Assembly: GCF_000270285.1 (NCBI RefSeq)
Contig: NC_015738.1
Span: 1,240,001-1,304,000 of the forward strand
From: Eggerthella sp. YY7918
Lineage (GTDB): Bacteria > Actinomycetota > Coriobacteriia > Coriobacteriales > Eggerthellaceae
DNA: 64,000 bases
Reading direction: 5' to 3'
Made by a program: the position numbers and the translations under genes. The notes beneath the pieces are model-generated. The model was given only the letters and a program-made list of their open reading frames with translations, was not told the origin of the DNA and searched no databases. Positions 1 to 64,000 of this stretch are shown here, piece after piece (positions within the stretch are counted from its first letter, which is position 1; each line of letters begins with the position of its first letter).

Positions 1-1
1 A

Positions 2-379
2 TTCTTGCATCATGTCCCCCTTGCCGAGCATCGTTTGGCGGTGCTTTCTGCGCTTATCGATCAGGTGCGGCCTGGCGGTTTGGTGATGGTGTCGCTGTGG
101 CAGTTTATGCGCGATGCGCATTTAGCTGAAAAAGCACGGTCCACTCACCTGCGCGCGCTTGACGAGTTGGGCCTTGATTCCGAGGAATTCGAGGAGGGGG
201 ATTACCTGCTGGGTTGGCAAAATACTCCGGACGCTTATCGGTTTTGCCACAGCTTCTCCGATACGGAAGTGGATTATCTGGTTGCTGCTGTGGCGGGACG
301 GGCATCGCTTGTCGCACGCTTTGTGGCAGATGGCAAAAGCGACAATCTCAACACTTATCTGGTGTTGCAAGTCGCGTAA
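2..379 (+). CDS. SAM-dependent methyltransferase, C-terminal part (5' truncated by window)
   Basis: The reading frame is open from base 2 and has no convincing start in the window, so only the C-terminal ~125 residues are visible. The segment R-P-G-G-L-V-M-V-S-L followed later by D-N-L-N-T-Y-L-V-L resembles the end of class I SAM-dependent methyltransferases of the Trm9/wobble-uridine type, in which the last strand carries a DNLYTYLVL-like motif. The SAM-binding glycine loop would lie upstream of the window. Family assignment is by motif memory only; substrate unknown. Confidence 0.6.
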   Translation, partial: FLHHVPLAEHRLAVLSALIDQVRPGGLVMVSLWQFMRDAHLAEKARSTHLRALDELGLDSEEFEEGDYLLGWQNTPDAYRFCHSFSDTEVDYLVAAVAGRASLVARFVADGKSDNLNTYLVLQVA

Positions 380-493
380 ACATACTCGTCCACTTTAGAA
401 CATATCATGAAGAATGCATGAAAAATGATTATAGAAAACGACTATTTGTTCGTTTTCAGACCAAAAGAACCCCTTCCGTGTTAAAATGAACAC

Positions 494-632
494 TTTAAAA
501 CGAGCCAGTGCAAGCGCTGTGTGCAAACACAGTCCGAAGAGGTGATGGTGTTCCCCTTCTACCTAATGCAACGCTTGCAAGATCCTCGAAACCAGGGAAC
601 AAGGATTGCTCTTACAGGGTGTAATCCGTATG
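494..632 (+). ncRNA. Candidate structured leader RNA ahead of the toxin-antitoxin pair
   Basis: The 320-base gap before the antitoxin has no gene but contains an extended -10 box TGTTAAAAT (479-487) followed at once by foldable sequence. TGCAAGCG (509-516) is complementary to CGCTTGCA (572-579). Inside it, CTGTGT-GCAA-ACACAG forms a perfect hairpin directly stacked on that stem (517-532), and GAAGAGG/CCCCTTC (536-542/552-558, one mismatch) forms a third arm. GGATT/AATCC (603-607/623-627) follows. The layout is a three-way junction. It matches no riboswitch class that I recognise. No covariation could be tested. Confidence 0.35.
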
Positions 633-701
633 GTAGGAGGATATATGGTACCTATCGCACAAGCATGCGTCCAACTTCGTGTTTCTGAGGGAGGTGAGAA
701 C

Positions 702-932
702 ATGGCAGAGTTTCAGCCCGACCCATTCCTTACGTCTCTTGGTCTGTCGATTGAAGAGCAACGTGCCTATGATGCCTATTGCGACGCACTTGTTGATCTT
801 TCGGAAGCCGAAACAAAGCGCACGGGAATTACGTACACGCTTGATGAGGTGTTTGAACATGCGCAGGCTGAGTGGGAGCGACTTGAGCGTGAGTACCCCC
901 GTGAGAGTTGGGGGCAGCCATGTTCTCAGTAA
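702..932 (+). CDS. Antitoxin of a ParDE/RelBE-type module
   Basis: This acidic 76-residue protein overlaps the toxin gene by 13 bases, the usual antitoxin-first arrangement. The ATG at 702 follows GGGAGGTGAGAAC, an excellent Shine-Dalgarno at good spacing; upstream in-frame starts lack one. The N-terminal half (L-G-L-S-I-E-E-Q-R-A-Y-D) looks like an antitoxin dimerisation/DNA-binding part, and the C-terminal half is charged and probably binds the toxin. No specific family name is certain. The transcript probably begins near base 494, giving a leader of about 200 bases. Confidence 0.65.
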   Translation: MAEFQPDPFLTSLGLSIEEQRAYDAYCDALVDLSEAETKRTGITYTLDEVFEHAQAEWERLEREYPRESWGQPCSQ

Positions 933-1219
933 CTACTACTCAGCAGTTTGATGAATCAATCGCATTTATTTTCTATCGTTCTTACTTCGCCGGAGCAGAG
1001 AACCCCCGTCAAGGCTTGGAAGCGAGTCTTAACGCTGTGCTTATCAACGTATGCACATTCCCCGAAGCGTACCCTCGCACGGGAAGAATTCGCCGCCGCT
1101 TTACCTTTGAGTATCGCTCAACTCCCTATACGGTTTTGTTCACATTCGACGGCCAAACGGTCACGCTCCACGATATCCATTTCTCCCGTTCAGCACGAAC
1201 GGCACGCTGGTTGGAGTAA
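920..1219 (+). CDS. ParE/RelE-fold toxin
   Basis: The 99-residue basic protein starts inside the antitoxin gene (ATG at 920). Its pattern fits ParE/RelE-like toxins: an N-terminal helical pair, then Y-P-R-T-G-R-I-R-R-R-F, a strand Y-T-V-L-F-T-F-D, and the closing strand V-T-L-H-D-I-H-F-S-R. Known members either inhibit gyrase or cleave mRNA on the ribosome; sequence alone does not decide which. Translational coupling with the antitoxin is expected from the overlap. An in-frame TTG at 908 is possible but less likely. Confidence 0.7.
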   Translation: MFSVTTTQQFDESIAFIFYRSYFAGAENPRQGLEASLNAVLINVCTFPEAYPRTGRIRRRFTFEYRSTPYTVLFTFDGQTVTLHDIHFSRSARTARWLE

Positions 1220-1404
1220 TGCGTGTCGCCTCGACCTCGTGCTCGCTCTCACCGCCGGTATCTTATTAGTTAACTTCACGCCATTGATACCGAGCGGTGA
1301 ACGGGCGTTGGTTGCGCACTACATAGGGCGGGCGAGACAATGTGGGGGATGTACTGGACGCACGCGATCATTGCACCGCGCGCCACAAGGAAGCGAGAAG
1401 CCCC

Positions 1405-2376
1405 ATGATCCCCAACCAGTGGTATGCCATACTCTCATCGTCCGAGGTGAAGAAGGGGACTCCTGTGGGTGTCGTGCGTTTTGGGCGCCGGCTTGTGCTC
1501 TGGCGTGACGAAAACGGCGAGGTGGCCTGTCTCGACGGAACCTGTTGCCATCGCGGAGCCGACCTTGCGACGGGACGCGTGTGCGAAGGTCACGTGTGTT
1601 GCCCGTTTCATGGCTTGCGCTATGCTGCGGATGGACATGTGGTGACTATTCCCGCGAACGGTCGTGACGCCGAAGTGCCCGAGAACTTTCTGGTGCGTTC
1701 GTGGTTGGCAGTTGACGCGTTCGGGTTCATCTGGGTGTTTTATGGCAAGCCTGAAGACGCTCCCGATGATCTGCCGATGTTCGCCGAATTCCGCAGCGGT
1801 TTTCCCTTTGCAGAGCGCTCAGAAGTATGGAACGTCCACTATTCACGCGCCATCGAAAACCAACTCGATGTCATTCATTTGCCGTTCGTGCACCCAAATA
1901 CTATCGGTCGCGGTCATAAAACGCTTGTGAACGGGCCGGTGACCAAGTGGGATGCCGACACACTTACGTTCTACGTCAAAAACGAACCCGACCGCGGTCA
2001 GAAACCGCAGACTGCCGAGGAGATTGAAAACTGGGAGCAGCTGAACAGCCTTCAGTATCGCGTGCCGAATCTCTGGCAAAACCGCATCTCAGATGACATG
2101 CGCATCATGGCGGCTTTTGCGCCTATCGACGAAGAAAATACGAAGATATACCTGCGCTTCTACCAGCGCAAGGTGAATGCGCCCGTGCTGCGCGAGCTTG
2201 TGTGCGTTGCCGGCAATCTGGCCAACGGCGTGATCCTTCACCAAGACCGCCGCGTCGTGCTTACGCAGCGTCCAAAGAAAACCGAGCTCCAGATGGGGGA
2301 GAACCTCCTGCGCGGCGACAAGCCCGTCATCGAATTTCGCGCCCGTCGCGACGAACTTAAGCGCGCGGCTGAATAG
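1405..2376 (+). CDS. Rieske non-heme iron oxygenase, alpha-type subunit
   Basis: The protein has 323 residues starting MIPNQWYAIL, a typical Rieske oxygenase N-terminus; the longer frame from 1342 adds no recognisable sequence. The Rieske ligands are visible as C-x-H (C-C-H-R-G-A-D) and C-P-F-H-G-L about 16 residues later. The mononuclear iron site is D-V-I-H-L-P-F-V-H (D-x2-H-x4-H). This layout matches vanillate O-demethylase/pheophorbide oxygenase-like enzymes that use O2 for demethylation or hydroxylation. No reductase gene is fused; the next gene, a flavin/ferredoxin protein, could supply electrons (inference). An O2-dependent enzyme is unexpected in a window otherwise suggesting an anaerobe. 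Substrate unknown. Confidence 0.85.
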   Translation: MIPNQWYAILSSSEVKKGTPVGVVRFGRRLVLWRDENGEVACLDGTCCHRGADLATGRVCEGHVCCPFHGLRYAADGHVVTIPANGRDAEVPENFLVRSWLAVDAFGFIWVFYGKPEDAPDDLPMFAEFRSGFPFAERSEVWNVHYSRAIENQLDVIHLPFVHPNTIGRGHKTLVNGPVTKWDADTLTFYVKNEPDRGQKPQTAEEIENWEQLNSLQYRVPNLWQNRISDDMRIMAAFAPIDEENTKIYLRFYQRKVNAPVLRELVCVAGNLANGVILHQDRRVVLTQRPKKTELQMGENLLRGDKPVIEFRARRDELKRAAE

Positions 2377-2552
2377 GACGAGTAAACGTTCTTTTGGGTC
2401 TTTACGAGGGGACGATCAGGTCATTTTGATCTATGCCTCGTACCGACATCTTGCATCCCATTTGTTCAGGATGGTTGCAATGGCGTGCCCTTTGGGACTA
2501 CTGTTGCTTGATAAACGTACGAGGTTGGATATCTAAGGCGAAAGAAGAAGCC

Positions 2553-3281
2553 ATGGACGCGAATGCGGAAGATCGGCCAGCTGAGGTTGTGGGTGCGTTG
2601 TGCGCGAAAACAGGCGCAAAGGGCGAACCGTTTTGGCGGGACGAGGCGGGGGACCTGCGTATTGACGAGGGCTTTTGCTTGCAGCTTCTGCGTGAGCTGC
2701 GTGATGTAACATTCGCGACGGTGGATACACGCGGCTTTCCCTGTGCGCGTACAATCGATGTGATGATGGTGGAGGAGGGGCGACTCTACTTTGTGGCGGC
2801 GCGCGGCAAGGCGTTCTATGATCAGCTCATGAGCACGAAGCGCGTAGCGATAGTGGGGCAGACGGCTGATTATCGTTCGTGTCGGTTGAGCGGTCCGGTG
2901 GAACATCCGAGCGATCCCGCCGAGCAGCGCCGTCTGGTCGATCGTGTGTTCGAGAACAATCCTTCCATGGCCGATGTGTATCCGGGCGAGGCGCGTTACG
3001 TGTTGGAGGTGTTCTATCTGCAGCGCGGCCAAGGTGAATACTTCGACCTAAGCGGTTCTCCCATTCTTCGGGCGTCGTTTACGCTGGGTGGCGAGGCGCT
3101 TGAACGCGACGGATTCGTTGTGGGCGAAGGCTGTATCGGTTGCGAAGCATGCGTCGAGGCTTGCCCCCAACAGTGCATCGCTCTTGATGCGGATGACCGG
3201 GCGCACATTGCGCAAGAGCACTGCCTCCGCTGCGGCCTTTGTCAAGAAACCTGCCCCACCGGCGCCATTGTGCCAAGGTAA
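2553..3281 (+). CDS. Pyridoxamine-phosphate-oxidase-like flavin protein with C-terminal 2x[4Fe-4S] ferredoxin domain
   Basis: The protein has 242 residues. The middle part (about residues 30-165) has the split-barrel FMN-binding pattern seen in PNPOx-like proteins (L-R-E-L-R-D-V-T-F-A-T-V-D followed by R-G-F-P-C-A-R). The end carries two ferredoxin motifs, C-I-G-C-E-A-C-V-E-A-C-P and C-L-R-C-G-L-C-Q-E-T-C-P. ATG 2553 follows AAAGAAGAAG; a longer frame begins at 2433 but its first 40 codons look non-coding. It lies 176 bases downstream of the Rieske gene on the same strand, so electron transfer to that oxygenase is plausible but unproven. Confidence 0.8.
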   Translation: MDANAEDRPAEVVGALCAKTGAKGEPFWRDEAGDLRIDEGFCLQLLRELRDVTFATVDTRGFPCARTIDVMMVEEGRLYFVAARGKAFYDQLMSTKRVAIVGQTADYRSCRLSGPVEHPSDPAEQRRLVDRVFENNPSMADVYPGEARYVLEVFYLQRGQGEYFDLSGSPILRASFTLGGEALERDGFVVGEGCIGCEACVEACPQQCIALDADDRAHIAQEHCLRCGLCQETCPTGAIVPR

Positions 3282-3316
3282 AATAGTACTGCATGCTGGC
3301 TTGTGAGCGTAGCAAA

Positions 3317-3365
3317 CTACCTGCGTAAGATCATTTTGTCGATGTCGTCAAAATGATGAAGGTAG
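3317..3365. terminator. Long hairpin between convergent genes
   Basis: CTACCT (3317-3322) pairs with AGGTAG (3360-3365), and ATCATTTTG (3330-3338) pairs perfectly with CAAAATGAT (3349-3357). The structure follows the stop of the PNPOx-ferredoxin gene. It lacks a clear U-tract, so termination is likely but not certain. Confidence 0.4.
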
Positions 3366-3431
3366 GCAAAGTCCGTGGTGCAATCTATCCTTGGCAGAGG
3401 CCTCGTTGATAATGCTTGTATGGTCGAGATG

Positions 3432-3508
3432 TTGCTATAGGATAGCAATTCATGCGTACTAATGAATTAAGATTGCTACAACGTAGAATATATGCGTACG
3501 GGTGAATT
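3432..3508. repeat. Palindrome and 40-bp-spaced direct repeats in a convergent gap
   Basis: TTGCTAT-AGG-ATAGCAA (3432-3448) is a perfect palindrome. It is followed by two copies of ATGCGTAC-N3-TGAATT at 3452 and 3492. They look like protein-binding sites but lie between two genes that converge here, so no obvious promoter is served. They may be remnants of a lost gene's control region. Confidence 0.35.
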
Positions 3509-3549
3509 GTAATGAAGTTGCGTCAGTGTCCAGGACGGTCGCTTGTGCT

Positions 3550-4567
3550 TCAAACGTGCGAATCGCTTGCCGTGGTGGGTGCAGTTTGGGCCATAACTCC
3601 CACAAGGCGATGCGGCACATAGGGTGCTTCCAGATAGGCGACCTCATCGTCGGTCAGCCGCAGCTCCACTGCTCGCACGGCATCTTCTACATGTGAGGGC
3701 TTTGTCATGCCCACCACGGGTGCGGTCGTGCGACGCATGAGCCAGGCCAGCGCCACTTCAGTCATGGACGCGCCGCGCGCTTCGGCCACCTTGGCTACGC
3801 GCTCGACGATCAGGCGGTCCTGCGCTTCGGTGGAGTCGTACTTGAGCTTCGCGTACTCGTCCTCGGCAAGGCGACGGGTGGGTGTGCCATCGGGGAGGCG
3901 AGAAAGTCGGCCGCCGGCCAGTGGGCTGTAGGGTGTGAGCGCGATGCCTTCCTCGTGGCAATAGGGTAGCATCTCGCGTTCTTCCTCGCGAAAGAGCAGG
4001 TTGTAGTGACCCTGCACCGACACGAAACGGGGGGGAGCCTTCCGTGTCAGCCAGCGCGTTTGCTTTAGCCAGCTGCCAGGCGAAGCAGTTCGAGATGCCC
4101 ACCTGGCGCACCTTGCCCGCGTGTACGGCATCGGCCAAGCCTTCCATAATCTCGCGCAGTGGCGTGCGATAGTCCCACATATGGTAGATGTACAGATCTA
4201 CGTGGTCGAACCCCAGGTTGGTCAAGCTCATGTCCAACATGTGCGCCACATGTTGCCGACCATCCACGCCTGCGTCAAGCTCCTCGTCGCTGCGTGGCAG
4301 GAACTTGGTGGCTACCACCACCTCGTCGCGGTTCGCGAAGTCGCGCAACGCACGACCAAGGAATTGCTCGCTTGTGCCGCTTTGGTAGCCCACCGCCGTG
4401 TCGAAGAAGGTGATGCCCGCCTCAAGGCCCTGCCTGATAATGGCGCGCGAAGCGTCTTCGTCAAGCGTCCACGAGTGTTGCCCCCGCGATGCATCGCCGA
4501 AGCCCATGCAACCCATGCACACGCGCGAAACCACAAGATCGGTCGGTCCTAGATTTACATACTGCAT
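3550..4567 (-). pseudogene. Aldo/keto reductase interrupted by a frameshift
   Basis: The N-terminal part (starting at 4567, MQYVNLGPTDLVVSR) reads in one frame to about base 4035 and the C-terminal part (V-Q-G-H-Y-N-L-L-F onward) reads in another down to 3550. Together they form one NADPH-type aldo/keto reductase of about 338 residues with an intact tetrad: D-T-A-x-x-Y, T-K-F, and Y-H in L-Y-I-Y-H. The break falls at a run of seven G (4029-4035, C7 on the coding strand); six would restore the frame. It may be a sequencing error, a phase-variable gene or a true pseudogene. The start lies one base upstream of the flavodoxin stop, so the two are probably co-transcribed. Confidence 0.8.
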
Positions 4568-5056
4568 TTATAATCCTAGGCTCTCTACCCAGTGGCGCAC
4601 GTCGGCTTCGGTGGCACGGCTGGAGAGACGCTTGCCGGGGAGCCAGCGGGTTTCGGGGGAGCAGCAGGCTTTGAGTACGTCTTCTGTGCGGCCCATGCCG
4701 CTGCCGCCGGAGGTGGCGAAGGGGATGATGGTTTTGCCCGCAAAGTTGTACGCCTCGAGGAAGGTGCTCACGATGGTGGGTGCAACGTACCACCAGATGG
4801 GGAAACCGACGAACACGGTGTCGTAGGCGTCCATGTTGGCCACGCGGTTGGCGATGGCGGGGCGCGACGAAGGGTCGTTCATCTCGACGCTACTGCGGCT
4901 GGTACGGTTGTTCCAGTCTAGGTCGGCGGCTGTGTAGGGCTGTGCGGGCTGAATTTCATGCAGGTCGCCACCTGTTACGCTTGCGATAGTACGGGCAAGC
5001 CGCGCTGTCTCGCCGGACGCAGAGAAATAAGCGATAAGAGTTTTGTTGTCGGACAT
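4568..5056 (-). CDS. Flavodoxin
   Basis: The protein has 162 residues. The FMN phosphate loop is at the N-terminus (I-A-Y-F-S-A-S-G-E-T-A-R-L-A), with the aromatic FMN-flanking loops F-P-I-W-W-Y and A-T-S-G-G-S-G-M-G following, as in bacterial flavodoxins of the NADPH-independent FMN type. ATG 5056 is preceded by AAAGGAACTCACTT, a good ribosome site; in-frame starts further upstream run through the remains of another gene. It sits directly upstream of the frameshifted aldo/keto reductase and probably forms one transcript with it. Role: low-potential electron carrier or quinone/flavin reductase. Confidence 0.88.
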   Translation of the reverse strand: MSDNKTLIAYFSASGETARLARTIASVTGGDLHEIQPAQPYTAADLDWNNRTSRSSVEMNDPSSRPAIANRVANMDAYDTVFVGFPIWWYVAPTIVSTFLEAYNFAGKTIIPFATSGGSGMGRTEDVLKACCSPETRWLPGKRLSSRATEADVRHWVESLGL

Positions 5057-5072
5057 AAGTGAGTTCCTTTCG

Positions 5073-5213
5073 TTAGATAGTGAGTGACGCGAGCCACGCT
5101 TCGGCGCTTGTGTCCATGGTGGGCAGATCGGCTTCGGTGACAGTGAGGCCATCGAGGACGGTCGCGTCGGGACAAAGCTCGCGTAGGTCGGCCACTGAGG
5201 TGGTGATGGAACT
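5073..5213 (-). pseudogene. C-terminal remnant of a second flavodoxin
   Basis: Read on the minus strand, this stretch encodes about 46 residues ending in a stop at 5073. They include V-A-D-L-R-E-L-C-P-D-A-T-V-L, D-G-L-T-V and a final A-E-A-W-L-A-S-L-T-I. This resembles the last strand and helix of flavodoxins, and mirrors the W-V-E-S-L-G-L end of the intact flavodoxin just downstream. The N-terminal FMN loop is missing and no start fits. It looks like a partial deletion after tandem duplication. Confidence 0.4.
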
Positions 5214-5243
5214 TGGCCTACAAAGGTGCGGCGACTCATTGTA

Positions 5244-6410
5244 TTAGTTGTCGGTTCCATACTGCTCCCTCTTGTTTGGGTGCTTCTCGACGCTGTAGTT
5301 GAAGTATGTGGCTATTTCCTGCATGCGTTCCTCCTGGGCGACGCCGAAGGGGCAGCGAGATTCGCAGTGGCCGCAGGCAAGGCAATCGGCGGCGCTTGTC
5401 GAGAGCTGCCGATAGTGTTCGACGGCCAACGCATCACCTGCGCGAGCGAGGTCGTAGTACTTATTCACTAAGCCTACGTCGATGCCCGCAGGGCAGGGAA
5501 GACAGTGGTTGCAGTACACGCACGCCCCTTGCGCTTCGGGAGGAGCAAAGGTGCCGATGGCGGAATAGTCGCACTCTTCGGGCGTTGCGTCCAAGAAGCG
5601 CAACACCTCTTCCACGTCGGCGAGCGAGCGCACGCCTGGAAGTACGGTGAGTACCGCAGGGCGATCAAGCGCGTACTGAATGAGTTGATTCTTGGTGAGC
5701 GCCTGCTTGAAGGGTGACATGTTTGCGTCAAGCAACTGCCCGCCTGCGAACGCCTTCATGACCGAAATCACAACGCCTGCGCGTTCGCACAGACGGTACA
5801 GTTCGGCGCGTTCGTCTACTGCGCCGATGCTCACATCGCTTGAGCTTGCCGCATAGTCGTAGGCAGGGTTCACGCTGAACATGAGCATATCGATCGCCCC
5901 TGTTTCAACCAGTCGACGAGCGATGCGCGGGCTATGCGTGGAGGCGCCCAGTCGTCGCACGTTGCCTGCGGCTTTAAGGCTTTGCAGGTAGTCCCATGGA
6001 CCATCGTGCAGGTAGCGGTCAAGGTCGGCGTCTTTGTCGACACAATGGACGAAGCCGAAGTCGGCGTAGTCGGTGCGCAGCGCCTTCATCTCGGCTTCGA
6101 AGGTGCGCTTCATCGTGTCCAGGTCCAGCGTCCAGCCGTATTTCCGCTCGTTACCCGTCTCGTACATCGCACCGAGGTGTATCTGCAAAAACACCTCGGA
6201 TCGCACGCTTTGAAGTGCGTGTCCGTACGCTTCGAGTGGCCGCCATACCGAAGGCACACCGTCGAAAAAGTTGACACCCGCCTCCAGCGCACGTTCGATC
6301 ATCTGACCAATCTCGACATCGGTACTCTCGTGTACCGAGCCCATTCCCAGGCCGATCACGCTTATTTTGTCGCCGCTGCGGGGCAGTGGGCGATAGGACA
6401 TCGATCCCAT
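5244..6410 (-). CDS. Aldo/keto reductase-fold protein with C-terminal ferredoxin domain
   Basis: The protein has 388 residues: an (alpha/beta)8 aldo/keto reductase part (about 1-290), then C-V-Y-C-N-H-C-L-P-C-P and C-L-A-C-G-H-C-E-S-R-C-P, typical of two [4Fe-4S] sites. The usual tetrad is altered. The Asp is present (F-F-D-G-V-P), but the D-T-A-x-x-Y tyrosine and the T-K lysine are replaced (F-L-Q-I-H-L-G at the lysine strand), while the F-V-H histidine remains. Start 6410 has GAAGGAG eight bases upstream. It is a close relative of the gene at 11959-13101. Probable anaerobic oxidoreductase; substrate unknown. Confidence 0.85.
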   Translation of the reverse strand: MGSMSYRPLPRSGDKISVIGLGMGSVHESTDVEIGQMIERALEAGVNFFDGVPSVWRPLEAYGHALQSVRSEVFLQIHLGAMYETGNERKYGWTLDLDTMKRTFEAEMKALRTDYADFGFVHCVDKDADLDRYLHDGPWDYLQSLKAAGNVRRLGASTHSPRIARRLVETGAIDMLMFSVNPAYDYAASSSDVSIGAVDERAELYRLCERAGVVISVMKAFAGGQLLDANMSPFKQALTKNQLIQYALDRPAVLTVLPGVRSLADVEEVLRFLDATPEECDYSAIGTFAPPEAQGACVYCNHCLPCPAGIDVGLVNKYYDLARAGDALAVEHYRQLSTSAADCLACGHCESRCPFGVAQEERMQEIATYFNYSVEKHPNKREQYGTDN

Positions 6411-6469
6411 GAGTATGGCTCCTTCTCGAATATGTTTGCTTTGTTATACCCTCTTGAGCTGACTCCAGG

Positions 6470-7702
6470 TCAAGCGTTTCGTGCAAGTTTTTTGGCTGAG
6501 TCGACTACCTTGTGTTGCCTCCTCGCCACGAGACGGCTGAGGATTACGGCAAACCCTGCTGCTGCGAGCGCAAGCAGCGCGCCTACCGGCCCTGTGGCCA
6601 GAAGCCCGCTTGCATTCACCGTCGCGCCGCCCACAAAGGAACCGATGGCGATGCCGGCATTAAATGACATGGGATGCAACGAGGCCGAGAAGGTGACGGC
6701 ACTTGGATAGTCACTGCGGGCGACCTCTTGGAAGAGCATCTGTACGGTGGAGTTCATCACGTACATGATCAGCCCTACTGCCATGATATCGGCAAGTCCG
6801 AGAACACCTTGGGGGATGGTTATGGCCAATAGTGCTAAAAGCGCTGCATGCAAGGCAAACGATGCGGGCAGTCCGCGGAGACCGAAACGGTTGGCCATCC
6901 ATCCCGATAGCAGGTTCGACACAACACACGCTGCGCCAAAGACAAGGAGGATGGCGCTTATTGCAGTCGGCCCAAAGCCCATGAGGCCTTCGAGAGCGGG
7001 CGTAAGATAGGTGTAGAACACATAGGTGGAGGCTGCCCCTGCCAAAATCATTGCGATATTCACGAGTACGCGCGCATCTCCTAACAATCGCAGCTGCGCG
7101 CGGATGCTCGGTTGAACTTCGGCGTGTCCGCTGCGGGGTAGGGCGACGAGCACGCTTGTGGCCGCTAATCCACACACAAGCACTGCCACGTAGGCTGCTT
7201 TCCAATCGAACGCGTCGGCAAGCATCGTGCCGATGGGTACGCCGATGACACTCGACACCGAAAACGCGGCCAGTATAAGCGCAATCACGCGGGCAACTTT
7301 GCGCATTTCAATAAGTTCGGGCACGTAGGTAAGAGCGAGCGCCAGAAGCGTACCCGAGGTGGCGGCCGCAAGCATGCGAGATATAGTCAGCACGGCATAG
7401 GTATCAACAAACAGTGTGATGATGTTGCCCAGATTGAACACTACCAACAATCCTGCCATCAGGTTAAATCGTTTGAAACGAGCTCCGGCCAGCGATACCA
7501 CTGGTGTGGCCACCGCACAGGCGAGCGCATAGTAACCCACGAGGTCTCCGATGAGCGTGAGCGGTTCGTTTAAACCTGCTGCTACATCGGGCGTAATACC
7601 AATGAGTACGAATTCGGCGAACCCGAGCGCAAACGCCAACACCACGAGCATGGCGGCTACGAGTGAGGGATGCTTACAGCGCTCGTGCGAGGAAGCGGAC
7701 AT
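6470..7702 (-). CDS. MFS transporter, drug/metabolite efflux type (DHA1)
   Basis: The protein has 410 residues with about twelve hydrophobic segments. The first pair includes F-A-E-F-V-L-I-G-I-T-P-D, the signature start of DHA1/AraJ-like exporters, and the loop 2-3 region reads L-A-G-A-R-F-K-R. ATG 7702 (MSASSHERCKHPS) follows GAAAGGTTTGTTC. The longer upstream frame runs into the divergent LysR gene and is not real. It diverges from that LysR gene, the classic arrangement for a regulated efflux pump. The leader contains a perfect 10-bp inverted repeat. Substrate not predictable. Confidence 0.88.
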   Translation of the reverse strand: MSASSHERCKHPSLVAAMLVVLAFALGFAEFVLIGITPDVAAGLNEPLTLIGDLVGYYALACAVATPVVSLAGARFKRFNLMAGLLVVFNLGNIITLFVDTYAVLTISRMLAAATSGTLLALALTYVPELIEMRKVARVIALILAAFSVSSVIGVPIGTMLADAFDWKAAYVAVLVCGLAATSVLVALPRSGHAEVQPSIRAQLRLLGDARVLVNIAMILAGAASTYVFYTYLTPALEGLMGFGPTAISAILLVFGAACVVSNLLSGWMANRFGLRGLPASFALHAALLALLAITIPQGVLGLADIMAVGLIMYVMNSTVQMLFQEVARSDYPSAVTFSASLHPMSFNAGIAIGSFVGGATVNASGLLATGPVGALLALAAAGFAVILSRLVARRQHKVVDSAKKLARNA

Positions 7703-7891
7703 GAACAAACCTTTCGACGAGGTGATTTTGCCAAGCAGGCCGGGCAGCTCCGGCCTGCTCTCTATACAGAGTAGGTCTGGCCCTGTAAAATAGCTAATGC
7801 CTATAATGAAATTGTTTATATGCTTTTTGGGTATGACAAAAGATCGAATCAAGACATTCGATACCTGAAACGTTGAGGAAGGGTGGTTACC
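7703..7891. promoter_or_regulatory. Divergent control region between the MFS and LysR genes
   Basis: AGCAGGCCGG-GCAGCT-CCGGCCTGCT (7734-7759) is a perfect inverted repeat lying in the transporter leader. TACAG (7765-7769) and CTGTA (7783-7787) form a second dyad compatible with a LysR-type site. The TATAATG-rich stretch around 7802 probably holds the LysR promoter. Confidence 0.45.
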
Positions 7892-8773
7892 ATGGAGCTG
7901 CGTACGTTGCGCTATTTCTTGGCTCTCGCACAAGAAGGCACCATCTCCAATGCGGCGAAGGCTTTGCATGTGACGCAGCCGACACTGTCCCGACAGCTTT
8001 CCGACCTGGAGAAAAGCTTCGGAAAACAGCTGTTCGAACGCGGTGCCAAGCGTATCGTACTTACCGACGAGGGTGCGCGTCTGCGTGAGTACGCCGAATC
8101 CATTGTGGCGCTGGCTGACAAGGCGGAGGCCGAACTTGCCCAACCGGAGAAGGCGGTAAGCGGAGATGTCTATGTAGGCTGCGGCGAGACCGATGCTATG
8201 CGTATTGCTCTGCGTGCAGCTAAGCGTTTGCGTGAAGTATATCCAGACATTTATCTGCATTTATCAAGCGGCTCAAGCGCCGATTTAATGGATCGCTTTG
8301 ATGACGGTTTGTTTGACTTCATTTTGGAGTGCGAGTTGGTTAGTCGCCCTGATTGCGAAGAGCTGCCTCTGCCTGCGACGGATGTGTGGGGCGCGCTCAT
8401 GCGTAAAGACCATCCTCTTGCCAAGCTTGATGCGGTGGGAATAGACGACCTGATAGGGGTGCCTCTTATTTGTGGTCGTCAAGCGCTCAAAGCAGGTAAG
8501 ATGCGCGAGTGGGCGGGTGTGTCTATCGACAAATGGGATGTTGTGGCTACCTATAATCTCATTCTCAACGGTGCCCTTATGGTGGAAGAGGGCATGGGCG
8601 TGGCTATCTGCTATGACCGACTCATTCGCCTGTCGGATGAGGGAGTGCTGTGTTTTCGGCCGCTTAGCCCGTCGCTTGTTTCTCAAATGGGAATCGTTTG
8701 GAAGAAGCACCGACGCCTTTCAAAAGCTGCTGCCACGTTTTTGGAGTACGTGAGGCGGGAGTGCGAAGCTTGA
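7892..8773 (+). CDS. LysR-family transcriptional regulator
   Basis: The protein has 293 residues. The winged helix-turn-helix is at the N-terminus (M-E-L-R-T-L-R-Y-F, N-A-A-K-A-L-H-V-T-Q-P-T-L-S-R-Q-L), followed by the periplasmic-binding-like effector domain. ATG 7892 is preferred over the in-frame GTG at 7883 because GAGGAAGGG sits eight bases before it. It is transcribed divergently from the MFS pump, which is its most likely target. Effector unknown. Confidence 0.92.
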   Translation: MELRTLRYFLALAQEGTISNAAKALHVTQPTLSRQLSDLEKSFGKQLFERGAKRIVLTDEGARLREYAESIVALADKAEAELAQPEKAVSGDVYVGCGETDAMRIALRAAKRLREVYPDIYLHLSSGSSADLMDRFDDGLFDFILECELVSRPDCEELPLPATDVWGALMRKDHPLAKLDAVGIDDLIGVPLICGRQALKAGKMREWAGVSIDKWDVVATYNLILNGALMVEEGMGVAICYDRLIRLSDEGVLCFRPLSPSLVSQMGIVWKKHRRLSKAAATFLEYVRRECEA

Positions 8774-8846
8774 GGCAACATCGATAAAAACAAACCCATT
8801 ATGTGAGCCACTGGGTTGATCTTCACGCAGCATCGCCCCGCGCGAA

Positions 8847-8862
8847 TGTTTCACGTGAAACA
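8847..8862. other. parS centromere site
   Basis: TGTTTCACGTGAAACA is an exact match to the bacterial parS palindrome bound by ParB/Spo0J. It stands in the 589-base gap 8774-9362, which holds no gene. The long inverted repeat at 8885-9037 follows it. The rest of the gap (9038-9362) shows nothing clear apart from the AAAGGAG ribosome site of the next gene. Confidence 0.9.
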
Positions 8863-8884
8863 TTCGTACGCGTTATGCCCGAGC

Positions 8885-9037
8885 TGGCCCCAAATCAGGG
8901 GTTGTGGCAATTTTTGTGTGTTCAGCTATGCTTCATGGCGAAGAGGGAACTCTGCGACCAGGGCATTCTGAAGTGCTGCGAATTTTTTTCTGCCCAAGCC
9001 TCTTCAAAAAATTGCCACAGCCCCCGATTTGGGACCA
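8885..9037. repeat. 153-bp element with 31-bp imperfect terminal inverted repeats
   Basis: The arms read TGGYCCCAAATCRGGGG then YTGTGGCAATTTTT, with three differences between the left (8885-8915) and right (9007-9037) copies. A nested stem GAAGAGG/CCTCTTC (8940-8946/8999-9005) lies inside. There is no coding potential and no clear target-site duplication. It could be a MITE-like element or a large hairpin. A related structure occurs at 33796-33964. Confidence 0.6.
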
Positions 9038-9362
9038 CATGAAGTATCTGGTTCTCTTAGGCTCGCGTCTCCTCATTTTGTATGCTTTCTAGGCATGAAG
9101 ATAATTCCAATATAGGCATTAGCTTTATTAGTGCGCTGCCCTCAGAATACAGTTAACAAAAGAAATCTTTCCAAAGTGCTTCGAAAGGGAAATAGGGGTA
9201 TATAGGCTTGTTGTTCCCGCACCTGTATCACCTGCGTCTTTGTTGGTATCGGCATTGTTCGCTGCGCGTTCTGTGCTGCGAGCATCTCATATAAGACGCG
9301 TCTCTCCCTTTGCATATGCGGGCAGCGGAGTGCGGTCGATTGATATGAGGAAAGGAGCTGGC

Positions 9363-10796
9363 ATGGCAGGCAGACAAGAAGACACGCTTGACCGGCGAAC
9401 ATTCGTAATGGGGTCGGCGGGGTTTGGCATGGCAGTGCTTGCGGGATCCCTTGTGGGCTGCGCTCCTTCCAGAAGCGACGAAGTCGTGAATTCGGAGTCT
9501 GAACCATCGCTTTCGCCCGATGCTCCTGCTTCTGCTGAACCGATCCCAACCGAATCGCTGCCCTACGATTCGGTATTTCCCGAACATGAACCGTTGGGCC
9601 GTGGTGTGGGCGCGTGTCCCGGGCGAGTAGCATGGGTGCGCGATGGCGCGGCGGTTGTGTGGGATGGATCTGGCTATTGGTGGCAGCATGAGCACTTTAA
9701 TGAAGAGGCTCTGCACGCTATGGTGGCAGACGGTATTGCCGCCACTGCGGGTGTTGACGACGCTCGCGCAGGCTGGCGCGTACTGTTTGAAAGCCACAAT
9801 GAACGTGCGGGTCGAACAGGCGGCTACGTTTCCGGCCAAAAGATTGCCATCAAGGCTAACATGAATGGTTCTGGTACGTTTGGTACAAGCGAAGAAAGCT
9901 CGATGAGCTATACCACGCCGGTTTTGTTGCGTGCGCTTTTGATGTCGTTGGTGGAAGATGCGCAGGTGCCCGCAAGCGCTATCACCGTATACGATGTGTG
10001 TCGAATTTTTCCTGATCATATGATTGAACTTTGCTCGGAAGATGTGCTTGCGGGTGTGCGCTTTCTTCATCGGGACGAGGGCGGTCCCCGCGATGCGGCA
10101 GGTGATGAAAATGCGCCCGTGGTATGGTCGGCCGATGTAGCGGGCGCGACTAATGTTGTGCCTGCTTGCGTTTCCGAAGCTGATTACCTTATCAATTTGG
10201 CAAGTCTTAAAGGCCACAGCTATGGTCTGACCCTTTCTGCCAAGAATCACTTCGGTTCGCTTGTGAACAGCAGTCGGCTTCGACCGCCAGAGGCAGCTGG
10301 CATTCATCGCTACGTGTCAGGCCAGACGATGGGTTCCTATACGGTGCTTGTCGACCTGCTGGCAAACCACTATCTGGGAGCAAAAACCATGCTGTGGATG
10401 CTCGACGGACTTGTCGTAGCGACATCGGAGGGTGCAACGGTTACGGCCGAGGCTGCGCGATGGGAGAGCGAACCCTTTAACGGGGGATTTACGGCAAGCT
10501 TATTCTTCTCACAAGATCCAGTTGCGCTCGATTCGGTAGGGGCGGATTTCCTTATCAACGAACCAGCTGTTACGTCGCGCAATACCGCACTCGCGGGCAA
10601 TGGGGGAGTGGAGAACTATCTGCACGAAGCAGCGCTTGCTGCGTCTGCGCCGTCGGGCACCGTATATTTGGATGGCGCGGGGACTGCGGTAGAAAGCCTC
10701 GGGGTTCACGAGCACTGGAATAATTCCACCGAGCGTCTCTACAGTCGCGATCGCGGTCAGCCCGAAGGCATCGAGCTTGTGCGCATCCTGCGGTAA
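9363..10796 (+). CDS. Tat-exported lipoprotein of the DUF362 family
   Basis: The protein has 477 residues. The N-terminus carries a twin-arginine signal (D-R-R-T-F-V-M-G-S) and a lipobox ending L-V-G-C at about residue 33, then a Ser/Pro/Glu-rich linker. The body matches DUF362: K-I-A-I-K-A-N-M-N, Y-T-T-P-V-L-L-R-A-L, and a later segment N-L-A-S-L-K-G-H-S-Y-G. Tat export suggests folding or cofactor loading in the cytoplasm, but no Cys-cluster is seen. ATG 9363 has AAAGGAG five bases upstream. The last 107 bases of the gene are duplicated about 1.1 kb downstream. Function unknown; members often occur near redox enzymes. Confidence 0.8.
   Translation: MAGRQEDTLDRRTFVMGSAGFGMAVLAGSLVGCAPSRSDEVVNSESEPSLSPDAPASAEPIPTESLPYDSVFPEHEPLGRGVGACPGRVAWVRDGAAVVWDGSGYWWQHEHFNEEALHAMVADGIAATAGVDDARAGWRVLFESHNERAGRTGGYVSGQKIAIKANMNGSGTFGTSEESSMSYTTPVLLRALLMSLVEDAQVPASAITVYDVCRIFPDHMIELCSEDVLAGVRFLHRDEGGPRDAAGDENAPVVWSADVAGATNVVPACVSEADYLINLASLKGHSYGLTLSAKNHFGSLVNSSRLRPPEAAGIHRYVSGQTMGSYTVLVDLLANHYLGAKTMLWMLDGLVVATSEGATVTAEAARWESEPFNGGFTASLFFSQDPVALDSVGADFLINEPAVTSRNTALAGNGGVENYLHEAALAASAPSGTVYLDGAGTAVESLGVHEHWNNSTERLYSRDRGQPEGIELVRILR
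10690..10796. repeat. 107-bp direct repeat, copy 1 (3' end of the DUF362 gene)
   Basis: This is identical to 11797-11903 except for three C/T transitions. It includes the final 35 codons and stop of the lipoprotein gene. Together the copies bracket the HigBA module. Confidence 0.9.
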
Positions 10797-10972
10797 GTGA
10801 CCTTGATACAGAATGCCCGGGTTTGACGATGGGCTAGTTTTTCGGCGATCATTCGCCGAACGTATGCAGCAGTTTCCACGCTTCATTCGCCCTCGCTCAT
10901 TCTCTTTACCTTAATGTTTAGGACTGGTGCGTATCAAAGCATCCGGCTTCGTTTGAAGAATCGCTGTAGGAG

Positions 10973-11269
10973 CTAGTTGACGAGCACTTCGACATTTGGG
11001 AGCGACAGCGGATCAAGGGTTTTAAGCTGATAGGTGGTCTGTAGCTGCAGCCAGAAATCCGGCGTGGTGCCAAGGGCTGTGCCGATGAGGTACGCCATGT
11101 CGGGTGTGATGGCCCGCTTGCCGTTGACGATGTCAGACACGGCCGATTGGGGCTTGCCAATGGCCTTCGCCAGCCGATACTGCGATATGCCGAGCGGCTC
11201 AAGAAACTCCTCCTTGAGAATCTCGCCAGGCGTGGAAATGTATGTATCAATGGTAGTCAACAAGCTCAA
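10973..11269 (-). CDS. higA: HigA-type antitoxin, XRE family
   Basis: The protein has 98 residues, starting M-S-L-L-T-T-I-D-T-Y-I-S-T-P-G-E-I-L-K-E-E-F. The helix-turn-helix follows: I-S-Q-Y-R-L-A-K-A-I-G, then Q-S-A-V-S-D-I-V-N-G-K-R-A-I-T. The P-G-E-I-L-x-E-E-F start is characteristic of HigA/VapI antitoxins. It overlaps the preceding HigB gene by 23 bases (toxin first, as usual in higBA). It should bind HigB and repress the operon promoter upstream of 11540. A decayed relative of its C-terminus lies at 14747-14810. Confidence 0.9.
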   Translation of the reverse strand: MSLLTTIDTYISTPGEILKEEFLEPLGISQYRLAKAIGKPQSAVSDIVNGKRAITPDMAYLIGTALGTTPDFWLQLQTTYQLKTLDPLSLPNVEVLVN

Positions 11270-11540
11270 CTCCTTCGATGCCGTGTTTGGTCCAAAGGAA
11301 GCAAAGCCGCCATTGCCGGTTCACCCGGATGCTGTAGCATCCGGCGCGATCTCCGCTCAACCGTTCGAGGCGATTACTCGGTGGAACGCGTAAGTCGTTC
11401 AGCGATCCCGATGCCTCGGCTGCGTCGAGCATTTGGAGTTTGCGAAACAAGCTTCGGCGCAGCTCGGGAGGGACGCGCCGGGGAATAAATCGGCTGCTGT
11501 CGAGCCAGAACGCTTCGATGTCACGGTCTTTGAATCGCAT
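11247..11540 (-). CDS. higB: HigB-type toxin, RelE superfamily
   Basis: The protein has 97 residues with typical HigB features: an N-terminal M-R-F-K-D-R-D-I-E-A-F-W, the segment L-R-V-P-P-S-N-R-L-E-R-L-S-G-D-R, and Y-S-I-R-V-N-R-Q-W-R-L-C-F. These match the plasmid-maintenance killer protein family, a ribosome-dependent mRNA interferase. It is the first gene of the two-gene operon. The whole module sits between two 107-bp direct repeats. Confidence 0.9.
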   Translation of the reverse strand: MRFKDRDIEAFWLDSSRFIPRRVPPELRRSLFRKLQMLDAAEASGSLNDLRVPPSNRLERLSGDRAGCYSIRVNRQWRLCFLWTKHGIEGVELVDYH

Positions 11541-11958
11541 GGCGGCTCCAATACTTCTGCGATACAGAATACTACTGCAATACAGATATAGTCAATAGGA
11601 ACATTTGTTCCATTATAGCACAAGCTTAGAAATGGATTTGATGACTATCTTGTACGTGCTGCTGATGAGCGATCAACATGTTTTCTCGTTAAGATTTGAA
11701 CCAAGATGAGAAAATCCGAACTTTTGAGTTAAGAAAATCCGAGAATCTCGTTTTATGTTTTCCGAATATACGCGCGAAGTTGATGAAGGTATGCGATAGA
11801 AAGCCTCGGGGTTCACGAGCACTGGAATAATTCCATCGAGCGTCTCTATAGCCGCGATCGCGGTCAGCCCGAAGGCATCGAGCTTGTGCGCATCCTGCGG
11901 TAATCCTCAGGGAAGCACGTCGCGCCTCTTTCTGGTTGCGGCACGCACCCTCTCCGCG
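11541..11958. other. Intergenic region with AGAAAATCCGA repeats and the duplicated DUF362 tail
   Basis: AT-rich sequence upstream of higB (11541-11640) should hold the higBA promoter. Two copies of AGAAAATCCGA follow (about 11709 and 11732). From 11797 to 11903 lies the second copy of the DUF362 gene end, without any gene in front of it. No intact gene is present. Confidence 0.6.
11797..11903. repeat. 107-bp direct repeat, copy 2 (orphan gene tail)
   Basis: This is a copy of 10690-10796 with three transitions. It retains the stop codon but has lost all upstream coding sequence. It probably arose when the HigBA segment entered, or by tandem duplication followed by deletion. Confidence 0.9.
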
Positions 11959-13101
11959 TTAGGCGAACAGTGTGGCTGCCTGTTGCATGCGTTCGGCAAT
12001 AGGTACGCCGAAGGGGCAACGAGGCTCGCAGGCGGCGCAGCCTGTGCAGTCGGCGGCGGTGGCATCGAGCGCTTCGTAGTGGGCACGCAGTGAGGCGGGC
12101 GGCTCGTCTTGCATGGTGGCCAGGTCGTAGAACTTGTTGACGGTAGCGATGTCGATCCCGGCCGTGCAGGGAGCGCAATGGCCGCAGTAGGTGCACTGGC
12201 CGAAATAGGCGTGCTTCGGCGCATTGGCCAGCACGCTTGCGTAGTCGCGTGCGGTTTCGTCGGCAGTTTCGTACGCCACGGCGTCATCGACGTGGGACGG
12301 CGTATCGAAGCCGGCCATAATGCTGGCCACAGCCGGGCGGGTGAGTGCGTAGTGGATGCACTGCACGGGGGTCATCGCTACGCCAAAGGGCGATGCCTCA
12401 GCGCTGAACAAACGGCCGCCTGCATACCCCTTCATGACGGTGAGGCCCACGCCTTCGCGTTCGCAGAGGGCGTACAACTCGGCGCGGGCAGGATCCATGC
12501 CGCCCAGTTCATCGGCATAGTTAAACGTGAATGCTTCGTCCAGGCTGGTAGTGGCCGGCAGCAGGTCGAAGGCGGGGTTCACGCTGAACATGACCATTTC
12601 GATTTCGCCGGAGAGTACCGCGCGGCGCGCCACTTCCGGATTATGGGTAGAAAGACCTATATGGCCGATGGTGCCCGCATCGCGCAGCCCGCGCACGTAG
12701 TCGATGAAAGGGCCGGCCATGATGCCTTCGTACTCCTCCACGTCGTCCACGTAGTGGATCATGCCGAGCTCTACATGGTCGGTACCCAGGCGCGTGAGCA
12801 AGTCCTCAAACGCGGGAATCACCTGGTCCATATCGCGGGTGCGCGTGTACTGGCCGTTCTGCCACGTGGAGCCGATGTGGCCTTGGATAATCCACCTCTC
12901 GCGTGTGTCTGTCAGTGCCGCGCCCAGGTTGCTGCGCACCTCAGGTCCGGCCATCCAGCAGTCAAGAATGTTGATGCCGACCTCCTCGCAGCGCGCCACG
13001 ACGGCACGCACCTCTTCAGGCGACTTCTTTTCCATCCACTCGGCCCCAAACCCAATTTCGCTCACCTTGAGTCCGGTGCGTCCCAGTTCGCGATAGTTCA
13101 T
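11959..13101 (-). CDS. Aldo/keto reductase-fold protein with C-terminal ferredoxin domain
   Basis: The protein has 380 residues and starts M-N-Y-R-E-L-G-R-T-G-L-K-V-S, an aldo/keto reductase N-terminus. Two [4Fe-4S] motifs close the protein (C-T-Y-C-G-H-C-A-P-C and C-T-G-C-A-A-C-E-P-R-C-P). As in the paralogue at 5244-6410, the catalytic Tyr and Lys are absent (I-L-D-C-W-M-A-G and I-Q-G-H-I-G-S at the expected places), while the histidine is kept (G-M-I-H-Y-V). The shared Q-x-H-x-G suggests a distinct active site. GAAAGGGAAACGTATC precedes the start. It is followed upstream on the same strand by a cupin gene. Confidence 0.85.
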   Translation of the reverse strand: MNYRELGRTGLKVSEIGFGAEWMEKKSPEEVRAVVARCEEVGINILDCWMAGPEVRSNLGAALTDTRERWIIQGHIGSTWQNGQYTRTRDMDQVIPAFEDLLTRLGTDHVELGMIHYVDDVEEYEGIMAGPFIDYVRGLRDAGTIGHIGLSTHNPEVARRAVLSGEIEMVMFSVNPAFDLLPATTSLDEAFTFNYADELGGMDPARAELYALCEREGVGLTVMKGYAGGRLFSAEASPFGVAMTPVQCIHYALTRPAVASIMAGFDTPSHVDDAVAYETADETARDYASVLANAPKHAYFGQCTYCGHCAPCTAGIDIATVNKFYDLATMQDEPPASLRAHYEALDATAADCTGCAACEPRCPFGVPIAERMQQAATLFA

Positions 13102-13164
13102 GATACGTTTCCCTTTCGCCTGACTTTGTTCCTTTTTGCATGATATAACGAGAACCGGTTCGGC

Positions 13165-13617
13165 TTAATGGCCAAGCTTTGCGTACTCGTCGGCATCGAC
13201 CGCCTCGCACCATTCGTTGCTTGCATTCTCGCCGGGAACCTCAAAGGCCAGATGTGAGAACCAGCTGTCAGTCGCGGCTTCGTGCCAATGCTTCACCTCG
13301 GCAGGAATATGCACGACATCGCCGGGTTTGAGTGCGCGTGCAGGCTGACCCCACTCCTGATACCAGCCGCGGCCGCCCACGCATACAAGCATCTGTCCGC
13401 CGCCTGTGGTAGCGTGGTGGATGTGCCAGTGGTTGCGACAGCCCGGCTCGAACGTGACATTTATAAAGGGCACCTGCTCGGTGCTCACGGGGGCGAGGTA
13501 ACTCTGCCCGTCGAAAAACTGTGCGAACGCGTCGTTGGGATCCCCGATAGGGAACATCAGGTCGCGCTCGTAGGCGGCGCGTCCGTTGTCGTTGGTTTCG
13601 GTACGTGATGTAGTCAT
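13165..13617 (-). CDS. Cupin-domain protein
   Basis: The protein has 150 residues. The two cupin motifs are visible: G-C-R-N-H-W-H-I-H-H about residue 60, and P-G-D-V-V-H-I-P-A-E-V-K-H-W-H near residue 105, both offering metal-binding His. This small single-cupin type is often next to aldo/keto reductases and may act as an isomerase or decarboxylase accessory; the reaction is unknown. AGAGGCGTTCC precedes ATG 13617. Only 63 bases separate it from the aldo/keto reductase downstream, so the two are probably co-transcribed. Confidence 0.85.
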   Translation of the reverse strand: MTTSRTETNDNGRAAYERDLMFPIGDPNDAFAQFFDGQSYLAPVSTEQVPFINVTFEPGCRNHWHIHHATTGGGQMLVCVGGRGWYQEWGQPARALKPGDVVHIPAEVKHWHEAATDSWFSHLAFEVPGENASNEWCEAVDADEYAKLGH

Positions 13618-13690
13618 GGAACGCCTCTTTCTTCAATGATTGCCTGACCTACCCAGTGTGAACCTTGAAGTACGCTCCAAGTCAAGAGGC

Positions 13691-14038
13691 TTATTGTTGC
13701 TTTTGTGGCCGGTGGGCGTCGCCCCATTCGCAGAGGCCGTCAAGGAGGGGGATGAGAGAGCGCCCGCGTTCAGTTAAACTGTATTCCACCTTCGGGGGGA
13801 TTTGCGGGTATTCCTCGCGGTGGACGAGGCCGTCGGCTTCGAGTTCTTTGAGCGAGGAAGACAGCGTCTTGTACGTGATGGTGCCGATGTAGCGTTGCAG
13901 CTCGCCGGTGCGTACCACACCGAACTCCATGAGGGTGTAGAGGATAGTCATCTTGTACTTGCCACTGATGAGCGACAGGGTGTAGCTGAATCCGGTGGTG
14001 TCCAGCCGCTCGTTAGAGATACAGCGCTTATCAGCCAT
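13691..14038 (-). CDS. HxlR-family winged-helix regulator
   Basis: The protein has 115 residues with the HxlR pattern: I-S-G-K-Y-K-M-T-I-L-Y-T-L, F-x-x-L-Q-R-Y-I-G-T-I-T-Y-K-T-L-S-S-S-L-K-E-L-E, then Y-S-L-T-E-R-G-R-S-L. It diverges from the flavoprotein gene at 14198, with a dyad between them at 14101-14125. HxlR proteins commonly sense reactive electrophiles and control flavin reductases, which fits both neighbours. It may also control the cupin-reductase pair downstream. Confidence 0.9.
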   Translation of the reverse strand: MADKRCISNERLDTTGFSYTLSLISGKYKMTILYTLMEFGVVRTGELQRYIGTITYKTLSSSLKELEADGLVHREEYPQIPPKVEYSLTERGRSLIPLLDGLCEWGDAHRPQKQQ

Positions 14039-14100
14039 ACTTTCTCGCTTTCGTTCACGCTTTGATGTCGGTTTCTGGTTGCAATACTTTCCCTAAGGAT

Positions 14101-14125
14101 AGTACCCCACATGAATGTGCGTACT
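14101..14125. promoter_or_regulatory. Candidate HxlR operator
   Basis: AGTAC-CC-CACAT-GA-ATGTG-C-GTACT is a near-palindrome in the divergent promoter gap, with 5-bp outer and inner arms. It is placed to control both directions. Confidence 0.5.
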
Positions 14126-14197
14126 TGTTTCAATTCCTGTACTCCGTATGATAGCAGGAAAGACTAGGTTCGGCGAATACGGAAGGAAGGCAGCATC

Positions 14198-14743
14198 ATG
14201 GGGAAGCGGATCGTGGTTTTGAATGGAAGCCCGCGTAAGACGGGGAACACCTCGGCTCTGGTAGCGGCGTTTACGGAAGGTGCGCGCAAGGCGGGAAGCC
14301 AGGTTGACGTGTTCTTCCTGGATGGCATGGGTATCAACGGCTGCAAAGGGTGCTTCGGTGGCGGCAAGGACGCAGAGCATCCCTGTGTGCAGAAGGACGG
14401 CATGGATGCCATTTATCCGGCGTATCGGGAAGCTGACGTGGTGGTGCTTGCGTCGCCGCTGTACTACTGGTCGGTTTCTGGCCAGCTCAAGACTGTATTT
14501 GATCGCCTGTTTGCCGTAGCTGAGTGTAACTCGGACTATCGTAACCCCGTGAAGGACGCCGTGCTGCTGATGGCCGCCGAGGGTGACGGCTTCGAGGAAA
14601 GCATCTATTGGTACGAGCGGCTCATGGGTCACCTCGGCTGGACAGACAAGGGTCGCGTGCTCTGCGGCGGCGTGATGGATGTGGGCGATATCGCGGGTCG
14701 TCCTGAGCTTGAAGAGGCCCGCGCTTTGGGTGCCTCGCTGTAA
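14198..14743 (+). CDS. NAD(P)H-dependent FMN reductase-like flavoprotein
   Basis: The protein has 181 residues. It has the N-terminal flavodoxin-like loop G-S-P-R-K-T-G-N-T-S-A-L, the paired cysteines G-C-K-G-C-F seen in iron-sulfur flavoprotein relatives, and S-P-L-Y-Y-W-S-V-S-G-Q-L-K, the FMN-contact loop of the NADPH-dependent FMN reductase family. GGAAGGCAGCATC stands before the ATG. A third cysteine (H-P-C-V-Q) could complete a metal site. It is controlled in all likelihood by the divergent HxlR regulator. Likely quinone, nitro or flavin reduction. Confidence 0.85.
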   Translation: MGKRIVVLNGSPRKTGNTSALVAAFTEGARKAGSQVDVFFLDGMGINGCKGCFGGGKDAEHPCVQKDGMDAIYPAYREADVVVLASPLYYWSVSGQLKTVFDRLFAVAECNSDYRNPVKDAVLLMAAEGDGFEESIYWYERLMGHLGWTDKGRVLCGGVMDVGDIAGRPELEEARALGASL

Positions 14744-14746
14744 GGT

Positions 14747-14810
14747 TTAATTGACGAGTACCTACACATCCGGAAGCGCGAGCGTATTGAGGGTTTTAAG
14801 TTGACAGCTT
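14747..14810 (-). pseudogene. Remnant of a higA antitoxin gene end
   Basis: Read on the minus strand, the sequence encodes Q-L-K-T-L-N-T-L-A-L-P-D-V, a TAG stop, then V-L-V-N and a stop. The intact HigA at 10973 ends Q-L-K-T-L-D-P-L-S-L-P-N-V-E-V-L-V-N. The internal stop and the absence of the rest show decay. Confidence 0.7.
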
Positions 14811-14976
14811 TCGACTGGTGCTTATGAAAAAACTTATAGAGCGTGGTTAGAGAAAAACTGACCCCTGAGGCTGGGCGTCTATAGGCAGGTAACAGTTTCG
14901 TTGCGGCCTCGTTATGAACCCGTTTCCTTGGATACCATGAAGGAGAGGAAGGCATTCGCGAAAGGAGATGAGAGAC

Positions 14977-15528
14977 ATGAAACACATTACGATAAAGCAG
15001 GGGATGCGTACGGCAGTGGTTATGCTTTTCGCAGGTGCGTTGATGCTCTCCTTAAGCGGATGCTTTGTCGTGCGTGATAACGACGAGCAGGAGCGCATTG
15101 CCAAGCTTGAACGCGAACTCGACGAGTTGCGCGCGCAGCAGGATCAGGCCGACAAGAGCAAGGATGCGGCGACCGATTCGAAGGGGAGCACCGACAAGGG
15201 AAACTCAGCGGATCAGGGAACAACCAGCACCGATGCTACGGTGCAGGACTTCGCGAAACGTGTCGATGGGCTCATTGCACGCTCGCAAGCCGCAACCATA
15301 CCCTCCGACCGCAATGCAAAGATAGAGGCGTTCTTTGCACTCGATGCCGAGTTTGATGCGCTTGATACCGAAATGGACGCATATGAAGACAAGCGCGAGG
15401 CCGAATATCGCGCTGGCACCATCACCTGGGAAGAGTATCGCGCCATCGACCGCTCACTTGAAGAACTAGAGCATCGCCTTTCCGCCGAACAAGACAGCTT
15501 AGAGCTTCGCTTTGGCATAGACGACTAA
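14977..15528 (+). CDS. Predicted lipoprotein with coiled coil
   Basis: The protein has 183 residues. A hydrophobic signal ends in the lipobox L-S-G-C at about residue 29. The segment E-R-I-A-K-L-E-R-E-L-D-E-L-R is a short coiled coil, followed by a Ser/Thr/Lys/Asp-rich linker and a second, highly acidic helical part. ATG 14977 is nine bases after AAAGGAG; the in-frame ATG at 14968 abuts it and is too close. No family is recognised. The coiled coil plus linker suggests a surface-anchored structural protein. Confidence 0.65.
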   Translation: MKHITIKQGMRTAVVMLFAGALMLSLSGCFVVRDNDEQERIAKLERELDELRAQQDQADKSKDAATDSKGSTDKGNSADQGTTSTDATVQDFAKRVDGLIARSQAATIPSDRNAKIEAFFALDAEFDALDTEMDAYEDKREAEYRAGTITWEEYRAIDRSLEELEHRLSAEQDSLELRFGIDD

Positions 15529-15533
15529 AGGGA

Positions 15534-15576
15534 CAACGAGGCCCGGCGTGAGTGAAGTGACGTCGGGCCTTCGTTG
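15534..15576. terminator. Bidirectional terminator between the lipoprotein gene and ahcY
   Basis: AACGAGGCCCGGCG (from about 15536) pairs with CGTCGGGCCTTCGTT (about 15562-15576) with small imperfections. It lies between convergent genes. Confidence 0.6.
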
Positions 15577-15598
15577 GTTGAAGCTCTTGTGCGGGGTC

Positions 15599-16858
15599 TT
15601 AGGCCTGCTCGAAGTTCCAGGAATTCATGTACTTGATCTGCTCCTCGGTGAGCGTATCGATGGCGATGCCCAAAGTTTCCAGCTTGACGCGCGCCACGCC
15701 GTCGTCGATGGCGGCAGGCACATCGTACACTTTATTCTCCAGCTCGCCCTGATGCAGGTACAGGTACTCGGCGGCCAGCGCCTGGTTCGCAAAACTCATG
15801 TCCATGACGGAGGCCGGGTGCCCCTCGGCGCACGACAGGTTCACGAGGCGCCCCTGCGCCAGTACGATGATCGTGCGGCCGTCCGGCAGCGTGTATTCCT
15901 CAACCAGCGGCTTGATCTCCTCTTTCTTCACAGCGTGCTCCTCAAGCCACACAAGGTTGATCTCGCTGTCGAAGTGGCCGGAGTTGCACACAATGGCGCC
16001 GTCCTTCATGTTCTCGAACGCGGGGCCGTCAACCACCTTGCAGTTGCCCGTCACGGTCACCCACACATCGGCAAACTTCGCGGCCTCGGCGGCGGGCATC
16101 ATCTCGTAGCCCTCCATGTGCGCCTCGAGCGCCTTCAGCGGGTCCACCTCGCATACGATCACGCGCATGCCCATGCCCTTCGCGCGCAGGGCCAGGCCGC
16201 TGCCGCAATAGCCGTAGCCCGAGATCACGATCGTGCGTCCGCACATCAGGCGGTTCGTGGCGCGGATGATGCCGTCGAGCGTGGACTGCCCGGTACCGTA
16301 ATGGTTGTCGAAGCAGTGCTTCGTGTTCGCGTCGTTGATGTTGAACACGGGGTAGGCGAGTGTCCCCTCAGCAGCCATAGCGGCCAGACGCACAACGCCC
16401 GTCGTCGTTTCCTCGGTGCCGCCGATAATGCCGGGCAGTTTATCGGTGAACTTCGTATGCAATGCGGTGTCCAGGTCGGCGCCGTCGTCCATGATGATCT
16501 GCGGGTTGGTGGCGATAACCGCTTCGATATGGCGGTTGTACGTCTCTGCGTCTTCGCCGGCGATGGCGTGTACATCAATGCCGAAATCGCGCACGAGGGA
16601 GGCGGCCGTGTAATCCTGCGTGGACAGCGGGTTTGACGCGCACAGCGTCACCTGTGCTCCCGAGGCCACCAAAGCGCGCATGAGGTTCGCCGTTTCGGTG
16701 GTCACATGCATGCAGGCGCCGATACGCACGCCCTCAAGCGGACGTTCGCGCTCAAATCGCTCGCGGATGGATGCAAGGACGGGCATATCGCGGTCGGCCC
16801 ACATAATGCGTGCGAGACCCTCGTCAGCCAGTGCGATGTCGTGGATGTCATAGCTCAA
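15599..16858 (-). CDS. ahcY: Adenosylhomocysteinase
   Basis: The protein has 419 residues, the usual length for the short bacterial/archaeal form. The NAD-binding loop G-Y-G-Y-C-G-S-G and the N-terminal I-G-A-C-M-H-V-T-T-E-T-A segment are diagnostic. The enzyme splits S-adenosylhomocysteine into adenosine and homocysteine, recycling the product of SAM methyl transfer. The start is TTG at 16858 (reading M-S-Y-D-I-H-D), supported by GGAGG seven bases upstream; no ATG fits. The gene stands alone between a terminator and a long upstream gap. No SAH riboswitch consensus was found in that gap. Confidence 0.95.
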   Translation of the reverse strand: MSYDIHDIALADEGLARIMWADRDMPVLASIRERFERERPLEGVRIGACMHVTTETANLMRALVASGAQVTLCASNPLSTQDYTAASLVRDFGIDVHAIAGEDAETYNRHIEAVIATNPQIIMDDGADLDTALHTKFTDKLPGIIGGTEETTTGVVRLAAMAAEGTLAYPVFNINDANTKHCFDNHYGTGQSTLDGIIRATNRLMCGRTIVISGYGYCGSGLALRAKGMGMRVIVCEVDPLKALEAHMEGYEMMPAAEAAKFADVWVTVTGNCKVVDGPAFENMKDGAIVCNSGHFDSEINLVWLEEHAVKKEEIKPLVEEYTLPDGRTIIVLAQGRLVNLSCAEGHPASVMDMSFANQALAAEYLYLHQGELENKVYDVPAAIDDGVARVKLETLGIAIDTLTEEQIKYMNSWNFEQA

Positions 16859-17318
16859 GGTCGTGCCTCCATTTAATGAATCGAAAGATGTGGATGTAGT
16901 CAGTCAGGGTACCATACGCCTATGAACGCATGCGAATCGTGCGCGTGCGTTACATAAAACAGACGGATGCCAACGAGGGGAAGGGAAGCGGCTCGTTGTC
17001 GCCATCGCAGGCTGCAAAATCACCCGTATATGAAGTTCGTATGCAGAACATTTGGGAATACCGGTGATTTATTTGGTCAAAATCAAAAGAAACGGTAACG
17101 AACGTACTTGTTGTTCCCCGTTTGGGTGCCGAGCAGCTATAATTTGCCAAGCTTAAAACGCGCCCCACGGGGAAGTTGATCTACGACTGTGAACGGAGCG
17201 TTTTGAGTAAACCCCGCTCGAAATACGGAATAGCAACAAGGGGGCTAGGCGGCGCCTCAAGTGAGGTGCGCGGTGGTACGGTCGCTTTGGTTTGAAGCGG
17301 CCCGACAAAGGAGCAAAG
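16859..17318. other. Divergent intergenic region between ahcY and a glycosyltransferase
   Basis: A consensus -10 TATAAT is at 17138-17143 for the rightward gene, without a clear -35. Its ~170-base leader contains AAAACGC (about 17154) facing GCGTTTT (about 17199) and can fold. TGGTAC at 17274 recalls a T-box end, but the other parts of a T-box are not recognisable. A promoter for ahcY must lie near 16880-16960, but I cannot place it. Confidence 0.4.
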
Positions 17319-18647
17319 GTGCTGGACCAGTTTTTTTCGCAGATCTCGTTCGTTGATGTGTTCAATTTCTGCGTGTTCCTCACGTTTACGTGTTGCTACA
17401 CCTATCAGCTGTATTACGTGTTTGTCGTATTGACTCGCAAGCCCAAGGAGCGTACGGCGAAGAAAAACCATCGGTTTGCCGTCGTCGTTTCCGCTCGCAA
17501 CGAAAGCGCCGTCATTGGCGATCTCATCCATTCCATTAAAGTACAAAACTACCCACAAGAGCTTATTGATGTGTTCGTCGTTGCGGATAACTGCACGGAC
17601 AACACTGCCGAGGTGGCGCGCGAGGCCGGCGCTATTGTGTTCCCCCGGTTCAACACCGAGCAGGTGGGCAAGGGCTATGCGCTCGACTACGGTTTTTCGG
17701 TCATTCGCTCTCAGTATGCCGATCGCGGTTACGAGGCCTATTTCGTGTTCGATGCCGATAACGTGCTCGACGTGAATTACTTCCGCGAGATGAACAAGAC
17801 CTATGACAGCGGCGCGAAGGCATCCACGAGCTACCGTAACTCGAAGAACTACGACTCCAACTGGATTTCGGCCGGGTATGCCGTATGGTTCTTGCGCGAA
17901 GCCAAGTTCCTCAACCAGGCGCGTCTTACGCTCAACACAAGCTGCGCCGTCTCGGGTACTGGCTTTTTCATTGCCGCTGACATCATCGAGAAAAACGGCG
18001 GCTGGAAATGGCATCTGCTTACCGAGGATATCGAATTCTCGGCGAACAGCATTCTTGAAGGTACGCGCATCAGCTACACGCCCACGGCTATTCTCTACGA
18101 TGAGCAGCCCATCACGTTCCGTGATTCATGGAACCAGCGCTTCCGTTGGGCTAAGGGCTTTTACCAGGTATTTTGGCACTATGGCGCCCGCCTTGCGAAG
18201 GGCATTGTCACCAACCCCAAAGGCGCGCGTTTTGCATGCTACGACATGCTTATGACCATCGCGCCGGGCATGCTGCTCACCATTGTGTCGGTAACGTTTA
18301 ACGCTATCATCATCGTGCTGGCGGCTACCGGCCTTATGTCGACGGGCATCATGATAGCCTCGTCGCTGTCTTCAATCTTCTTCTGCCTGATGAATTACGT
18401 CGTATTCATGTTCATGTTCGGTGTGCTGACCACGTTTGTGGAGTGGGATTCCATCCGCTCGACCACGGCGAAAAAGGTACGCTACATGTTCACCTTCCCC
18501 CTGTTCATGGTCACTTACATCCCCATTGCCTTGGTGGCGCTGGTGAAGAGGTGCGACTGGAAGCCCATTCAGCACAGCATTTCGGTCGATGTTACCGAGT
18601 TTTCCGACGCTTCTGCTGCTCGCGATAAGCGCGAACGCATCGTGTAA
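17319..18647 (+). CDS. Membrane glycosyltransferase, family 2 (BcsA/IcaA-like)
   Basis: The protein has 442 residues. One membrane segment lies at the N-terminus (about 5-35), then a cytoplasmic GT-A domain with V-V-V-S-A-R-N-E-S, F-D-A-D-N (about residue 145) and Q-R-F-R-W (about residue 273), the D-x-D and Q-x-x-R-W motifs of processive beta-glycosyltransferases. Three or four membrane segments follow (about 310-420). The start is GTG 17319, five bases after AAAGGAG; the TTG at 17292 precedes that site and is excluded. It likely makes or extends a surface polysaccharide. No partner genes adjoin it. Confidence 0.85.
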   Translation: MLDQFFSQISFVDVFNFCVFLTFTCCYTYQLYYVFVVLTRKPKERTAKKNHRFAVVVSARNESAVIGDLIHSIKVQNYPQELIDVFVVADNCTDNTAEVAREAGAIVFPRFNTEQVGKGYALDYGFSVIRSQYADRGYEAYFVFDADNVLDVNYFREMNKTYDSGAKASTSYRNSKNYDSNWISAGYAVWFLREAKFLNQARLTLNTSCAVSGTGFFIAADIIEKNGGWKWHLLTEDIEFSANSILEGTRISYTPTAILYDEQPITFRDSWNQRFRWAKGFYQVFWHYGARLAKGIVTNPKGARFACYDMLMTIAPGMLLTIVSVTFNAIIIVLAATGLMSTGIMIASSLSSIFFCLMNYVVFMFMFGVLTTFVEWDSIRSTTAKKVRYMFTFPLFMVTYIPIALVALVKRCDWKPIQHSISVDVTEFSDASAARDKRERIV

Positions 18648-18671
18648 AGCCTCTTGCGTGGTGCGTGGCGT

Positions 18672-19424
18672 TTAGAAGACGCGCGCGAACGTAACACAGA
18701 CTATGGTTGAGCAGCCGGCGGCACGCAGGGCATCCGACGCTGCCGAGAGCGTAGCTCCTGTCGTAAACACATCGTCAACGATCAATGCGGTGGAAGGTGT
18801 CGTAGCTCCGGGCAACACCCGGAAGCGGCCTTCCATATTCCCGAGTCTTTCGCGTCGTGTGAGAGATCGCTGGTCTCGGACGCGCGGTCGGCTCAGCAGC
18901 GGCGCAATGGAATAACCCAGGTACGCGGCAAGCGCTTCGGCAAGATCACGGCCGTGATCGAAGCCACGACGGCGGAGGGCAGCCGTGCTTGCGGGGATGG
19001 GAACAATCGTCAGTCCTGTGGTGTGCCACGCAGGAGGTATGACAGATGTCATGAGCGCAGCCATGCTGCTTGCGAGCCTGCGCTCTCCCGCATCCTTCCA
19101 CGTGCGAACGATGCGTGCGGACGCGTCGTCAAACACCACGCTGCTGGCGCACCCGTCAAACGCCGGCTCGGTGCGACCCGAAGCGGCCAAGGTGACAGCG
19201 TTGCATTCGGTGCACTGTACGCGTGCAAGGGGTGCGCCGCAGCGGTGGCAGGCACGCCACCAATCCACATAGCCCAAGGCGCGTTGACAGCGGTCGCACA
19301 GCACCTTTCCTGGGATGTCGCACACCGCGCAGCGCGTGGGCCAGAGCGTCTCGGCAATCGCCTCAGATACCGCTGCGGCATAGGTGGTAAGCGCAGAGTT
19401 CGATATGTCGATCAATTTTGCCAT
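18672..19424 (-). CDS. comF: ComF-family phosphoribosyltransferase-like protein
   Basis: The protein has about 250 residues. An N-terminal zinc ribbon is formed by paired cysteines (C-A-V-C, C-D-R-C, C-H-R-C, C-T-E-C), and the C-terminus carries the PRPP-binding loop A-L-I-V-D-D-V-F-T-T-G-A-T. P-I-P-A-S and R-G-F-D-H-G are the family's middle motifs. ComF supports DNA uptake in competent bacteria and is also found in non-competent ones. Start 19424 (MAKLIDIS) is a guess; 19478 is possible and neither has a clear ribosome site. Confidence 0.85.
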   Translation of the reverse strand: MAKLIDISNSALTTYAAAVSEAIAETLWPTRCAVCDIPGKVLCDRCQRALGYVDWWRACHRCGAPLARVQCTECNAVTLAASGRTEPAFDGCASSVVFDDASARIVRTWKDAGERRLASSMAALMTSVIPPAWHTTGLTIVPIPASTAALRRRGFDHGRDLAEALAAYLGYSIAPLLSRPRVRDQRSLTRRERLGNMEGRFRVLPGATTPSTALIVDDVFTTGATLSAASDALRAAGCSTIVCVTFARVF

Positions 19425-19894
19425 GTTCGCAGCATAGCACCGAGCATCTAGCAGTTTCCTTGCCGTTTCCCAGCGCATTTCTAACCAAAATCCAGCACGT
19501 TTCTAGCGTATTTCCAGCGTCGTCCCCGCAGGCGATATCCTGCGTACGTCCTGCGTTTGCAGGAGGGTTTTTCGAAATTCTGCGGGCGCGCTTTCAGGGG
19601 TTTTCCTGATCTGATACACTGTGAATGCTTCTTTCGAGTCTGTAGTTGCGGGTTTAATCCTTAGTCCACGGCAGATGCGGTCGAAAGGACCCACGTAAGC
19701 CGCGCGGTTTCCGCGTGACGATCATGGCGTATCCTAGAGGTAAGTCGCACCGCCTGTAAATTGCAGCGACATACGGTCGCAACGGGCGAGAGGGTGGGGG
19801 CGCAAGCTCAACTCCGGTGCGCGAGTGTGGGGGCAAAGACTAGGTCAGTCGAAAGAAGCGCGTACGATAAAACGGCAGATGGAGGCTCTCGGTT
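19425..19894. other. 470-base gap with foldable leader of the binding-protein gene
   Basis: No gene is seen. The 3' half can fold: GCGAC-ATACG-GTCGC (about 19767-19781), then GCGCA/TGCGC further on. It is followed by GGAGG nine bases before the next ATG. No riboswitch class could be matched. The stretch with TGATACACTGTG near 19611-19622 may be a promoter. Confidence 0.3.
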
Positions 19895-20845
19895 ATGAAG
19901 CGTTTGAAAGCGTTTTTGTCCTGCGGCATAGCAGCTGTATGTATGGCGGCCATGCTTGCGTTGATGTCAGGTTGCTCCTCGCAGGAGAGCTATACGCCGC
20001 CCGAGAAGTCGCCAACACTCTCTTCGCCCACCATTGGCAAAGACGGCGTGTTGCGTGTCGGCGTGAATACGCAGAACCAGCCGCTTGCGGGGCAGTCTAC
20101 CACCTCGTCTAAGATTGTCGGCATCGACGTGGATATCGCCGCGGCGTTGGCCGATAGCTTCGGACTTAAGCTGGAGCTGGTTGATGTGGGAACCGATTTT
20201 GCAACCGCGCTTACTGAGGGCAAGGTTGATATTGTGATGGGTGTTGATAAATCCGACTCCGACACATCGTTCTGGAAGTCTGAGATTTATCTGCCGACCG
20301 CTGTGGCTTTGTTCTCGGCAGAGGGTAATGCAACCGTGCCCACGAACGACATGAAGCCTACGATCGCCGCACAGGTGGCTTCCAAGAGCGCCTGGGCCGT
20401 GACCAATGAGTTTGATCAAGCGGTCTTTTCCGCTACGAGTGATCTGCCGAGCGCGTTTTCGTCGCTCGCGGCGGGCGAGGTGCAGTATGTGGCTTCCGAC
20501 GCCGTTATCGGAACGTATGCGGCGCATATAGCCGACAATGCCGTTCAGATTGTGGCGCTTATGCAGCAGCCAAGTGGCTATTGCGTGGGCGTGCTGGACA
20601 GCAACACCGATCTCAAACAGGCCATTTCCGACACCCTTGCGTCGTTAACGGGCAATGGCGTGATCTCCGTTATCGAGAAAAAGTGGCTTGGCACCACGCT
20701 CGATCTCGCGAGTGTTGCTCTTACCGATGGTGCTACCGCGGCCAGTACTACCACGACGACACCCGAGCCCGAGGCTCAGCCTGAAGGCGAAGAAGCGCCT
20801 GCTGAAGGTGAAGGCGAAGGCGGCGAAGCTGCCGATGCCGCCTAA
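19895..20845 (+). CDS. Amino-acid ABC transporter substrate-binding lipoprotein (orphan)
   Basis: The protein has 316 residues. The signal peptide ends in the lipobox L-M-S-G-C at residue 27. The body is a family-3 solute-binding protein: L-R-V-G-V-N-T, G-I-D-V-D-I-A-A-A-L-A, V-D-I-V-M-G-V, then A-A-Q-V-A-S-K-S-A-W. The last 45 residues are a Thr/Pro/Glu/Ala-rich low-complexity tail, unusual for this family. No permease or ATPase gene is adjacent, so it either works with a distant transporter or as a sensor. A strong terminator follows. Confidence 0.85.
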   Translation: MKRLKAFLSCGIAAVCMAAMLALMSGCSSQESYTPPEKSPTLSSPTIGKDGVLRVGVNTQNQPLAGQSTTSSKIVGIDVDIAAALADSFGLKLELVDVGTDFATALTEGKVDIVMGVDKSDSDTSFWKSEIYLPTAVALFSAEGNATVPTNDMKPTIAAQVASKSAWAVTNEFDQAVFSATSDLPSAFSSLAAGEVQYVASDAVIGTYAAHIADNAVQIVALMQQPSGYCVGVLDSNTDLKQAISDTLASLTGNGVISVIEKKWLGTTLDLASVALTDGATAASTTTTTPEPEAQPEGEEAPAEGEGEGGEAADAA

Positions 20846-20890
20846 CCCGATGTGCCTGCCTGCGGCTTCGGACGCTCCTCATATCTAAAA

Positions 20891-20928
20891 CGAACGCCTG
20901 GTTGCTCTTTGCTGCAACCAGGCGTTCG
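20891..20928. terminator. Bidirectional hairpin terminator
   Basis: CGAACGCCTGGTTGC pairs perfectly over 15 bp with GCAACCAGGCGTTCG around an 8-base loop. It lies between the convergent binding-protein and LysR genes. Confidence 0.85.
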
Positions 20929-20962
20929 AGTATATAAACCGTGTCTCTGAACCGTGTCTCGG

Positions 20963-21889
20963 CTAATCGATATAGATAGCGTCGTCGGGGGCGATGAGCG
21001 TTTTTTCCTCGGTGATGTATTCAATGAAACGGTCGACGCAGTAAGGCCGGTAGTTTTTGGTGCTGTAGCCCAGGTAGATGCGGTGGTAATAGCTTTTGCG
21101 TTCCTGGGCGTTGTTGTAGAGTGGGCGCACGACGGCTTGCTCGACGCTGCGCACAAAAAACGTATCCATCATCAGCGCGATCTCTATCCCGTTGACGGCG
21201 AAACCGGCGAGGATCGATTCGTCGAGGTATGCACATTCGGCGTGTTCGATACCCATGTCGTTCAGCATGGTTTTCACGGCCTTGCCAATAGGGATGGTAT
21301 CGCGATAGGTTATGAGTCGCTGATTGGTCAAATCTTCGGGTACAACAAATTCCTTTTTTGCCAGAGGGCAGTCGGCGCTCATGACGACAACCATTTTTTG
21401 CGTCAGTATCGGAACGAACTCGATATCCGGACTATCGTCGCTTCGGGCGCAGAATACCACATCGTAAAGCCCGCGTTTGAGGTCTTCGACCAGCGCCGTT
21501 GAAACGTCCTCACGCACATCAAAGCACACGCCAGGATCAAGCGCTTCCTTGTAGCCGTGGATGAGCTTGGGAATGTAGTCGGTCTGTACGGTGATAATAC
21601 ATCCAAGATCGATCTTACCGCCTCCGGCACCCGCATAGCTCTTCATGGTGGCGATACCCTTGTCGATTTGTTCCAATCCGTTGGTTACATACCCAAGAAA
21701 TTCTTGGCCATACTTGGTCAGCTGGACGTTTCGTCCTGTCTTTTGAAAGAGAGAAATGCCCAATTCATGTTCGAGGGAACTTATGGCGTTCGAAAGGGAG
21801 GGCTGCGTGATGTAGAGCTCCTTGGCAGCTTTGGCGTAGTGCTGTAATTCGGCAAGCTTTTTAAAATAGTAAAGCTGCGAAAGATTCAT
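20963..21889 (-). CDS. LysR-family transcriptional regulator
   Basis: The protein has 308 residues. The helix-turn-helix is N-terminal (M-N-L-S-Q-L-Y-Y-F-K-K-L-A, A-K-A-A-K-E-L-Y-I-T-Q-P-S-L-S-N-A-I). The effector domain resembles CysL/CbbR-type regulators. ATG 21889 has AGGAGG just upstream; the frame extends to 21985 without support. Two direct copies of GGAAACGT (about 21910-21930) sit in its leader. It lies downstream of etfA on the same strand but behind a hairpin, so it probably has its own promoter. Targets could include the acd/etf genes (inference). Confidence 0.92.
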   Translation of the reverse strand: MNLSQLYYFKKLAELQHYAKAAKELYITQPSLSNAISSLEHELGISLFQKTGRNVQLTKYGQEFLGYVTNGLEQIDKGIATMKSYAGAGGGKIDLGCIITVQTDYIPKLIHGYKEALDPGVCFDVREDVSTALVEDLKRGLYDVVFCARSDDSPDIEFVPILTQKMVVVMSADCPLAKKEFVVPEDLTNQRLITYRDTIPIGKAVKTMLNDMGIEHAECAYLDESILAGFAVNGIEIALMMDTFFVRSVEQAVVRPLYNNAQERKSYYHRIYLGYSTKNYRPYCVDRFIEYITEEKTLIAPDDAIYID

Positions 21890-22025
21890 CGACCCCTCCT
21901 GAAGATAAACGCTTAATGGAAACGTAACGGAAACGTCATCTTCATTATAAGGGCGTAGGGGGCACGTATGACCACGCAAAAACACACAAATGTGAGATTT
22001 GCATACTTATCGAGCGCTGAAACAC

Positions 22026-22063
22026 CGTTGCCCGCACCTCAGGAACAGAGGATGCGGGCAACG
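22026..22063 (-). terminator. Terminator after etfA
   Basis: CGTTGCCCGCA pairs with TGCGGGCAACG (11 bp), with an inner CCTC/GAGG stem. It separates the acd-etfBA operon from the LysR gene. Confidence 0.75.
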
Positions 22064-22086
22064 TATAGGTAGCTGTTGTTGCTTTT

Positions 22087-22968
22087 TTACAGCGCTGCCG
22101 TCAAGGCCGGAAGAACGTCCTTCACGTCTCCCACCAAGCCGTAGTCGCACTGCTTGAAGATGGGGGCGTTCTTGTCCTTGTTGATGGCGAACATGGTCTG
22201 GGAGCGGTTGCAGCCGACCATGTGCTGCATCTGTCCGGAGATACCGCAAGCCACATATACCTTAGGCGAAAGCATCAGACCGGAAACGCCCACGTACAGC
22301 TCGGTCGGCAACCAGTTCACGCCTTCGGTGAGCGGACGCGAGCAGGCAAGGCCGCCGCCCAGCTTGTCGGCCAGAGCACGTGCCAAATCGAGCTCGGACT
22401 CCTCGGCAAATCCGCGTCCTGCGGCCACAACCGCGTCGGCCTTGAACAGATCCACGCCGCTTTTCTCGATGGGTTTGGACGAGATGAGCTTGACCGGGTT
22501 GGCGGGAGCCACCCAGGCCACTTCTTCTGTGGCGTTAGCACCGGAGGGCTCAGCACCTTCGAAGGTGCCGGCAGATACGGTGTAGATTCCAACGCCTTTA
22601 GCCTTCTGCACGCGCTCGGCCACGCCGCCGAAGTACAGGCTCTTGGCGCCGGCGTCTTCAAAAGACATCACATCGGTGATGGCGGAGGTGCCCGCGTGTG
22701 CGGCGAGCTTGCCGGCGATCGACTTCATGTGGCGGGTGGGCTCGACAAGCACAACCTCAGGCGCCTCGGCGTCGAAAAGGGCGATGACGGTGTCGGCGGC
22801 GTCGTCGAGTACCGCGCCTTCAGGAACGCTGATATGGGCCACCTTGTCGGCCAGACCTTCTGCCACCTCGCCGAAGGAGACGAGAACAACCTCATCGGCC
22901 ATGGTGCGCGCCCCGGCGCAAAGCTCGCGGGCGGCGTCGGCGCGTTCAGCAATAACGAGTGCTTTCAT
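22087..22968 (-). CDS. etfA: Electron transfer flavoprotein, alpha subunit
   Basis: The protein has 293 residues, at the short end of the family. The C-terminal FAD-binding domain is clear: A-A-G-R-G-F, G-I-S-G-Q-M-Q-H-M-V-G, then I-N-K-D-K-N-A-P-I-F and D-Y-G-L-V-G-D. The subunit pairs with EtfB to carry electrons between acyl-CoA dehydrogenases and other carriers. ATG 22968 reads M-K-A-L-V-I-A-E-R; the longer frame is not supported. It follows etfB by 34 bases and is the last gene of acd-etfB-etfA. Confidence 0.93.
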   Translation of the reverse strand: MKALVIAERADAARELCAGARTMADEVVLVSFGEVAEGLADKVAHISVPEGAVLDDAADTVIALFDAEAPEVVLVEPTRHMKSIAGKLAAHAGTSAITDVMSFEDAGAKSLYFGGVAERVQKAKGVGIYTVSAGTFEGAEPSGANATEEVAWVAPANPVKLISSKPIEKSGVDLFKADAVVAAGRGFAEESELDLARALADKLGGGLACSRPLTEGVNWLPTELYVGVSGLMLSPKVYVACGISGQMQHMVGCNRSQTMFAINKDKNAPIFKQCDYGLVGDVKDVLPALTAAL

Positions 22969-23002
22969 GTATATCAACTCTGCCTTTCTGTCTGTATGCG
23001 GA

Positions 23003-23761
23003 TTACAGGGCGGCCTTGAGGGCGGCGGCGAACTGCTCGATGGCGCCGTCTGCGGAGGCTTCGACGATCTCAAGCTTGCGATCGGCCTGCTCGGGCGCCA
23101 GACACGAGATGACCTCGATCGTGCGGGCGCCTTCGGTTTCGGCTCCCGAGATGTTCATGGGCTTTTTGCCTGCGGCCAGAATGTCTTTCATGCCCGGGAT
23201 ACGGGGAAGGGCCACATCCGGCGTCACCGACACGACGGCGGGCAAAGACACTTCAACCGTCTCGACGACGTCTTCCAGCACACGCTCGATCTCAAGGGCG
23301 CCATCCTTAGGCGTGATCTTGGCGGCGGCGTTGACGACCGGAATCCCAAGCTTTGCGGCCAGCTGCACATCGACCTGCTGGGCGTAGTCGTCAGCCGAGC
23401 CGTCACCGCACAAAATCACGTCATAGGCGCCGACTTTGCCGATGAGCGAGGCGAGCGCCTCGGCGGTGGCATGCGCGTCCATATCCGCATACGCGTCGTC
23501 GGCGGCCATGTAGAGTTCGTCCACGCCGCGGGCGAGCACGTTTTTCTTCAGCTTGGAGTCGTCGATGGAGGCGGGGCCCGCCGTTATGGCCACCACCTGA
23601 GAGCCTTCGCTTTCGGCGGCCAGCTGTGCGGCGGCCTCAAGGGCGTTCAGGTCGTAGGTCGACACGATCCCCTTGGCCTTGGAGTAGTCCAGCGTGCCGT
23701 CGGCGGCCACCTGGATATCCTGATCGTCGGGAACCACCTTAAAAGCAGCAACGATGTTCAT
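23003..23761 (-). CDS. etfB: Electron transfer flavoprotein, beta subunit
   Basis: The protein has 252 residues. M-N-I-V-A-A-F-K-V-V-P-D, N-A-L-E-A-A and D-V-I-L-C-G-D-G-S-A-D-D are the nucleotide-site segments expected of EtfB. AGAAAGGATG precedes ATG 23761. It sits between the acyl-CoA dehydrogenase (141 bases upstream) and etfA. The short pair of Etf subunits and the CaiA-like dehydrogenase recall the Fix/Cai-type systems used in reduction of enoyl-CoA by anaerobes. Confidence 0.93.
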   Translation of the reverse strand: MNIVAAFKVVPDDQDIQVAADGTLDYSKAKGIVSTYDLNALEAAAQLAAESEGSQVVAITAGPASIDDSKLKKNVLARGVDELYMAADDAYADMDAHATAEALASLIGKVGAYDVILCGDGSADDYAQQVDVQLAAKLGIPVVNAAAKITPKDGALEIERVLEDVVETVEVSLPAVVSVTPDVALPRIPGMKDILAAGKKPMNISGAETEGARTIEVISCLAPEQADRKLEIVEASADGAIEQFAAALKAAL

Positions 23762-23902
23762 AGCGGCATCCTTTCTGGTCAATCTGTTGGTGCAACCGTA
23801 TTTTCGATTGCGTGTTTGCACATTGATATTCATGCCGGAAAGGCACGACAAAACACACGGGTCGCTTACCTGAAGCAAGCGACCCGTGTGAGTAAACCGA
23901 TA

Positions 23903-25057
23903 CTATTCGGAGTACCACTTCGGAATCGCACGACCCGCGATGTAGTCCATTACTTCGCAGGTACCGCCGGCAAGCATGTTGCCGCGGAGGTCGCGCCAAA
24001 TACGACCGACGCGCACTTCGTCGGTATAGCCGAGTCCGCCGAAAATCTCAATCGCGTTGTCGGCAATTTGAAGATGAGCGCGCGTACCCCAAGACTTCAG
24101 CATGGCGATGTCAGCGTTGATGGATTCGCCCTGGTCAAGCTTCCAGAGGCAGTAATACAGCCAATGACGCGTCTGCTGCAGCATGATTTCGTTCTGCTCG
24201 ATGAGAGCCTGAACGCGGGGGTTGGTGACGATAGGTTTGTTGAAAGCGATACGATCCTTTGCATACTGAACCGCGTCGTTTTGCGCAGCCTGGGCAAGAC
24301 CCAGACCTTGCGCCACAACCAGGCAGCGCTCGAACTCGAAGTTCTTCATAAGAAGCAGCCAGCCGGCACCTTCTTCGCCAATGCGCTGATCGGCGTTCAA
24401 AACGACATCGTCGAAATACACGTCGACGAACGGCACGGTGTGCTGACCAAGCTTGGACAGGTGGGCCGTCGAAATGCCAGGAGTCTCGCGCTTTACCAGC
24501 CACAGGGACATCTTGTTGTTCTCGCGGGCAGGATCTTCGTCCTTGGCGATAACGATCAAATAGGGAACGTCGGCACCGTTGGTAACCCAGGTCTTCTGAC
24601 CGTTCATGATATAGGTACCGTCAGCCTGCTTCTTCGTGGTGCAGGTCATAGCCATGTTGTCGGAACCGGCAGCCGGCTCGGACAGGCAGAGCGCAGCAAC
24701 GGACTGGCCGGACTTCTCGTACTCTTCCATGATGACCGCGGCCTGCTCCGGCGTGCCGAACTCGGCAAGGTCAGCACAGGCAAGCATGCCGGTCATAAAG
24801 GGAGTCATTGCACCCGTGAATTCATACAGCTTCTCAGTCATAAGACCCAACGTGACATGGTCGGTAGGAATGCCGCCGACCTCTTCGGGCAGGCCCATGA
24901 AGGGGAAGCCAGCGTCGCGATAGGCGTCCTGCGCCTCTTGCGTCACTTGGTGGTTTTCATACATGTCTTTGACAGACTGGTCGTCGAAGTAGCGCTCTGC
25001 GTACTCCTTTAGAGAATCTACAAGCAGCTCTTGCTCATCAGTCAGGCTAAAATCCAT
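23903..25057 (-). CDS. Acyl-CoA dehydrogenase / enoyl-CoA reductase (CaiA-like)
   Basis: The protein has 384 residues, M-D-F-S-L-T-D-E-Q-E-L-L-V at the start, closely like CaiA-type enzymes. The FAD/substrate motifs are C-L-S-E-P-A-A-G-S-D and Q-K-T-W-V-T-N-G-A-D, and the C-terminal F-G-G-L-G-Y and R-D-L-R-G-N are typical. The start 25057 follows GAGGAGAAGGCAACC. It forms an operon with etfB and etfA, and is transcribed away from the second dehydrogenase at 25546. In an anaerobe it may reduce an enoyl-CoA using electrons from EtfAB. Substrate not determinable. Confidence 0.9.
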   Translation of the reverse strand: MDFSLTDEQELLVDSLKEYAERYFDDQSVKDMYENHQVTQEAQDAYRDAGFPFMGLPEEVGGIPTDHVTLGLMTEKLYEFTGAMTPFMTGMLACADLAEFGTPEQAAVIMEEYEKSGQSVAALCLSEPAAGSDNMAMTCTTKKQADGTYIMNGQKTWVTNGADVPYLIVIAKDEDPARENNKMSLWLVKRETPGISTAHLSKLGQHTVPFVDVYFDDVVLNADQRIGEEGAGWLLLMKNFEFERCLVVAQGLGLAQAAQNDAVQYAKDRIAFNKPIVTNPRVQALIEQNEIMLQQTRHWLYYCLWKLDQGESINADIAMLKSWGTRAHLQIADNAIEIFGGLGYTDEVRVGRIWRDLRGNMLAGGTCEVMDYIAGRAIPKWYSE

Positions 25058-25168
25058 GGTTGCCTTCTCCTCTCCTGGCCGGTTTTTCAGGCCTTTTGTC
25101 CCTCGCTTACCGGGCCGTCTCTCCTCGCCTGTTTCTTTTACAATAAAGATGCGCGATGATTGCGTGCT

Positions 25169-25204
25169 CATTTTGCACCCATATTTGCCATCTTGTCCAA
25201 TAGG
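25169..25204 (-). promoter_or_regulatory. Conserved two-part box, leftward copy
   Basis: On the minus strand CCTATTGGACAA, 12 bases, then GGGTGCAAAATG. The same two parts with the same 12-base spacing occur facing the other way at 25428-25463. TTGGAC may act as a -35 element; the downstream part would then cover the -10. Confidence 0.65.
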
Positions 25205-25427
25205 TTCTTTTCCGCAAAACATCGGTCAATCCATAGTCAACCTCTATTGATAGCGTCCTCTCCATTCTTTCAACCAATGGCAATAATTTCACATATATGA
25301 ATGTTGAACTGGTATTATATAAAGTTCAAAGGGGATATTCGAGGGATGAATCAACCGATCCGCACGACCGCAAAACCCATGATCCATAGAAAGAACCTAT
25401 GCAACCTCTTGGAAACGATGCGGAAAT

Positions 25428-25463
25428 CCTATTGGACAAATTCTACGATTAGGGTGCAAAATG
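25428..25463 (+). promoter_or_regulatory. Conserved two-part box, rightward copy
   Basis: CCTATTGGACAA-N12-GGGTGCAAAATG ends 82 bases before the ATG of the second dehydrogenase. GCGGAAA precedes both copies. The rest of the 488-base gap (25058-25545) contains no convincing gene, only one unsupported 82-codon frame. Confidence 0.65.
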
Positions 25464-25545
25464 TGATCCGCAAGGGTTTGCACGGCATTGTCAAGAACGA
25501 GGCGATGCAACCCATCTGTCGGGGTCCAACACTGAAGGAGGATGT

Positions 25546-26754
25546 ATGAGCAAGCTATCCAAAGAGGAGTTTCGCGAGTACCTCAAGACCGTTCGCGCGC
25601 TCGCCGAAGGTCCGTTTGAGGAAATGCAGAAAGAAGTTGAGGTAACGAACAAGTTCCCCCAGGAATTTATCGACCTCTGCATCGAGAACAACCTGTACCG
25701 TTACGCTCTGCCTGAGGAGTACGGTGGATGGGGCCTTTCCGAGCGCGAGATCCTGCAGGTGCAGGAAGAGTTCTCTCGCGGTCCTGGCGGTATGCGTATG
25801 CACCTGCACTACGCTGCTGACCTGAACTGGCGCATCCTCGACGACTATGGTTGCGACGAACTCAAGGCCGAGTACATGGACAAGTTCGCCGACAAGACCA
25901 TCTTCACCGTGTTCGCTCTGACGGAGCAGACCGGCGGCACCGGTGCCGACCTGCACACCACGGCTATCAAGAACGAGAACGGCGACTACGTCATCAATGG
26001 TGAGAAGTGGCTCATCTCTCACACCGACGTTGCTCAGTTCGCTTACGTCATCGCTGTGACCGATCCCGAGAAGTCTGGCGACGAGCGTCTGTCCGCCTTC
26101 TTCGTGCCGATGGATGCCCCTGGCTTCGAGCTCGTGCCGATGCCTCACATGATGGGCTGCCGCGGCGCTGGTCATGCAGGCTTCAAGATGACCAACGTTA
26201 CGCTTTCTCCGAAGTACCTCCTCGGCGAAGAGGGTCAGGGCATGGAAGTTGCCATGCACTCGCTGGCTATCTCTCGTGTACACATCGCTGACTCGAACCT
26301 TGGTATGTGCCAGCGTATGCTCGAGATCTCTCTTGAGCGTGCCCGCCAGCGCGTGACCTTCGGTAAGCCGATCGCTCAGCGTCAGGCTATCAAGATGAAG
26401 CTCGCGAACATGGCTATGACCACGCATGCTCTGCGCTGCATGGTTATGGACTTCGCTGACGACTACGATCGCGATCCGCACGGCGAGTACATTGCCGAGA
26501 AGGCTTCTATGTGCAAGCTGTACTCCATCGACGCGACGCGTCTCGTGTCCGACGAAATGCTGGAGATCTTCGGTGGCGACGGTTACTTCGAGGATCATCC
26601 GATTGGGCCTTGCGAGCGTCTCTATCGTGACGCACGTGCTATGTGGCTCGAGGAGGGTGCTCCGACCATCCAGCGTATCACCATCGCTCGCGAACTCGAC
26701 AAGCACAACGCTCGCGTGCAGTACAACGACTGGATCGCCGGTACCGATCTGTAA
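25546..26754 (+). CDS. Acyl-CoA dehydrogenase, probably highly expressed
   Basis: The protein has 402 residues. The FAD-binding part reads A-L-T-E-Q-T-G-G-T-G-A-D and E-K-W-L-I-S-H-T-D; the C-terminal helices hold R-V-T-F-G-K-P-I-A-Q-R-Q and I-F-G-G-D-G-Y. Start ATG follows AAGGAGG. Codon choice is strikingly biased to CGT, GCT, CTC, ATC and AAG compared with neighbours, a mark of abundant proteins. A strong terminator follows at once, so it is a single-gene unit. It shares an operator-like box with the divergent acd-etfBA operon, so both are likely induced together. Confidence 0.9.
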   Translation: MSKLSKEEFREYLKTVRALAEGPFEEMQKEVEVTNKFPQEFIDLCIENNLYRYALPEEYGGWGLSEREILQVQEEFSRGPGGMRMHLHYAADLNWRILDDYGCDELKAEYMDKFADKTIFTVFALTEQTGGTGADLHTTAIKNENGDYVINGEKWLISHTDVAQFAYVIAVTDPEKSGDERLSAFFVPMDAPGFELVPMPHMMGCRGAGHAGFKMTNVTLSPKYLLGEEGQGMEVAMHSLAISRVHIADSNLGMCQRMLEISLERARQRVTFGKPIAQRQAIKMKLANMAMTTHALRCMVMDFADDYDRDPHGEYIAEKASMCKLYSIDATRLVSDEMLEIFGGDGYFEDHPIGPCERLYRDARAMWLEEGAPTIQRITIARELDKHNARVQYNDWIAGTDL

Positions 26755-26797
26755 GCTTTACCAGCACTGTCATTCTTTCGCCTTGTCCGCGAATGAA

Positions 26798-26838
26798 AAC
26801 CCCGGCCGGGATGCGCAAGCTCCCGGTCGGGGTTGTTT
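26798..26838 (+). terminator. Rho-independent terminator
   Basis: AACCCCGGCCGGGA pairs with TCCCGGTCGGGGTT (one G-U) around a 9-base loop, followed by GTTTTA. Confidence 0.85.
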
Positions 26839-26928
26839 TATATAGCAAAGTTTCGGGATTCTGTGCAAGGGTTGACTTGGAGTGCGCTTTAAGTGATTCA
26901 ATAGAGGCCTAAGGAAAAGGAGACCAGC

Positions 26929-27777
26929 ATGGATCAGCAAAGTTTACGCGCACTTTTGAATGGGGTCGCAGCGGGCAAGGTTTCAATTGAAGAGGCCGAG
27001 CGCGATTTGCGTGTTGCTCCCTATACCGAGCTTGGCTACGCCAAGGTTGATCATCATCGCGGAATGCGGCAGGGTGTATCAGAAGTGGTGTATGGGGCGG
27101 GCAAGACGGCTGAACAGATTGCGGGTATTTGTCGCGCGCTTGTTGAAGGGGGAGAGCGCCGTGTGCTCGTAACGCGGCTTGAGGCCGATAAGGCTGCCGA
27201 GGTTGAGCGTCTGCTTGTCGAAGCGGACGCGGTTTACGTGGAAGGGGAGCGTGATCCCGAAAGTGCGGAGGCATCCGAGGTGTCCGACGCGCTTCCGTTC
27301 ACGTATCAAGAGCTGCCCCGGTTGGGTATAGTGGGGCGTCCTCCCAAACCCGACGGCAATGGTACCGTCGTGGTGGCAGCGGCAGGCACCAGCGACTTGC
27401 CGGTTGCCGAAGAAGCCGCGGTGACGGCCGAGATGCTCGGCAATGCGGTGGTGCGCCTCTACGACGTGGGAGTGGCGGGCATTCACCGTTTGCTCGCGCA
27501 TGCCGACGACATCGCCGCGGCGAATGTCGTGGTGGCGGTGGCTGGCATGGAAGGTGCCTTGGCCAGCGTGGTCGGCGGGTTGGCGGCCTGCCCGGTTATC
27601 GCGGTGCCGACAAGCGTGGGTTATGGCGCAAGTTTTGGCGGCGTAGCGGCGCTTCTGGCCATGTTGAACTCGTGTGCCTCCGGTGTGTCGGTGGTCAATA
27701 TCGACAATGGGTTTGGCGCGGGCTACCAGGCCCATATGATCAATCATACGAATGCTCGCAGTACCACGAAGGCATAG
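26929..27777 (+). CDS. larB: LarB, nickel-pincer nucleotide cofactor biosynthesis carboxylase
   Basis: The protein has 282 residues. The C-terminal half resembles Pur[37 protein letters not shown], and P-T-S-V-G-Y-G-A, all LarB hallmarks. LarB carboxylates and hydrolyses nicotinic acid adenine dinucleotide as the first step to the cofactor of lactate racemase-type enzymes. AAAGGAGACCAGC precedes ATG 26929. The stop overlaps the ribosome site of larC, showing translational coupling. LarE and LarA genes are not in the window. Confidence 0.92.
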
Positions 27778-27786
27778 GAGAATATC

Positions 27787-28344
27787 ATGTCACAGCTTGT
27801 GTTATCTCTTGAAGAAAACGCGACGCGAGGCGCCCTTATGGATGCCCTGTGCGCACAGCTATCCGAAGACCAGCAGGCGGCATGTGCGGCGGCTTGTGAT
27901 GCAGCAGGGGTGCCTGATGGGCATCACCACCATCTCGCTGACGTCTATGCCACCATCGACGGGCTTGCGGTGAGTGATCGCGTGAAGGACGACCTGCGCG
28001 GTATCTATCGTATTCTTGCCGAAGCCGAGGCAACTGCGCACGGTTGCGCGGTCGATCAGACGCACTTTCATGAAGTGGGAAACGGCTCCGGCATCAAAAA
28101 TGCCCTGCACATCTGCTTGCTTGTGGAAGCGCTTGATCCCGACGAGATCGTTGCCACACGCGTGCAGACAGGTGAAGGCACCGTCATGTGCGCCCATGGA
28201 GAGCTTCCCATTCCGGCGCCCGCCACCGCTGCCATTATCGCGCGCGGGATTCCCACCTGTGAGCATACGCTGCCCGGAGAGCGTTTAACCCCCACCTCTG
28301 CCGCAATCATCCTCCACTTTGTGGATCGGTTTGAGACCGAATAG
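27787..28344 (+). CDS. larC: LarC N-terminal-type protein (short nickel insertase)
   Basis: The protein has only 185 residues; full LarC is roughly 400. The recognisable core is H-H-H-H-L-A-D-V-Y-A-T-I-D, A-E-A-E-A-T-A-H-G, T-H-F-H-E-V-G and the A-H-G-E-L-P-I-P-A-P segment, all from the LarC1 half with its histidine-rich metal site. The usual first strand with D-x-F-x-G-I-S-G-D-M is absent and no LarC2 half follows. LarC inserts nickel into the pincer cofactor using CTP chemistry in LarC2, so this shortened form may work differently or need another subunit. Confidence 0.8.
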   Translation: MSQLVLSLEENATRGALMDALCAQLSEDQQAACAAACDAAGVPDGHHHHLADVYATIDGLAVSDRVKDDLRGIYRILAEAEATAHGCAVDQTHFHEVGNGSGIKNALHICLLVEALDPDEIVATRVQTGEGTVMCAHGELPIPAPATAAIIARGIPTCEHTLPGERLTPTSAAIILHFVDRFETE

Positions 28345-28355
28345 CCTCGCGCGGA

Positions 28356-28371
28356 TGTTTCACGTGAAACA
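28356..28371. other. parS centromere site
   Basis: TGTTTCACGTGAAACA, perfect match, 12 bases after the larC stop. Confidence 0.92.
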
Positions 28372-28389
28372 CTCGTTCGCGCATACAAA

Positions 28390-28405
28390 TGTTTCACGTG
28401 AAACA
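28390..28405. other. parS centromere site
   Basis: Second perfect TGTTTCACGTGAAACA, 34 bases (centre to centre) from the previous one, about three helical turns, so both face the same side of the DNA. Confidence 0.92.
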
Positions 28406-28419
28406 TCGTGTGCAAACAA

Positions 28420-28447
28420 GCGCCCCACTCGCAACCGAGCGGGGCGC
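28420..28447. terminator. Bidirectional hairpin between larC and sufB
   Basis: GCGCCCC-A-CTCG pairs with CGAG-C-GGGGCGC around CAAC, between convergent genes. Confidence 0.7.
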
Positions 28448-28470
28448 CGTCGTTTCGGGAGATGCGGCCT

Positions 28471-29400
28471 CTAGTTCAGGAAGTCCTCGAGGATTTCCTG
28501 TTCGGCTTCCTCTTCGGTGAGGCCCAGGGTCATGAGCTTCGTAATCTGGTCGCCAGCGATTTTGCCAATGGCGGCCTCGTGTACGAGCATGGCATCTTCG
28601 CTGGCAGCCTCGATGCCGGGGATGGCCGTCACTTTGGCGCTTCCCATGATGATGGCGTCGCACTGTACGTGTCCGCGACACTTTGCCTCGCCGATGACCA
28701 GCGGGTTAAATATCTGCTTCGAGTTGTCCTGCGCTACCGAGCGCGAAATGACCTGCACGCTGGAGTCGTCGCCCTTCAGTTCCACCTTCATGTTGGAGGT
28801 GGCCACCTGGTCGTCATGGGTGAGCAGCTTCTCGGTCAGCACGAGCTTCGCGCCCGCGCCCAGTTCGGCGTTCGTGTCGCGCACGGTGGACGACACGCCG
28901 CGCAGCTGTGTGAGCTCCATCTCGCAGCTCGAGTTTTCCTCCATCATCACGTTCGTTACGGGGTTGAGGATGCGCTCGCCGGTGCCAGTGCCCTCGCCGT
29001 AGTGCTTCTCCACGTACTTCACGTGGCTGTTTTTGCCGCAGTAGAACGTGTGGATGCCGTCGTGCTCGGAGGCCTGGTGGCTCTCGTTGTGGATGCCGCA
29101 GCCGGCTACGATAGTCACGTCACAGTCGTCCTCGATGTAGAACGTGTTGTACACAACATCTTTGAGGCCCGCCTGCGTCACGATGACGGGGATGTATACC
29201 GTCTCGCCCTTCGTGCCTGCTTTGATGCGGATGTCGATGCCGGGGTTGTCCGACTTCGTGGAAATCTCAATGTTCGCGGACGAGTGACGCTCGACGAGCT
29301 GCCCGTCCTTGCGGATATTGAACGCGCCTTTCGGCATGCCGTGTATGTTCGCAATCTCGGCGAGCAGGCTCTCGTCGATGGGGGATAAGTCTACAGTCAT
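28471..29400 (-). CDS. sufB: SufB/SufD-like Fe-S cluster scaffold protein
   Basis: The protein has 309 residues, much shorter than canonical SufB (about 470). It keeps the beta-helix core: H-N-E-S-H-Q-A-S-E-H-D-G, Q-V-I-S-R-S-V, G-H-V-Q-C-D-A-I-I-M-G-S-A and P-G-I-E-A-A-S-E-D-A-M-L-V-H-E-A-A-I-G-K-I, with the conserved C/E/H ligand region. This size and the partnership with one SufC fit the minimal two-gene SufCB (SMS) system of anaerobes. ATG 29400 follows GAAGGAGAGCACC; the frame can be extended upstream only by reading through a parS site, which is an artefact. Confidence 0.9.
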   Translation of the reverse strand: MTVDLSPIDESLLAEIANIHGMPKGAFNIRKDGQLVERHSSANIEISTKSDNPGIDIRIKAGTKGETVYIPVIVTQAGLKDVVYNTFYIEDDCDVTIVAGCGIHNESHQASEHDGIHTFYCGKNSHVKYVEKHYGEGTGTGERILNPVTNVMMEENSSCEMELTQLRGVSSTVRDTNAELGAGAKLVLTEKLLTHDDQVATSNMKVELKGDDSSVQVISRSVAQDNSKQIFNPLVIGEAKCRGHVQCDAIIMGSAKVTAIPGIEAASEDAMLVHEAAIGKIAGDQITKLMTLGLTEEEAEQEILEDFLN

Positions 29401-29464
29401 GGTGCTCTCCTTCGATGGTGGTTCGGGGTTCGTGCGTCGATCAAGCAGCCTTGTTGAGAACAAA

Positions 29465-29480
29465 TGTTTCACGTGAAACA
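29465..29480. other. parS centromere site
   Basis: Fourth perfect TGTTTCACGTGAAACA, between sufC and sufB, 64 bases upstream of the sufB start. Confidence 0.92.
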
Positions 29481-29522
29481 TTTCCGCATACTCGACATGC
29501 CGACAGGCGGCCCCGCGCGTTG

Positions 29523-30299
29523 TTAACAGGTGGTGGGAATCTCGGTCAGATGCAACTCGGGCGGTTCCGTGAACGTGCAGCCGGGAATGCCCTTCGATAC
29601 AAAGCCGAGTTTCGGCATGAGCTCTTCGGGTGATCCGGTTTCCATGACCTTGCCTCCGCGCAGAAGTACGATCTCGTCGGCCAGTTGGATGATGCGTTCC
29701 TGGTGCGAGATGATCACAATAGAACGCCCATCGCGCGCTTCATGGATGTCGCGGAACGTCTCGGTCAGACGATCGAAGCTCCACAGGTCGATGCCCGCTT
29801 CGGGTTCGTCGTAGATGGCCAGTTTCGGATCGCGCGCCAGAATAGTGGCGATCTCAATGCGCTTCACCTCACCGCCTGACAAGTTCTTATCCACTTCGCG
29901 CGTAAGGTAGTTCGCCGAGCACAGGCCCACACGAGCGAGATACTCGTTGCAGGAGAGCATCGGAAGCTTCTTGCCGGCAGCGATGTCCAGAAGCTTCTTC
30001 ACCTTCATGCCCTTGAAGCGCGCGGGCTGCTGAAAGCCGTAACCGATGCCGCACTTGGCGCGCTCGGAGATGGTGAAGTGTGTAATGTCCTCGCCGTCGA
30101 AGATAATTTGACCGTCTGTGGGCTGTTCAACACCCATAATGAGCTTGGCGAGCGTGGACTTGCCACCGCCGTTCGGTCCGGTGATAACCGTGAAGCGATC
30201 GTCGGGAATCGTGAGCGACAGGTTGTCGATGATGCGCTTCGTTTCTTTCGAACCCTCCGAAAGCGGAACTTCGAAGGTGATATTCTTCAACTCCAACAT
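29523..30299 (-). CDS. sufC: SufC-like ATPase of Fe-S cluster assembly
   Basis: The protein has 258 residues. Walker A G-P-N-G-G-G-K-S-T, signature L-S-G-G-E-V-K-R, Walker B L-A-I-Y-D-E-P-E-A-G-I-D and switch S-H-Q-E are all present. E-A-G-I-D and K-R-I-E-I-A are typical of SufC rather than of transporters, and no membrane partner is nearby. It is the first gene of sufC-sufB; the 122-base gap holds a parS site. The complex builds Fe-S clusters, in demand here given the many ferredoxin-type proteins. Confidence 0.93.
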   Translation of the reverse strand: MLELKNITFEVPLSEGSKETKRIIDNLSLTIPDDRFTVITGPNGGGKSTLAKLIMGVEQPTDGQIIFDGEDITHFTISERAKCGIGYGFQQPARFKGMKVKKLLDIAAGKKLPMLSCNEYLARVGLCSANYLTREVDKNLSGGEVKRIEIATILARDPKLAIYDEPEAGIDLWSFDRLTETFRDIHEARDGRSIVIISHQERIIQLADEIVLLRGGKVMETGSPEELMPKLGFVSKGIPGCTFTEPPELHLTEIPTTC

Positions 30300-30616
30300 G
30301 CTGATACTCCGTATCCGTCTCGTCTATTTGATACTATACTACTATCATTTAACCCGCACTGCGTCAAGCGCGGAAACAGGAGAAAGGAGGAACGGTTATC
30401 AAACGCCCCCGACAATACCGCGCTCCACTTCTCGTGCCATTCATTCCAACAGAGTATTCTAGCTTAAACGGCGAAGCGGACATCCCGAAAGTGCGTTTTT
30501 GTCCAGAGGTCTGCGCACCCAAATAAAGCAAGAAGGAACCGATTCCCTTCTTTACTCAGTTGCGCCATGCAGCTTCGCAAGCAGAGCAAAGAAATCGGTC
30601 CCTTCCGCCTCGCTTT
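30300..30616. other. Upstream region of sufC and 3' structure of the peptidase gene
   Basis: GATACTATACTACTATC (about 30328-30344) is a weak dyad in the likely sufC promoter and a candidate site for a redox regulator. Further right, AAGGAACCGATT (about 30534) can pair with AATCGGTCCCTT (about 30593), a long-range stem after the peptidase stop followed on the minus strand by T-rich sequence. No gene is seen. Confidence 0.4.
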
Positions 30617-33600
30617 TTACGATTCGTTCAACAGATCCACCACGTGAAGATCGGTGGCGGCGTTTTCGATTATGTCGCGATTGCCGAACACGCAGACGGC
30701 GTTTGCCTTAACTGCCTCGGCAAGGGGGGTGGCAAGCGCGCGTACCGCTTCGGCGTCGGAGGTTATCATCTCCTCGCGCGTGCGCACGCGATCAGCGGGA
30801 GTGCGACCGCCGAAGAAGTCGCCGTCTTGGCGGCGCACGAGCATGCGTGCTTTGAGTGGCGTGTCGAATCCGGCGACGGTGCTGACCACGTAGCCGTCCA
30901 TTTCGTCGGGGTCGGGATCGAAGGCCTCAAGCCACGCCGAGGCGCCGGCGAAGCGAGCGAGTGTCTCGTCAAGGTGAGGGTCGCGATAGGAGTAGAAGCG
31001 CAGCGTGCCTGTGCGCGCCGCCTGGAACCCGGCACCGTAGGCGCCGCCCTTTACGCGTACTTCGTTCCACAAGTAATCGAAGGAAAGGGCGCGGGCTGCC
31101 ACCTGCCAGGTGCCCGTGTAGGGCGCGCCGAAGGTACGCCGGTCAAATCCCTGCGCCGCATAACATACGTCGGTAGGCACGACGAAGGCTTCGTTGCGCA
31201 CAACGGGGGCGGGAATGACCAGGCGACGTGCGGAAGCGGTGTCACCCGCAGTGCGTTCAAGGGTGCCGCCTGCACGCCAGAACGACTCATAATCCTCGTC
31301 CGACCCAGTGAAGCTCACCACGCAACCGTCATCGGTGAACAGGCGCTGGGATAAATCTGCAAGGCGATCGGATAATTCGGCGTCGCGTTCGTCGAAGTGT
31401 GCCAGCAGCTCTTTGAGGAAGCGATAGAATCCAACGCCACCAAGCTGCTCGCGCACCATACCTGCCGGCAGGTAGTAGGAGGCCAAATGCGCCATGGCGA
31501 AGGAGTGTCCCGCAGCGGCAAAACTTTGTTCCATGTTGATGCGTCGTTGCTGCAGCACGTCCTTGATCTTTGCGGTATCCGAGAAGTTGGTCTCGAGCAT
31601 GATTTCGCGCGGCAACTCAGCCAGATACGCGATGTTTTCCGAAAGAGCACTGCCGCTTGCCACAAATTTCGGGGTAAGGTTTTCGGGGTCTTCGGCATCT
31701 TCGTATATCTCGGCGAAGAACGAAAGATTTCCCAGCTTTCCGTTCATGAGGGTATCAAGCTCTGCGGCCGTATGGTGCGCGGTATCCAGCTTGCCAAGCA
31801 CCAATCCGAGCACGGCCACATAGGAAAGTTCCTCAAATGAGACGCATCCCAAATCGAAGTAGCGATACGCATACGTAATGCCGCGCGTCGGCACATCGTG
31901 GCGCAGACAGGTAACGGGAGCATCTTCGATCAGCGTGCAGGCGGGCTCCTCAGGCGCTGCGTCGATGTCGGCAACCGACAAGCGGGGCAGCGTAGCCAGC
32001 GCTTCGGGCGTATCGGGTTCTTCCTGTAGACGACGCAGAGCAGCTTCTTCGTCAGCTACGCGCGCGAAGTCATCAGGCCCCATGTTGGCCGCGGCGGCGC
32101 TCAGGCGCTCCTGCTCGTAGGCATCCTCGTCGCCTTGTATCGGGCGCACTTCCACTTCCGCCAGATGATCATTCACAAGAAATACCTCACGAATAAGCTC
32201 TTCGAAGTATCCCCTGTCGATGGAGGCGCGTAAAAAGGCAAAGTCGTCCTCGTATTTGAGATACGCGGTGGCCAGATTGTCGTCGTAAAGCCATCCCGCC
32301 AATGCCGTCATGGAAAGCGCAACGCCGTCAGCCATGCCGAAGTCGTGTTCGCGCATGACAAATTCGGCCTTCGAAAGCGATGCTTCTACCAGCGCGTGGT
32401 CAAGGCCGCCATCCGCCAAATCGGTAAGGGTTTTGTCCACCACATCCTTAAAGCGCCGAGCCGCTCCTTCCGCAAGGCCCCGCAGCTGGATGACCGCGAA
32501 CGGTTGGAGGAGCGAGTCCATCAAAAACGCCTGCGCATCGTCGGCCAAGCCTGCATCGAGGAGCGCTCGCTTGAGCGGCGCCTCATTCGATCCCATGATG
32601 GCATCAATGAGAATGTCGGCGGCCACCATGCGCGTGCGTTCGTGGACATCGCCGATCACGTATCCGAGCCCCATACAAGCGTTTTCCGGAGCGGTAGGCA
32701 TCTTCCTGACCACGCCGAGCGCGCGCACGGGTTCCTGAACCGCAAGCGTATGGGGAGCAAGCGGCGCGCCTTCGGCGGCAAACCCGGTTGCGGCAGCCTG
32801 TTCGTCGGCGACGGGGGACAGGTAAGCCTCGTCCAAAAAGGCGAGCATATCGTCAAGGTCAAGATTGCCGTACAGCGTGAGATAGCTGTTGTCCAGGCGG
32901 TAGTGGCGGCGATGCTCTTCAAGGAACTGCTGGTAGGTGAGATCGGGAATGGCGCGTGGTGTGCCGCCCGATTCGAAGCGGTATGCCGTGTCGGGGAAGA
33001 GTGCAGCCTGCAGCTCGTCGTAGAGTACCGAATTTGGATCCGATAGCGCACCCTTCATCTCGTTGTACACCACGCCGTTGAGCACGAGACGCGCGGATCC
33101 GTCCGCAGCTTCCGTGGCGGCTACCATGTCGCCTGCAACGCTGTCTCCCTGATTGGCCTCCACATCGCCAGCCAGCTCGTAGTGCCAGCCTTCCTGTTCG
33201 AAGATGGCGCGTTTATGATAAATGGCCGGGTGCAGCACTGCGTCCAGATACACGTCCATGAGGTTCTTTAAATCCTGCTCGTTGGTGCTGGCCACGGGAT
33301 ACATCGTTTTGTCGGGAAAGGTCATCGCGTTCAAAAACGTCTGCATTGAACTTTTGAGCAGGTTAACGAACGGCTCTTTGACAGGGAACTTGTCGCTGCC
33401 GCACAGCACCGAATGTTCAAGGATATGAAACACGCCGGTGTCGTCTGCAGGCGGAGTCTTGAATGATATGGAGAACGCTTTGTTGTTGTCGTCGTTTTGC
33501 AAGTAGAGCAATTGCGCTCCACTCTTGACGTGGTCGAGCACGTAGGCTCGACCATCAATTTCCGGCAACTCCTCACAGGAGCGTACGGTGAATCCATGCA

Positions 33601-33625
33601 GTTTCTGATTTTGCGTCAATTCCAT
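30617..33625 (-). CDS. M16C metallopeptidase (presequence-protease type)
   Basis: The protein has 1002 residues, the expected size of PreP/Cym1-like enzymes. The inverted zinc motif H-I-L-E-H lies at residues 67-71, in F-H-I-L-E-H-S-V-L-C-G-S, followed by K-E-P-F and T-M-Y-P-V-A-S. The second half has the non-catalytic repeat with the M16C-associated linker. It degrades short unfolded peptides in a closed chamber. ATG 33625 (MELTQNQK) has AAAGG ten bases before; 33652 is possible. It lies near the opp peptide transporter, in the same orientation but separated by 0.7 kb; a joint role in using peptides is an inference. Confidence 0.92.
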   Translation of the reverse strand: MELTQNQKLHGFTVRSCEELPEIDGRAYVLDHVKSGAQLLYLQNDDNNKAFSISFKTPPADDTGVFHILEHSVLCGSDKFPVKEPFVNLLKSSMQTFLNAMTFPDKTMYPVASTNEQDLKNLMDVYLDAVLHPAIYHKRAIFEQEGWHYELAGDVEANQGDSVAGDMVAATEAADGSARLVLNGVVYNEMKGALSDPNSVLYDELQAALFPDTAYRFESGGTPRAIPDLTYQQFLEEHRRHYRLDNSYLTLYGNLDLDDMLAFLDEAYLSPVADEQAAATGFAAEGAPLAPHTLAVQEPVRALGVVRKMPTAPENACMGLGYVIGDVHERTRMVAADILIDAIMGSNEAPLKRALLDAGLADDAQAFLMDSLLQPFAVIQLRGLAEGAARRFKDVVDKTLTDLADGGLDHALVEASLSKAEFVMREHDFGMADGVALSMTALAGWLYDDNLATAYLKYEDDFAFLRASIDRGYFEELIREVFLVNDHLAEVEVRPIQGDEDAYEQERLSAAAANMGPDDFARVADEEAALRRLQEEPDTPEALATLPRLSVADIDAAPEEPACTLIEDAPVTCLRHDVPTRGITYAYRYFDLGCVSFEELSYVAVLGLVLGKLDTAHHTAAELDTLMNGKLGNLSFFAEIYEDAEDPENLTPKFVASGSALSENIAYLAELPREIMLETNFSDTAKIKDVLQQRRINMEQSFAAAGHSFAMAHLASYYLPAGMVREQLGGVGFYRFLKELLAHFDERDAELSDRLADLSQRLFTDDGCVVSFTGSDEDYESFWRAGGTLERTAGDTASARRLVIPAPVVRNEAFVVPTDVCYAAQGFDRRTFGAPYTGTWQVAARALSFDYLWNEVRVKGGAYGAGFQAARTGTLRFYSYRDPHLDETLARFAGASAWLEAFDPDPDEMDGYVVSTVAGFDTPLKARMLVRRQDGDFFGGRTPADRVRTREEMITSDAEAVRALATPLAEAVKANAVCVFGNRDIIENAATDLHVVDLLNES

Positions 33626-33795
33626 TGTCCAGCAACCTTTCGTCGGATGCATAACGTTTCTTCTCTATTGTCCCACAACCCGACGTTTAACCTCCGTGAA
33701 TCACCCCATCCGCAGATTCCCGTTGCCAAAAAGAGACGCGAGTAAAACAAGCACCAACCTTGTCTTTCAGTTGTTTTGTTACGTGAAACGGATGT

Positions 33796-33964
33796 AAGTG
33801 GCAAAAACGCGTCGATTTGGTAACGGACAAGAGGGCGTAAACAAGCGTAGTTCGAAAGCGACCTGCGACGATGCGATCCTCTCGCTCCTCAGGCTCCGAA
33901 CAAGACGGCCAAACCTCCTCATTCCGTTACCAAATCGGGCCATTTTTGCCAATTGGAGCCACTT
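33796..33964. repeat. 169-bp inverted-repeat element
   Basis: Outer arms AAGTGGC/GCCACTT and inner arms GATTTGGTAACGGA/TCCGTTACCAAATC face each other, with GCAAAAA/TTTTTGC between them. The centre is about 95 bases. The CCCGATTTGG core also occurs in the arms of the element at 8885-9037. No coding content or transposase. It sits in the 706-base gap 33626-34331, which holds no gene. Confidence 0.6.
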
Positions 33965-34015
33965 AACGCTACAACTCAAAACAAAACATCAACTCCGCCT
34001 CTTTCGGCTGCGCGT

Positions 34016-34060
34016 GGGATCCTTCGACACCGCGCCTTGCGGCGGTGCACGGAATGATAA
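34016..34060. repeat. Dispersed repeat with GGGATCCTTCGAC core
   Basis: The 13-base core is shared in reverse complement with 45503-45515, and both copies carry a GC-rich imperfect palindrome next to it. Appears to be a small dispersed intergenic repeat. Confidence 0.45.
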
Positions 34061-34248
34061 GGGGCTCTTTTGTCCCGCGTTAGCAGCGCAAAGTGCGCCA
34101 CCATCTTAAAAAAAGCAAGCGGAGAGAGGGAGGGGAGGGTTTGTAAGTGGGGGAGAATGAGGAGTGGGGCGGGAGTTCGGCGTACCCAACCAAGCGAATT
34201 TCTCCTTCGGGGACTTGTTCCGCTTTGCTCACGGCGCCGCACACGAGC

Positions 34249-34271
34249 CGAGGGCCCCAGTGGGGCCCTCG
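34249..34271. terminator. Strong hairpin downstream of oppF
   Basis: CGAGGGCCCC and GGGGCCCTCG form a perfect 10-bp stem with a 3-base loop, 60 bases past the oppF stop. No U-tract, so it may protect the transcript end. Confidence 0.55.
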
Positions 34272-34331
34272 TGCGAGTCAGGACTGTCTAAGCGACTGGG
34301 CATGTCCCAAAGCTGCCCACGTCGCGGTAGA

Positions 34332-35378
34332 TTACTGGATCACAGCCGTCCCCGGCCCACCTTCATCGTAGCGATGGCAGGCCACACAATGATTGGGCTT
34401 CACCTCGGCAAGCGGAGGCATTACCTCGTCGCATCCCTCCACTTTCGCGAAGCAGCGTCCCGCGAAGCGGCACCCGGCTGGCGGATCGATGGGCGAGGGT
34501 ACGTCTCCCTGCAAAAGGATGCGCTCGCGTTTCGTTGCCGGATCAACCGAGGGGATAGCGGAAAGCAGCGCCTGGGTATAGGGCGAAAGCGGATCTGCGT
34601 AGAGCGACTGCTTCGGCGCAATCTCCATCATTTTGCCCAGATACATCACGCCCACGCGGTCCGACACGTGCTTCACAACGTTGAGCCCGTGCGCGATGAA
34701 CAGATAAGTGAGCCCAAATTGCTCTTTGAGGTCGTCGAGCAGGTTCAGCACCTGTGCCTGGATGGACACGTCCAAAGCGGATACGGGTTCGTCGCACACG
34801 ATAAGTTTCGGGTTCACGGCAAGCGCACGGGCAATGCCGATGCGCTGACGCTGCCCGCCGGAAAACTCGTGCGGATAGCGATTGCGCATGTAGTTCGCCA
34901 GGCCGACGCATTCCAAAAGCTCGTTCACGCGATCTTCAACCTTATCCTTTGGCAGGATGTTATTCGTGAGAATGGGCTCGGCAATGATGTCACCCACGCG
35001 CATGCGGGGATTGAGCGACGCGTACGGATCCTGGAAGATCAGCTGGATGTCGCGGCAGAACTTCTTACGTTCAGCCTGCTTCATAGCCGTGAGATCTTGA
35101 CCGTCGAAGATAATGCGGCCAGACGTGGGCTTCAGCAAATTCACCAGCATCTTGCCGACGGTGGTTTTGCCGCATCCCGATTCGCCCACAAGACCGAATG
35201 CCTCGCCGCGGCGGATTTGGAACGACACGTCATCCACAGCCTGAACGAACGAGGTCGCCCGTCCAAAAAAGCTTGTCTCGGCGGCAAAACGCTTCGTCAG
35301 GTGCTGTACATCAAGCAGAATATTTTCGTCATCCGAAGTGTCGACTCCGGCAGGGGTGTGCTGTTCGTTTGTGCTCAT
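34332..35378 (-). CDS. oppF: Oligopeptide/dipeptide ABC transporter ATPase, OppF type
   Basis: The protein has 348 residues. Walker [10 protein letters not shown], signature F-S-G-G-Q-R-Q-R and Walker [13 protein letters not shown] are intact. The C-terminal extension has the cysteine motif [14 protein letters not shown] typical of Opp/Dpp ATPases, which can hold a [4Fe-4S] cluster. Its ATG overlaps the oppD stop (ATGA), the last coupling in the oppABCDF operon. Confidence 0.93.
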
Positions 35379-36493
35379 CGGCCCCCCTCCTCGATCTCTT
35401 CAATTTCGGCTTCGTGCAATTCGTCGGCGACGCGCAGCGCCTCGGCAGCCTCAATGTCGCGGGCCGATTCGATGTCGGCCAGTGCCTCGGCTTCGGCCTG
35501 GGCAATGGCCACGTCGCTCTTTGCTTCGCCCTCGGCGCTTTCGTACAGGAAGCAGCGCACCTTATGTCCATCCACATCCACCAAATCGGGCACTTTCTTG
35601 CGGCAGATATCCATGCAGGAATCGCAGCGATCGGAGAAGTGGCACCCCGGCGGCATTTCAAGAGGGTTGGGCACCGCGCCTTTGATCATATAGAGACGCT
35701 TCGTGTCGTCGTCTTCCAGACGCGGAATGGACTTCAAAAGGCCGAGCGTATACGGATGCAGAGGGTGGTCAAACAGCGTGCGTACGGCGGCTTCCTCAAC
35801 CACCTGGCCGCAGTACATAACCACCACGCGGTCGGCTGTTTCCGACACCACTCCCAAGTCATGGGTGATCAAGAGCACGGCCATGCCCGTCTCGTCGCGC
35901 AGACGGCGCAGCAGATCCAAAATCTGCGCCTGAATGGTCACGTCAAGAGCGGTGGTGGGCTCGTCGGCAATCAACAGCTTGGGATTGCAGGCCAGCGCCA
36001 TAGCGATCATCACGCGCTGACGCATGCCGCCCGACATCTGGTGCGGATAGTCGTCGATGCGTTTCTCGGGCGAGGGGATACCCACCTTGCGCAGCATATC
36101 GATGGCGCGTTCGCGCGCTTCCTTTTTCGAAACCTTCTCGTGCGTGCGGATGGCCTCAATGATTTGGTCGCCCACGCGATACACTGGGTTGAGCGAGGTC
36201 ATAGGCTCTTGGAAAATCATGGCCATGTCGTTGCCGCGCAATTCGCGATATGCCTTTTCGGACATGCCAACCAGGTCTTTGTCCTCGAACACTATTTCGC
36301 CGCCGGCCACGTGGCCCGGTTCGCTTAGCAGTCCCATAATGGAAAGGCTCGTTACCGATTTGCCGGAACCCGACTCGCCGACGATGGCAAGAATCTCGCC
36401 CTCGTCAAGTTCGAAACTCACATCCTCAACAGCACGTACAATTCCCTTTTTGATGGGGAATTCGGTGGAGAGGTTCTTCACCGTGAGCAGCAT
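35375..36493 (-). CDS. oppD: Oligopeptide/dipeptide ABC transporter ATPase, OppD type
   Basis: The protein has 372 residues. Walker A G-E-S-G-S-G-K-S, signature M-S-G-G-M-R-Q-R and Walker [13 protein letters not shown] are present, with the Cys motif [10 protein letters not shown]. After about residue 320 there is an extra Glu/Ala-rich tail ([12 protein letters not shown]) of about 45 residues, not usual for OppD. GAGGTGATTTC precedes the start. It forms a heterodimer with OppF. Confidence 0.93.
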
Positions 36494-36497
36494 GAAA

Positions 36498-37427
36498 TCA
36501 CCTCTTCCTTGCTTTGGGATCGAGGCCGTCGCGCACGCCGTCGCCCAACAGATTGAATGCGAGTACGGTCAACGTAATGGCGAGGCCGGGGAAGATCATG
36601 AGCCACGGAGCACGGAACAGCTCGTTGCGTCCGCGTCCCAGCATGTCGCCCCATTCCGCGTCGGGCGGCTGTACGCCCAAGCCCAAAAAGCCGAGTGCGG
36701 CCGCGTCCAAGATGGCGGTGGAAATGCCCAGCGTGGCGCGCACGATGATGGACGGAAGCACGTTGGGCAGCACATGGCGAAACACGATAGCGAAATTCGA
36801 GTCGCCAATTACTCGAGCCGCGGCTACGTAATCGTTCTCTTTGATGGAGAGAATTTCCGATCGCACAATACGTGCGTACTCGGGAATTGATACCAGACCG
36901 ATTGCGACGACAGCCTTTTCGATGCCGGGTCCCAACGCCGCCATGATGGCGATAGCCAACAGGATGGAGGGGATGGACAGCATCATGTCCATAATGCGCA
37001 TGATGACCGTGTCCCATTTGCCGCCTTTGTAGCCGGCGATAGAACCCAAAATCACGCCGACCGTCAGCGAAATAGCGACCGCCAGCAGGCCTACCGACAG
37101 CGTGATTTGCGTGCCGACCAGCACGCGACTGAAGATATCGCGACCCTGAATGTCGGTACCGAACCAATGCGCCGCCGAAGGGCCCAAAAGCGATTCGCTG
37201 AGGTTCTGCGCGTAGGGGTCGTAGGGCAGTATCTGCGGGAAGAATTTCGTCACCAGCGCAATGGCTGCCAGAATGAGGATGAAGATGCCGCTGATGAGCG
37301 ATGCCTTGTTCGACACGATACCCGCGAACACATCTTTCCAGATACTCTCGCGCTTTTCCTTGGTGGGCTGTACGGCCAGCGCGCCTTCGGCGGCCGGCTC
37401 GGTGGCGAGTTGTTTGTTCCTGCTCAT
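36498..37427 (-). CDS. oppC: Peptide ABC transporter permease, OppC type
   Basis: The protein has about 309 residues with six membrane segments and the OppC landmarks L-G-T-D-x-x-G-R-D (here F-G-T-D-I-Q-G-R-D) and the ATPase-coupling loop Y-V-A-A-A-R-V-I-G. The N-terminal 35 residues form a Lys/Glu/Ala-rich cytoplasmic stretch. ATG 37427 lies eight bases after GAGGGG; ATG 37433 overlaps the oppB stop (TGATG) and is the alternative. Confidence 0.92.
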
Positions 37428-37432
37428 CGACA

Positions 37433-38452
37433 TCACCCCTCATCCTTCGAGCCGTATTTGATGCGCGGATCAAGATAGGCGTACACGATGTCAACGACCA
37501 GGTTCATGACCACAAAGATAACCGCCACTAAAAGCACAATGCCCTGCACGACGGGAAAGTCGCTCTTAAGCACGCAGTCGACGGCGAACTTGCCGATGCC
37601 AGGCCATGCGAATACCGTTTCGGTTAGAAGCGCGCCGCCCAGCAAGCTGCCGAACTGCAGACCGATGACGGTCGACACCGGCAGCATGGCGTTGCGCAGC
37701 GCGTGCTTGACGTTGACGGCACCCTTCGAAAGGCCCTTCGCGCGAGCGGTGCGCACGTAGTCTTCGTTGAGCGTCTCAAGCATGCTCGAGCGCGTCATGC
37801 GTGTGATGATGGCCATCGAGTACAGTGAAAGTGCGAGCGTCGGCAAAATAAGATGGAGAAGTACGTCGCCCAAAGCCACCCAATTTCCCTGCATGATGGT
37901 GTCGATGATGAAAAATCCCGTCCCTCCGCTTGGCTGTAGCAAAGGGGTGACGCGCCCATTCGACGGCAAGATATGTAAAATGCCCGCAAACAGCAAAATG
38001 AGCAAAATGCCCGACCAGAAGATGGGCATCGACACGCCGATGAGCGCTATGAACATACTCACGTTGTCGGCAATCTTGTTCTTCTTCACCGCCGCCAACA
38101 CGCCCAAGGACACGCCCAGAAGTGTTGCAACAATGATGGCGCAGATGGCCAGTTCGGCGGTGGCGGGGAAGCGCGAGCCGATTTCGGCGGTTACCGGTTG
38201 GTGCGTGTAGTACGACGTACCGAGGTCGCCCTGTACCGCATTCACAACAAAGTTGATGTACTGAAGCCAGATGGGATCATCCAGCCCGTTGTCCGCTCGC
38301 CAGGTTGCCATCGCCTCCGGAGTGGCGTGCTCGCCCAAAACCACCGGAGCGGGGTCTGGGGCCAACACGCGCGTAATCGTGAAGATGATGACAGTCACAC
38401 CCAGCAAGACAGGAATCACCATAAGGATTCGTTTGAGGATGTACTTGAGCAC
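37433..38452 (-). CDS. oppB: Peptide ABC transporter permease, OppB type
   Basis: The protein has 339 residues. The N-terminus M-L-K-Y-I-L-K-R-I-L-M-V-I-P-V-L-L-G-V and the coupling motif E-D-Y-V-R-T-A-R-A-K-G-L are diagnostic of OppB/DppB. Six membrane segments are predicted. It is the second gene of the operon, 337 bases downstream of oppA with a terminator between, so it and the later genes are probably expressed less than oppA. Confidence 0.93.
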   Translation of the reverse strand: MLKYILKRILMVIPVLLGVTVIIFTITRVLAPDPAPVVLGEHATPEAMATWRADNGLDDPIWLQYINFVVNAVQGDLGTSYYTHQPVTAEIGSRFPATAELAICAIIVATLLGVSLGVLAAVKKNKIADNVSMFIALIGVSMPIFWSGILLILLFAGILHILPSNGRVTPLLQPSGGTGFFIIDTIMQGNWVALGDVLLHLILPTLALSLYSMAIITRMTRSSMLETLNEDYVRTARAKGLSKGAVNVKHALRNAMLPVSTVIGLQFGSLLGGALLTETVFAWPGIGKFAVDCVLKSDFPVVQGIVLLVAVIFVVMNLVVDIVYAYLDPRIKYGSKDEG

Positions 38453-38789
38453 ACTTGCTCCCTTCTTGCTCTGTCCTGTGTAAACAGGGGAAGAAGCTCA
38501 AAAACACCTAAGACGGCGCTCAAAGCTTCCGGGTGCCGGTTTTCCGGCACGAAATAAGCCGATCGTCGGCAATCGGCAGAGGATATGCTATCAGTGTGTG
38601 GTGATGGCATACCGTCGTCCGTTCGAAAACGATCAGGTGACAGTGTAACGCAACAGAGCGAACTTCCACAGAAAAAGGGAGCAGCCCCATCTGTTTCGCG
38701 CAACCTGCGCGCGTCCCTCTGATTCAAAAACCGACGCCCCGCATACGGGGCGTCGGAAACAGACAAAACGATGTACGTTCGGTCGCGCT
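38453..38789 (-). other. oppA-oppB intergenic region
   Basis: 337 bases without a gene. It contains the terminator at 38726-38756. The rest probably carries readthrough RNA and the oppB ribosome site (GGGAGCAAGTGTGCTC region before 38452). Confidence 0.6.
38726..38756 (-). terminator. Intra-operon terminator after oppA
   Basis: On the minus strand CCGACGCCCCG pairs with CGGGGCGTCGG (11 bp, 4-base loop) and is followed by TTTTTG. Typical of operons in which the binding protein is made in excess over the membrane parts. Confidence 0.88.
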
Positions 38790-40403
38790 TTACGCTTCCT
38801 TCGACACGCCCTTGAAGAACGCAACTCCCGTTGGATGATAGTAGAAATCCTTGACCTTCGGGTTGATGCCGAGCAGGTTCTTCGAATGGGAGATGAGCAC
38901 CCACGGCTGCTTCTCGGCAACCATTTCCTCACACTTCAGATAGATGGCATCGCGTTCGTCACCATCCGGCGTAGCTAGACCCTGAGCAATGAGCTCTTGG
39001 TATTCCGCATCGCTCCAGTGCGCAACATTCATGGCCGGGTTGGGGTCGGCAAGCAGATTCATGAAGTTGTCCGGGTCACCGTTGTCGCCGGTCCAGCCGT
39101 AGAAGCAGATATCGTAAGGATCGGTGGACAGCTTGGTCTTGTAGGTGGTCCAGTCGTACTGAGTAATGCTTACGTCCACGCCCACTTCGGCCAGATAGCC
39201 CTGGATCATGTTGGCCAGATCGGCACCGCCCTTTTGATTGTAGGGGCGAGAAGAGGTGTACGTGATGCACTGGAGTGCCGTAACGCCCTTGTCGGCGAGC
39301 GTCTTCTTGGCAGCCTCGGGGTCATAGGCGGTCTGCTTGACATCCTTGGTGTAGGGTGCCATCCAGTTGGGCATAACTGAATTTGCCAGGGTTGCATATT
39401 CGCCGTAAATGGAGTTCACCAGCTCTTCCACGTTAATCGCTTGGGCGATAGCCTTGCGAACTTCCTGATCCTTGCAAATGTCGGATTCAGTGTTGAAGGC
39501 CATATAGTTGACCGTCATACCGTCTTCAGAGAACAGTTCGAATCCTGCATCGACGATCTGAGGAGCACCTGACAAATCGACACTTGAAATAATGTCGCAT
39601 TCGTTGTTCATGAGCGAGGTGATACGCGTGTTGCCTTCGGCGATAACTTTAAAGACGAGGTTTTTCGTCTTGGGAGCGTCGCCCCAGTATTCATCATTGG
39701 CTACGAGCACAACCTGAGCGCCCTTCGTCCACTCCACGAACTTGTACGGACCCGTGCCTGCCGGCGTTTCGATAGGCTGACCCGGTGTTGCGGCGGCAGC
39801 TGCATCGGGGGAGACGATGGGGGAGGCCAGTGCCATAGCGAGGTTCTTTACGAACGGGCCAGACGGGGCGCGAAGCGTTATCTTAACCGTCGTGGGATCC
39901 ACCGCTTCAACGGTTTCCACACCGCTGTTGGATTCTTCTCCGCCAAACACGAAGGAGGCATACGGCATGTCGGAATTGCGGTTGGGCTCAAGCTGGCGCT
40001 CGATAGAGGTCTTCACGGCCTCGGCGTTAAACTCGGCGCCGTCGTGGAACTTGATGCCTTCACGCAGTTTGATGGTGTAGGTCAAACCATCCTCGGAAAT
40101 TTCGGGCAGATCGGTTGCAAGGCAGGGGGCCACCTTGGTGTCCGTCTTGCCGTACTGGTACAGGCCCTCATAGATGTTGCAGGCCACAACTGCCGACTCG
40201 CCGTCGTCGAAATACGCCGGGTCGAGCGCGCGCGGGTCAGCCGTCAAGCTGTAGGTGAGCGTGTCGGCGGCACCGCCAGACGTCGCGCCCGAGCTGCTGC
40301 TTGCGCCGCCATCCGAGCTGCTGCAACCAGCCATGCTGCTCAGACCAACGGTTGCAACCGCCGCGCCGAGAAACCCGACGAACTGGCGTCTGTTGATTGA
40401 CAT
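38790..40403 (-). CDS. oppA: Peptide ABC transporter substrate-binding lipoprotein, OppA type
   Basis: The protein has about 537 residues. The N-terminus combines a Tat-like motif (N-R-R-Q-F-V-G-F-L-G) with a lipobox ending M-A-G-C, then a Ser/Gly-rich linker. The family-5 binding fold follows: A-L-D-P-A-Y, L-R-E-G-I-K-F-H-D-G-A-E-F, and a late P-Y-D-I-C-F-Y-G-W. ATG 40403 has GGAG six bases upstream; 40415 is an alternative with AAGGAG. First gene of the opp operon. Export by Tat is unusual for OppA proteins. Confidence 0.92.
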   Translation of the reverse strand: MSINRRQFVGFLGAAVATVGLSSMAGCSSSDGGASSSSGATSGGAADTLTYSLTADPRALDPAYFDDGESAVVACNIYEGLYQYGKTDTKVAPCLATDLPEISEDGLTYTIKLREGIKFHDGAEFNAEAVKTSIERQLEPNRNSDMPYASFVFGGEESNSGVETVEAVDPTTVKITLRAPSGPFVKNLAMALASPIVSPDAAAAATPGQPIETPAGTGPYKFVEWTKGAQVVLVANDEYWGDAPKTKNLVFKVIAEGNTRITSLMNNECDIISSVDLSGAPQIVDAGFELFSEDGMTVNYMAFNTESDICKDQEVRKAIAQAINVEELVNSIYGEYATLANSVMPNWMAPYTKDVKQTAYDPEAAKKTLADKGVTALQCITYTSSRPYNQKGGADLANMIQGYLAEVGVDVSITQYDWTTYKTKLSTDPYDICFYGWTGDNGDPDNFMNLLADPNPAMNVAHWSDAEYQELIAQGLATPDGDERDAIYLKCEEMVAEKQPWVLISHSKNLLGINPKVKDFYYHPTGVAFFKGVSKEA

Positions 40404-40738
40404 AGTGTTCTCCATAGTGGGATAACTCCTTCCCTTAAGCCCCGCCGTTCGGGACTTCCCTCCGAGCCTTTGTGACTCTTGAACGAATCGACTATAAGTA
40501 CTGGTTGTCGAAGCGTATCGGAACACTTTAGTACAGCAGAGCAATATCTGAGTGAAAAAGAATCCCAGAGGCCTTTTTTAATCGTTCGGGGGTTTGGTTT
40601 TGAGCGTAAACGGCATGATTGAGTGGCTGAAGGGTAGCGGTCGAATGGCAAACAGGTGCGCGATATTCGCAGGCCTTTCTTTCTCGTGATGACGTAGCTA
40701 TACTGGCCTTATACCTGCACCTGGGAAGGAGAGCTATC
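40404..40738. other. Divergent gap between oppA and a small ORF
   Basis: 335 bases. Just upstream of the oppA ribosome site a hairpin AAGTCCCG/CGGGGCTT (about 40436-40457) can form on the minus strand. TATACT at 40699 may be the -10 for the small rightward gene. Nothing else is recognised. Confidence 0.4.
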
Positions 40739-40828
40739 ATGTTCGCTACCGCCCCTACTGCCTTATTTGCCGATATTGTGTTTTGCGCTTTGCTGGTGGG
40801 CGCATGGTGGTGGAACAAGAAGCATTGA
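40739..40828 (+). CDS. Predicted 29-residue membrane protein
   Basis: ATG 40739 is preceded by GGAAGGAG at seven bases, one of the best ribosome sites in the window. The product reads M-F-A-T-A-P-T-A-L-F then A-D-I-V-F-C-A-L-L-V-G-A, ending W-W-W-N-K-K-H: one hydrophobic helix with an aromatic, positively charged end, as in many single-span small proteins. No homologue recognised. Confidence 0.55.
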   Translation: MFATAPTALFADIVFCALLVGAWWWNKKH

Positions 40829-40988
40829 TCCCGTTTTGCCCGTATGTCATCTTCGATTCGAACGCTGCAAAGAAGCCGTTGCACTTTGCGATTCGAACGA
40901 TCCGCTGTTGCGGATGGATATTCTTTGGATGAAAGCATCGGCGTTGTAAGCGTCCTTTATAATCTCCAACAACACGAAAGGACGATCT

Positions 40989-41324
40989 GTGGCTGTCGAC
41001 GAAACGAAGTTTTCCCACATAACCGTATCAGACGACGAGGACGATGATATTGTCATCCAGGCGGGGTCTCGCGTTTCGGAACCTCTTCCCGATGAGGTCG
41101 AGGTTGTTTCCGTTTCTGCACAGGATGCGGTATCATCCCAGGTAGAAGATCAAAAGGTTGTTAACGAGCGCCCTTCGAAAGAATCTTCGCGGACCAAAGA
41201 ATATCGCGAAACCACCGCAGAAGATTTGGAAGTGGGGCCCATGTCGCTCACGCAAAAGATTGTTATCGCTGTGGCGGTGCTTGCCATTATTGCGTTTGCG
41301 GTGTACTACCTCGTCTTGCGCTAA
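40989..41324 (+). CDS. Small acidic protein with C-terminal membrane anchor
   Basis: The protein has 111 residues. The first 80 are hydrophilic and acidic (D-D-E-D-D-D-I-V near the start), the last 25 form one transmembrane helix (K-I-V-I-A-V-A-V-L-A-I-I-A-F-A-V-Y-Y), giving a tail-anchored topology. GTG 40989 follows AAAGGACGATCT. It is 27 bases upstream of another single-span protein and probably in the same operon. Family not recognised. Confidence 0.65.
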   Translation: MAVDETKFSHITVSDDEDDDIVIQAGSRVSEPLPDEVEVVSVSAQDAVSSQVEDQKVVNERPSKESSRTKEYRETTAEDLEVGPMSLTQKIVIAVAVLAIIAFAVYYLVLR

Positions 41325-41351
41325 CTAGTTATTCTCAAGGAAGGTTAAACA

Positions 41352-42389
41352 ATGCCCAAACACGCTCAAAATGAACCCAACGGCATTCCTGCTGGCCCCT
41401 CTACAGAGCGCGCTCGTCATGCTGCCGCCGAAGGCGCGGCTTCCCGTACGGGTGAGTTTACCTATCGCGGGGACAATGAAGACGAGTATCCCGATGCCTT
41501 TGACAGCCTCGAGCCGCAAGATACGCCGCCTCTGCTGTTTGATGAAGAGGTTGTGCCCGTTGAGCCCCCCAAGGGAAAGCATGGTAAGCAACCGAAACAG
41601 GATATTCCTCCGTATCAGCGCAAATCGCGTCGTATGCGTAAAATCCTGATCGCCATTATTGTATTGCTTGTCGTTCTTTTAGGCGCACTCGCTTACTACA
41701 CTTACAGTCTTTTTGAAACAAGCCAAACCCTTGCGGCGCAGCAGTCACAAGAGCGCCAAGGAGGGAATGCGGCAGGGGAGCTTTCTTCCGAGGAAATGAC
41801 CGACGCATCGACGGCGACGGAAAAGCGGACGGAAGTACCCGACCTCGTTTCGCTTTTGGGCAAAACGCAGGATGAAGCCATTGCGCTTCTGAAGCGTGGC
41901 GCGACGGTGACGAGTACGCGCGAGGTCAAAGAAGAGGGCAATCCCATCAAGAATAATGTAACGGTGGCTCTTACCGACGAGCCTGCCGATACGCGCTCGG
42001 GTACGCCGACGGTGTATCTTGGTTTGGGCGAAGATGGCAAGATCGTTCAAGCGGGTTATTCTGCGGCAACGGCTGCATTAGGATATGGTTCGCTCAGCTT
42101 TGTGGATGCGATCAAGAACGATCACATTATTGAAAAGACGCTGAAAGAAGCGGGCATCGATGTTGCTGAGGGCACGGTGGAGGTGCCCGAGGATAAAACG
42201 GCATACACGACCTATGCCTCCGACGGTAAGACCGTGGTAAAAGAGAATACCTCCTTCGAAGGTTCGGTCGACATTAACGGCGCTGCTCATACCTGGTCGG
42301 CCATGTTGCTGTACGACTACACAACAGCCAATACGACCGGAAACCTCGCTGATACTGTCCGCTACGTGTACGTCTACATTAATGCTTAG
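41352..42389 (+). CDS. Single-span membrane protein with a PASTA-like extracellular segment
   Basis: The protein has 345 residues. A charged, proline-rich cytoplasmic part (1-95) precedes a transmembrane helix (I-L-I-A-I-I-V-L-L-V-V-L-L-G, about 97-117). Outside, V-P-D-L-V-S-L-L-G-K-T-Q-D-E-A-I-A-L-L reads like a PASTA repeat, followed by a novel domain ending in V-R-Y-V-Y-V-Y-I-N-A. AAGGAAGG precedes the ATG. PASTA segments bind cell-wall muropeptides in other proteins, so a wall-related role is possible. No kinase domain is present. Confidence 0.65.
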   Translation: MPKHAQNEPNGIPAGPSTERARHAAAEGAASRTGEFTYRGDNEDEYPDAFDSLEPQDTPPLLFDEEVVPVEPPKGKHGKQPKQDIPPYQRKSRRMRKILIAIIVLLVVLLGALAYYTYSLFETSQTLAAQQSQERQGGNAAGELSSEEMTDASTATEKRTEVPDLVSLLGKTQDEAIALLKRGATVTSTREVKEEGNPIKNNVTVALTDEPADTRSGTPTVYLGLGEDGKIVQAGYSAATAALGYGSLSFVDAIKNDHIIEKTLKEAGIDVAEGTVEVPEDKTAYTTYASDGKTVVKENTSFEGSVDINGAAHTWSAMLLYDYTTANTTGNLADTVRYVYVYINA

Positions 42390-42723
42390 TGTTCCGGCGG
42401 CTTGTCAGCCGCCGCTGCGGCGGGTTGCGCCGTTCTGACGAACGACGCAAAAGCCGACGCTGCGAAGCGCTGAGGCGCTCCGCCTTGCCGCTCCATGCTT
42501 TCGTCGCGTACAAAGTACGCTTCCTCAAGCTTTCACGGCAATTCGGGGCACCTCAACGCTTCTCGCTGACTTCCTGCGCCAACCTTTAATTCTTTTCTTC
42601 AACCTGTGGTGTTTCTTCAGCTGTAAACGCACCTAGTTTGGGTGCGTTTTTCTATCGTTGACCTTGCGGGTGGTTGCGGGTAGAGTTTGCACTAAGCGAA
42701 AACCGTCGGCGAAAGGGGTTTTT
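42390..42723. other. GC-rich gap with palindromes
   Basis: CGGCGGCTTGTCAGCCGCCG (about 42396-42415) and further GC-rich self-complementary stretches fill the first half. No gene. The strong terminator at 42625-42652 closes the upstream unit; the dhaL promoter must lie in the last 70 bases. Confidence 0.5.
42625..42652 (+). terminator. Rho-independent terminator
   Basis: AAACGCACC-TAGTTTG-GGTGCGTTT followed by TTCT; perfect 9-bp stem. Confidence 0.85.
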
Positions 42724-43353
42724 ATGATCGATCGGGACACGTTCAAGCGCATGCTGAGCACAAGTGCGCAACTCTTGCTTGACGAGGCCGACGCGTTAAG
42801 CGCTATCGATTCGAAGTTTGGCGATGGAGATCACGGGATCACTATCACCAAAATCGCAAAGGTTGTTCAGGACGCAGTAGCTACTTGGGATGATGATCAA
42901 TCTATCAAAGACTTTCTCGACGATACCGGCATGGCCGCTATGGCTGTGCGTGGAGGATCGGCCGGTCCGCTCTACGGCACGATGATCAGCGGCTTGGGCG
43001 TGGAGCTTGGCGACGACGAAAACGAGCTTTCGGCCGACGCGGCGCGGCGCATGTTCGCCGGTTGTCTGGCCGAGATGCGCGACATCACGAATGCCCAGGT
43101 GGGCGACAAGACCATGATGGACGCGCTCGTGCCTGCGGTGGAAGCCGCACAGGCATGTACCGACGACGATGCGGCCGCCGTGTTCGCCGCCGCTGCCGCC
43201 GCTGCCGAAGCGGGTGCGAAAGCGTCCGAAGGGTTCGCGTCGAAGTTCGGCCGCGCGCGCAGCTACGGCGAGCAGACCATCGGCACACCGGACGCGGGAG
43301 CCGTGTCCACGTCGCTTTTCTTCTGCGGCCTTGCCGACGGCGCACGTAGTTAA
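42724..43353 (+). CDS. dhaL: Dihydroxyacetone kinase subunit DhaL (nucleotide-binding)
   Basis: The protein has 209 residues. F-G-D-G-D-H-G-I-T is the Mg-ADP site, followed by G-G-S-A-G-P-L-Y-G-T-M and G-D-K-T-M-M-D-A-L-V-P, all DhaL landmarks. ATG 42724 follows AAAGGGG. It precedes dhaK, the reverse of the common K-L order. In PTS-linked systems DhaL is re-phosphorylated by DhaM; no dhaM is seen here. Confidence 0.93.
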   Translation: MIDRDTFKRMLSTSAQLLLDEADALSAIDSKFGDGDHGITITKIAKVVQDAVATWDDDQSIKDFLDDTGMAAMAVRGGSAGPLYGTMISGLGVELGDDENELSADAARRMFAGCLAEMRDITNAQVGDKTMMDALVPAVEAAQACTDDDAAAVFAAAAAAAEAGAKASEGFASKFGRARSYGEQTIGTPDAGAVSTSLFFCGLADGARS

Positions 43354-43476
43354 TTCCACCTTTTGGCGCGTTACCGAATCCCCGCACGATCGGCGCTCTG
43401 TCGGCAACGCGCAATCGAAATCAGCACGGGTAATCGCTGCTGGAATAGCCCAGCAGCTGAGAAAGGAGAGCTCACC

Positions 43477-44475
43477 ATGCAGATGAAGAAGTTCATCAAC
43501 GACCCCGACAACCTCACCGCCGAGCTGCTTGAGGGCCTGGCCTTGGCCAACCCCGATATTCTCGAGCTGGGAGAGGACAACATGGTCATCAACAAGAAGC
43601 TGGCCGAGGCCGATCGTGTGACCATCGTCACCCAGGGCGGTTCGGGCCACGAGCCCGCCATCGAGGGATTCGTTGGCGAGGGTATGGTGGACATCGATGT
43701 GGTGGGCGACATCTTCGCCGCGCCCGGGCCGCAGGCCTGCGTCGACGCCATCAAGCTGGCCGACAAGGGCAAGGGCGTGCTCTACATCGTGCTCAACCAC
43801 GCGGGCGACATGCTCACCGGCAACATGACCATGAAGCAGTGCAAGAAGCTCGGCCTGAACGTGGTGAAAGTGGTCACGCAGGAGGACGTGTCGAACGCGA
43901 CGCGCGAAAACGCCGACGACCGCCGTGGCCTGGTGGGTTGCATTCCTACGTACAAGATCGCCGGTGCCGCAGCTGCCGAGGGCATGAGCCTCGAGGAAGT
44001 GGCCGCCGTGGCGCAGCGCTTCGCCGACAACATGGCCACCTTGGCGGTAGCGGTGCGCGGCGCGACACATCCGCAGACGGGCACGCTTCTAGCCGAGCTC
44101 GGCGACGACGAGATGGAAATTGGTATGGGCCAGCACGGCGAGGAGGGCGGCGGCCGCCAGCCCATGAAGTCCGCCGACGAGACCGCAGCCATCATGGTGA
44201 ACGCGCTCGTGGCCGACATCGGCATCCAGCCGGGCGAGAAGGTCATGCTCATCATCAACGGCTCGGGCGCCACCACGCTCATGGAGCAGCTCATCGTGTA
44301 CCGCGCCGCCGTGAAGGAGCTGGCGAAACAGGATATCGAGGTGGTCGCGAACTTCGTAGGCGAGATGCTCACCGTGCAGGAGCAGGCCGGCTTCCAGATG
44401 TTCATGGCCCGCATGGACGATGAACTCCTCCGCCTCTGGAACGCCCCCTGCAACACCCCATACCTGAAGAAGTAG
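43477..44475 (+). CDS. dhaK: Dihydroxyacetone kinase subunit DhaK (substrate-binding)
   Basis: The protein has 332 residues. Q-G-G-S-G-H-E-P and the phosphate/substrate loops of DhaK are intact. The substrate-bonding histidine is expected in G-M-G-Q-H-G-E-E-G-G, where the family usually has I-H-G-E-P-G. GAAAGGAGAGCTCACC precedes ATG 43477. The 123-base gap from dhaL holds only the leader. With DhaL it phosphorylates dihydroxyacetone or a related triose/tetrose ketose. Confidence 0.93.
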   Translation: MQMKKFINDPDNLTAELLEGLALANPDILELGEDNMVINKKLAEADRVTIVTQGGSGHEPAIEGFVGEGMVDIDVVGDIFAAPGPQACVDAIKLADKGKGVLYIVLNHAGDMLTGNMTMKQCKKLGLNVVKVVTQEDVSNATRENADDRRGLVGCIPTYKIAGAAAAEGMSLEEVAAVAQRFADNMATLAVAVRGATHPQTGTLLAELGDDEMEIGMGQHGEEGGGRQPMKSADETAAIMVNALVADIGIQPGEKVMLIINGSGATTLMEQLIVYRAAVKELAKQDIEVVANFVGEMLTVQEQAGFQMFMARMDDELLRLWNAPCNTPYLKK

Positions 44476-44581
44476 TCTCGCTTCGATGCCCTCGCTCCAC
44501 TCCTGGCGCGGCGTGATCGGCTTCTGGTTCATCGGCCTTATCGCCGCGCAGCAGGGGTGCTTACCGAAAGAAGGTTTTATT

Positions 44582-45424
44582 TTGCTCGTATCCATGAACA
44601 CAGTGCTTGCGTGGGCGGAGGAACGCGGCTGTGCGGCGGCCGCGTTCGACACGCCCAACCTAGAGCTCCTGCTGGCCGCCATCGCGGCGGCCGAGGCACG
44701 CGACGAGCCCGTCATCATCCAGCACGCCCAGCTGCACGAAAGCGAGACGTCCATCGACGTCATCGGCCCCATCATGGTGATGCGGGCCGAGGCCGCGCGC
44801 GTGCCGGTGTGCGTCATGCTCGATCACGGCGAGGACTTGGACTATGTGCACCGCGCGCTCGACCTGGGCTTCTCCGCCGTGATGATCGACGGCTCGCAGC
44901 TGCCCTACGACGAGAACGTGGCGCTCACACGCGCCGCCGTGGAGCTCGCGCACGACTACGGGGCGGACGTTGAGGCTGAGATCGGCTTCACCACCGGCCA
45001 CGAGGGCCTGGAGGATGCCGACGACGACCGCGAGAACGTCTACACCGACCCAGTCGAGGCTGCGCGCTTCGTCGCCGACACGGGCATCGACGCACTGGCA
45101 GCCAGCGTGGGTACGGTGCACGGCTTCTACAAGGCCGAGCCCAAGCTCGACTTCGACCGCATTGCCGAACTCAAGCGCGTCTGCGGCGTGCCGCTCGTCA
45201 TGCACGGCGGCAGCGGCCTTTCGCGCGAGGACACCCGCGCCGCCATCGCCGCCGGCATCCGCAAAATCAACTACTTCAGCTACATGAGCAACGCCGGCGT
45301 CCGCGCCGTGGAAACACTGATCGCCGAACAGCACCCCAAATACTTCCACGCCCTCGCCAACGCCGCCACCAAAGCCATGCAAGCCGACGCGGAAAGCGCA
45401 ATGGAAATGTTCTCAATGAGATAA
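44582..45424 (+). CDS. Class II ketose-bisphosphate aldolase
   Basis: The protein has 280 residues. The zinc-site segments V-C-V-M-L-D-H-G-E-D, V-E-A-E-I-G, V-G-T-V-H-G-F-Y and V-M-H-G-G-S-G-L match fructose/tagatose-bisphosphate aldolases. Start is TTG 44582 (L-V-S-M-N-T-V-L-A), since the family begins M-L-V-S-M and AGAAGG lies six bases before; the longer frame from 44486 has no such support. It follows dhaK closely, so DHA phosphate may feed the aldol reaction directly. The exact sugar is open. Confidence 0.88.
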   Translation: MLVSMNTVLAWAEERGCAAAAFDTPNLELLLAAIAAAEARDEPVIIQHAQLHESETSIDVIGPIMVMRAEAARVPVCVMLDHGEDLDYVHRALDLGFSAVMIDGSQLPYDENVALTRAAVELAHDYGADVEAEIGFTTGHEGLEDADDDRENVYTDPVEAARFVADTGIDALAASVGTVHGFYKAEPKLDFDRIAELKRVCGVPLVMHGGSGLSREDTRAAIAAGIRKINYFSYMSNAGVRAVETLIAEQHPKYFHALANAATKAMQADAESAMEMFSMR

Positions 45425-45472
45425 AACCAAGGGCGCCCGTAATTGTCATCAACAAAAGCGAGCGTCCCTCTG

Positions 45473-45515
45473 TCATCCTGAGCGAAGGCGCGCAGCGCCG
45501 GAGTCGAAGGATCCC
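45473..45515. repeat. Dispersed intergenic repeat, second copy
   Basis: TCATCCTGAGCGAAGG, a GC-rich palindromic middle, then GTCGAAGGATCCC. It shares the last 13 bases with 34016-34028 in reverse complement. Confidence 0.5.
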
Positions 45516-45578
45516 GAGCGGCGCCAGCCAAAAAGCTTGGCGGCTCTCAGAGACAACGTCAACCGAACGGAGAGTTGT

Positions 45579-45902
45579 ATGACCGCAACCTACATGCATA
45601 TCGGCATTCCCATCACGGAGAAGAAGCCGAACATGACCTACAACGAGACCATGAAGTTTTGGGTTTCGAACGTGGATGACTACGACTACAAGATCGAATA
45701 CCTCAAGTTCGAGGAGGGTACGCCCTTCCCCGAGGAGCTGCACCGTCGCTGGCACGTCGCCTACGCCGTGGACGACCTCGACGGCTACGTGGACGACGCC
45801 GACCGCATCATCTGCGGCCCCATGGACGCCGGCCCAGGCATCCGCCTCGCCTTCGTAGAAAAAGACGGCGCCATCATAGAACTCTACGAAGACAAAAACT
45901 AA
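45579..45902 (+). CDS. VOC-superfamily (glyoxalase-like) small protein
   Basis: The protein has 107 residues. It starts M-H-I-G-I-P-I after four residues, has R-W-H-V-A-Y-A-V-D-D-L in the middle and ends I-R-L-A-F-V-E-K-D-G-A-I-I-E-L-Y-E, the beta-alpha-beta-beta-beta pattern of one VOC module with possible metal ligands (H, H, E). CGGAGAG precedes the ATG. It ends the dhaL-dhaK-aldolase cluster, so a sugar-phosphate or ketoaldehyde role is plausible. Confidence 0.75.
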   Translation: MTATYMHIGIPITEKKPNMTYNETMKFWVSNVDDYDYKIEYLKFEEGTPFPEELHRRWHVAYAVDDLDGYVDDADRIICGPMDAGPGIRLAFVEKDGAIIELYEDKN

Positions 45903-45903
45903 C

Positions 45904-46063
45904 CCCCAAGAAGGCCCACCCAACGGTGGGCCTTCGTTCCCCGGGCCGCAGCCTGAAAGGTAAGAGGCTGCGTACTTATGGGTTCTTTCTTGGGTAAAAA
46001 GCTCTGATAAAAGAAAGTGCCCGGGGCTGTTTCACTCCTTGCGGACGTGTCCCCGGGTCTGTC
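45904..46063 (-). ncRNA. Candidate small RNA with its own consensus promoter
   Basis: The leftward promoter at 46071-46098 points into a gene-free gap. The predicted RNA starts near 46063. ACCCGGGG (46051-46058 on the plus strand CCCCGGGT) pairs with CCCCGGGC (46019-46026), giving a hairpin followed by a T-rich stretch. A second hairpin GCAGCC/GGCTGC (45949-45971) follows, and a second GCCCGGGG (45940-45947) could compete for the same partner. No protein gene lies downstream in this direction. Class not recognised; not 6S, SRP, tmRNA or RNase P by signature. Confidence 0.5.
45911..45936. terminator. Bidirectional terminator
   Basis: GAAGGCCCACC-CAAC-GGTGGGCCTTC, perfect 11-bp stem right after the VOC gene; it can also end the leftward RNA described at 45904-46063. 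Confidence 0.88.
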
Positions 46064-46070
46064 AGAAAGA

Positions 46071-46098
46071 ATCATAGCATCTTTTTCCATGCTGTCAA
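46071..46098 (-). promoter_or_regulatory. Near-perfect sigma-70-type promoter
   Basis: TTGACA, a 16-base spacer (itself GCAT...ATGC) and TATGAT on the minus strand, the closest match to consensus in the window. Confidence 0.8.
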
Positions 46099-46227
46099 AC
46101 CACCTCTGGGATTCAGTAGGTAAACGATGAGTTCAGTTTACCATCCACATTCATCACCTTTCCTCAGTTCTTTTGTCAGTCGGGTACAATGGTGGGGAGA
46201 TTGAACGCTACGAACGGAGTGGCTGAC

Positions 46228-47691
46228 ATGGCAAAACGAACGAAGATTATCTGCACTCTCGGACCGGCGGTAGATGACAAACGGCTCCTTAAGCAGCTCA
46301 TTGCCGCGGGCATGGATATCGCACGACTCAACTTCTCGCACGGAACGCATGCTGAACATGCGGAGCGCATTGCGCGACTGCGTCGCGTGTGTGCGCAGGT
46401 GGGATCGCCCTGTGCGGTGCTGCTCGACACGAAGGGTCCCGAGATTCGCACGGGCGCGCTTGTCGGCGGAAAAGCGGTGTCGCTCAATGCGGGCGACGAA
46501 TTGGTGCTTACCGAAGAGTCTATCGAAGGCGATGCCCATCGCATCACTCAGACGTGCGTCGGCCTTGCCGCGTATGTGCGGCCAGGTACGACGCTGCTTT
46601 TGGATGACGGCCTAATTGAGCTTGAAGTGATCTCTCTAGAGGGCACCGATTTGCGCTGCGTTGTCAAAAATCCCGCCACGCTCGGCGAACGCAAGTCGGT
46701 AAACGTGCCCGGCGTCACCGTGCCGCTGCCCGTCATGACCGACCAAGACCGCGCCGACCTCATCTTTGGCATCGAGCAGGGCATCGACTTCGTGGCCGCT
46801 TCTTTCATTCGCAGTGCCGAAGCTATTCGCGAAATCAAGGCGTTTCTTGCCGATCATGGCGGCGAACGCATCGGCGTCATTGCGAAAATTGAGACGGTGG
46901 AAGCGGTCGATGACATCGAAGCCATCGTGGAAGTCTCCGACGGCGTGATGGTGGCGCGCGGTGATCTGGGTGTGGAGATGCCCGCCTATCGCGTGCCTCA
47001 CATTCAGAAGAAGATCATCTGTCGTTGCAACGAACGCAATACCCCCGTCATCACGGCCACCCAGATGCTCGATTCTATGATTCGCTCGCCGCGTCCTACG
47101 CGCGCCGAGGTGGCCGACGTGGCAAATGCCGTGTATGACGGCACTGACTGTCTCATGCTTTCAGGCGAAACGGCGGTGGGAGCTTACCCAGTGGAGGCCG
47201 TGTACATTATGGGACGCATTGCCGAGGAGAGCGAGCCCTACCTGACCGAGGCGGCAGGTCTGCGCGAGGCATCGCGCGAAGAGGGGCACGGCAGCGTGTC
47301 GGTGGCTGTGGGGATGGCAGCCGTGCGTGCCGCTGAAACGCTCGGCGCACGTTGCATTGTGGCTCCTACGATGTCGGGGCGCAGCGCGCGTCTGATGGCA
47401 AGCTTCCGTCCGCGCCAACCCATCTACGCCGTCACGCCCATGCCCGAGGTCATGCGTGCAATGCAGCTTTACTGGGGCGTGACGCCGCTTCTTGGCGATG
47501 TGCAGGGAGATACCGACTTTGTTATCGAGCAGGCGCGCCGTATCGTGCGAGAGCGGGGGCTTGTCGAAGTGGGCGACATCGGCGTCTTTACGGTGGGCGA
47601 CCGCGATACCAGTCCCAATGCCGATCACGCGGCCTTTGCGCCCACGAACATCATGTACGTCGTTCAATTCCACTCCGAAGACCTTGCCTAA
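46228..47691 (+). CDS. pyk: Pyruvate kinase
   Basis: The protein has 487 residues. R-T-K-I-I-C-T-L-G-P-A opens the barrel; D-T-K-G-P-E-I-R, A-S-F-I-R-S, M-V-A-R-G-D-L-G-V-E and T-A-T-Q-M-L-D-S-M (the family signature V-I-T-A-T-Q-M) follow. The C-terminal allosteric domain is complete. It converts phosphoenolpyruvate and ADP to pyruvate and ATP. ATG 46228 has GGAG eight bases upstream; an in-frame ATG at 46189 is less likely. Confidence 0.96.
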   Translation: MAKRTKIICTLGPAVDDKRLLKQLIAAGMDIARLNFSHGTHAEHAERIARLRRVCAQVGSPCAVLLDTKGPEIRTGALVGGKAVSLNAGDELVLTEESIEGDAHRITQTCVGLAAYVRPGTTLLLDDGLIELEVISLEGTDLRCVVKNPATLGERKSVNVPGVTVPLPVMTDQDRADLIFGIEQGIDFVAASFIRSAEAIREIKAFLADHGGERIGVIAKIETVEAVDDIEAIVEVSDGVMVARGDLGVEMPAYRVPHIQKKIICRCNERNTPVITATQMLDSMIRSPRPTRAEVADVANAVYDGTDCLMLSGETAVGAYPVEAVYIMGRIAEESEPYLTEAAGLREASREEGHGSVSVAVGMAAVRAAETLGARCIVAPTMSGRSARLMASFRPRQPIYAVTPMPEVMRAMQLYWGVTPLLGDVQGDTDFVIEQARRIVRERGLVEVGDIGVFTVGDRDTSPNADHAAFAPTNIMYVVQFHSEDLA

Positions 47692-47717
47692 GAAACTGAC
47701 AAGGGAGGACGACCTCT

Positions 47718-48137
47718 CTACTCCGCTTCTTCGGCAGGGGTAAGACGAACGGCCTCCACGCGATCGCGGGTGATGGTGGGTATGCGAATGAGCATGAGGT
47801 AGAGCAGAAAGACACTCACGCAGCCAAGCACGATCCATACGACGGGTTTCTGCACAAACCATGCGCTCAAACCCATGATCGTGAACGACACCGCAAGGAT
47901 GCGCACCTTCGTACCCAAAGGAATGCCGCCTGCCTGCTTGAACGCGGCCACGTAGTTTTCGTATACCTTTGTGGAAGTGATCCACGCGTGGCACCGCGGC
48001 GAGGACTTCGCAAACAAAAAGGTGGCCAGCAAAAGCAGCGGGGTGGTGGGCAAAACCGGCACAAATACGCCAATACAGCCCAGAATGCAGGCGATCCAAG
48101 CAATGGCGAGCATGAGTACGCGCGTAACGGGGTTCAT
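47718..48137 (-). CDS. YbaN-family (DUF454) inner membrane protein
   Basis: The protein has 139 residues. The N-terminal half has G-C-I-G-V-F-V-P-V-L-P-T-T-P-L-L-L-L-A, the DUF454 signature, then F-A-K-S-S-P-R. Three or four membrane helices are predicted. AAAGGACACC precedes ATG 48137; the frame to 48308 runs into the infC promoter region and is rejected. It converges with pyk. Function unknown. Confidence 0.88.
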   Translation of the reverse strand: MNPVTRVLMLAIAWIACILGCIGVFVPVLPTTPLLLLATFLFAKSSPRCHAWITSTKVYENYVAAFKQAGGIPLGTKVRILAVSFTIMGLSAWFVQKPVVWIVLGCVSVFLLYLMLIRIPTITRDRVEAVRLTPAEEAE

Positions 48138-48274
48138 GGTGTCCTTTCCGTCGCATAAGGCGGAGGCCTTGCGTATCTGCGTAGGCCCGGGCATGTGATA
48201 GCGTGAGTATAACAAATAAGCAGTACCTATGAGGCGAAAGTAATTCGGCAAAAATGTGAAGATCAACTTTTTTC

Positions 48275-48440
48275 TTGTGTGCGGCAATCTCTGTGATACA
48301 CTGAGCAAGTTGTTTTCAAGCGAGGGCGCATGCTCTCCACCTGGTTCGGCGCTTCGGCTGCCGATGGGTCGTTCAAATATGAGGCCGCGCTCGCGGCTTG
48401 ATGTGTGAGCAGACCCGCAGCTTGAAGGCAGCGGGTTTTT
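48275..48440 (+). promoter_or_regulatory. infC operon promoter, leader and attenuator
   Basis: TTGTGT (48275-48280), 16 bases, TACACT (48297-48302) form a likely promoter. About 110 bases later ACCCGC pairs with GCGGGT (48413-48436) followed by six T, a classic terminator inside the leader. Leaders of infC-rpmI-rplT operons commonly control the operon by L20 or translation-sensing; the precise mechanism here is not shown. Confidence 0.75.
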
Positions 48441-48482
48441 TCATTATGAGGCGCGAAAGCGCGGATAAGGGAGGTGAGCGCG

Positions 48483-49064
48483 ATAGCTGCTCAGGAGCCA
48501 CGGCTCAACGAAGAAATTACTGCACGCGAATGCCGTCTGATCGGATTCGACGGGGAGCAGATGGGTATTTATCCCGTCGTGCAGGCCCAGCGTATCGCCG
48601 ACGACGAGGGGCTTGATCTTGTGGAGATTGCGCCCATGGCCGACCCGCCCGTGTGCCGCATCATGGACTACGGCAAGTTTAAGTACGACCAGGCCATCAA
48701 GGCCAAGCAAGCTCGCAAGAACCAGAGCAAGATCGAGACCAAGGAAATGAAGTTCCGCCCGAAGATCGACGTGGGCGACTACACCACCAAGAAGAAGCAC
48801 GTTTTGCGCTTCCTCGACGGCGGCAATAAGGTCAAGATCACCATCATGTTCCGCGGACGCGAGATGGCGCACCCGGAACAGGGCCTGACTATCCTCGAGC
48901 GTCTTGCTGACGACTTGAAGGACGTCGCGGTTATCGAGAACCAGCCCAAGATGGAAGGTCGCAACATGCACATGCTTATCGCCCCTCTGCCTTCGGCGGT
49001 TGCGGCGAAGAAAAAGAAAGAGAACGAGCAAAAGGAAGAAGAAGGGAAGGCCGACAATGCCTAA
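48483..49064 (+). CDS. infC: Translation initiation factor IF-3
   Basis: The protein has 193 residues. [21 protein letters not shown] and [12 protein letters not shown] are IF-3 hallmarks. The proposed start is ATA at 48483 ([11 protein letters not shown] following). GGAGGTGA, matching the 16S tail over eight bases, ends five bases before it. The in-frame GTG at 48474 lies inside that ribosome site and cannot be used with it. AUA would let IF-3 control its own synthesis by start-codon proofreading. The Lys/Glu-rich C-terminal tail is longer than usual. Confidence 0.93.
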
Positions 49065-49254
49065 GATGAAGACCCATCGCGGTACCGCCAAGCGTTTCCG
49101 CGTTACCGGTTCCGGCAAGATCATGCGCTCCAAAGCTTTTAAGAGCCACATTCTGACCAAGAAGAGCCAGAAGCGCAAGCGTAATTTCCGCCACGAGACT
49201 GAAATCGCCAAGGCTGATCAGAAGGTTGTTGCCCGCAACCTCGGCCTTCGCTAA
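49057..49254 (+). CDS. rpmI: Ribosomal protein bL35
   Basis: The protein has 65 residues: [14 protein letters not shown], then the basic K-S-H-I-L-T-K-K-S, matching bL35 over its full length. It overlaps the infC end by eight bases and is preceded by GAAGGGAAGG. Part of the large ribosomal subunit. Confidence 0.97.
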
Positions 49255-49273
49255 TCGATAGGAGTGATTGAAC

Positions 49274-49627
49274 ATGGCCCGTATCAAGCGTGCAGTGAGC
49301 GCCCATAAAAAGCGTCGTACCGTTCTCAAGCGTGCCAAAGGCTACTATGGTGCGAAATCTCGCTCCTACCGTGCCGCCAAGGAACAGGTGCAGCATTCGC
49401 TGCAGTACATGTATCGCGATCGTCGCAACAAGAAGCGTGAGATCCGCCGTCTGTGGATCACCCGCATCAACGCGGCTGCCCGCCTGAATGGTTTGAGCTA
49501 CTCGGTGCTCATGAACGGCCTCAAGAAGGCTGGCGTGCAGCTGGACCGCAAGGTGCTCTCCGACATGGCTATCAACGACCCTGAGGCGTTTACCGCCGTG
49601 GTCGAGGTTGCCAAAAAGGCTCTCTAA
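49274..49627 (+). CDS. rplT: Ribosomal protein bL20
   Basis: The protein has 117 residues: [42 protein letters not shown]. Full-length bL20, an early assembly protein that in other bacteria also represses its own operon via the leader. AGGAG lies nine bases before ATG 49274. Confidence 0.97.
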
Positions 49628-49653
49628 GCGTCAGCAAACCGTATGGAGTAACT

Positions 49654-49682
49654 GAAAAGCCCCGCAATGTGCGGGGCTTTTC
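49654..49682 (+). terminator. Rho-independent terminator of the infC operon
   Basis: GAAAAGCCCCGC-AATGT-GCGGGGCTTTTC, perfect 12-bp stem. Confidence 0.93.
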
Positions 49683-49727
49683 ACGTTGTAGACTTCTGTG
49701 TGACCGACGCAGAAACGATGTCGGTCT

Positions 49728-50102
49728 TTACGCTTCGGCAAGGTCGCGATCCTGATCATCGTGCTCCCAGTCGCTCAGGTGACACACCTCGTCGACTCCC
49801 GTGAGCGTACGTGTAACGTAGGCTTGAGCAACCTCGCGCGCACTGCCCTGAGCACCCGCAATCACTTCGATACCTGCGTGGCAGAACATGTTTGCCACAC
49901 TTTGTTCGATAGTTCCTGCGATAAGCACATCGACGTGCATCTCGCTGAGCAGCGTAACCAGCTTCTGCGTTGCGAGGCCGGGATTCGGCATGTTCTGGCA
50001 TCCCACGATGATACCCTTGTCGACCGTGTAGCACATACAGCTTATTGCTTGGCTGAAGCAGGACGCCACTTCTAAGCCTTCGCTCGCCACTGCGATCCTC
50101 AT
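49728..50102 (-). CDS. NifX/NifB-type dinitrogenase-cofactor-binding-fold protein
   Basis: The protein has 124 residues. [25 protein letters not shown] and a [10 protein letters not shown] segment match the small RNase H-like domain shared by NifX, NifY and the NifB C-terminus. Stand-alone copies are common in anaerobes without nitrogenase. It has extra Cys ([12 protein letters not shown]) that may bind metal. GAAAGGGTGCTC precedes the start. It diverges from the fused oxidoreductase gene. Confidence 0.85.
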
Positions 50103-50202
50103 GAGCACCCTTTCGTTAAATCCGTTAAGAATACGATATCGCGTCTGTTCGTTTTGGTGTGTGCCCTTTCGCCCAGCGGGGAAAAATAGTAAGCTGAACG
50201 AC

Positions 50203-53151
50203 ATGGATACAGGACACCAATACGTTTGCGATGTCGTCGTCGTCGGTGCCGGCGTTGCGGGCGCTGCATGCGCACGCGAACTTTCGCGCTATCAGATGGA
50301 CGTGTTTGTGCTTGAAGCGGGAAACGACGTTGCATGTGGCGCGACACGCGCGAACTCGGGCATTGTGCATGCGGGGCACGATCCGCTGCCCGGCACGCTC
50401 AAGGCGCGTTTCAACGTGGAAGGTTCGCGGCTGTACGCCCGCTGGGCCGATGAGCTGGGTTTTACCTATAAACGCAACGGATCGATGGTGCTCGCGTTTG
50501 CCGATGACGAGCTGGCCGCCGTTCGAGCACTGGTGGCACGCGCGGCAGTCAACGGGGTAGAGGGCGTCTATGAGCTTGACGCGGCTACCGTTCGCACGCT
50601 TGAACCGCACGTGAGCCCCGATGTACGCGGCGCGCTTGTGGCTGAAACAGGGGCCATCTGTGACCCTTATGAAGTGGCGCTTTTTTCGTTGGAGCAGGCT
50701 GCCACTCACGGAGTGCAGGTGTGTTTCAACGAGCGTGTGGTGTCGATAGAGCGCCTCGACGCTGCGCAGGCACAGGCTCTTGAGCCGGTTGCAGACGGGG
50801 CGGACGGGCGACGCGGGACAGCGCGTGCGCCTCTGCGCTATGCGGTGAGTACTTCGAGCGGTCGACGTTTCGTTGCCCGGGCGGTGATCAATGCAGCCGG
50901 GGTGTTTGCGGACGAGCTCAACAACAAAGTGAGCGAACGCAAGCTGCGCATCGTTGCCCGCCGCGGCGAATACTGCCTTTACGATACCGACTTGGGCGCG
51001 CAGTTCACCCACACCATGTTTCAGGCTCCCTCTGCGGTGGGCAAGGGCGTGCTGGTGACCCCTACGGTACATGGGAACCTTCTGGTGGGACCCAACGCGG
51101 TGGAGCAGGCGAGCAAGACCGACCTTTCCACGAGTGCTGAAGGACTTGCGTTCATTTTGGAGGCGGCTCGAAAAACGTGGCCTGAGGTGAGCGCACGCGG
51201 AATGATTACGAATTTTGCCGGACTGCGCGCTTCTGCTGCCGACGGCGGAGACTTCGTGGTGGGCGAGGCGGAAGATGCTCCCGGGTTCTTCAACATTGCC
51301 TGCTTCGATTCGCCGGGATTGACATCGGCTCCTGCGGTGGGAGCGTACGTGGCGGCATCGGTGGCCGAATCGGTGGGGGCCTGTGAAAACCCCGCCTTCG
51401 ATCCTTATCGTCCGCGCACGGAAGCATTTCTCTCGCTGGATGAGGGGGCGCGCGCCGCCGCTATTGCCAAGGATCCTCGGTGGGGCCACATTGTGTGTCG
51501 TTGCTGCGAGGTGACTGAGGCCGAACTGGTGCATGCCCTGCACGGGCCTTTGCCCGTGCTGTCGCTCGATGCGCTCAAGTGGCGCACCCGTGCGATGATG
51601 GGTCGCTGCCATGCGGGATTCTGCTCGCCGGAGATTGCGAAAATCGTCGCGCGTGAAACGGGCGTAGCGCCCGATGCGCTCGACAAGCGTCTTTTAGGTT
51701 CCCCCTTGGTGGCGACGGCGCGAAAGGACTACGTTCAGCTCGTACACTCCTGTGATGAGGCGGGATCGATAAGCCTGTCTGCCACTCCCTATGATGTCGC
51801 GGTTATCGGCGGGGGAGCGGCGGGGATTGCGGCTGCGCACGCCGCTTCTGAAGCGGGCGTACGGGTGCTGCTGATCGACCGTGAAGCGCATCTTGGCGGT
51901 ATTCTCAAACAGTGCGTCCATAACGGCTTTGGTCTGCATCGCTTTAACGTGGAGCTGACCGGACCTGAGTATGCGCAGCGTGAAATCGACGCGCTTTCGG
52001 CGCTCGCTCAGGTCGATGTGCTCTCAAACGCTTCCGTCACGACGCTTGATGCTCCCGCAAAGGAAGGCGACCTCTTAAGCGTTCATATCGTCGATACTCA
52101 CGGTGCGCGTAGTATTTCTGCGCGTGCCGTCGTTTTGGCCACGGGTTCGCGTGAGCGTGGCCTTGGTGCGCTCAATGTGGCAGGTTCGCGTCCCTCTGGG
52201 GTGTTTTCGGCCGGCAGTGCCCAGAACTTTATGAACCTGCAGGGCTGTCTGCCCGGTCGACGTGCGGTCATCTTGGGTTCGGGCGACATCGGTCTTATCA
52301 TGGCGCGTCGTTTAGCTTCGCAGGGTGCTGAGGTTGTCGGAGTCTACGAACTTATGCCGCATCCTTCGGGTTTGCGCCGCAATGTTGTGCAGTGCCTCGA
52401 CGATTTTGGTATTCCGCTTCACCTCAGCCGAACGGTCACGCGCCTTGAGGGTGAAGGTCGTTTGAGTGCCGTGTACGTGTCCGAGGTTGATCCTGAAACG
52501 CTTGCGATACGCCCGGGCACTGAGCAGCGCGTTGCTTGCGATACGCTGCTGCTGTCGGTGGGCCTTCTTCCCGAGAACGAGGTGGCGAAAAGTGCGGGCG
52601 TTACGCTTGATGCCGTTACGGGTGGTGCGCGGGTAGACAATCGTCTTACAACCGATGTGCCGGGTGTTTTCGCGTGCGGAAATGCGCTTCACGTGCACGA
52701 TTTGGTGGATCATGTATCGGTTGAAGGAGAGCGTGCCGGGGCTGCTGCTGCGGCGTATGCCCAGCGTGGCGGGCATACGGATACGATGCCGGTGGCCACT
52801 CTTCAACAACCCGCCGTCACCCCTGTCGTGCCCGGCGAAGGCGTGCGCTATGTGGTTCCGCATACCATCGACGCTTCCACGCCGCCCGAGGAGCGTATTA
52901 CGCTTTCGTTGCGCGTGACGCGTACCGTTCATAATCCTCGCTTTTTCGTGGAAGGCTTCGACGAAGAGGGGCAGGTGCGTGAACTCAAGCGAGCGAAGAC
53001 GTTGGTCGCCGTTCCTGCGGAGATGGTGCAAATCAAAATGACGGCGCGCGATGTGGCGGGATGCGCCTCAATTCGTGTGCGTGTTGAGGGGCGCGACGAG
53101 CAGTCCGCCCGCTCGGCAACGACAGCTATGGCCGGGGGAGGTGCCGACTGA
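50203..53151 (+). CDS. Fused GlpA-like FAD dehydrogenase / [2Fe-2S] / FAD-NAD oxidoreductase
   Basis: The protein has 982 residues and three parts. Residues 1-420 are a GlpA-type glycerol-3-phosphate dehydrogenase module ([16 protein letters not shown]). Residues 426-490 are a BFD-like iron-sulfur module (V-C-R-C-C-E, then G-R-C-H-A-G-F-C). Residues 528-880 are a pyridine-nucleotide-disulfide-type oxidoreductase ([17 protein letters not shown], then G-V-F-A-C-G-N-A). In Firmicutes these are separate genes beside a DUF1667 gene; here the first two are fused and the DUF1667 gene follows with a one-base overlap. Probable glycerol-3-phosphate or 2-hydroxy-acid oxidation. ATG 50203 lacks a strong ribosome site. 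Confidence 0.9.
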
Positions 53152-53522
53152 TGCAATTTGCAACCGACGTTGCGGTCTACACCTGCATTTGTTGTCCTGT
53201 CGGCTGCCGTGTTGAGGTGTCGTTCGACGAGAACGGACAGGTGGCTGAGGTAAGCGGTCACACGTGCAAGCGTGGTGCCGACTATGCCGCTCAGGAGGCG
53301 GTGAGCCCCGAGCGTATGGTGACCGCTGTGCTGTGCGTAGAAGGCTGCCTGGAACCGGTAAGCGTAAAAACGGCTCGCCCCGTACCAAAAGCGCTTGTAC
53401 ACGATGTTCTTGCCGCCGTGGCCGAGCTCAATCTTTCTGCCCCTATCGCTGCCGGTGAGCACCTGATTGACGACGTATGCGAAACCGGCATACCCGTACT
53501 TGCCACAAAGAGCGTATCCTGA
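53151..53522 (+). CDS. DUF1667 protein, partner of the fused oxidoreductase
   Basis: The protein has 123 residues. Y-T-C-I-C-C-P-V-G-C, then C-K-R-G, and R-P-V-P-K-A-L-V-H-D match DUF1667, a small cysteine-rich protein always found with GlpA/GlpB-like oxidoreductases, likely an Fe-S or electron-carrier subunit. Its ATG overlaps the upstream TGA, so the two are translationally coupled. Confidence 0.9.
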   Translation: MQFATDVAVYTCICCPVGCRVEVSFDENGQVAEVSGHTCKRGADYAAQEAVSPERMVTAVLCVEGCLEPVSVKTARPVPKALVHDVLAAVAELNLSAPIAAGEHLIDDVCETGIPVLATKSVS

Positions 53523-53573
53523 AGCCACTGCGTTCACAGCACGAAGTGCACAGGAATGAAGGGCTGATTTGAT

Positions 53574-53825
53574 ATGTCTGACGCCGATAAAACAGTACAA
53601 GAAGACGGGCGCGGCACACGCCTTGCCGTTACGGCGCTCATAGCCATAGGGGCGGTGGCGCTTTTGTTTGCCGTCGCTGCCGTGACGCTTTTGCTTATAG
53701 GCGAGCTTTTAAGGGGCCAGTGGCTGCTTGCGGGCATCGCTGCCGTTGCTCTTGTTGCGCTCTACCTGCTAGCTAAGCGCTTTTTGCGGGTTGCCGTAAA
53801 TCAAAACACCAACCCGCTCGGGTAG
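53574..53825 (+). CDS. Small two-helix membrane protein
   Basis: The protein has 83 residues with two hydrophobic helices (A-V-T-A-L-I-A-I-G-A-V-A-L-L-F and L-L-A-G-I-A-A-V-A-L-V-A-L-Y-L) and short polar ends. AAGGGCTGATTTGAT precedes ATG 53574. No family recognised. It lies 51 bases after the DUF1667 gene and could be a membrane anchor for the oxidoreductase; that is only an inference. Confidence 0.6.
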   Translation: MSDADKTVQEDGRGTRLAVTALIAIGAVALLFAVAAVTLLLIGELLRGQWLLAGIAAVALVALYLLAKRFLRVAVNQNTNPLG

Positions 53826-53835
53826 CCGAGGTTTG

Positions 53836-55350
53836 CTAGCGGCGTTTGGTTCGCTGCTGGGCTAAGGAGGCGCGTCGTGCGCGACCCGGGCGCAAGTCGG
53901 CTCCGCCTCGTTTGGCGGGTGCGCTGCTTACCGGTGGTTTCTTCCCCTGTGTCGCACTGCTCTGCTTCTTCGCCTGCTGTTGGGAGGGACGTTGGCGGTT
54001 CGGTTGTGCCCCAGCTACGCCAACGGGTTTCTTCGGAGTGCGACGTTTCTTGTTCGCCGCGCTGTGAGTGGGCGTCGATGCAGCGGCATCTGTCTGCGCC
54101 GCTTCGCGTGCTTTTGCCTTTTTGCGTTCACGCGCGGCCATCTCTTTAGCAGCCTGTTTGATTTCGGGGTCGCGTCGCGTCTCGGCGCGGGCGGTACGTG
54201 CGGCAGCCTCGGCCGCGGCGGTTTCGGCATCGTAGGAGGCCAGCTCCATCTCGGGGATGGGTCGCTTGATGAGTTTCTCAATGTCACGAAGCGCATCGTT
54301 GGTTTCGGGGCTTACAAAAGACACGGCGAATCCGGCTGCGCCTGCGCGTCCTGTGCGGCCAATACGATGCACGTAGTCTTCGGGCTGCGTGGGCAGATCG
54401 TAATTCACCACATAATCGACCTCTTCCACGTCGATGCCGCGTGCGAGAACATCGGTAGCCACGATAACGCCCACCCGTCCGCTTGCGAAGTTGTCGAGTG
54501 CGCGACGACGCTGGTTTTGCGAGCGATCTGAATGGATGGCTTCGGCTGTAAATCCTGCACGCTTGAGGCGCCGGCAGGTGGAGTCAGCGCGGCTTCGTGT
54601 GCGTGCGAATACGATAACGCGTTCGGATCCCTTTTCGGCGAGCAGGGCTTTCAGCAAGTCGGGCTTGAGGTTTTGTTGCGTGTGGATGATGTACTGTTCG
54701 ACGGTGTCGGCTGTTTCGCCCTTGTGTGCGATTTCAACGAAGGCGGGATTGTGTAAAAGTTTCCCCACGCTGTTTTTGATGGACGCATCGATGGTGGCTG
54801 AGAACAGAAGCGTTTGGCGTGTGGAGGGCGTCGCGCCGATGATCTTTTTCATGGCCGGCCAAAAACCCATATCGAGCATACGGTCGGCCTCGTCGAGCAC
54901 CAGCACCTCGACATCGCCGAGGCGTACCGCTCCTTGTTCCATCAGGTCAACAAGGCGGCCGGGCGTGGCGATGAGGATGTCTACACCGTGCTTGAGCTTG
55001 CTGATCTGAGGCTCATAGGAAAGTCCGCCCACGACGGTCAGAATGCGATGATGCGTGGATACCGCGATGGCGCTGCACACTTCGCCAATTTGCTGCGCCA
55101 GTTCGCGCGTGGGTGTGACCACCAGCATGAGGGGACCTTGGCCGCCCTTGGCGTGGCCTACGCGATCAAGGGAAGGCAGCGAAAACGCAGCTGTCTTGCC
55201 GGTGCCGGTTTTTGCTGCGGCAATAAGGTCGCGTCCTTCGAGGGCGAGGGGAATGGCTTGTTCTTGAACAGGAGTAGGTGCTTCGTAACCCAGACGTGCG
55301 ACGGCCTGGAGGACGTGCTCGGACAAGCCGAGTTCATTGAATTGCAACAT
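53836..55350 (-). CDS. DEAD-box ATP-dependent RNA helicase
   Basis: The protein has 504 residues. All core motifs are present in order: A-K-T-G-T-G-K-T, P-T-R-E-L-A, T-P-G-R, V-L-D-E-A-D, S-A-T, then A-T-D-V-L-A-R-G-I-D and H-R-I-G-R-T-G-R-A-G. The C-terminal 110 residues are a Lys/Arg/Ala/Pro-rich tail typical of RNA-binding extensions in RhlE-like enzymes. Role in ribosome assembly or RNA turnover is likely. Converges with the small membrane protein gene. Confidence 0.95.
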   Translation of the reverse strand: MLQFNELGLSEHVLQAVARLGYEAPTPVQEQAIPLALEGRDLIAAAKTGTGKTAAFSLPSLDRVGHAKGGQGPLMLVVTPTRELAQQIGEVCSAIAVSTHHRILTVVGGLSYEPQISKLKHGVDILIATPGRLVDLMEQGAVRLGDVEVLVLDEADRMLDMGFWPAMKKIIGATPSTRQTLLFSATIDASIKNSVGKLLHNPAFVEIAHKGETADTVEQYIIHTQQNLKPDLLKALLAEKGSERVIVFARTRSRADSTCRRLKRAGFTAEAIHSDRSQNQRRRALDNFASGRVGVIVATDVLARGIDVEEVDYVVNYDLPTQPEDYVHRIGRTGRAGAAGFAVSFVSPETNDALRDIEKLIKRPIPEMELASYDAETAAAEAAARTARAETRRDPEIKQAAKEMAARERKKAKAREAAQTDAAASTPTHSAANKKRRTPKKPVGVAGAQPNRQRPSQQQAKKQSSATQGKKPPVSSAPAKRGGADLRPGRARRASLAQQRTKRR

Positions 55351-55601
55351 GGCTTTCTCTGATTTCTGTAGTAGGGCGACGGTGAACGTCGCGAATGGTC
55401 GATGCAGGTGTCGATCCGCCGCATCGGAGCCTTTTCGGAAGATCGAGGCGGGGTGATACAGGGTTTCACCAGCGCCGAACAGCCATTATACCTGTTTTGC
55501 GTTACACTGCCAGGGAAAAGGCGCACGAAATGTAATGTCCTTGAGAAATGTACATCCCCTGTCGCGCTGTCGGTTTCGGCGTGCTGCGGGTTTTGGAAGT
55601 G

Positions 55602-56999
55602 CTAGCGCGTATGGGCGGGCTTGTTTCCCCAGTAGAACCACATGAAGTGCTTGCGGTAGCGGGAATCGTCAGGGTCTTTGGGCTCCGCAGCAAGGCGCAG
55701 CGTTGCGGCGGCGATGTCGCGCGCTGCGTTGGCGCGACGCAGAAAACTGCCGTTCACAAGCATAGCGTGGATGCTTTCGGGGTTTTTCGCAATGTGGCGC
55801 AGCGCATCGAGCAGCTCGCGCGCGGTGGTCACGTGCAGCGCGGCGCCAAGCGAGGTGAGCATCTGCACGTTCACCTTCTCTTGTCCATATGCCCGGCCCA
55901 ACAGCACCATGGGTACCTGGGCGCACAGGCATTCGGTGACCGTAAGGCCGCCCGACTTGCAAATGACCAGATCGCTCGTAGCCATGAGCGCGGCCATCTC
56001 TTCCACGTAATCCACGACCGTCGTGTTCGTAAGCCCCAGCTCTTTGCAGGCTTGGCGCAGGTGTCGGGCATAATCGGCGTCGTTTCCAGCCACGAACACG
56101 AAGTGAAGGGACTCTTCGAAGGTATGCAGGTAGGGCAAAAGCTTGTCGAGCGCTGTGCGGAAGTGCACATAGGGGCGCGGCAGGTACGCACCGGCCAAGG
56201 CGAGCACAATGCGCTTGTCCTTCGGCAATCCGAGGCGATCGCGAACAGCTGCGCGGTCGTACGTGCGGCGGAAATCTTCGCGCGTGGGAATGCCGGTGAT
56301 CTGAAGAGATTCTTCCGGAATTTTGCGCGCACGCAGCGTTTCGGCCATGGACTCGTTTGCCACGCAGAATAAATCGGTGGCGCGATGCGGCCAGAGTCCC
56401 TCAGTTTCGTAGTCGGTCGGCACACAGATAATAGGGAAGTGCTGTCCGCTTAACATGCGTGCCGCCACGGCTACGTTCGCAGCGGTGATGTGCGTACAGA
56501 CGATGGCGAGGGGCTGCTTTGTGCGCACGTACTCGGTGAAGGCGGGGTACATGATGCGGTTCCAGATGGAACCACCGCCCCACAAAAGCCGCCCGGTGAG
56601 CGTGAAGCGCCACGTGAGGTCATAGATGGGCCGCGTTGCGCCCGTAAAGAGCGATGCGGTCTTGTTGCCATCGAATACGATGCGGCCGAAATCGAGTACG
56701 TCGTGCACTTCCACTTCAAGGTCAGAGGGGGTGAGAAAGCCGCTGGCGTTTGGGTCAGAGATGGAGCTTGCGTCCTGTTGGTCGGCAGCGGTATCGGTTT
56801 CCTTTTCCGGCAGCGCCCCTTCTTCGCGCATGAGTTCAAACGCCTGGGCGATAGCGTTCGCCGCGCTGCGATGGCCGGATCCGACGGACGCGTGCATGAC
56901 GATAACAAGGGGTTTTGGGCCATCCTCCTGTGCGAGGGAAAGAGCGCTCGTCGAAGGATCGTGCGGGGCGAGCGGAATGATGCTTTCGTTTTCGTCCAT
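55602..56999 (-). CDS. MGDG-synthase-like glycosyltransferase (GT28 type)
   Basis: The protein has 465 residues. V-M-H-A-S-V-G-S-G-H-R-S-A-A is the N-terminal motif of diacylglycerol glycosyltransferases of the MGDG synthase/UgtP group, and the C-terminal nucleotide-sugar site reads V-I-C-K-S-G-G-L-T-V-T-E-C-L. About 50 residues of Asp/Ser/Thr-rich insert (residues 60-95) interrupt the N-domain. ATG 56999 follows AGGGGTGTC. It adds a sugar to a membrane lipid, perhaps an anchor for wall-associated glycolipids. Confidence 0.85.
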   Translation of the reverse strand: MDENESIIPLAPHDPSTSALSLAQEDGPKPLVIVMHASVGSGHRSAANAIAQAFELMREEGALPEKETDTAADQQDASSISDPNASGFLTPSDLEVEVHDVLDFGRIVFDGNKTASLFTGATRPIYDLTWRFTLTGRLLWGGGSIWNRIMYPAFTEYVRTKQPLAIVCTHITAANVAVAARMLSGQHFPIICVPTDYETEGLWPHRATDLFCVANESMAETLRARKIPEESLQITGIPTREDFRRTYDRAAVRDRLGLPKDKRIVLALAGAYLPRPYVHFRTALDKLLPYLHTFEESLHFVFVAGNDADYARHLRQACKELGLTNTTVVDYVEEMAALMATSDLVICKSGGLTVTECLCAQVPMVLLGRAYGQEKVNVQMLTSLGAALHVTTARELLDALRHIAKNPESIHAMLVNGSFLRRANAARDIAAATLRLAAEPKDPDDSRYRKHFMWFYWGNKPAHTR

Positions 57000-57058
57000 G
57001 ACACCCCTGCTGTAAAGCAAAACGAACGGGAGGCAATCCCGTTCGTTTCAATGGTCGA

Positions 57059-57133
57059 TGGTGCCCCCAACGAGAATCGAACTCGTGTCTCAGCCTTGAA
57101 AGGGCCGCGTCCTAACCTCTAGACTATGGGGAC
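57059..57133 (-). tRNA. tRNA-Glu (UUC)
   Basis: Acceptor GTCCCCA pairs with TGGGGGC, discriminator A, CCA encoded. The anticodon loop CTTTCAA carries TTC. The D-arm (GTCTAGAGGTTAGGAC) and T-arm (GAGTTCGATTCTC) are standard. Confidence 0.96.
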
Positions 57134-57170
57134 GAGTGTGCTTTTCTAATCCGAAAAAGCAGCCTGAACA

Positions 57171-57198
57171 TTATTACAAAGCACGCGCCGCATTGCAA
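57171..57198 (-). promoter_or_regulatory. Promoter of tRNA-Glu
   Basis: TTGCAA, 16 bases, TAATAA on the minus strand, about 38 bases upstream of the tRNA 5' end. Confidence 0.6.
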
Positions 57199-57351
57199 GA
57201 AGAAATATTCTCGACTTTTATCATCCCGCGAATTGTCCACAACGGGCCAGTTAATGTAACCCATAGATTACGTTTTATTGTGAAGACCGGTATGCGTATC
57301 ATCAGGGAAAACGATTAACTTTTTATTATCTCAATAAAAGAAGGAGAATAC

Positions 57352-57465
57352 ATGACTGATATTTTTGGTCATGGTTTGGTATTGTTAAAAGTGCAGACGG
57401 GACGACAGTCAAAGAGAGAGGCGCGCAACGACTCCACAGCGACCATTCGTCCCGTCAGCTTTTAA
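57352..57465 (+). CDS. Possible 37-residue small protein
   Basis: AAGGAG stands five bases before ATG 57352, an excellent ribosome site. The frame encodes M-T-D-I-F-G-H-G-L-V-L-L-K-V, then a basic, Ser/Arg-rich stretch, ending R-P-V-S-F. The last codons overlap the terminator stem of the leftward gene. No homologue recognised; could be fortuitous. Confidence 0.35.
   Translation: MTDIFGHGLVLLKVQTGRQSKREARNDSTATIRPVSF
57396..57456 (-). terminator. Terminator of the GT2 gene
   Basis: GACGGGACGA (57396-57405) pairs with TCGTCCCGTC (57447-57456) around a 41-base loop; on the minus strand it is followed by TGCACTTTTAAC. Confidence 0.6.
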
Positions 57466-57466
57466 A

Positions 57467-58435
57467 CTACAGGCTATCAGAACGGCGATAGTGCTCGTAG
57501 GCCTGAGTTACTTCAAGTTCGTACTCCTTGCGCGTGCCTTTAACGACGGTGTCGAGAATGAGTCCGCAAGAAAACGAGAGCATACCCACAAACACAAGTG
57601 CTACCGCCAAGAGCGCCGAAGGGAGTTTCGGCACAAGCCCTGTTTGGGCGAACTCTACCACCACGGGAATGCCGGCAACAAGGCCGAGCACGAAGAAGAG
57701 CAGCGACACCCAGGTAAACAGCGCCAAGGGGCGGTAATCCTTGAACAGCGACAAAATCATAAGCAGTACCTTTGTGCCATCCGAGAACGTGTCAAGCTTG
57801 CTCTCGCTTCCTTCGGGACGATCGCGATAGTCGATGGGCACTTCGGCAATTCTCCAGCGCTTGTCGACGGCATGGATGGAAAGCTCGGTTTCGATTTCAA
57901 AGCCGGGGGAGAGTACTGGCATGGTCTTGGCGAATACCGTATTGAACGCACGGTAGCCCGTCATCACATCCGAAAATTCGAATCCATAGATAAGCTTGAT
58001 CAAAAAGCGCACGAGATTATTGCCGAATCCATGAAACGCGCGATCGTTCTCTTCGCCGTAGGTACCGTTCGACAGGCGATCACCCACGCTCATATCGGCC
58101 TCGTCGGCGATAAGGGGGGCCAAAAGGGCGCGAGCGGCTTCTGCGGGGTACGTGTCGTCACCATCGACCATGATGTAGTAATCTGCATCGATGTCGCGAA
58201 TCATCTGGCGTACGACGTTGCCCTTGCCTTGTCGATGTTCGTGTCGCACCGTGGCGCCGTGCTCACGGGCGATGTCTGCCGTGTTGTCGGACGAGTTGTT
58301 GTCGTAGACATACACCGTCGCCTCGGGCAAGGCACGATGAAAATCATCGACAACCTTTCCAATGGTTAAAGCTTCGTTGTAGCAAGGGATGAGTACCGCT
58401 ATAGAGGGTGCGTTGATCGCCATATCGTTTTGCAC
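57467..58435 (-). CDS. Polyprenyl-phosphate glycosyltransferase (GT2, DPM1/GtrB-like)
   Basis: The protein has 322 residues. I-A-V-L-I-P-C-Y-N-E-A opens the GT-A fold; M-V-D-G-D-D-T-Y is the D-x-D site; two C-terminal helices (about 235-310) anchor it. Start is GTG 58435, six bases after AGGAG; the ATG at 58423 is 18 bases away from it. Together with the divergent GtrA-like gene it suggests transfer of a sugar from a lipid carrier to surface glycans. Confidence 0.88.
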   Translation of the reverse strand: MQNDMAINAPSIAVLIPCYNEALTIGKVVDDFHRALPEATVYVYDNNSSDNTADIAREHGATVRHEHRQGKGNVVRQMIRDIDADYYIMVDGDDTYPAEAARALLAPLIADEADMSVGDRLSNGTYGEENDRAFHGFGNNLVRFLIKLIYGFEFSDVMTGYRAFNTVFAKTMPVLSPGFEIETELSIHAVDKRWRIAEVPIDYRDRPEGSESKLDTFSDGTKVLLMILSLFKDYRPLALFTWVSLLFFVLGLVAGIPVVVEFAQTGLVPKLPSALLAVALVFVGMLSFSCGLILDTVVKGTRKEYELEVTQAYEHYRRSDSL

Positions 58436-58675
58436 AAGTCTCTCCTGTTCGTTAATGCGATAATCGTACTCGAAAGAGCGCCGTCGCGCTAGATATGCAG
58501 AAAATATTGCAGTCGAAATACCGCTGCTCTTCCAAAGAAACAGCGCTGCTTTGCGGATTCGGTGCAGGGATGAGCGCAGCGGGATGGGCACGTGGGCAAG
58601 CCCCTTGATATTTGTCGCGTTTATGCCACAATAAGTGGACTTTTGAACCGACGTGACTAAGGCAAGAGGGGACGC

Positions 58676-59095
58676 ATGAAAAAACTGATCGCTCAGATCA
58701 TGAAATTTGGTGTAGTAGGCGTTATCGCCTTCATCATCGACTATGGTCTGATGATCTTTTTGACCGAAGTGTTCGGGGTACCCTATCTTATCAGTGCCAC
58801 CGTTTCGTTTACCGTGTCGGTGGTGTTCAACTACGTTGCGTCGATGCGCTATGTGTTCGCCCACAAAGAAGGAATGAGCCGTCGACGAGAGTTCATCATC
58901 TTTGTGGTGCTGTCGGTTATCGGTTTGGGGATCAACAACGTGTGTCTGTGGGCGGGTACCGATTTGCTTGGGATCGATTACCGTATTTCGAAGATTGTGG
59001 TGACCGCTATCGTCATGGTGTGGAACTTTGTCACCCGCAAGATATTTCTTGATGCAGGCGATAAGCCGGGCGAGGTGCTTTCGGACATCGAATAG
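58676..59095 (+). CDS. GtrA-like flippase
   Basis: The protein has 139 residues with four membrane helices. [25 protein letters not shown] and [10 protein letters not shown] are GtrA family motifs. AAGAGGGG precedes ATG 58676. It probably moves polyprenyl-linked sugars made by the divergent GT2 enzyme across the membrane. Confidence 0.92.
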
Positions 59096-59152
59096 CGTGC
59101 GTGTCTAGAAAGCAAACGAACAGGCGCAAGGCCTGTTCGCATAGGGTAAATC

Positions 59153-59228
59153 TGGTGCCCTTGACAGGATTCGAACCTGCGGCTTTCTGCTCCGGAGGCA
59201 GACGCTCTATCCCCTGAGCTACAAGGGC
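59153..59228 (-). tRNA. tRNA-Arg (CCG)
   Basis: Acceptor GCCCTTG pairs with CAAGGGC, discriminator A, CCA encoded. Anticodon loop CTCCGGA carries CCG; the T-loop reads GGTTCGAATCC. TATAAT on the minus strand at 59239-59244 is a likely -10 just upstream. Confidence 0.96.
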
Positions 59229-59293
59229 ACGTTGCGAAATTATACGCTATCATGGGCGCGACAGATATCAAAATCAAGATTTAGGCGCATTCT

Positions 59294-60922
59294 ATGGAAG
59301 AAACAGTAACGGTTGAACGCATGGGCAACGGTGCGGAGGCCATCGCGCACTTACGCGATGGAAAGACCGTGTTTGTGGCCGGTGTCGCCCCAGGTGATGT
59401 GGCAAAGATTGAAATTGTTGAGGATAAGGCGACCTTTGCTCGGGCCCGCGTGGTGTCGATCGAAGAGTCGTCTGGTTTGCGCGTCCGCGAGCAACCGCGT
59501 ATGGATGCGACCATCGGAGCGCCGTGGGCGCATCTTACCTACGAGGCGCAGATCGAGGCAAAGCGCGCTAACATTGTCGATGCCCTTGTGCGTACAGCCC
59601 GCTTGGATCAAGCGCGCGTGGCCGAGCTGGTGCAAACCTGTCTTCCCAGCAAGCGTGAGTGGGGGTATCGCAACAAACTGGAAATGGCGGGGGCCTATGG
59701 CGTGAATGGCCAGTTCGACCTTGGGTTCTATCGGGAAGGCACCCACGACATGGTCATGCCGCCCACCTATCCGCTTGTGCACGACGCCATTGCGCGCGCA
59801 CCCAAGGCACTGCGCGGAGCGCTCAGGTTTGCCCAGGGGTCGCAGGATTTGGGAATCTTTCGTGTTGGCGTGCGTCACAGTCTGCGGACGCGCGAGCTCG
59901 AAGTGGCGCTGTGGACCACGCCTGCAAGCTTTCCTCGCGCCCATGTGGCCCAAACGGTGAAGAGTGCGCTTAAGGCGACCAGTATCGTGCGGGTGATTGC
60001 CGATCCTGGCAAGGCGCGCAAGGTAAAAAGCGTGGAGGTGCTCGACGGCAAAGGGCGTTGGACGGAAGTGTTGGGACATGCGCGCTATCAAGCCTCCGCA
60101 CCGTCGTTTTTTCAGGTGAATACCGCTCAAGCAGAAAACCTTGTATCGGAAGTTATCGCCCGTTTGGGCGGCAGCATGACCGATGAGGGCCCACAAGGGC
60201 TTGAGGGCCTGTTAGTGGCCGATCTGTATGCCGGGGGAGGCACGTTTTCGGTGCCGCTCGCGCAGGCTGGGGCCGAGGTGATCGCGGTTGAGGCGGCAGC
60301 CTCTTCGGTGCGCGATCTGCGACGCAACGCGGATGAAAACGACGTTGATATCGATGTCGTCGGGGGAGACGCGGCGCGCGAGCTGCCGGAGCTTGAAGAC
60401 ATCGACGCGCTTGTGGTCGATCCGCCACGTTCGGGTTTGGCTGACGGGGTGGCGGAAAGCATCGCAGCCTGCGCGCCTGCGCGCGTGATCTACGTAAGCT
60501 GCAACCCTGCCACGTTCGCCCGCGATGTGGCACGCCTTGAGTCGTGCTGCTACCGGCTGGAACGGGTCCAGCCGGTCGATATGTTTCCCCAAACGTACCA
60601 CGTGGAGACGGTTGCGGTTCTATCTCGGAAATCCGCAACGAAGACTTTCATCCCCGTGACCGTCAGCCCGAAGGACATGGGACTGGATGAGGCCAAGGCG
60701 CAACCGACGTACGAGAACATCCGAAAGTATGTGAAGGAGACGCACGGCCTGACCGTGAGCACCCTGAACATCGCGCAAATGAAGGCCGAGTGCGGACTGG
60801 AGATGGAGTGCGACCGCTCGGGCGGCAAGCAGCAGCCGAAGTGTCCGCCCGAGAAGCGCGAGGCGATTCTGGACGCGTTCCGACACTTCGGGATGATTGA
60901 GGATGATTCCTCGGAGGGATAG
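59294..60922 (+). CDS. rlmD: 23S rRNA (uracil-5-)-methyltransferase RlmD/RumA type with C-terminal extension
   Basis: The protein has 542 residues against about 430-450 for the family. An N-terminal TRAM-like part (1-60) is followed by the methyltransferase fold with D-L-Y-A-G-G-G-T-F, V-D-P-P-R-S-G-L and the catalytic cysteine in V-S-C-N-P-A-T. The normal C-terminus H-V-E-T-V-A-V-L-S-R is at about residue 446. The cysteines that bind a [4Fe-4S] cluster in RumA are absent from the corresponding stretch (P-R-M-D-A-T-I-G-A-P-W). The last 95 residues form a separate module (T-Y-E-N-I-R-K-Y-V, C-P-P-E-K-R-E-A-I-L) seen on mobile elements that insert here. Confidence 0.92.
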   Translation: MEETVTVERMGNGAEAIAHLRDGKTVFVAGVAPGDVAKIEIVEDKATFARARVVSIEESSGLRVREQPRMDATIGAPWAHLTYEAQIEAKRANIVDALVRTARLDQARVAELVQTCLPSKREWGYRNKLEMAGAYGVNGQFDLGFYREGTHDMVMPPTYPLVHDAIARAPKALRGALRFAQGSQDLGIFRVGVRHSLRTRELEVALWTTPASFPRAHVAQTVKSALKATSIVRVIADPGKARKVKSVEVLDGKGRWTEVLGHARYQASAPSFFQVNTAQAENLVSEVIARLGGSMTDEGPQGLEGLLVADLYAGGGTFSVPLAQAGAEVIAVEAAASSVRDLRRNADENDVDIDVVGGDAARELPELEDIDALVVDPPRSGLADGVAESIAACAPARVIYVSCNPATFARDVARLESCCYRLERVQPVDMFPQTYHVETVAVLSRKSATKTFIPVTVSPKDMGLDEAKAQPTYENIRKYVKETHGLTVSTLNIAQMKAECGLEMECDRSGGKQQPKCPPEKREAILDAFRHFGMIEDDSSEG

Positions 60923-60952
60923 GACGCTGTATTTTGCGTTTTAAGACGTTTT

Positions 60953-60992
60953 AAGCCCGTTGGGGTACTCCGTTACCCTGGCGGGCTTTTTC
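60953..60992 (+). terminator. Terminator after rlmD
   Basis: AAGCCCG and GGGTA pair with TACCC and CGGGCTT, followed by TTTTCG. Confidence 0.85.
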
Positions 60993-61148
60993 GTGCCTTA
61001 AAACGCCTCTGAGAGCGTCAGAGAAGCAAAGGCGGATGCAGGTGCGCATCTCGCTTCCGCTCGATGCTGGGATTGGCCGCCCTGCGGGCGGCTGGTTCGG
61101 GTCTTGGGTCTGGGTACAGCAGGGGGCGGGCATGTCCGATTTCGGGTT

Positions 61149-61702
61149 CTGACACACTATCGCGAAAAAATAGTGTGTCAGAACTTTCCCCAGTTTATCG
61201 GGGAGTACGGGAAGGTGGTCGATTTCTGACACACTTGCGAAAATTTTAGTGTGTCGGTACTTTTCCCGTGTTCATCGGGGAGTACAACCATCTGACACAC
61301 TTGACACACCTTTTTTTGAACTAATGCGCGCGAGAGAAAAAATAAGTATATAGATATATATAGGGAAAAATTTCTCTGTACGCGTAGATTGGAAAAATAG
61401 TGTGTTTAGTGTGTCAAGCGTCCGAGGAAGCCGATAAATCCTACGAAAGTACCGACACACTATAAAAAATGGAAGTGTGTCAGAAAAACGGGCAATCGCT
61501 CGGGGAAGCCGATGAATGCGGGAAATCTCTGACACACTTCGAAGTGTGTCAAAGTGTGTCAGAGGTTCCCTCTCCTGCCGTGTACGGCCCTTCTTCTGCT
61601 TTCAGCTTCTTGGTGGCTCGTTCCACTTTCCAATCCGAGAGTGGAACGCAATGTTCCCCGTGTTTATCGGGGAGTAGAGGCGGATGTTCCACTTGTTCCA
61701 CT
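61149..61702. repeat. Mirror-symmetric array of octamer repeats around an AT-rich core
   Basis: Thirteen copies of GACACACT or its complement (two with one mismatch) lie at 61151-61560, mostly as inverted pairs 12-13 bases apart. The unit pair-38 bases-two direct copies one base apart occurs at 61228-61310 and, reversed, at 61399-61481. Between them is an AT-rich centre (61311-61398) with TATATAGATATATATAG. A third unit (61620-61702) has exactly the same spacing (8-12-8-38-8-1-8) but uses the octamer GTTCCACT. All 38-base spacers contain TTCATCGG or TTTATCGG with flanking matches. It looks like a replication origin or a multi-operator. Confidence 0.85.
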
Positions 61703-61812
61703 TTTCGAACGCAGTAGTGGCACATGGGCGCGCGCAATATTTTTTTCGGGCGATTTCCGCTCGTATACGAGTGGAAACAAGCCTCTGACCTGCGGAGACG
61801 GAATATCGGGTA

Positions 61813-61841
61813 TTGCGTTAATCGAGTTAACGCTGTATAAT
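61813..61841 (+). promoter_or_regulatory. Promoter with an overlapping operator palindrome
   Basis: TTGCGT (61813-61818), 17 bases, TATAAT (61836-61841). GCGTTAA-TCGAG-TTAACGC (61815-61833) is a perfect palindrome covering the -35 and spacer, as in repressor-controlled phage promoters. Confidence 0.75.
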
Positions 61842-61962
61842 ACCAGTTGTATAGATAAATGGCTCAGCACCCGTCCCGTCTTTGATGCGGGGTTGCTACC
61901 GGGAATAGGAGCCGAGCGCTCGGTCAAATAGGCCGTGCGTCACGGGCGAAATAACGAACACG

Positions 61963-62037
61963 AAGCTCCCGTGGAAACCGAGATAGACAAGGCATGTTCT
62001 GCCTATGTCCTTCTTTGGTTTCCACGGGAGCTTTTTT
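61963..62037 (+). terminator. Strong attenuator hairpin upstream of the HTH gene
   Basis: AAGCTCCCGTGGAAACC (61963-61979) pairs perfectly with GGTTTCCACGGGAGCTT (62017-62033) and runs into six T. The RNA from the upstream promoter to here would be about 190 bases, containing further palindromes such as CCGAGCGCTCGG. It may be a stand-alone RNA or a regulated leader. Confidence 0.85.
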
Positions 62038-62076
62038 GTTCTCGTGAAACGGATTCTGAACATGGAGGTGGCTGAT

Positions 62077-62298
62077 ATGGCTAAAGAACAGAAGAAGACG
62101 AAGGGGTCGAAACCCCGTTACATGACGACGTACGAAGCGGCGGAATTGCTCGGCCTGAGCGCCGGGACGCTCCGCGTCTGGCGTTGTCAAGGCAAAGGCC
62201 CGAGTTACTACAAGGTCGGCAATGCGGTCCGTTACAAGGTGGATGACCTTGAGGCGTGGAAGAGCGCCAACGTGAAGCGCATTGAGCTAACGAATTAA
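62077..62298 (+). CDS. Excisionase-like helix-turn-helix protein (MerR/HTH_17 type)
   Basis: The protein has 73 residues. Y-M-T-T-Y-E-A-A-E-L-L-G-L-S-A-G-T-L-R-V-W and Y-Y-K-V-G-N-A-V-R-Y-K-V-D-D-L-E-A-W form the typical DNA-binding fold of excisionases. A basic N-terminus precedes it. GGAGGTG lies six bases before ATG 62077. It is 12 bases upstream of the primase gene. It could control excision, or bind the octamer array. Confidence 0.85.
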   Translation: MAKEQKKTKGSKPRYMTTYEAAELLGLSAGTLRVWRCQGKGPSYYKVGNAVRYKVDDLEAWKSANVKRIELTN

Positions 62299-62310
62299 GG
62301 AGGTGTGAAT

Positions 62311-64000
62311 ATGGGCAAAAAAGAAAACCGCCCCGATGCCTGCACAGCTTCCGGGACGGCCTCTACCTGTGATTATGATAGCACGTCCGTTTACGCAGGT
62401 CAAGACATGACCGAGAACGAGCTGATTAGAACGGTCACAGAGGAGTATCTGGCGGGCATCGACGTGGACATATGCCCCGCTCCCGAACAGGTCGAGCGGG
62501 AGCTTCTGCAGGCGACCAACAACGCCATCGAGGAGTACAACCGGGGTCCCCGCGACCCGAACGCGCCTGTCGGAGCATCATTGAAGGACGCCTATCCCGA
62601 CCAGAAGCCGCCGGGAGACGCCCGCCTTCGCCTGCGCAAGCACCTGGACCCGTACCAGATTGCGCTGATTGTGCGCGAGCTGCATCACGCGGTGGGCATC
62701 CTCTGGAAGGATGCGGGCGACGACGGCAACTTCGACATCGGCGTCTACCAGACGTCCGGCGACAACGAGGGCACCTACGACGTCTCCGAGGATGGTCTGA
62801 CGCGGCTCATCCGCAGCTACGACAGCGCGATTACGATTCGCGGCGTCTACGAGACGATTGCGGTTCTCCGTTCCGTGTGCCCGCACGTCGAGCGTTGTCA
62901 TGACCGTGACCTTATCGCTGTGAACAATGGCGTGTACGACTACGGGAGCAAGATGCTCCTTGGCTTCGACCCGGAGTTCGTGTTCACCGGCAAGGTGCGC
63001 GTGGACTTCGTTGAGAACGCCCCGAACCCCGTGATACATAACGACGAGGACGGCACCGACTGGGACGTCGTGTCCTGGATGGGCGAGCTGTCCGACGACG
63101 AGAGCATCGTACGGCTGCTGTGGCAGATTGTCGGAGCGGTCATCCGACCCGGCGTCAGCTGGAACAAGAGCGCGTGGTTCTACTCCACGTCCGGCAACAA
63201 CGGCAAGGGCACGCTGTGCTCCCTCATGCGCAACCTGCTGGGGCGCGGTTCCTGGGAGTCCATCTCGCTGAAGGACTTCTCTTCCCCGTTCATGCTGGAG
63301 CCGCTGATGCGTATTTCCGCCGTAATCACGGACGAGAACGACACGGGCACATTCGTGGACGACGCGGCGGCGCTCAAGTCCATCATCACGGGGGACCCGT
63401 TCCAGCTGAACCGCAAGTTCAAGGAGCCGCGCACGGTCCTTTTCAAGGGGTTCATGGTCCAGTGCGTCAACGAGCTGCCGAGGCTCCGCGACAGGTCGGA
63501 GTCCATGTACCGCCGCCTGCTGGTCGTGCCGTTCGAGAAGCGCTTCGAGGGCAACGAGCGCAAGTACATCAAGGACGACTACCTGAAGCGCAAGGAGGTG
63601 CTGGAGTACGTGCTGTACCACCTGCTGGCGGAGACCGACTACTACGAGCTGGACGAGCCGCAGGCATGCACCGCGCTCTTGGACGAGTTCCGGGAGGTCA
63701 ACGACCCCGTTCGCCAGTTCCTGGGCGACGTGCTGCCGGAGGCATCCTGGGACATCCTCTCGTGGCAGTTCGTCCACGACCTGTACCGCCACTGGTTCCA
63801 GAGGAACATCCCGTCCGGCAGGCCCGAGAGCCGCAAGGCGCTCATCGCTGACATCAAGCGCCTCCTGCCGGAGTGGCATGAGTGGTCGTACACCGACAAC
63901 CCGGTGTTCGTGCCCGACGAGATGAGGGCGCAGCCCGAGCCGTTGATTGCCGAGTACGAGGTGACCGAGTGGATGAACAAGGCGTACCGCGGTTCCGACC
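62311..64000 (+). CDS. Phage/plasmid D5-type primase-helicase (SF3), cut by the window end
   Basis: At least 563 codons without a stop. AAGGAGGTG precedes ATG 62311 at five bases. A low-complexity N-terminus (to about residue 90) is followed by a D5_N-like region and an SF3 helicase: Walker A S-G-N-N-G-K-G-T (about residues 294-301), Walker B V-I-T-D-E-N (about 338-343) and sensor C-V-N-E-L-P (about 384-389). The last visible part is a D5 C-terminal wing. Such proteins open and prime replication of integrative elements, consistent with the nearby array acting as an origin. Codon use is more GC-rich than the host genes. Confidence 0.9.
   Translation, partial: MGKKENRPDACTASGTASTCDYDSTSVYAGQDMTENELIRTVTEEYLAGIDVDICPAPEQVERELLQATNNAIEEYNRGPRDPNAPVGASLKDAYPDQKPPGDARLRLRKHLDPYQIALIVRELHHAVGILWKDAGDDGNFDIGVYQTSGDNEGTYDVSEDGLTRLIRSYDSAITIRGVYETIAVLRSVCPHVERCHDRDLIAVNNGVYDYGSKMLLGFDPEFVFTGKVRVDFVENAPNPVIHNDEDGTDWDVVSWMGELSDDESIVRLLWQIVGAVIRPGVSWNKSAWFYSTSGNNGKGTLCSLMRNLLGRGSWESISLKDFSSPFMLEPLMRISAVITDENDTGTFVDDAAALKSIITGDPFQLNRKFKEPRTVLFKGFMVQCVNELPRLRDRSESMYRRLLVVPFEKRFEGNERKYIKDDYLKRKEVLEYVLYHLLAETDYYELDEPQACTALLDEFREVNDPVRQFLGDVLPEASWDILSWQFVHDLYRHWFQRNIPSGRPESRKALIADIKRLLPEWHEWSYTDNPVFVPDEMRAQPEPLIAEYEVTEWMNKAYRGSD

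Follow-up and report, generated by a model that had tools for sequence, protein, structure and literature searches.

Organization of the locus

We analysed a window of 64,000 nucleotides (G000:C1:1240001-1304000) in which an octamer array lies downstream of a gene of the RlmD/RumA type that bears a foreign tail, and is followed by a transcript leader, an HTH_17/excisionase-like gene and rep (Table 1). Rep matches TIGR01613 (E 1.4e-53), and DUF5906 and D5_N are its only Pfam domains. A profile built from 21 Reps matches 7ola, the SaPI5 primase-helicase (E 1.9e-91), and the same protein is the top Foldseek match (E 1.3e-31) of an AlphaFold model (pLDDT 84.3) of the Rep of locus L010, which is 97% identical to that of the window. 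By both comparisons a helicase of the SaPI Rep type adjoins the array, as in origins of the PICI/SaPI kind.

Table 1. Features at the array locus (window coordinates, except where L005 is given)
Feature	Position	Strand	Remarks
RlmD/RumA-type methyltransferase gene	59294..60922	+	tRNA_U5-meth_tr and TRAM domains; name read from Pfam matches
Left arm of putative origin	61151..61310	+	Word-free score 45/48
Left arm, outer inverted pair	61151/61172		Gap 13, then spacer 48
Left arm, inner inverted pair	61228/61248		Gap 12, then spacer 38
Left arm, tandem pair	61294/61303		Gap 1; second copy with 1 mismatch
AT-rich core, presumed unwinding element	61311..61398	none	Least stable 60 bp start at 61339
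Right arm of putative origin, mirror of left	61399..61560	-	Word-free score 45/48
Right arm, tandem pair	61399/61408		First copy with 1 mismatch; then spacer 38
Right arm, inverted pair	61454/61474		Then spacer 49, then 61531, 61543, 61553
Putative foreign half-origin, word GTTCCACT	61620..61702	+	Word-free score 48/48
Structured transcript leader with terminator-like hairpin, between origin and HTH gene	61848..62040	+	RNA fold -88.3 kcal/mol, z -6.31
HTH_17/excisionase-family protein, 73 aa	62077..62298	+	PF12728, TIGR01764
Rep, P4-family primase C-terminal/SF3-type helicase, 602 aa	62305..64000	+	Runs past window end; complete at L005 1805-3613

The leader at 61848-62040 matches no Rfam family at gathering score. 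Among relatives the leader and HTH gene come in at least two types, and locus L011 combines an origin of the window type with the other leader-HTH type. At ~6600-8000 of L013, L016 and L017, whose records are labelled Longicatena, Collinsella and Massilioclostridium, the leader is near-identical and the HTH protein identical; a tmRNA gene lies just upstream in L013 and L017, and there is no tmRNA call in L016. Elsewhere in the window, a raiA RNA (RF03072, 144.8 bits) is found at 19629-19857.

The rlmD-like gene appears to have had its C-terminal end replaced by an element-encoded tail, with the integration point near 60595. The unoccupied gene of genome G001, read from the DNA, ends TYHVEVVSVFERV; the window's gene continues TYHVETVAVLSRK and beyond, and the recombinase ORF ends THVEVVGTFERAV. 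From these sequences we infer an island of ~17.8 kb inserted in the rlmD-like gene, with ends near 60595 and ~78350 in window numbering. The part of the element that lies past the window end codes for MobC/NikA-like and MobA/VirD2-like relaxase proteins (L005 4651-6998, ~3.4 kb from the array), a ParA-like ATPase (L005 7972-8547), HsdR, HsdS and a serine recombinase. The Resolvase/Recombinase domains together with MobC and Relaxase supply the integrase and relaxase of an integrative mobilizable element, and no gene for conjugation machinery was recognised among the L005 ORFs, part of which were searched against families. Type I restriction-modification cargo (HsdR, HsdS) occupies L005 8921-15233, the ORF between hsdR and hsdS being presumably hsdM.

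The same genome contains a second Rep (L036; G000:C1:276001-296000), 39-46% identical depending on the stretch compared, which sits behind what appears by eye to be an rlmD-like gene with a similar tail. An array of TTCTCAAA lies ~3 kb 3' of this second Rep, at L036 9484-9837.

The octamer array and its core

The 64-kb window contains 12 exact copies of the octamer GACACACT, 11 of them inside 61151-61560 and one stray at 1957. An earlier note on this DNA had described an 8-12-8-38-8-1-8 layout used three times, forward, reversed and with another word, and the positions bear this out: modules built from GACACACT lie at 61228-61310 (+) and, mirrored, at 61399-61481 (-), and one built from GTTCCACT lies at 61620-61702 (+). 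In both GACACACT arms the innermost tandem copy departs from the word at one position, being GACACACC at 61303 on the left and, read toward the core, AACACACT at 61399 on the right. Five more octamers outside the earlier plan (61151, 61172, 61531, 61543 and 61553) form outer inverted pairs in both arms, the two GACACACT arms together holding 13 octamers, 11 of them exact. The outer spacers of 48 and 49 exceed the inner spacer of 38 by about one helical turn.

The array is genuine and lies far outside what chance would give: in 2000 Markov-1 simulations of the segment no 8-mer exceeded five copies, against 11 observed. Of 396 genomes of the class, two contain the exact inverted pair GACACACT-N12-AGTGTGTC, the array's own genome being one of them, and the same two contain the exact pair GTTCCACT-N12-AGTGGAAC. 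Searching the own genome with the 601-bp array gave matches solely inside the array.

Of all 60-bp stretches in the window, the least stable is the one that begins at 61339 and occupies the right end of the 88-nt core between the arms. Its nearest-neighbour sum is -66.4, compared with a mean of -91.4 (sd 6.2) over the 20-kb stretch L005. The spacers are alike between the two arms of one origin in the window, L016, L028, L062 and phage P4, and also between some origins with different words, so that a second, word-independent element is likely to reside in the spacer. The suggestion that a spacer core is conserved apart from the octamer thus stands for most of the origins compared and fails for L021, where the spacers of the two arms show no such likeness.

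Conservation of spacing with different words

Scans with the spacing fixed and the word left free (maximum score 48) find the same module, X-12-X'-38-X-1-X, beside homologous Reps with the words GTTCCA, GGCACAAC, TGCCCA, GTATCA, GTCTCAC and GTACCAC. At exact geometry it is present in the window and in L010, L011, L012, L013, L015, L016, L017, L021 and L057, with scores of 38-48. Five rounds on shuffled sequence gave 8 matches of at least 34 with a maximum of 37, so the matches in L015 (38) and L012 (39) are weak; L026 (34) and L036 (35) fall within the shuffled range and were not counted as module loci. When the inner part was sought as X-1-X-core-X'-1-X', 21 of 48 loci, a set that includes redundant ones and several mutual copies, scored at least 41 with cores of 64-105 nt, against a shuffled maximum of 39. 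The plan is fully symmetric in L028 and nearly so in L062, where the left outer spacer is 65 instead of ~50. With the spacing also free, 18 of 38 loci gave a match (shuffled, 1 of 38); 13 of the 18 are on plan (gap sum 48-51, last gap 0-2) and five (L015, L035, L052, L061 and L064) match at other spacings only, while L013 and L016 matched with an unrelated word as well.

We also examined separate viral contigs, for which the spacing-sum bin of 50-54 was chosen beforehand; removal of redundancy by shared 12-mers left 43 of 80 loci. The module falls in this bin in 24 of the 43 non-redundant loci and in none of the 43 when shuffled; one locus, L156, is the contig earlier seen as L050, and it is outside the 24. 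Counts in the other five-wide bins run from 0 to 10, with 10 at 60-64 and 6 at 40-44 the highest, and shuffling gave one locus at 32-36 and one at 60-64. Of 28 genome and plasmid loci, the discovery loci among them, 8 fall in bin 50-54 and 0-3 in each of the other listed bins (shuffled, 0 of 28). The side peaks are about one helical turn from the main peak; extra octamers 10-11 bp away can be their source, and whichever the source, the peaks would favour octamers placed on one face of the helix.

Among phage satellites and similar elements, with regions picked by eye as the stretch 3' of rep, the satellite phages L077, L078 and L081 and a Listeria plasmid region with phage-like genes (L082) have the module near rep at gap sums of 50-54 with 7-letter words. 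Shuffling gave 3 matches in 40 rounds, 2 of them for L082, which has 2 matches and also had 2 in one of its five shuffles. The module of bIL310 (L065) and that of L080 have gap sums below 50-54, a match with an unrelated word in L065 being the one exception, and L066 and L079 show no module at the scan threshold near rep.

The earlier note had proposed that the geometry is kept while the word changes, and had offered relatives that lack the spacing pattern as the evidence to look for against it. The word-free scans and the viral contigs support the proposal, many relatives keeping the spacing and some not. Aligned by hand toward the core, 14 words (13 distinct) give T-G-three variable-C-A-(C/T); the information content is 1.41 bits at position 1, 1.63 at position 2, 0.21-0.44 at positions 3-5, 0.85 and 1.14 at positions 6 and 7 and 0.48 at position 8; words such as CGGTAGCC and TTACTACG fit poorly.

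Several individual loci have features of their own. In L015 a tight GCGAAAA/TTTCGCA array lies 3' of Rep at ~10051-10219, apart from the GGCAGCC origin. L019 has a GTGACAC array 3' of Rep (9652-10143) with a long centre of ~240 nt, and the side of rep that bears the array therefore changes within the family. In L035 two overlapping reading frames together make up the Rep match (7905-9705).

Rep as the presumed reader of the octamers

The earlier note named the 73-residue HTH protein, along with the helicase, for gel shifts with the array, and natural swaps argue against the HTH protein as a likely reader of the octamers. The HTH proteins of L013, L016 and L017 are 100% identical, although L013 uses the word GGCACAAC and L016 and L017 use GTTCCATT; conversely, the window and L011 share a word and have Reps that are 94-95% identical, and their HTH proteins have no BLAST match to each other at E 0.001. 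On these comparisons the two swaps tie the word to Rep and not to the neighbouring HTH protein, which we discarded as the octamer reader. SaPI Rep and Cch2 are reported to recognise iterons by their C-terminal domain (PMC7581432). Because of this published behaviour and the natural swaps we consider that Rep reads the word, probably binding the octamers through its C-terminal domain by analogy with those proteins.

Residues 500-545 are among the less conserved parts of Rep. Across this stretch L012 and L016, both with GTTCCA words, are 60% identical (overall 0.60), and L013 and L016, with different words, are 28% identical (overall 0.58); L012 and L057 are likewise 60% identical despite different words. 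A permutation test on 13 Reps, after 4 near-duplicates among 17 were left out, gave a partial r of 0.38 at residues 486-530 (p 0.008, uncorrected for 22 windows) and an r of 0.34 at residues 286-330 (p 0.008). The correlation at 486-530 was not reproduced in 18 viral Reps, obtained from the 24 module-bearing viral loci by reduction on Rep identity (r 0.10, p 0.22); the best window there is 150-195 (r 0.33, p 0.003).

The third array

The words GTTCCACT and GACACACT differ at three central positions only. The GTTCCACT array is most likely a left half-origin derived from a relative with another Rep specificity. The third repeat of the earlier note thus holds as a module of identical spacing and not as a full third unit, the right arm being missing; the nearest candidate is a single copy with one mismatch at 61716.

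It is also conceivable, although we consider it unlikely, that this array is no dead relic and acts as a decoy, or as an incompatibility site, by capturing the Rep of a competing element of the GTTCCA type. Its module is exact (score 48), its word departs from GACACACT at the central positions alone, and GTTCCA-type words are in use in L012 and L016. Among the window, L010 and L011, none of 32 octamer positions varies compared with 19 of 168 neighbouring positions; the numbers from three sequences are small, however, and the chance of 0/32 is ~0.04 by hand estimate. Moreover, the two Rep genes of the own genome adjoin GACACACT and TTCTCAAA arrays with no full GTTCCA origin there, and a recent relic would look identical.

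Interpretation

We conclude that 61151-61560 is in all probability the replication origin of an integrative mobilizable element, to which we give a probability of roughly 0.88, and that the array, carried by a mobilizable island of a gut-type bacterium, is almost certainly an iteron origin with two arms, of the D5/P4-Rep kind. A replication origin had been suggested in the earlier note, and the mirrored arms, unstable core, adjoining Rep and modules beside homologous Reps all favour it. What the sequence itself offers is the array, its symmetry, the unstable core, a spacing kept with many words and a word linked to Rep; binding, melting and bidirectional replication are inferred. In each arm a spacer of fixed length separates an inverted octamer pair from a tandem pair aimed at the AT-rich core, and one Rep ring could be assembled per arm to give a convergent pair of hexamers. 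After excision of the element these rings would melt the core and then unwind outwards, and the excised circular form would replicate and so not be lost before mobilization.

Other functions of the array were weighed against this. HTH proteins often bind inverted repeats, and the array is upstream of the HTH gene and the leader, as would suit an operator at which the HTH_17/excisionase-like protein controls transcription of the downstream operon; the swaps described above, the mirrored arms around an unstable core and the position of satellite and prophage arrays of the same plan 3' of rep make this very improbable. The ParA-like ATPase could point to a centromere-like partition site for that system, but convergent arms and an unstable core suit an origin better and the module also lies beside Rep homologues in phage satellites and P4, so that we regard a partition site as slightly less probable still. 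Least probable is an oriT for the relaxase: the element does encode MobC/NikA-like and MobA/VirD2-like proteins, but the mob genes are kilobases away from the array, and the module is found in satellite phages with no relaxase named in the annotated stretches, many genes of which are hypothetical. Origins of Rep_3 iteron plasmids pair a Rep_3 initiator with direct iterons of ~20 bp; the Pfam domains of Rep are of another kind, and the iterons here are inverted and tandem octamers.

Beyond this locus, we tentatively propose, at somewhat less than even odds, that one word-independent blueprint (an inverted octamer pair, ~35-40 nt and a tandem pair toward an unstable core, mirrored) governs D5/P4-family Rep origins in mobilizable islands, phage satellites, prophages, plasmids and P4. 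Its octamers would lie on one helix face, its words would be exchangeable together with Rep, P4 ori and crr would be two arms pulled apart, and elements might carry an additional foreign half-origin to decoy the Rep of a competitor. We regard as new the word-independent ruler, although earlier papers on the SaPIbov1 origin, SaPI replicons or P4 alpha may state it, as well as the two-set module on a mobilizable island and the third, foreign half-origin (GTTCCACT); of most interest are the general spacing rule and the connection to P4. A single spacing rule that P4 nearly fits would allow such origins to be found without knowing the word, would yield predicted Rep-word pairs, and offers a reason for the need of P4 for crr in cis. 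An origin on a mobilizable island also bears on what prevents the loss of excised mobilizable islands, a matter touched on in a review section headed 'An Unexplored World' (PMC5704250).

Comparison with known replication systems

The closest described relatives are the origins of SaPIs and other PICIs, in which short iterons form two sets that flank an AT-rich region beside the rep helicase gene, and for which a rep-ori segment drove plasmid maintenance; the paper describing them states that this two-set plan is present in no other known bacterial replicon (PMC6092414). The present locus shares that arrangement, and its Rep is a homologue of the SaPI5 primase-helicase; the module of inverted pair, spacer and tandem pair is also seen in the streptococcal satellites L077, L078 and L081. 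The locus differs in that its origin lies on the 5' side of both rep and the HTH gene, and not directly 3' of rep, that the island has a relaxase and a serine recombinase, and that its two arms hold 13 octamers (11 exact), with a putative foreign half-origin in addition.

In the ori of phage P4 the annotated type 1 octamers are arranged as W-14-W'-35-W-2-W, which differs from 12-38-1 in the individual gaps but has the same total spacer of 51 (12+38+1 here), and in crr tandem octamers with a gap of 1 are followed by 35. The P4 alpha protein binds the type 1 octamers. In contrast to the mirrored arms around one core here, P4 ori and crr are ~4.7 kb apart on the linear map, and type 2 repeats are annotated besides type 1.

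The SCCmec protein Cch2 is likewise a D5_N/Primase_Cterm helicase that binds short repeats by its C-terminal domain, whereas its iterons are three 5-nt repeats 3' of the gene, and the available part of that report does not describe a two-arm plan (PMC7581432). The RepA origins of PLE satellites, discussed together with the ICP1 nuclease Odn, resemble the present family in that satellites swap the replication module with its iterons (PMC8263062), and such exchange is a possible reason for the change of word. RepA itself is an unrelated initiator of the RepA_N family with ~30-bp iterons. The earlier view that no described element has this plan therefore has to be given up in the face of the two-set PICI origins (PMC6092414) and the near-identical annotated module of P4 ori; because P4 ori and several satellite and prophage origins carry nearly the same module, the plan is not new in kind.
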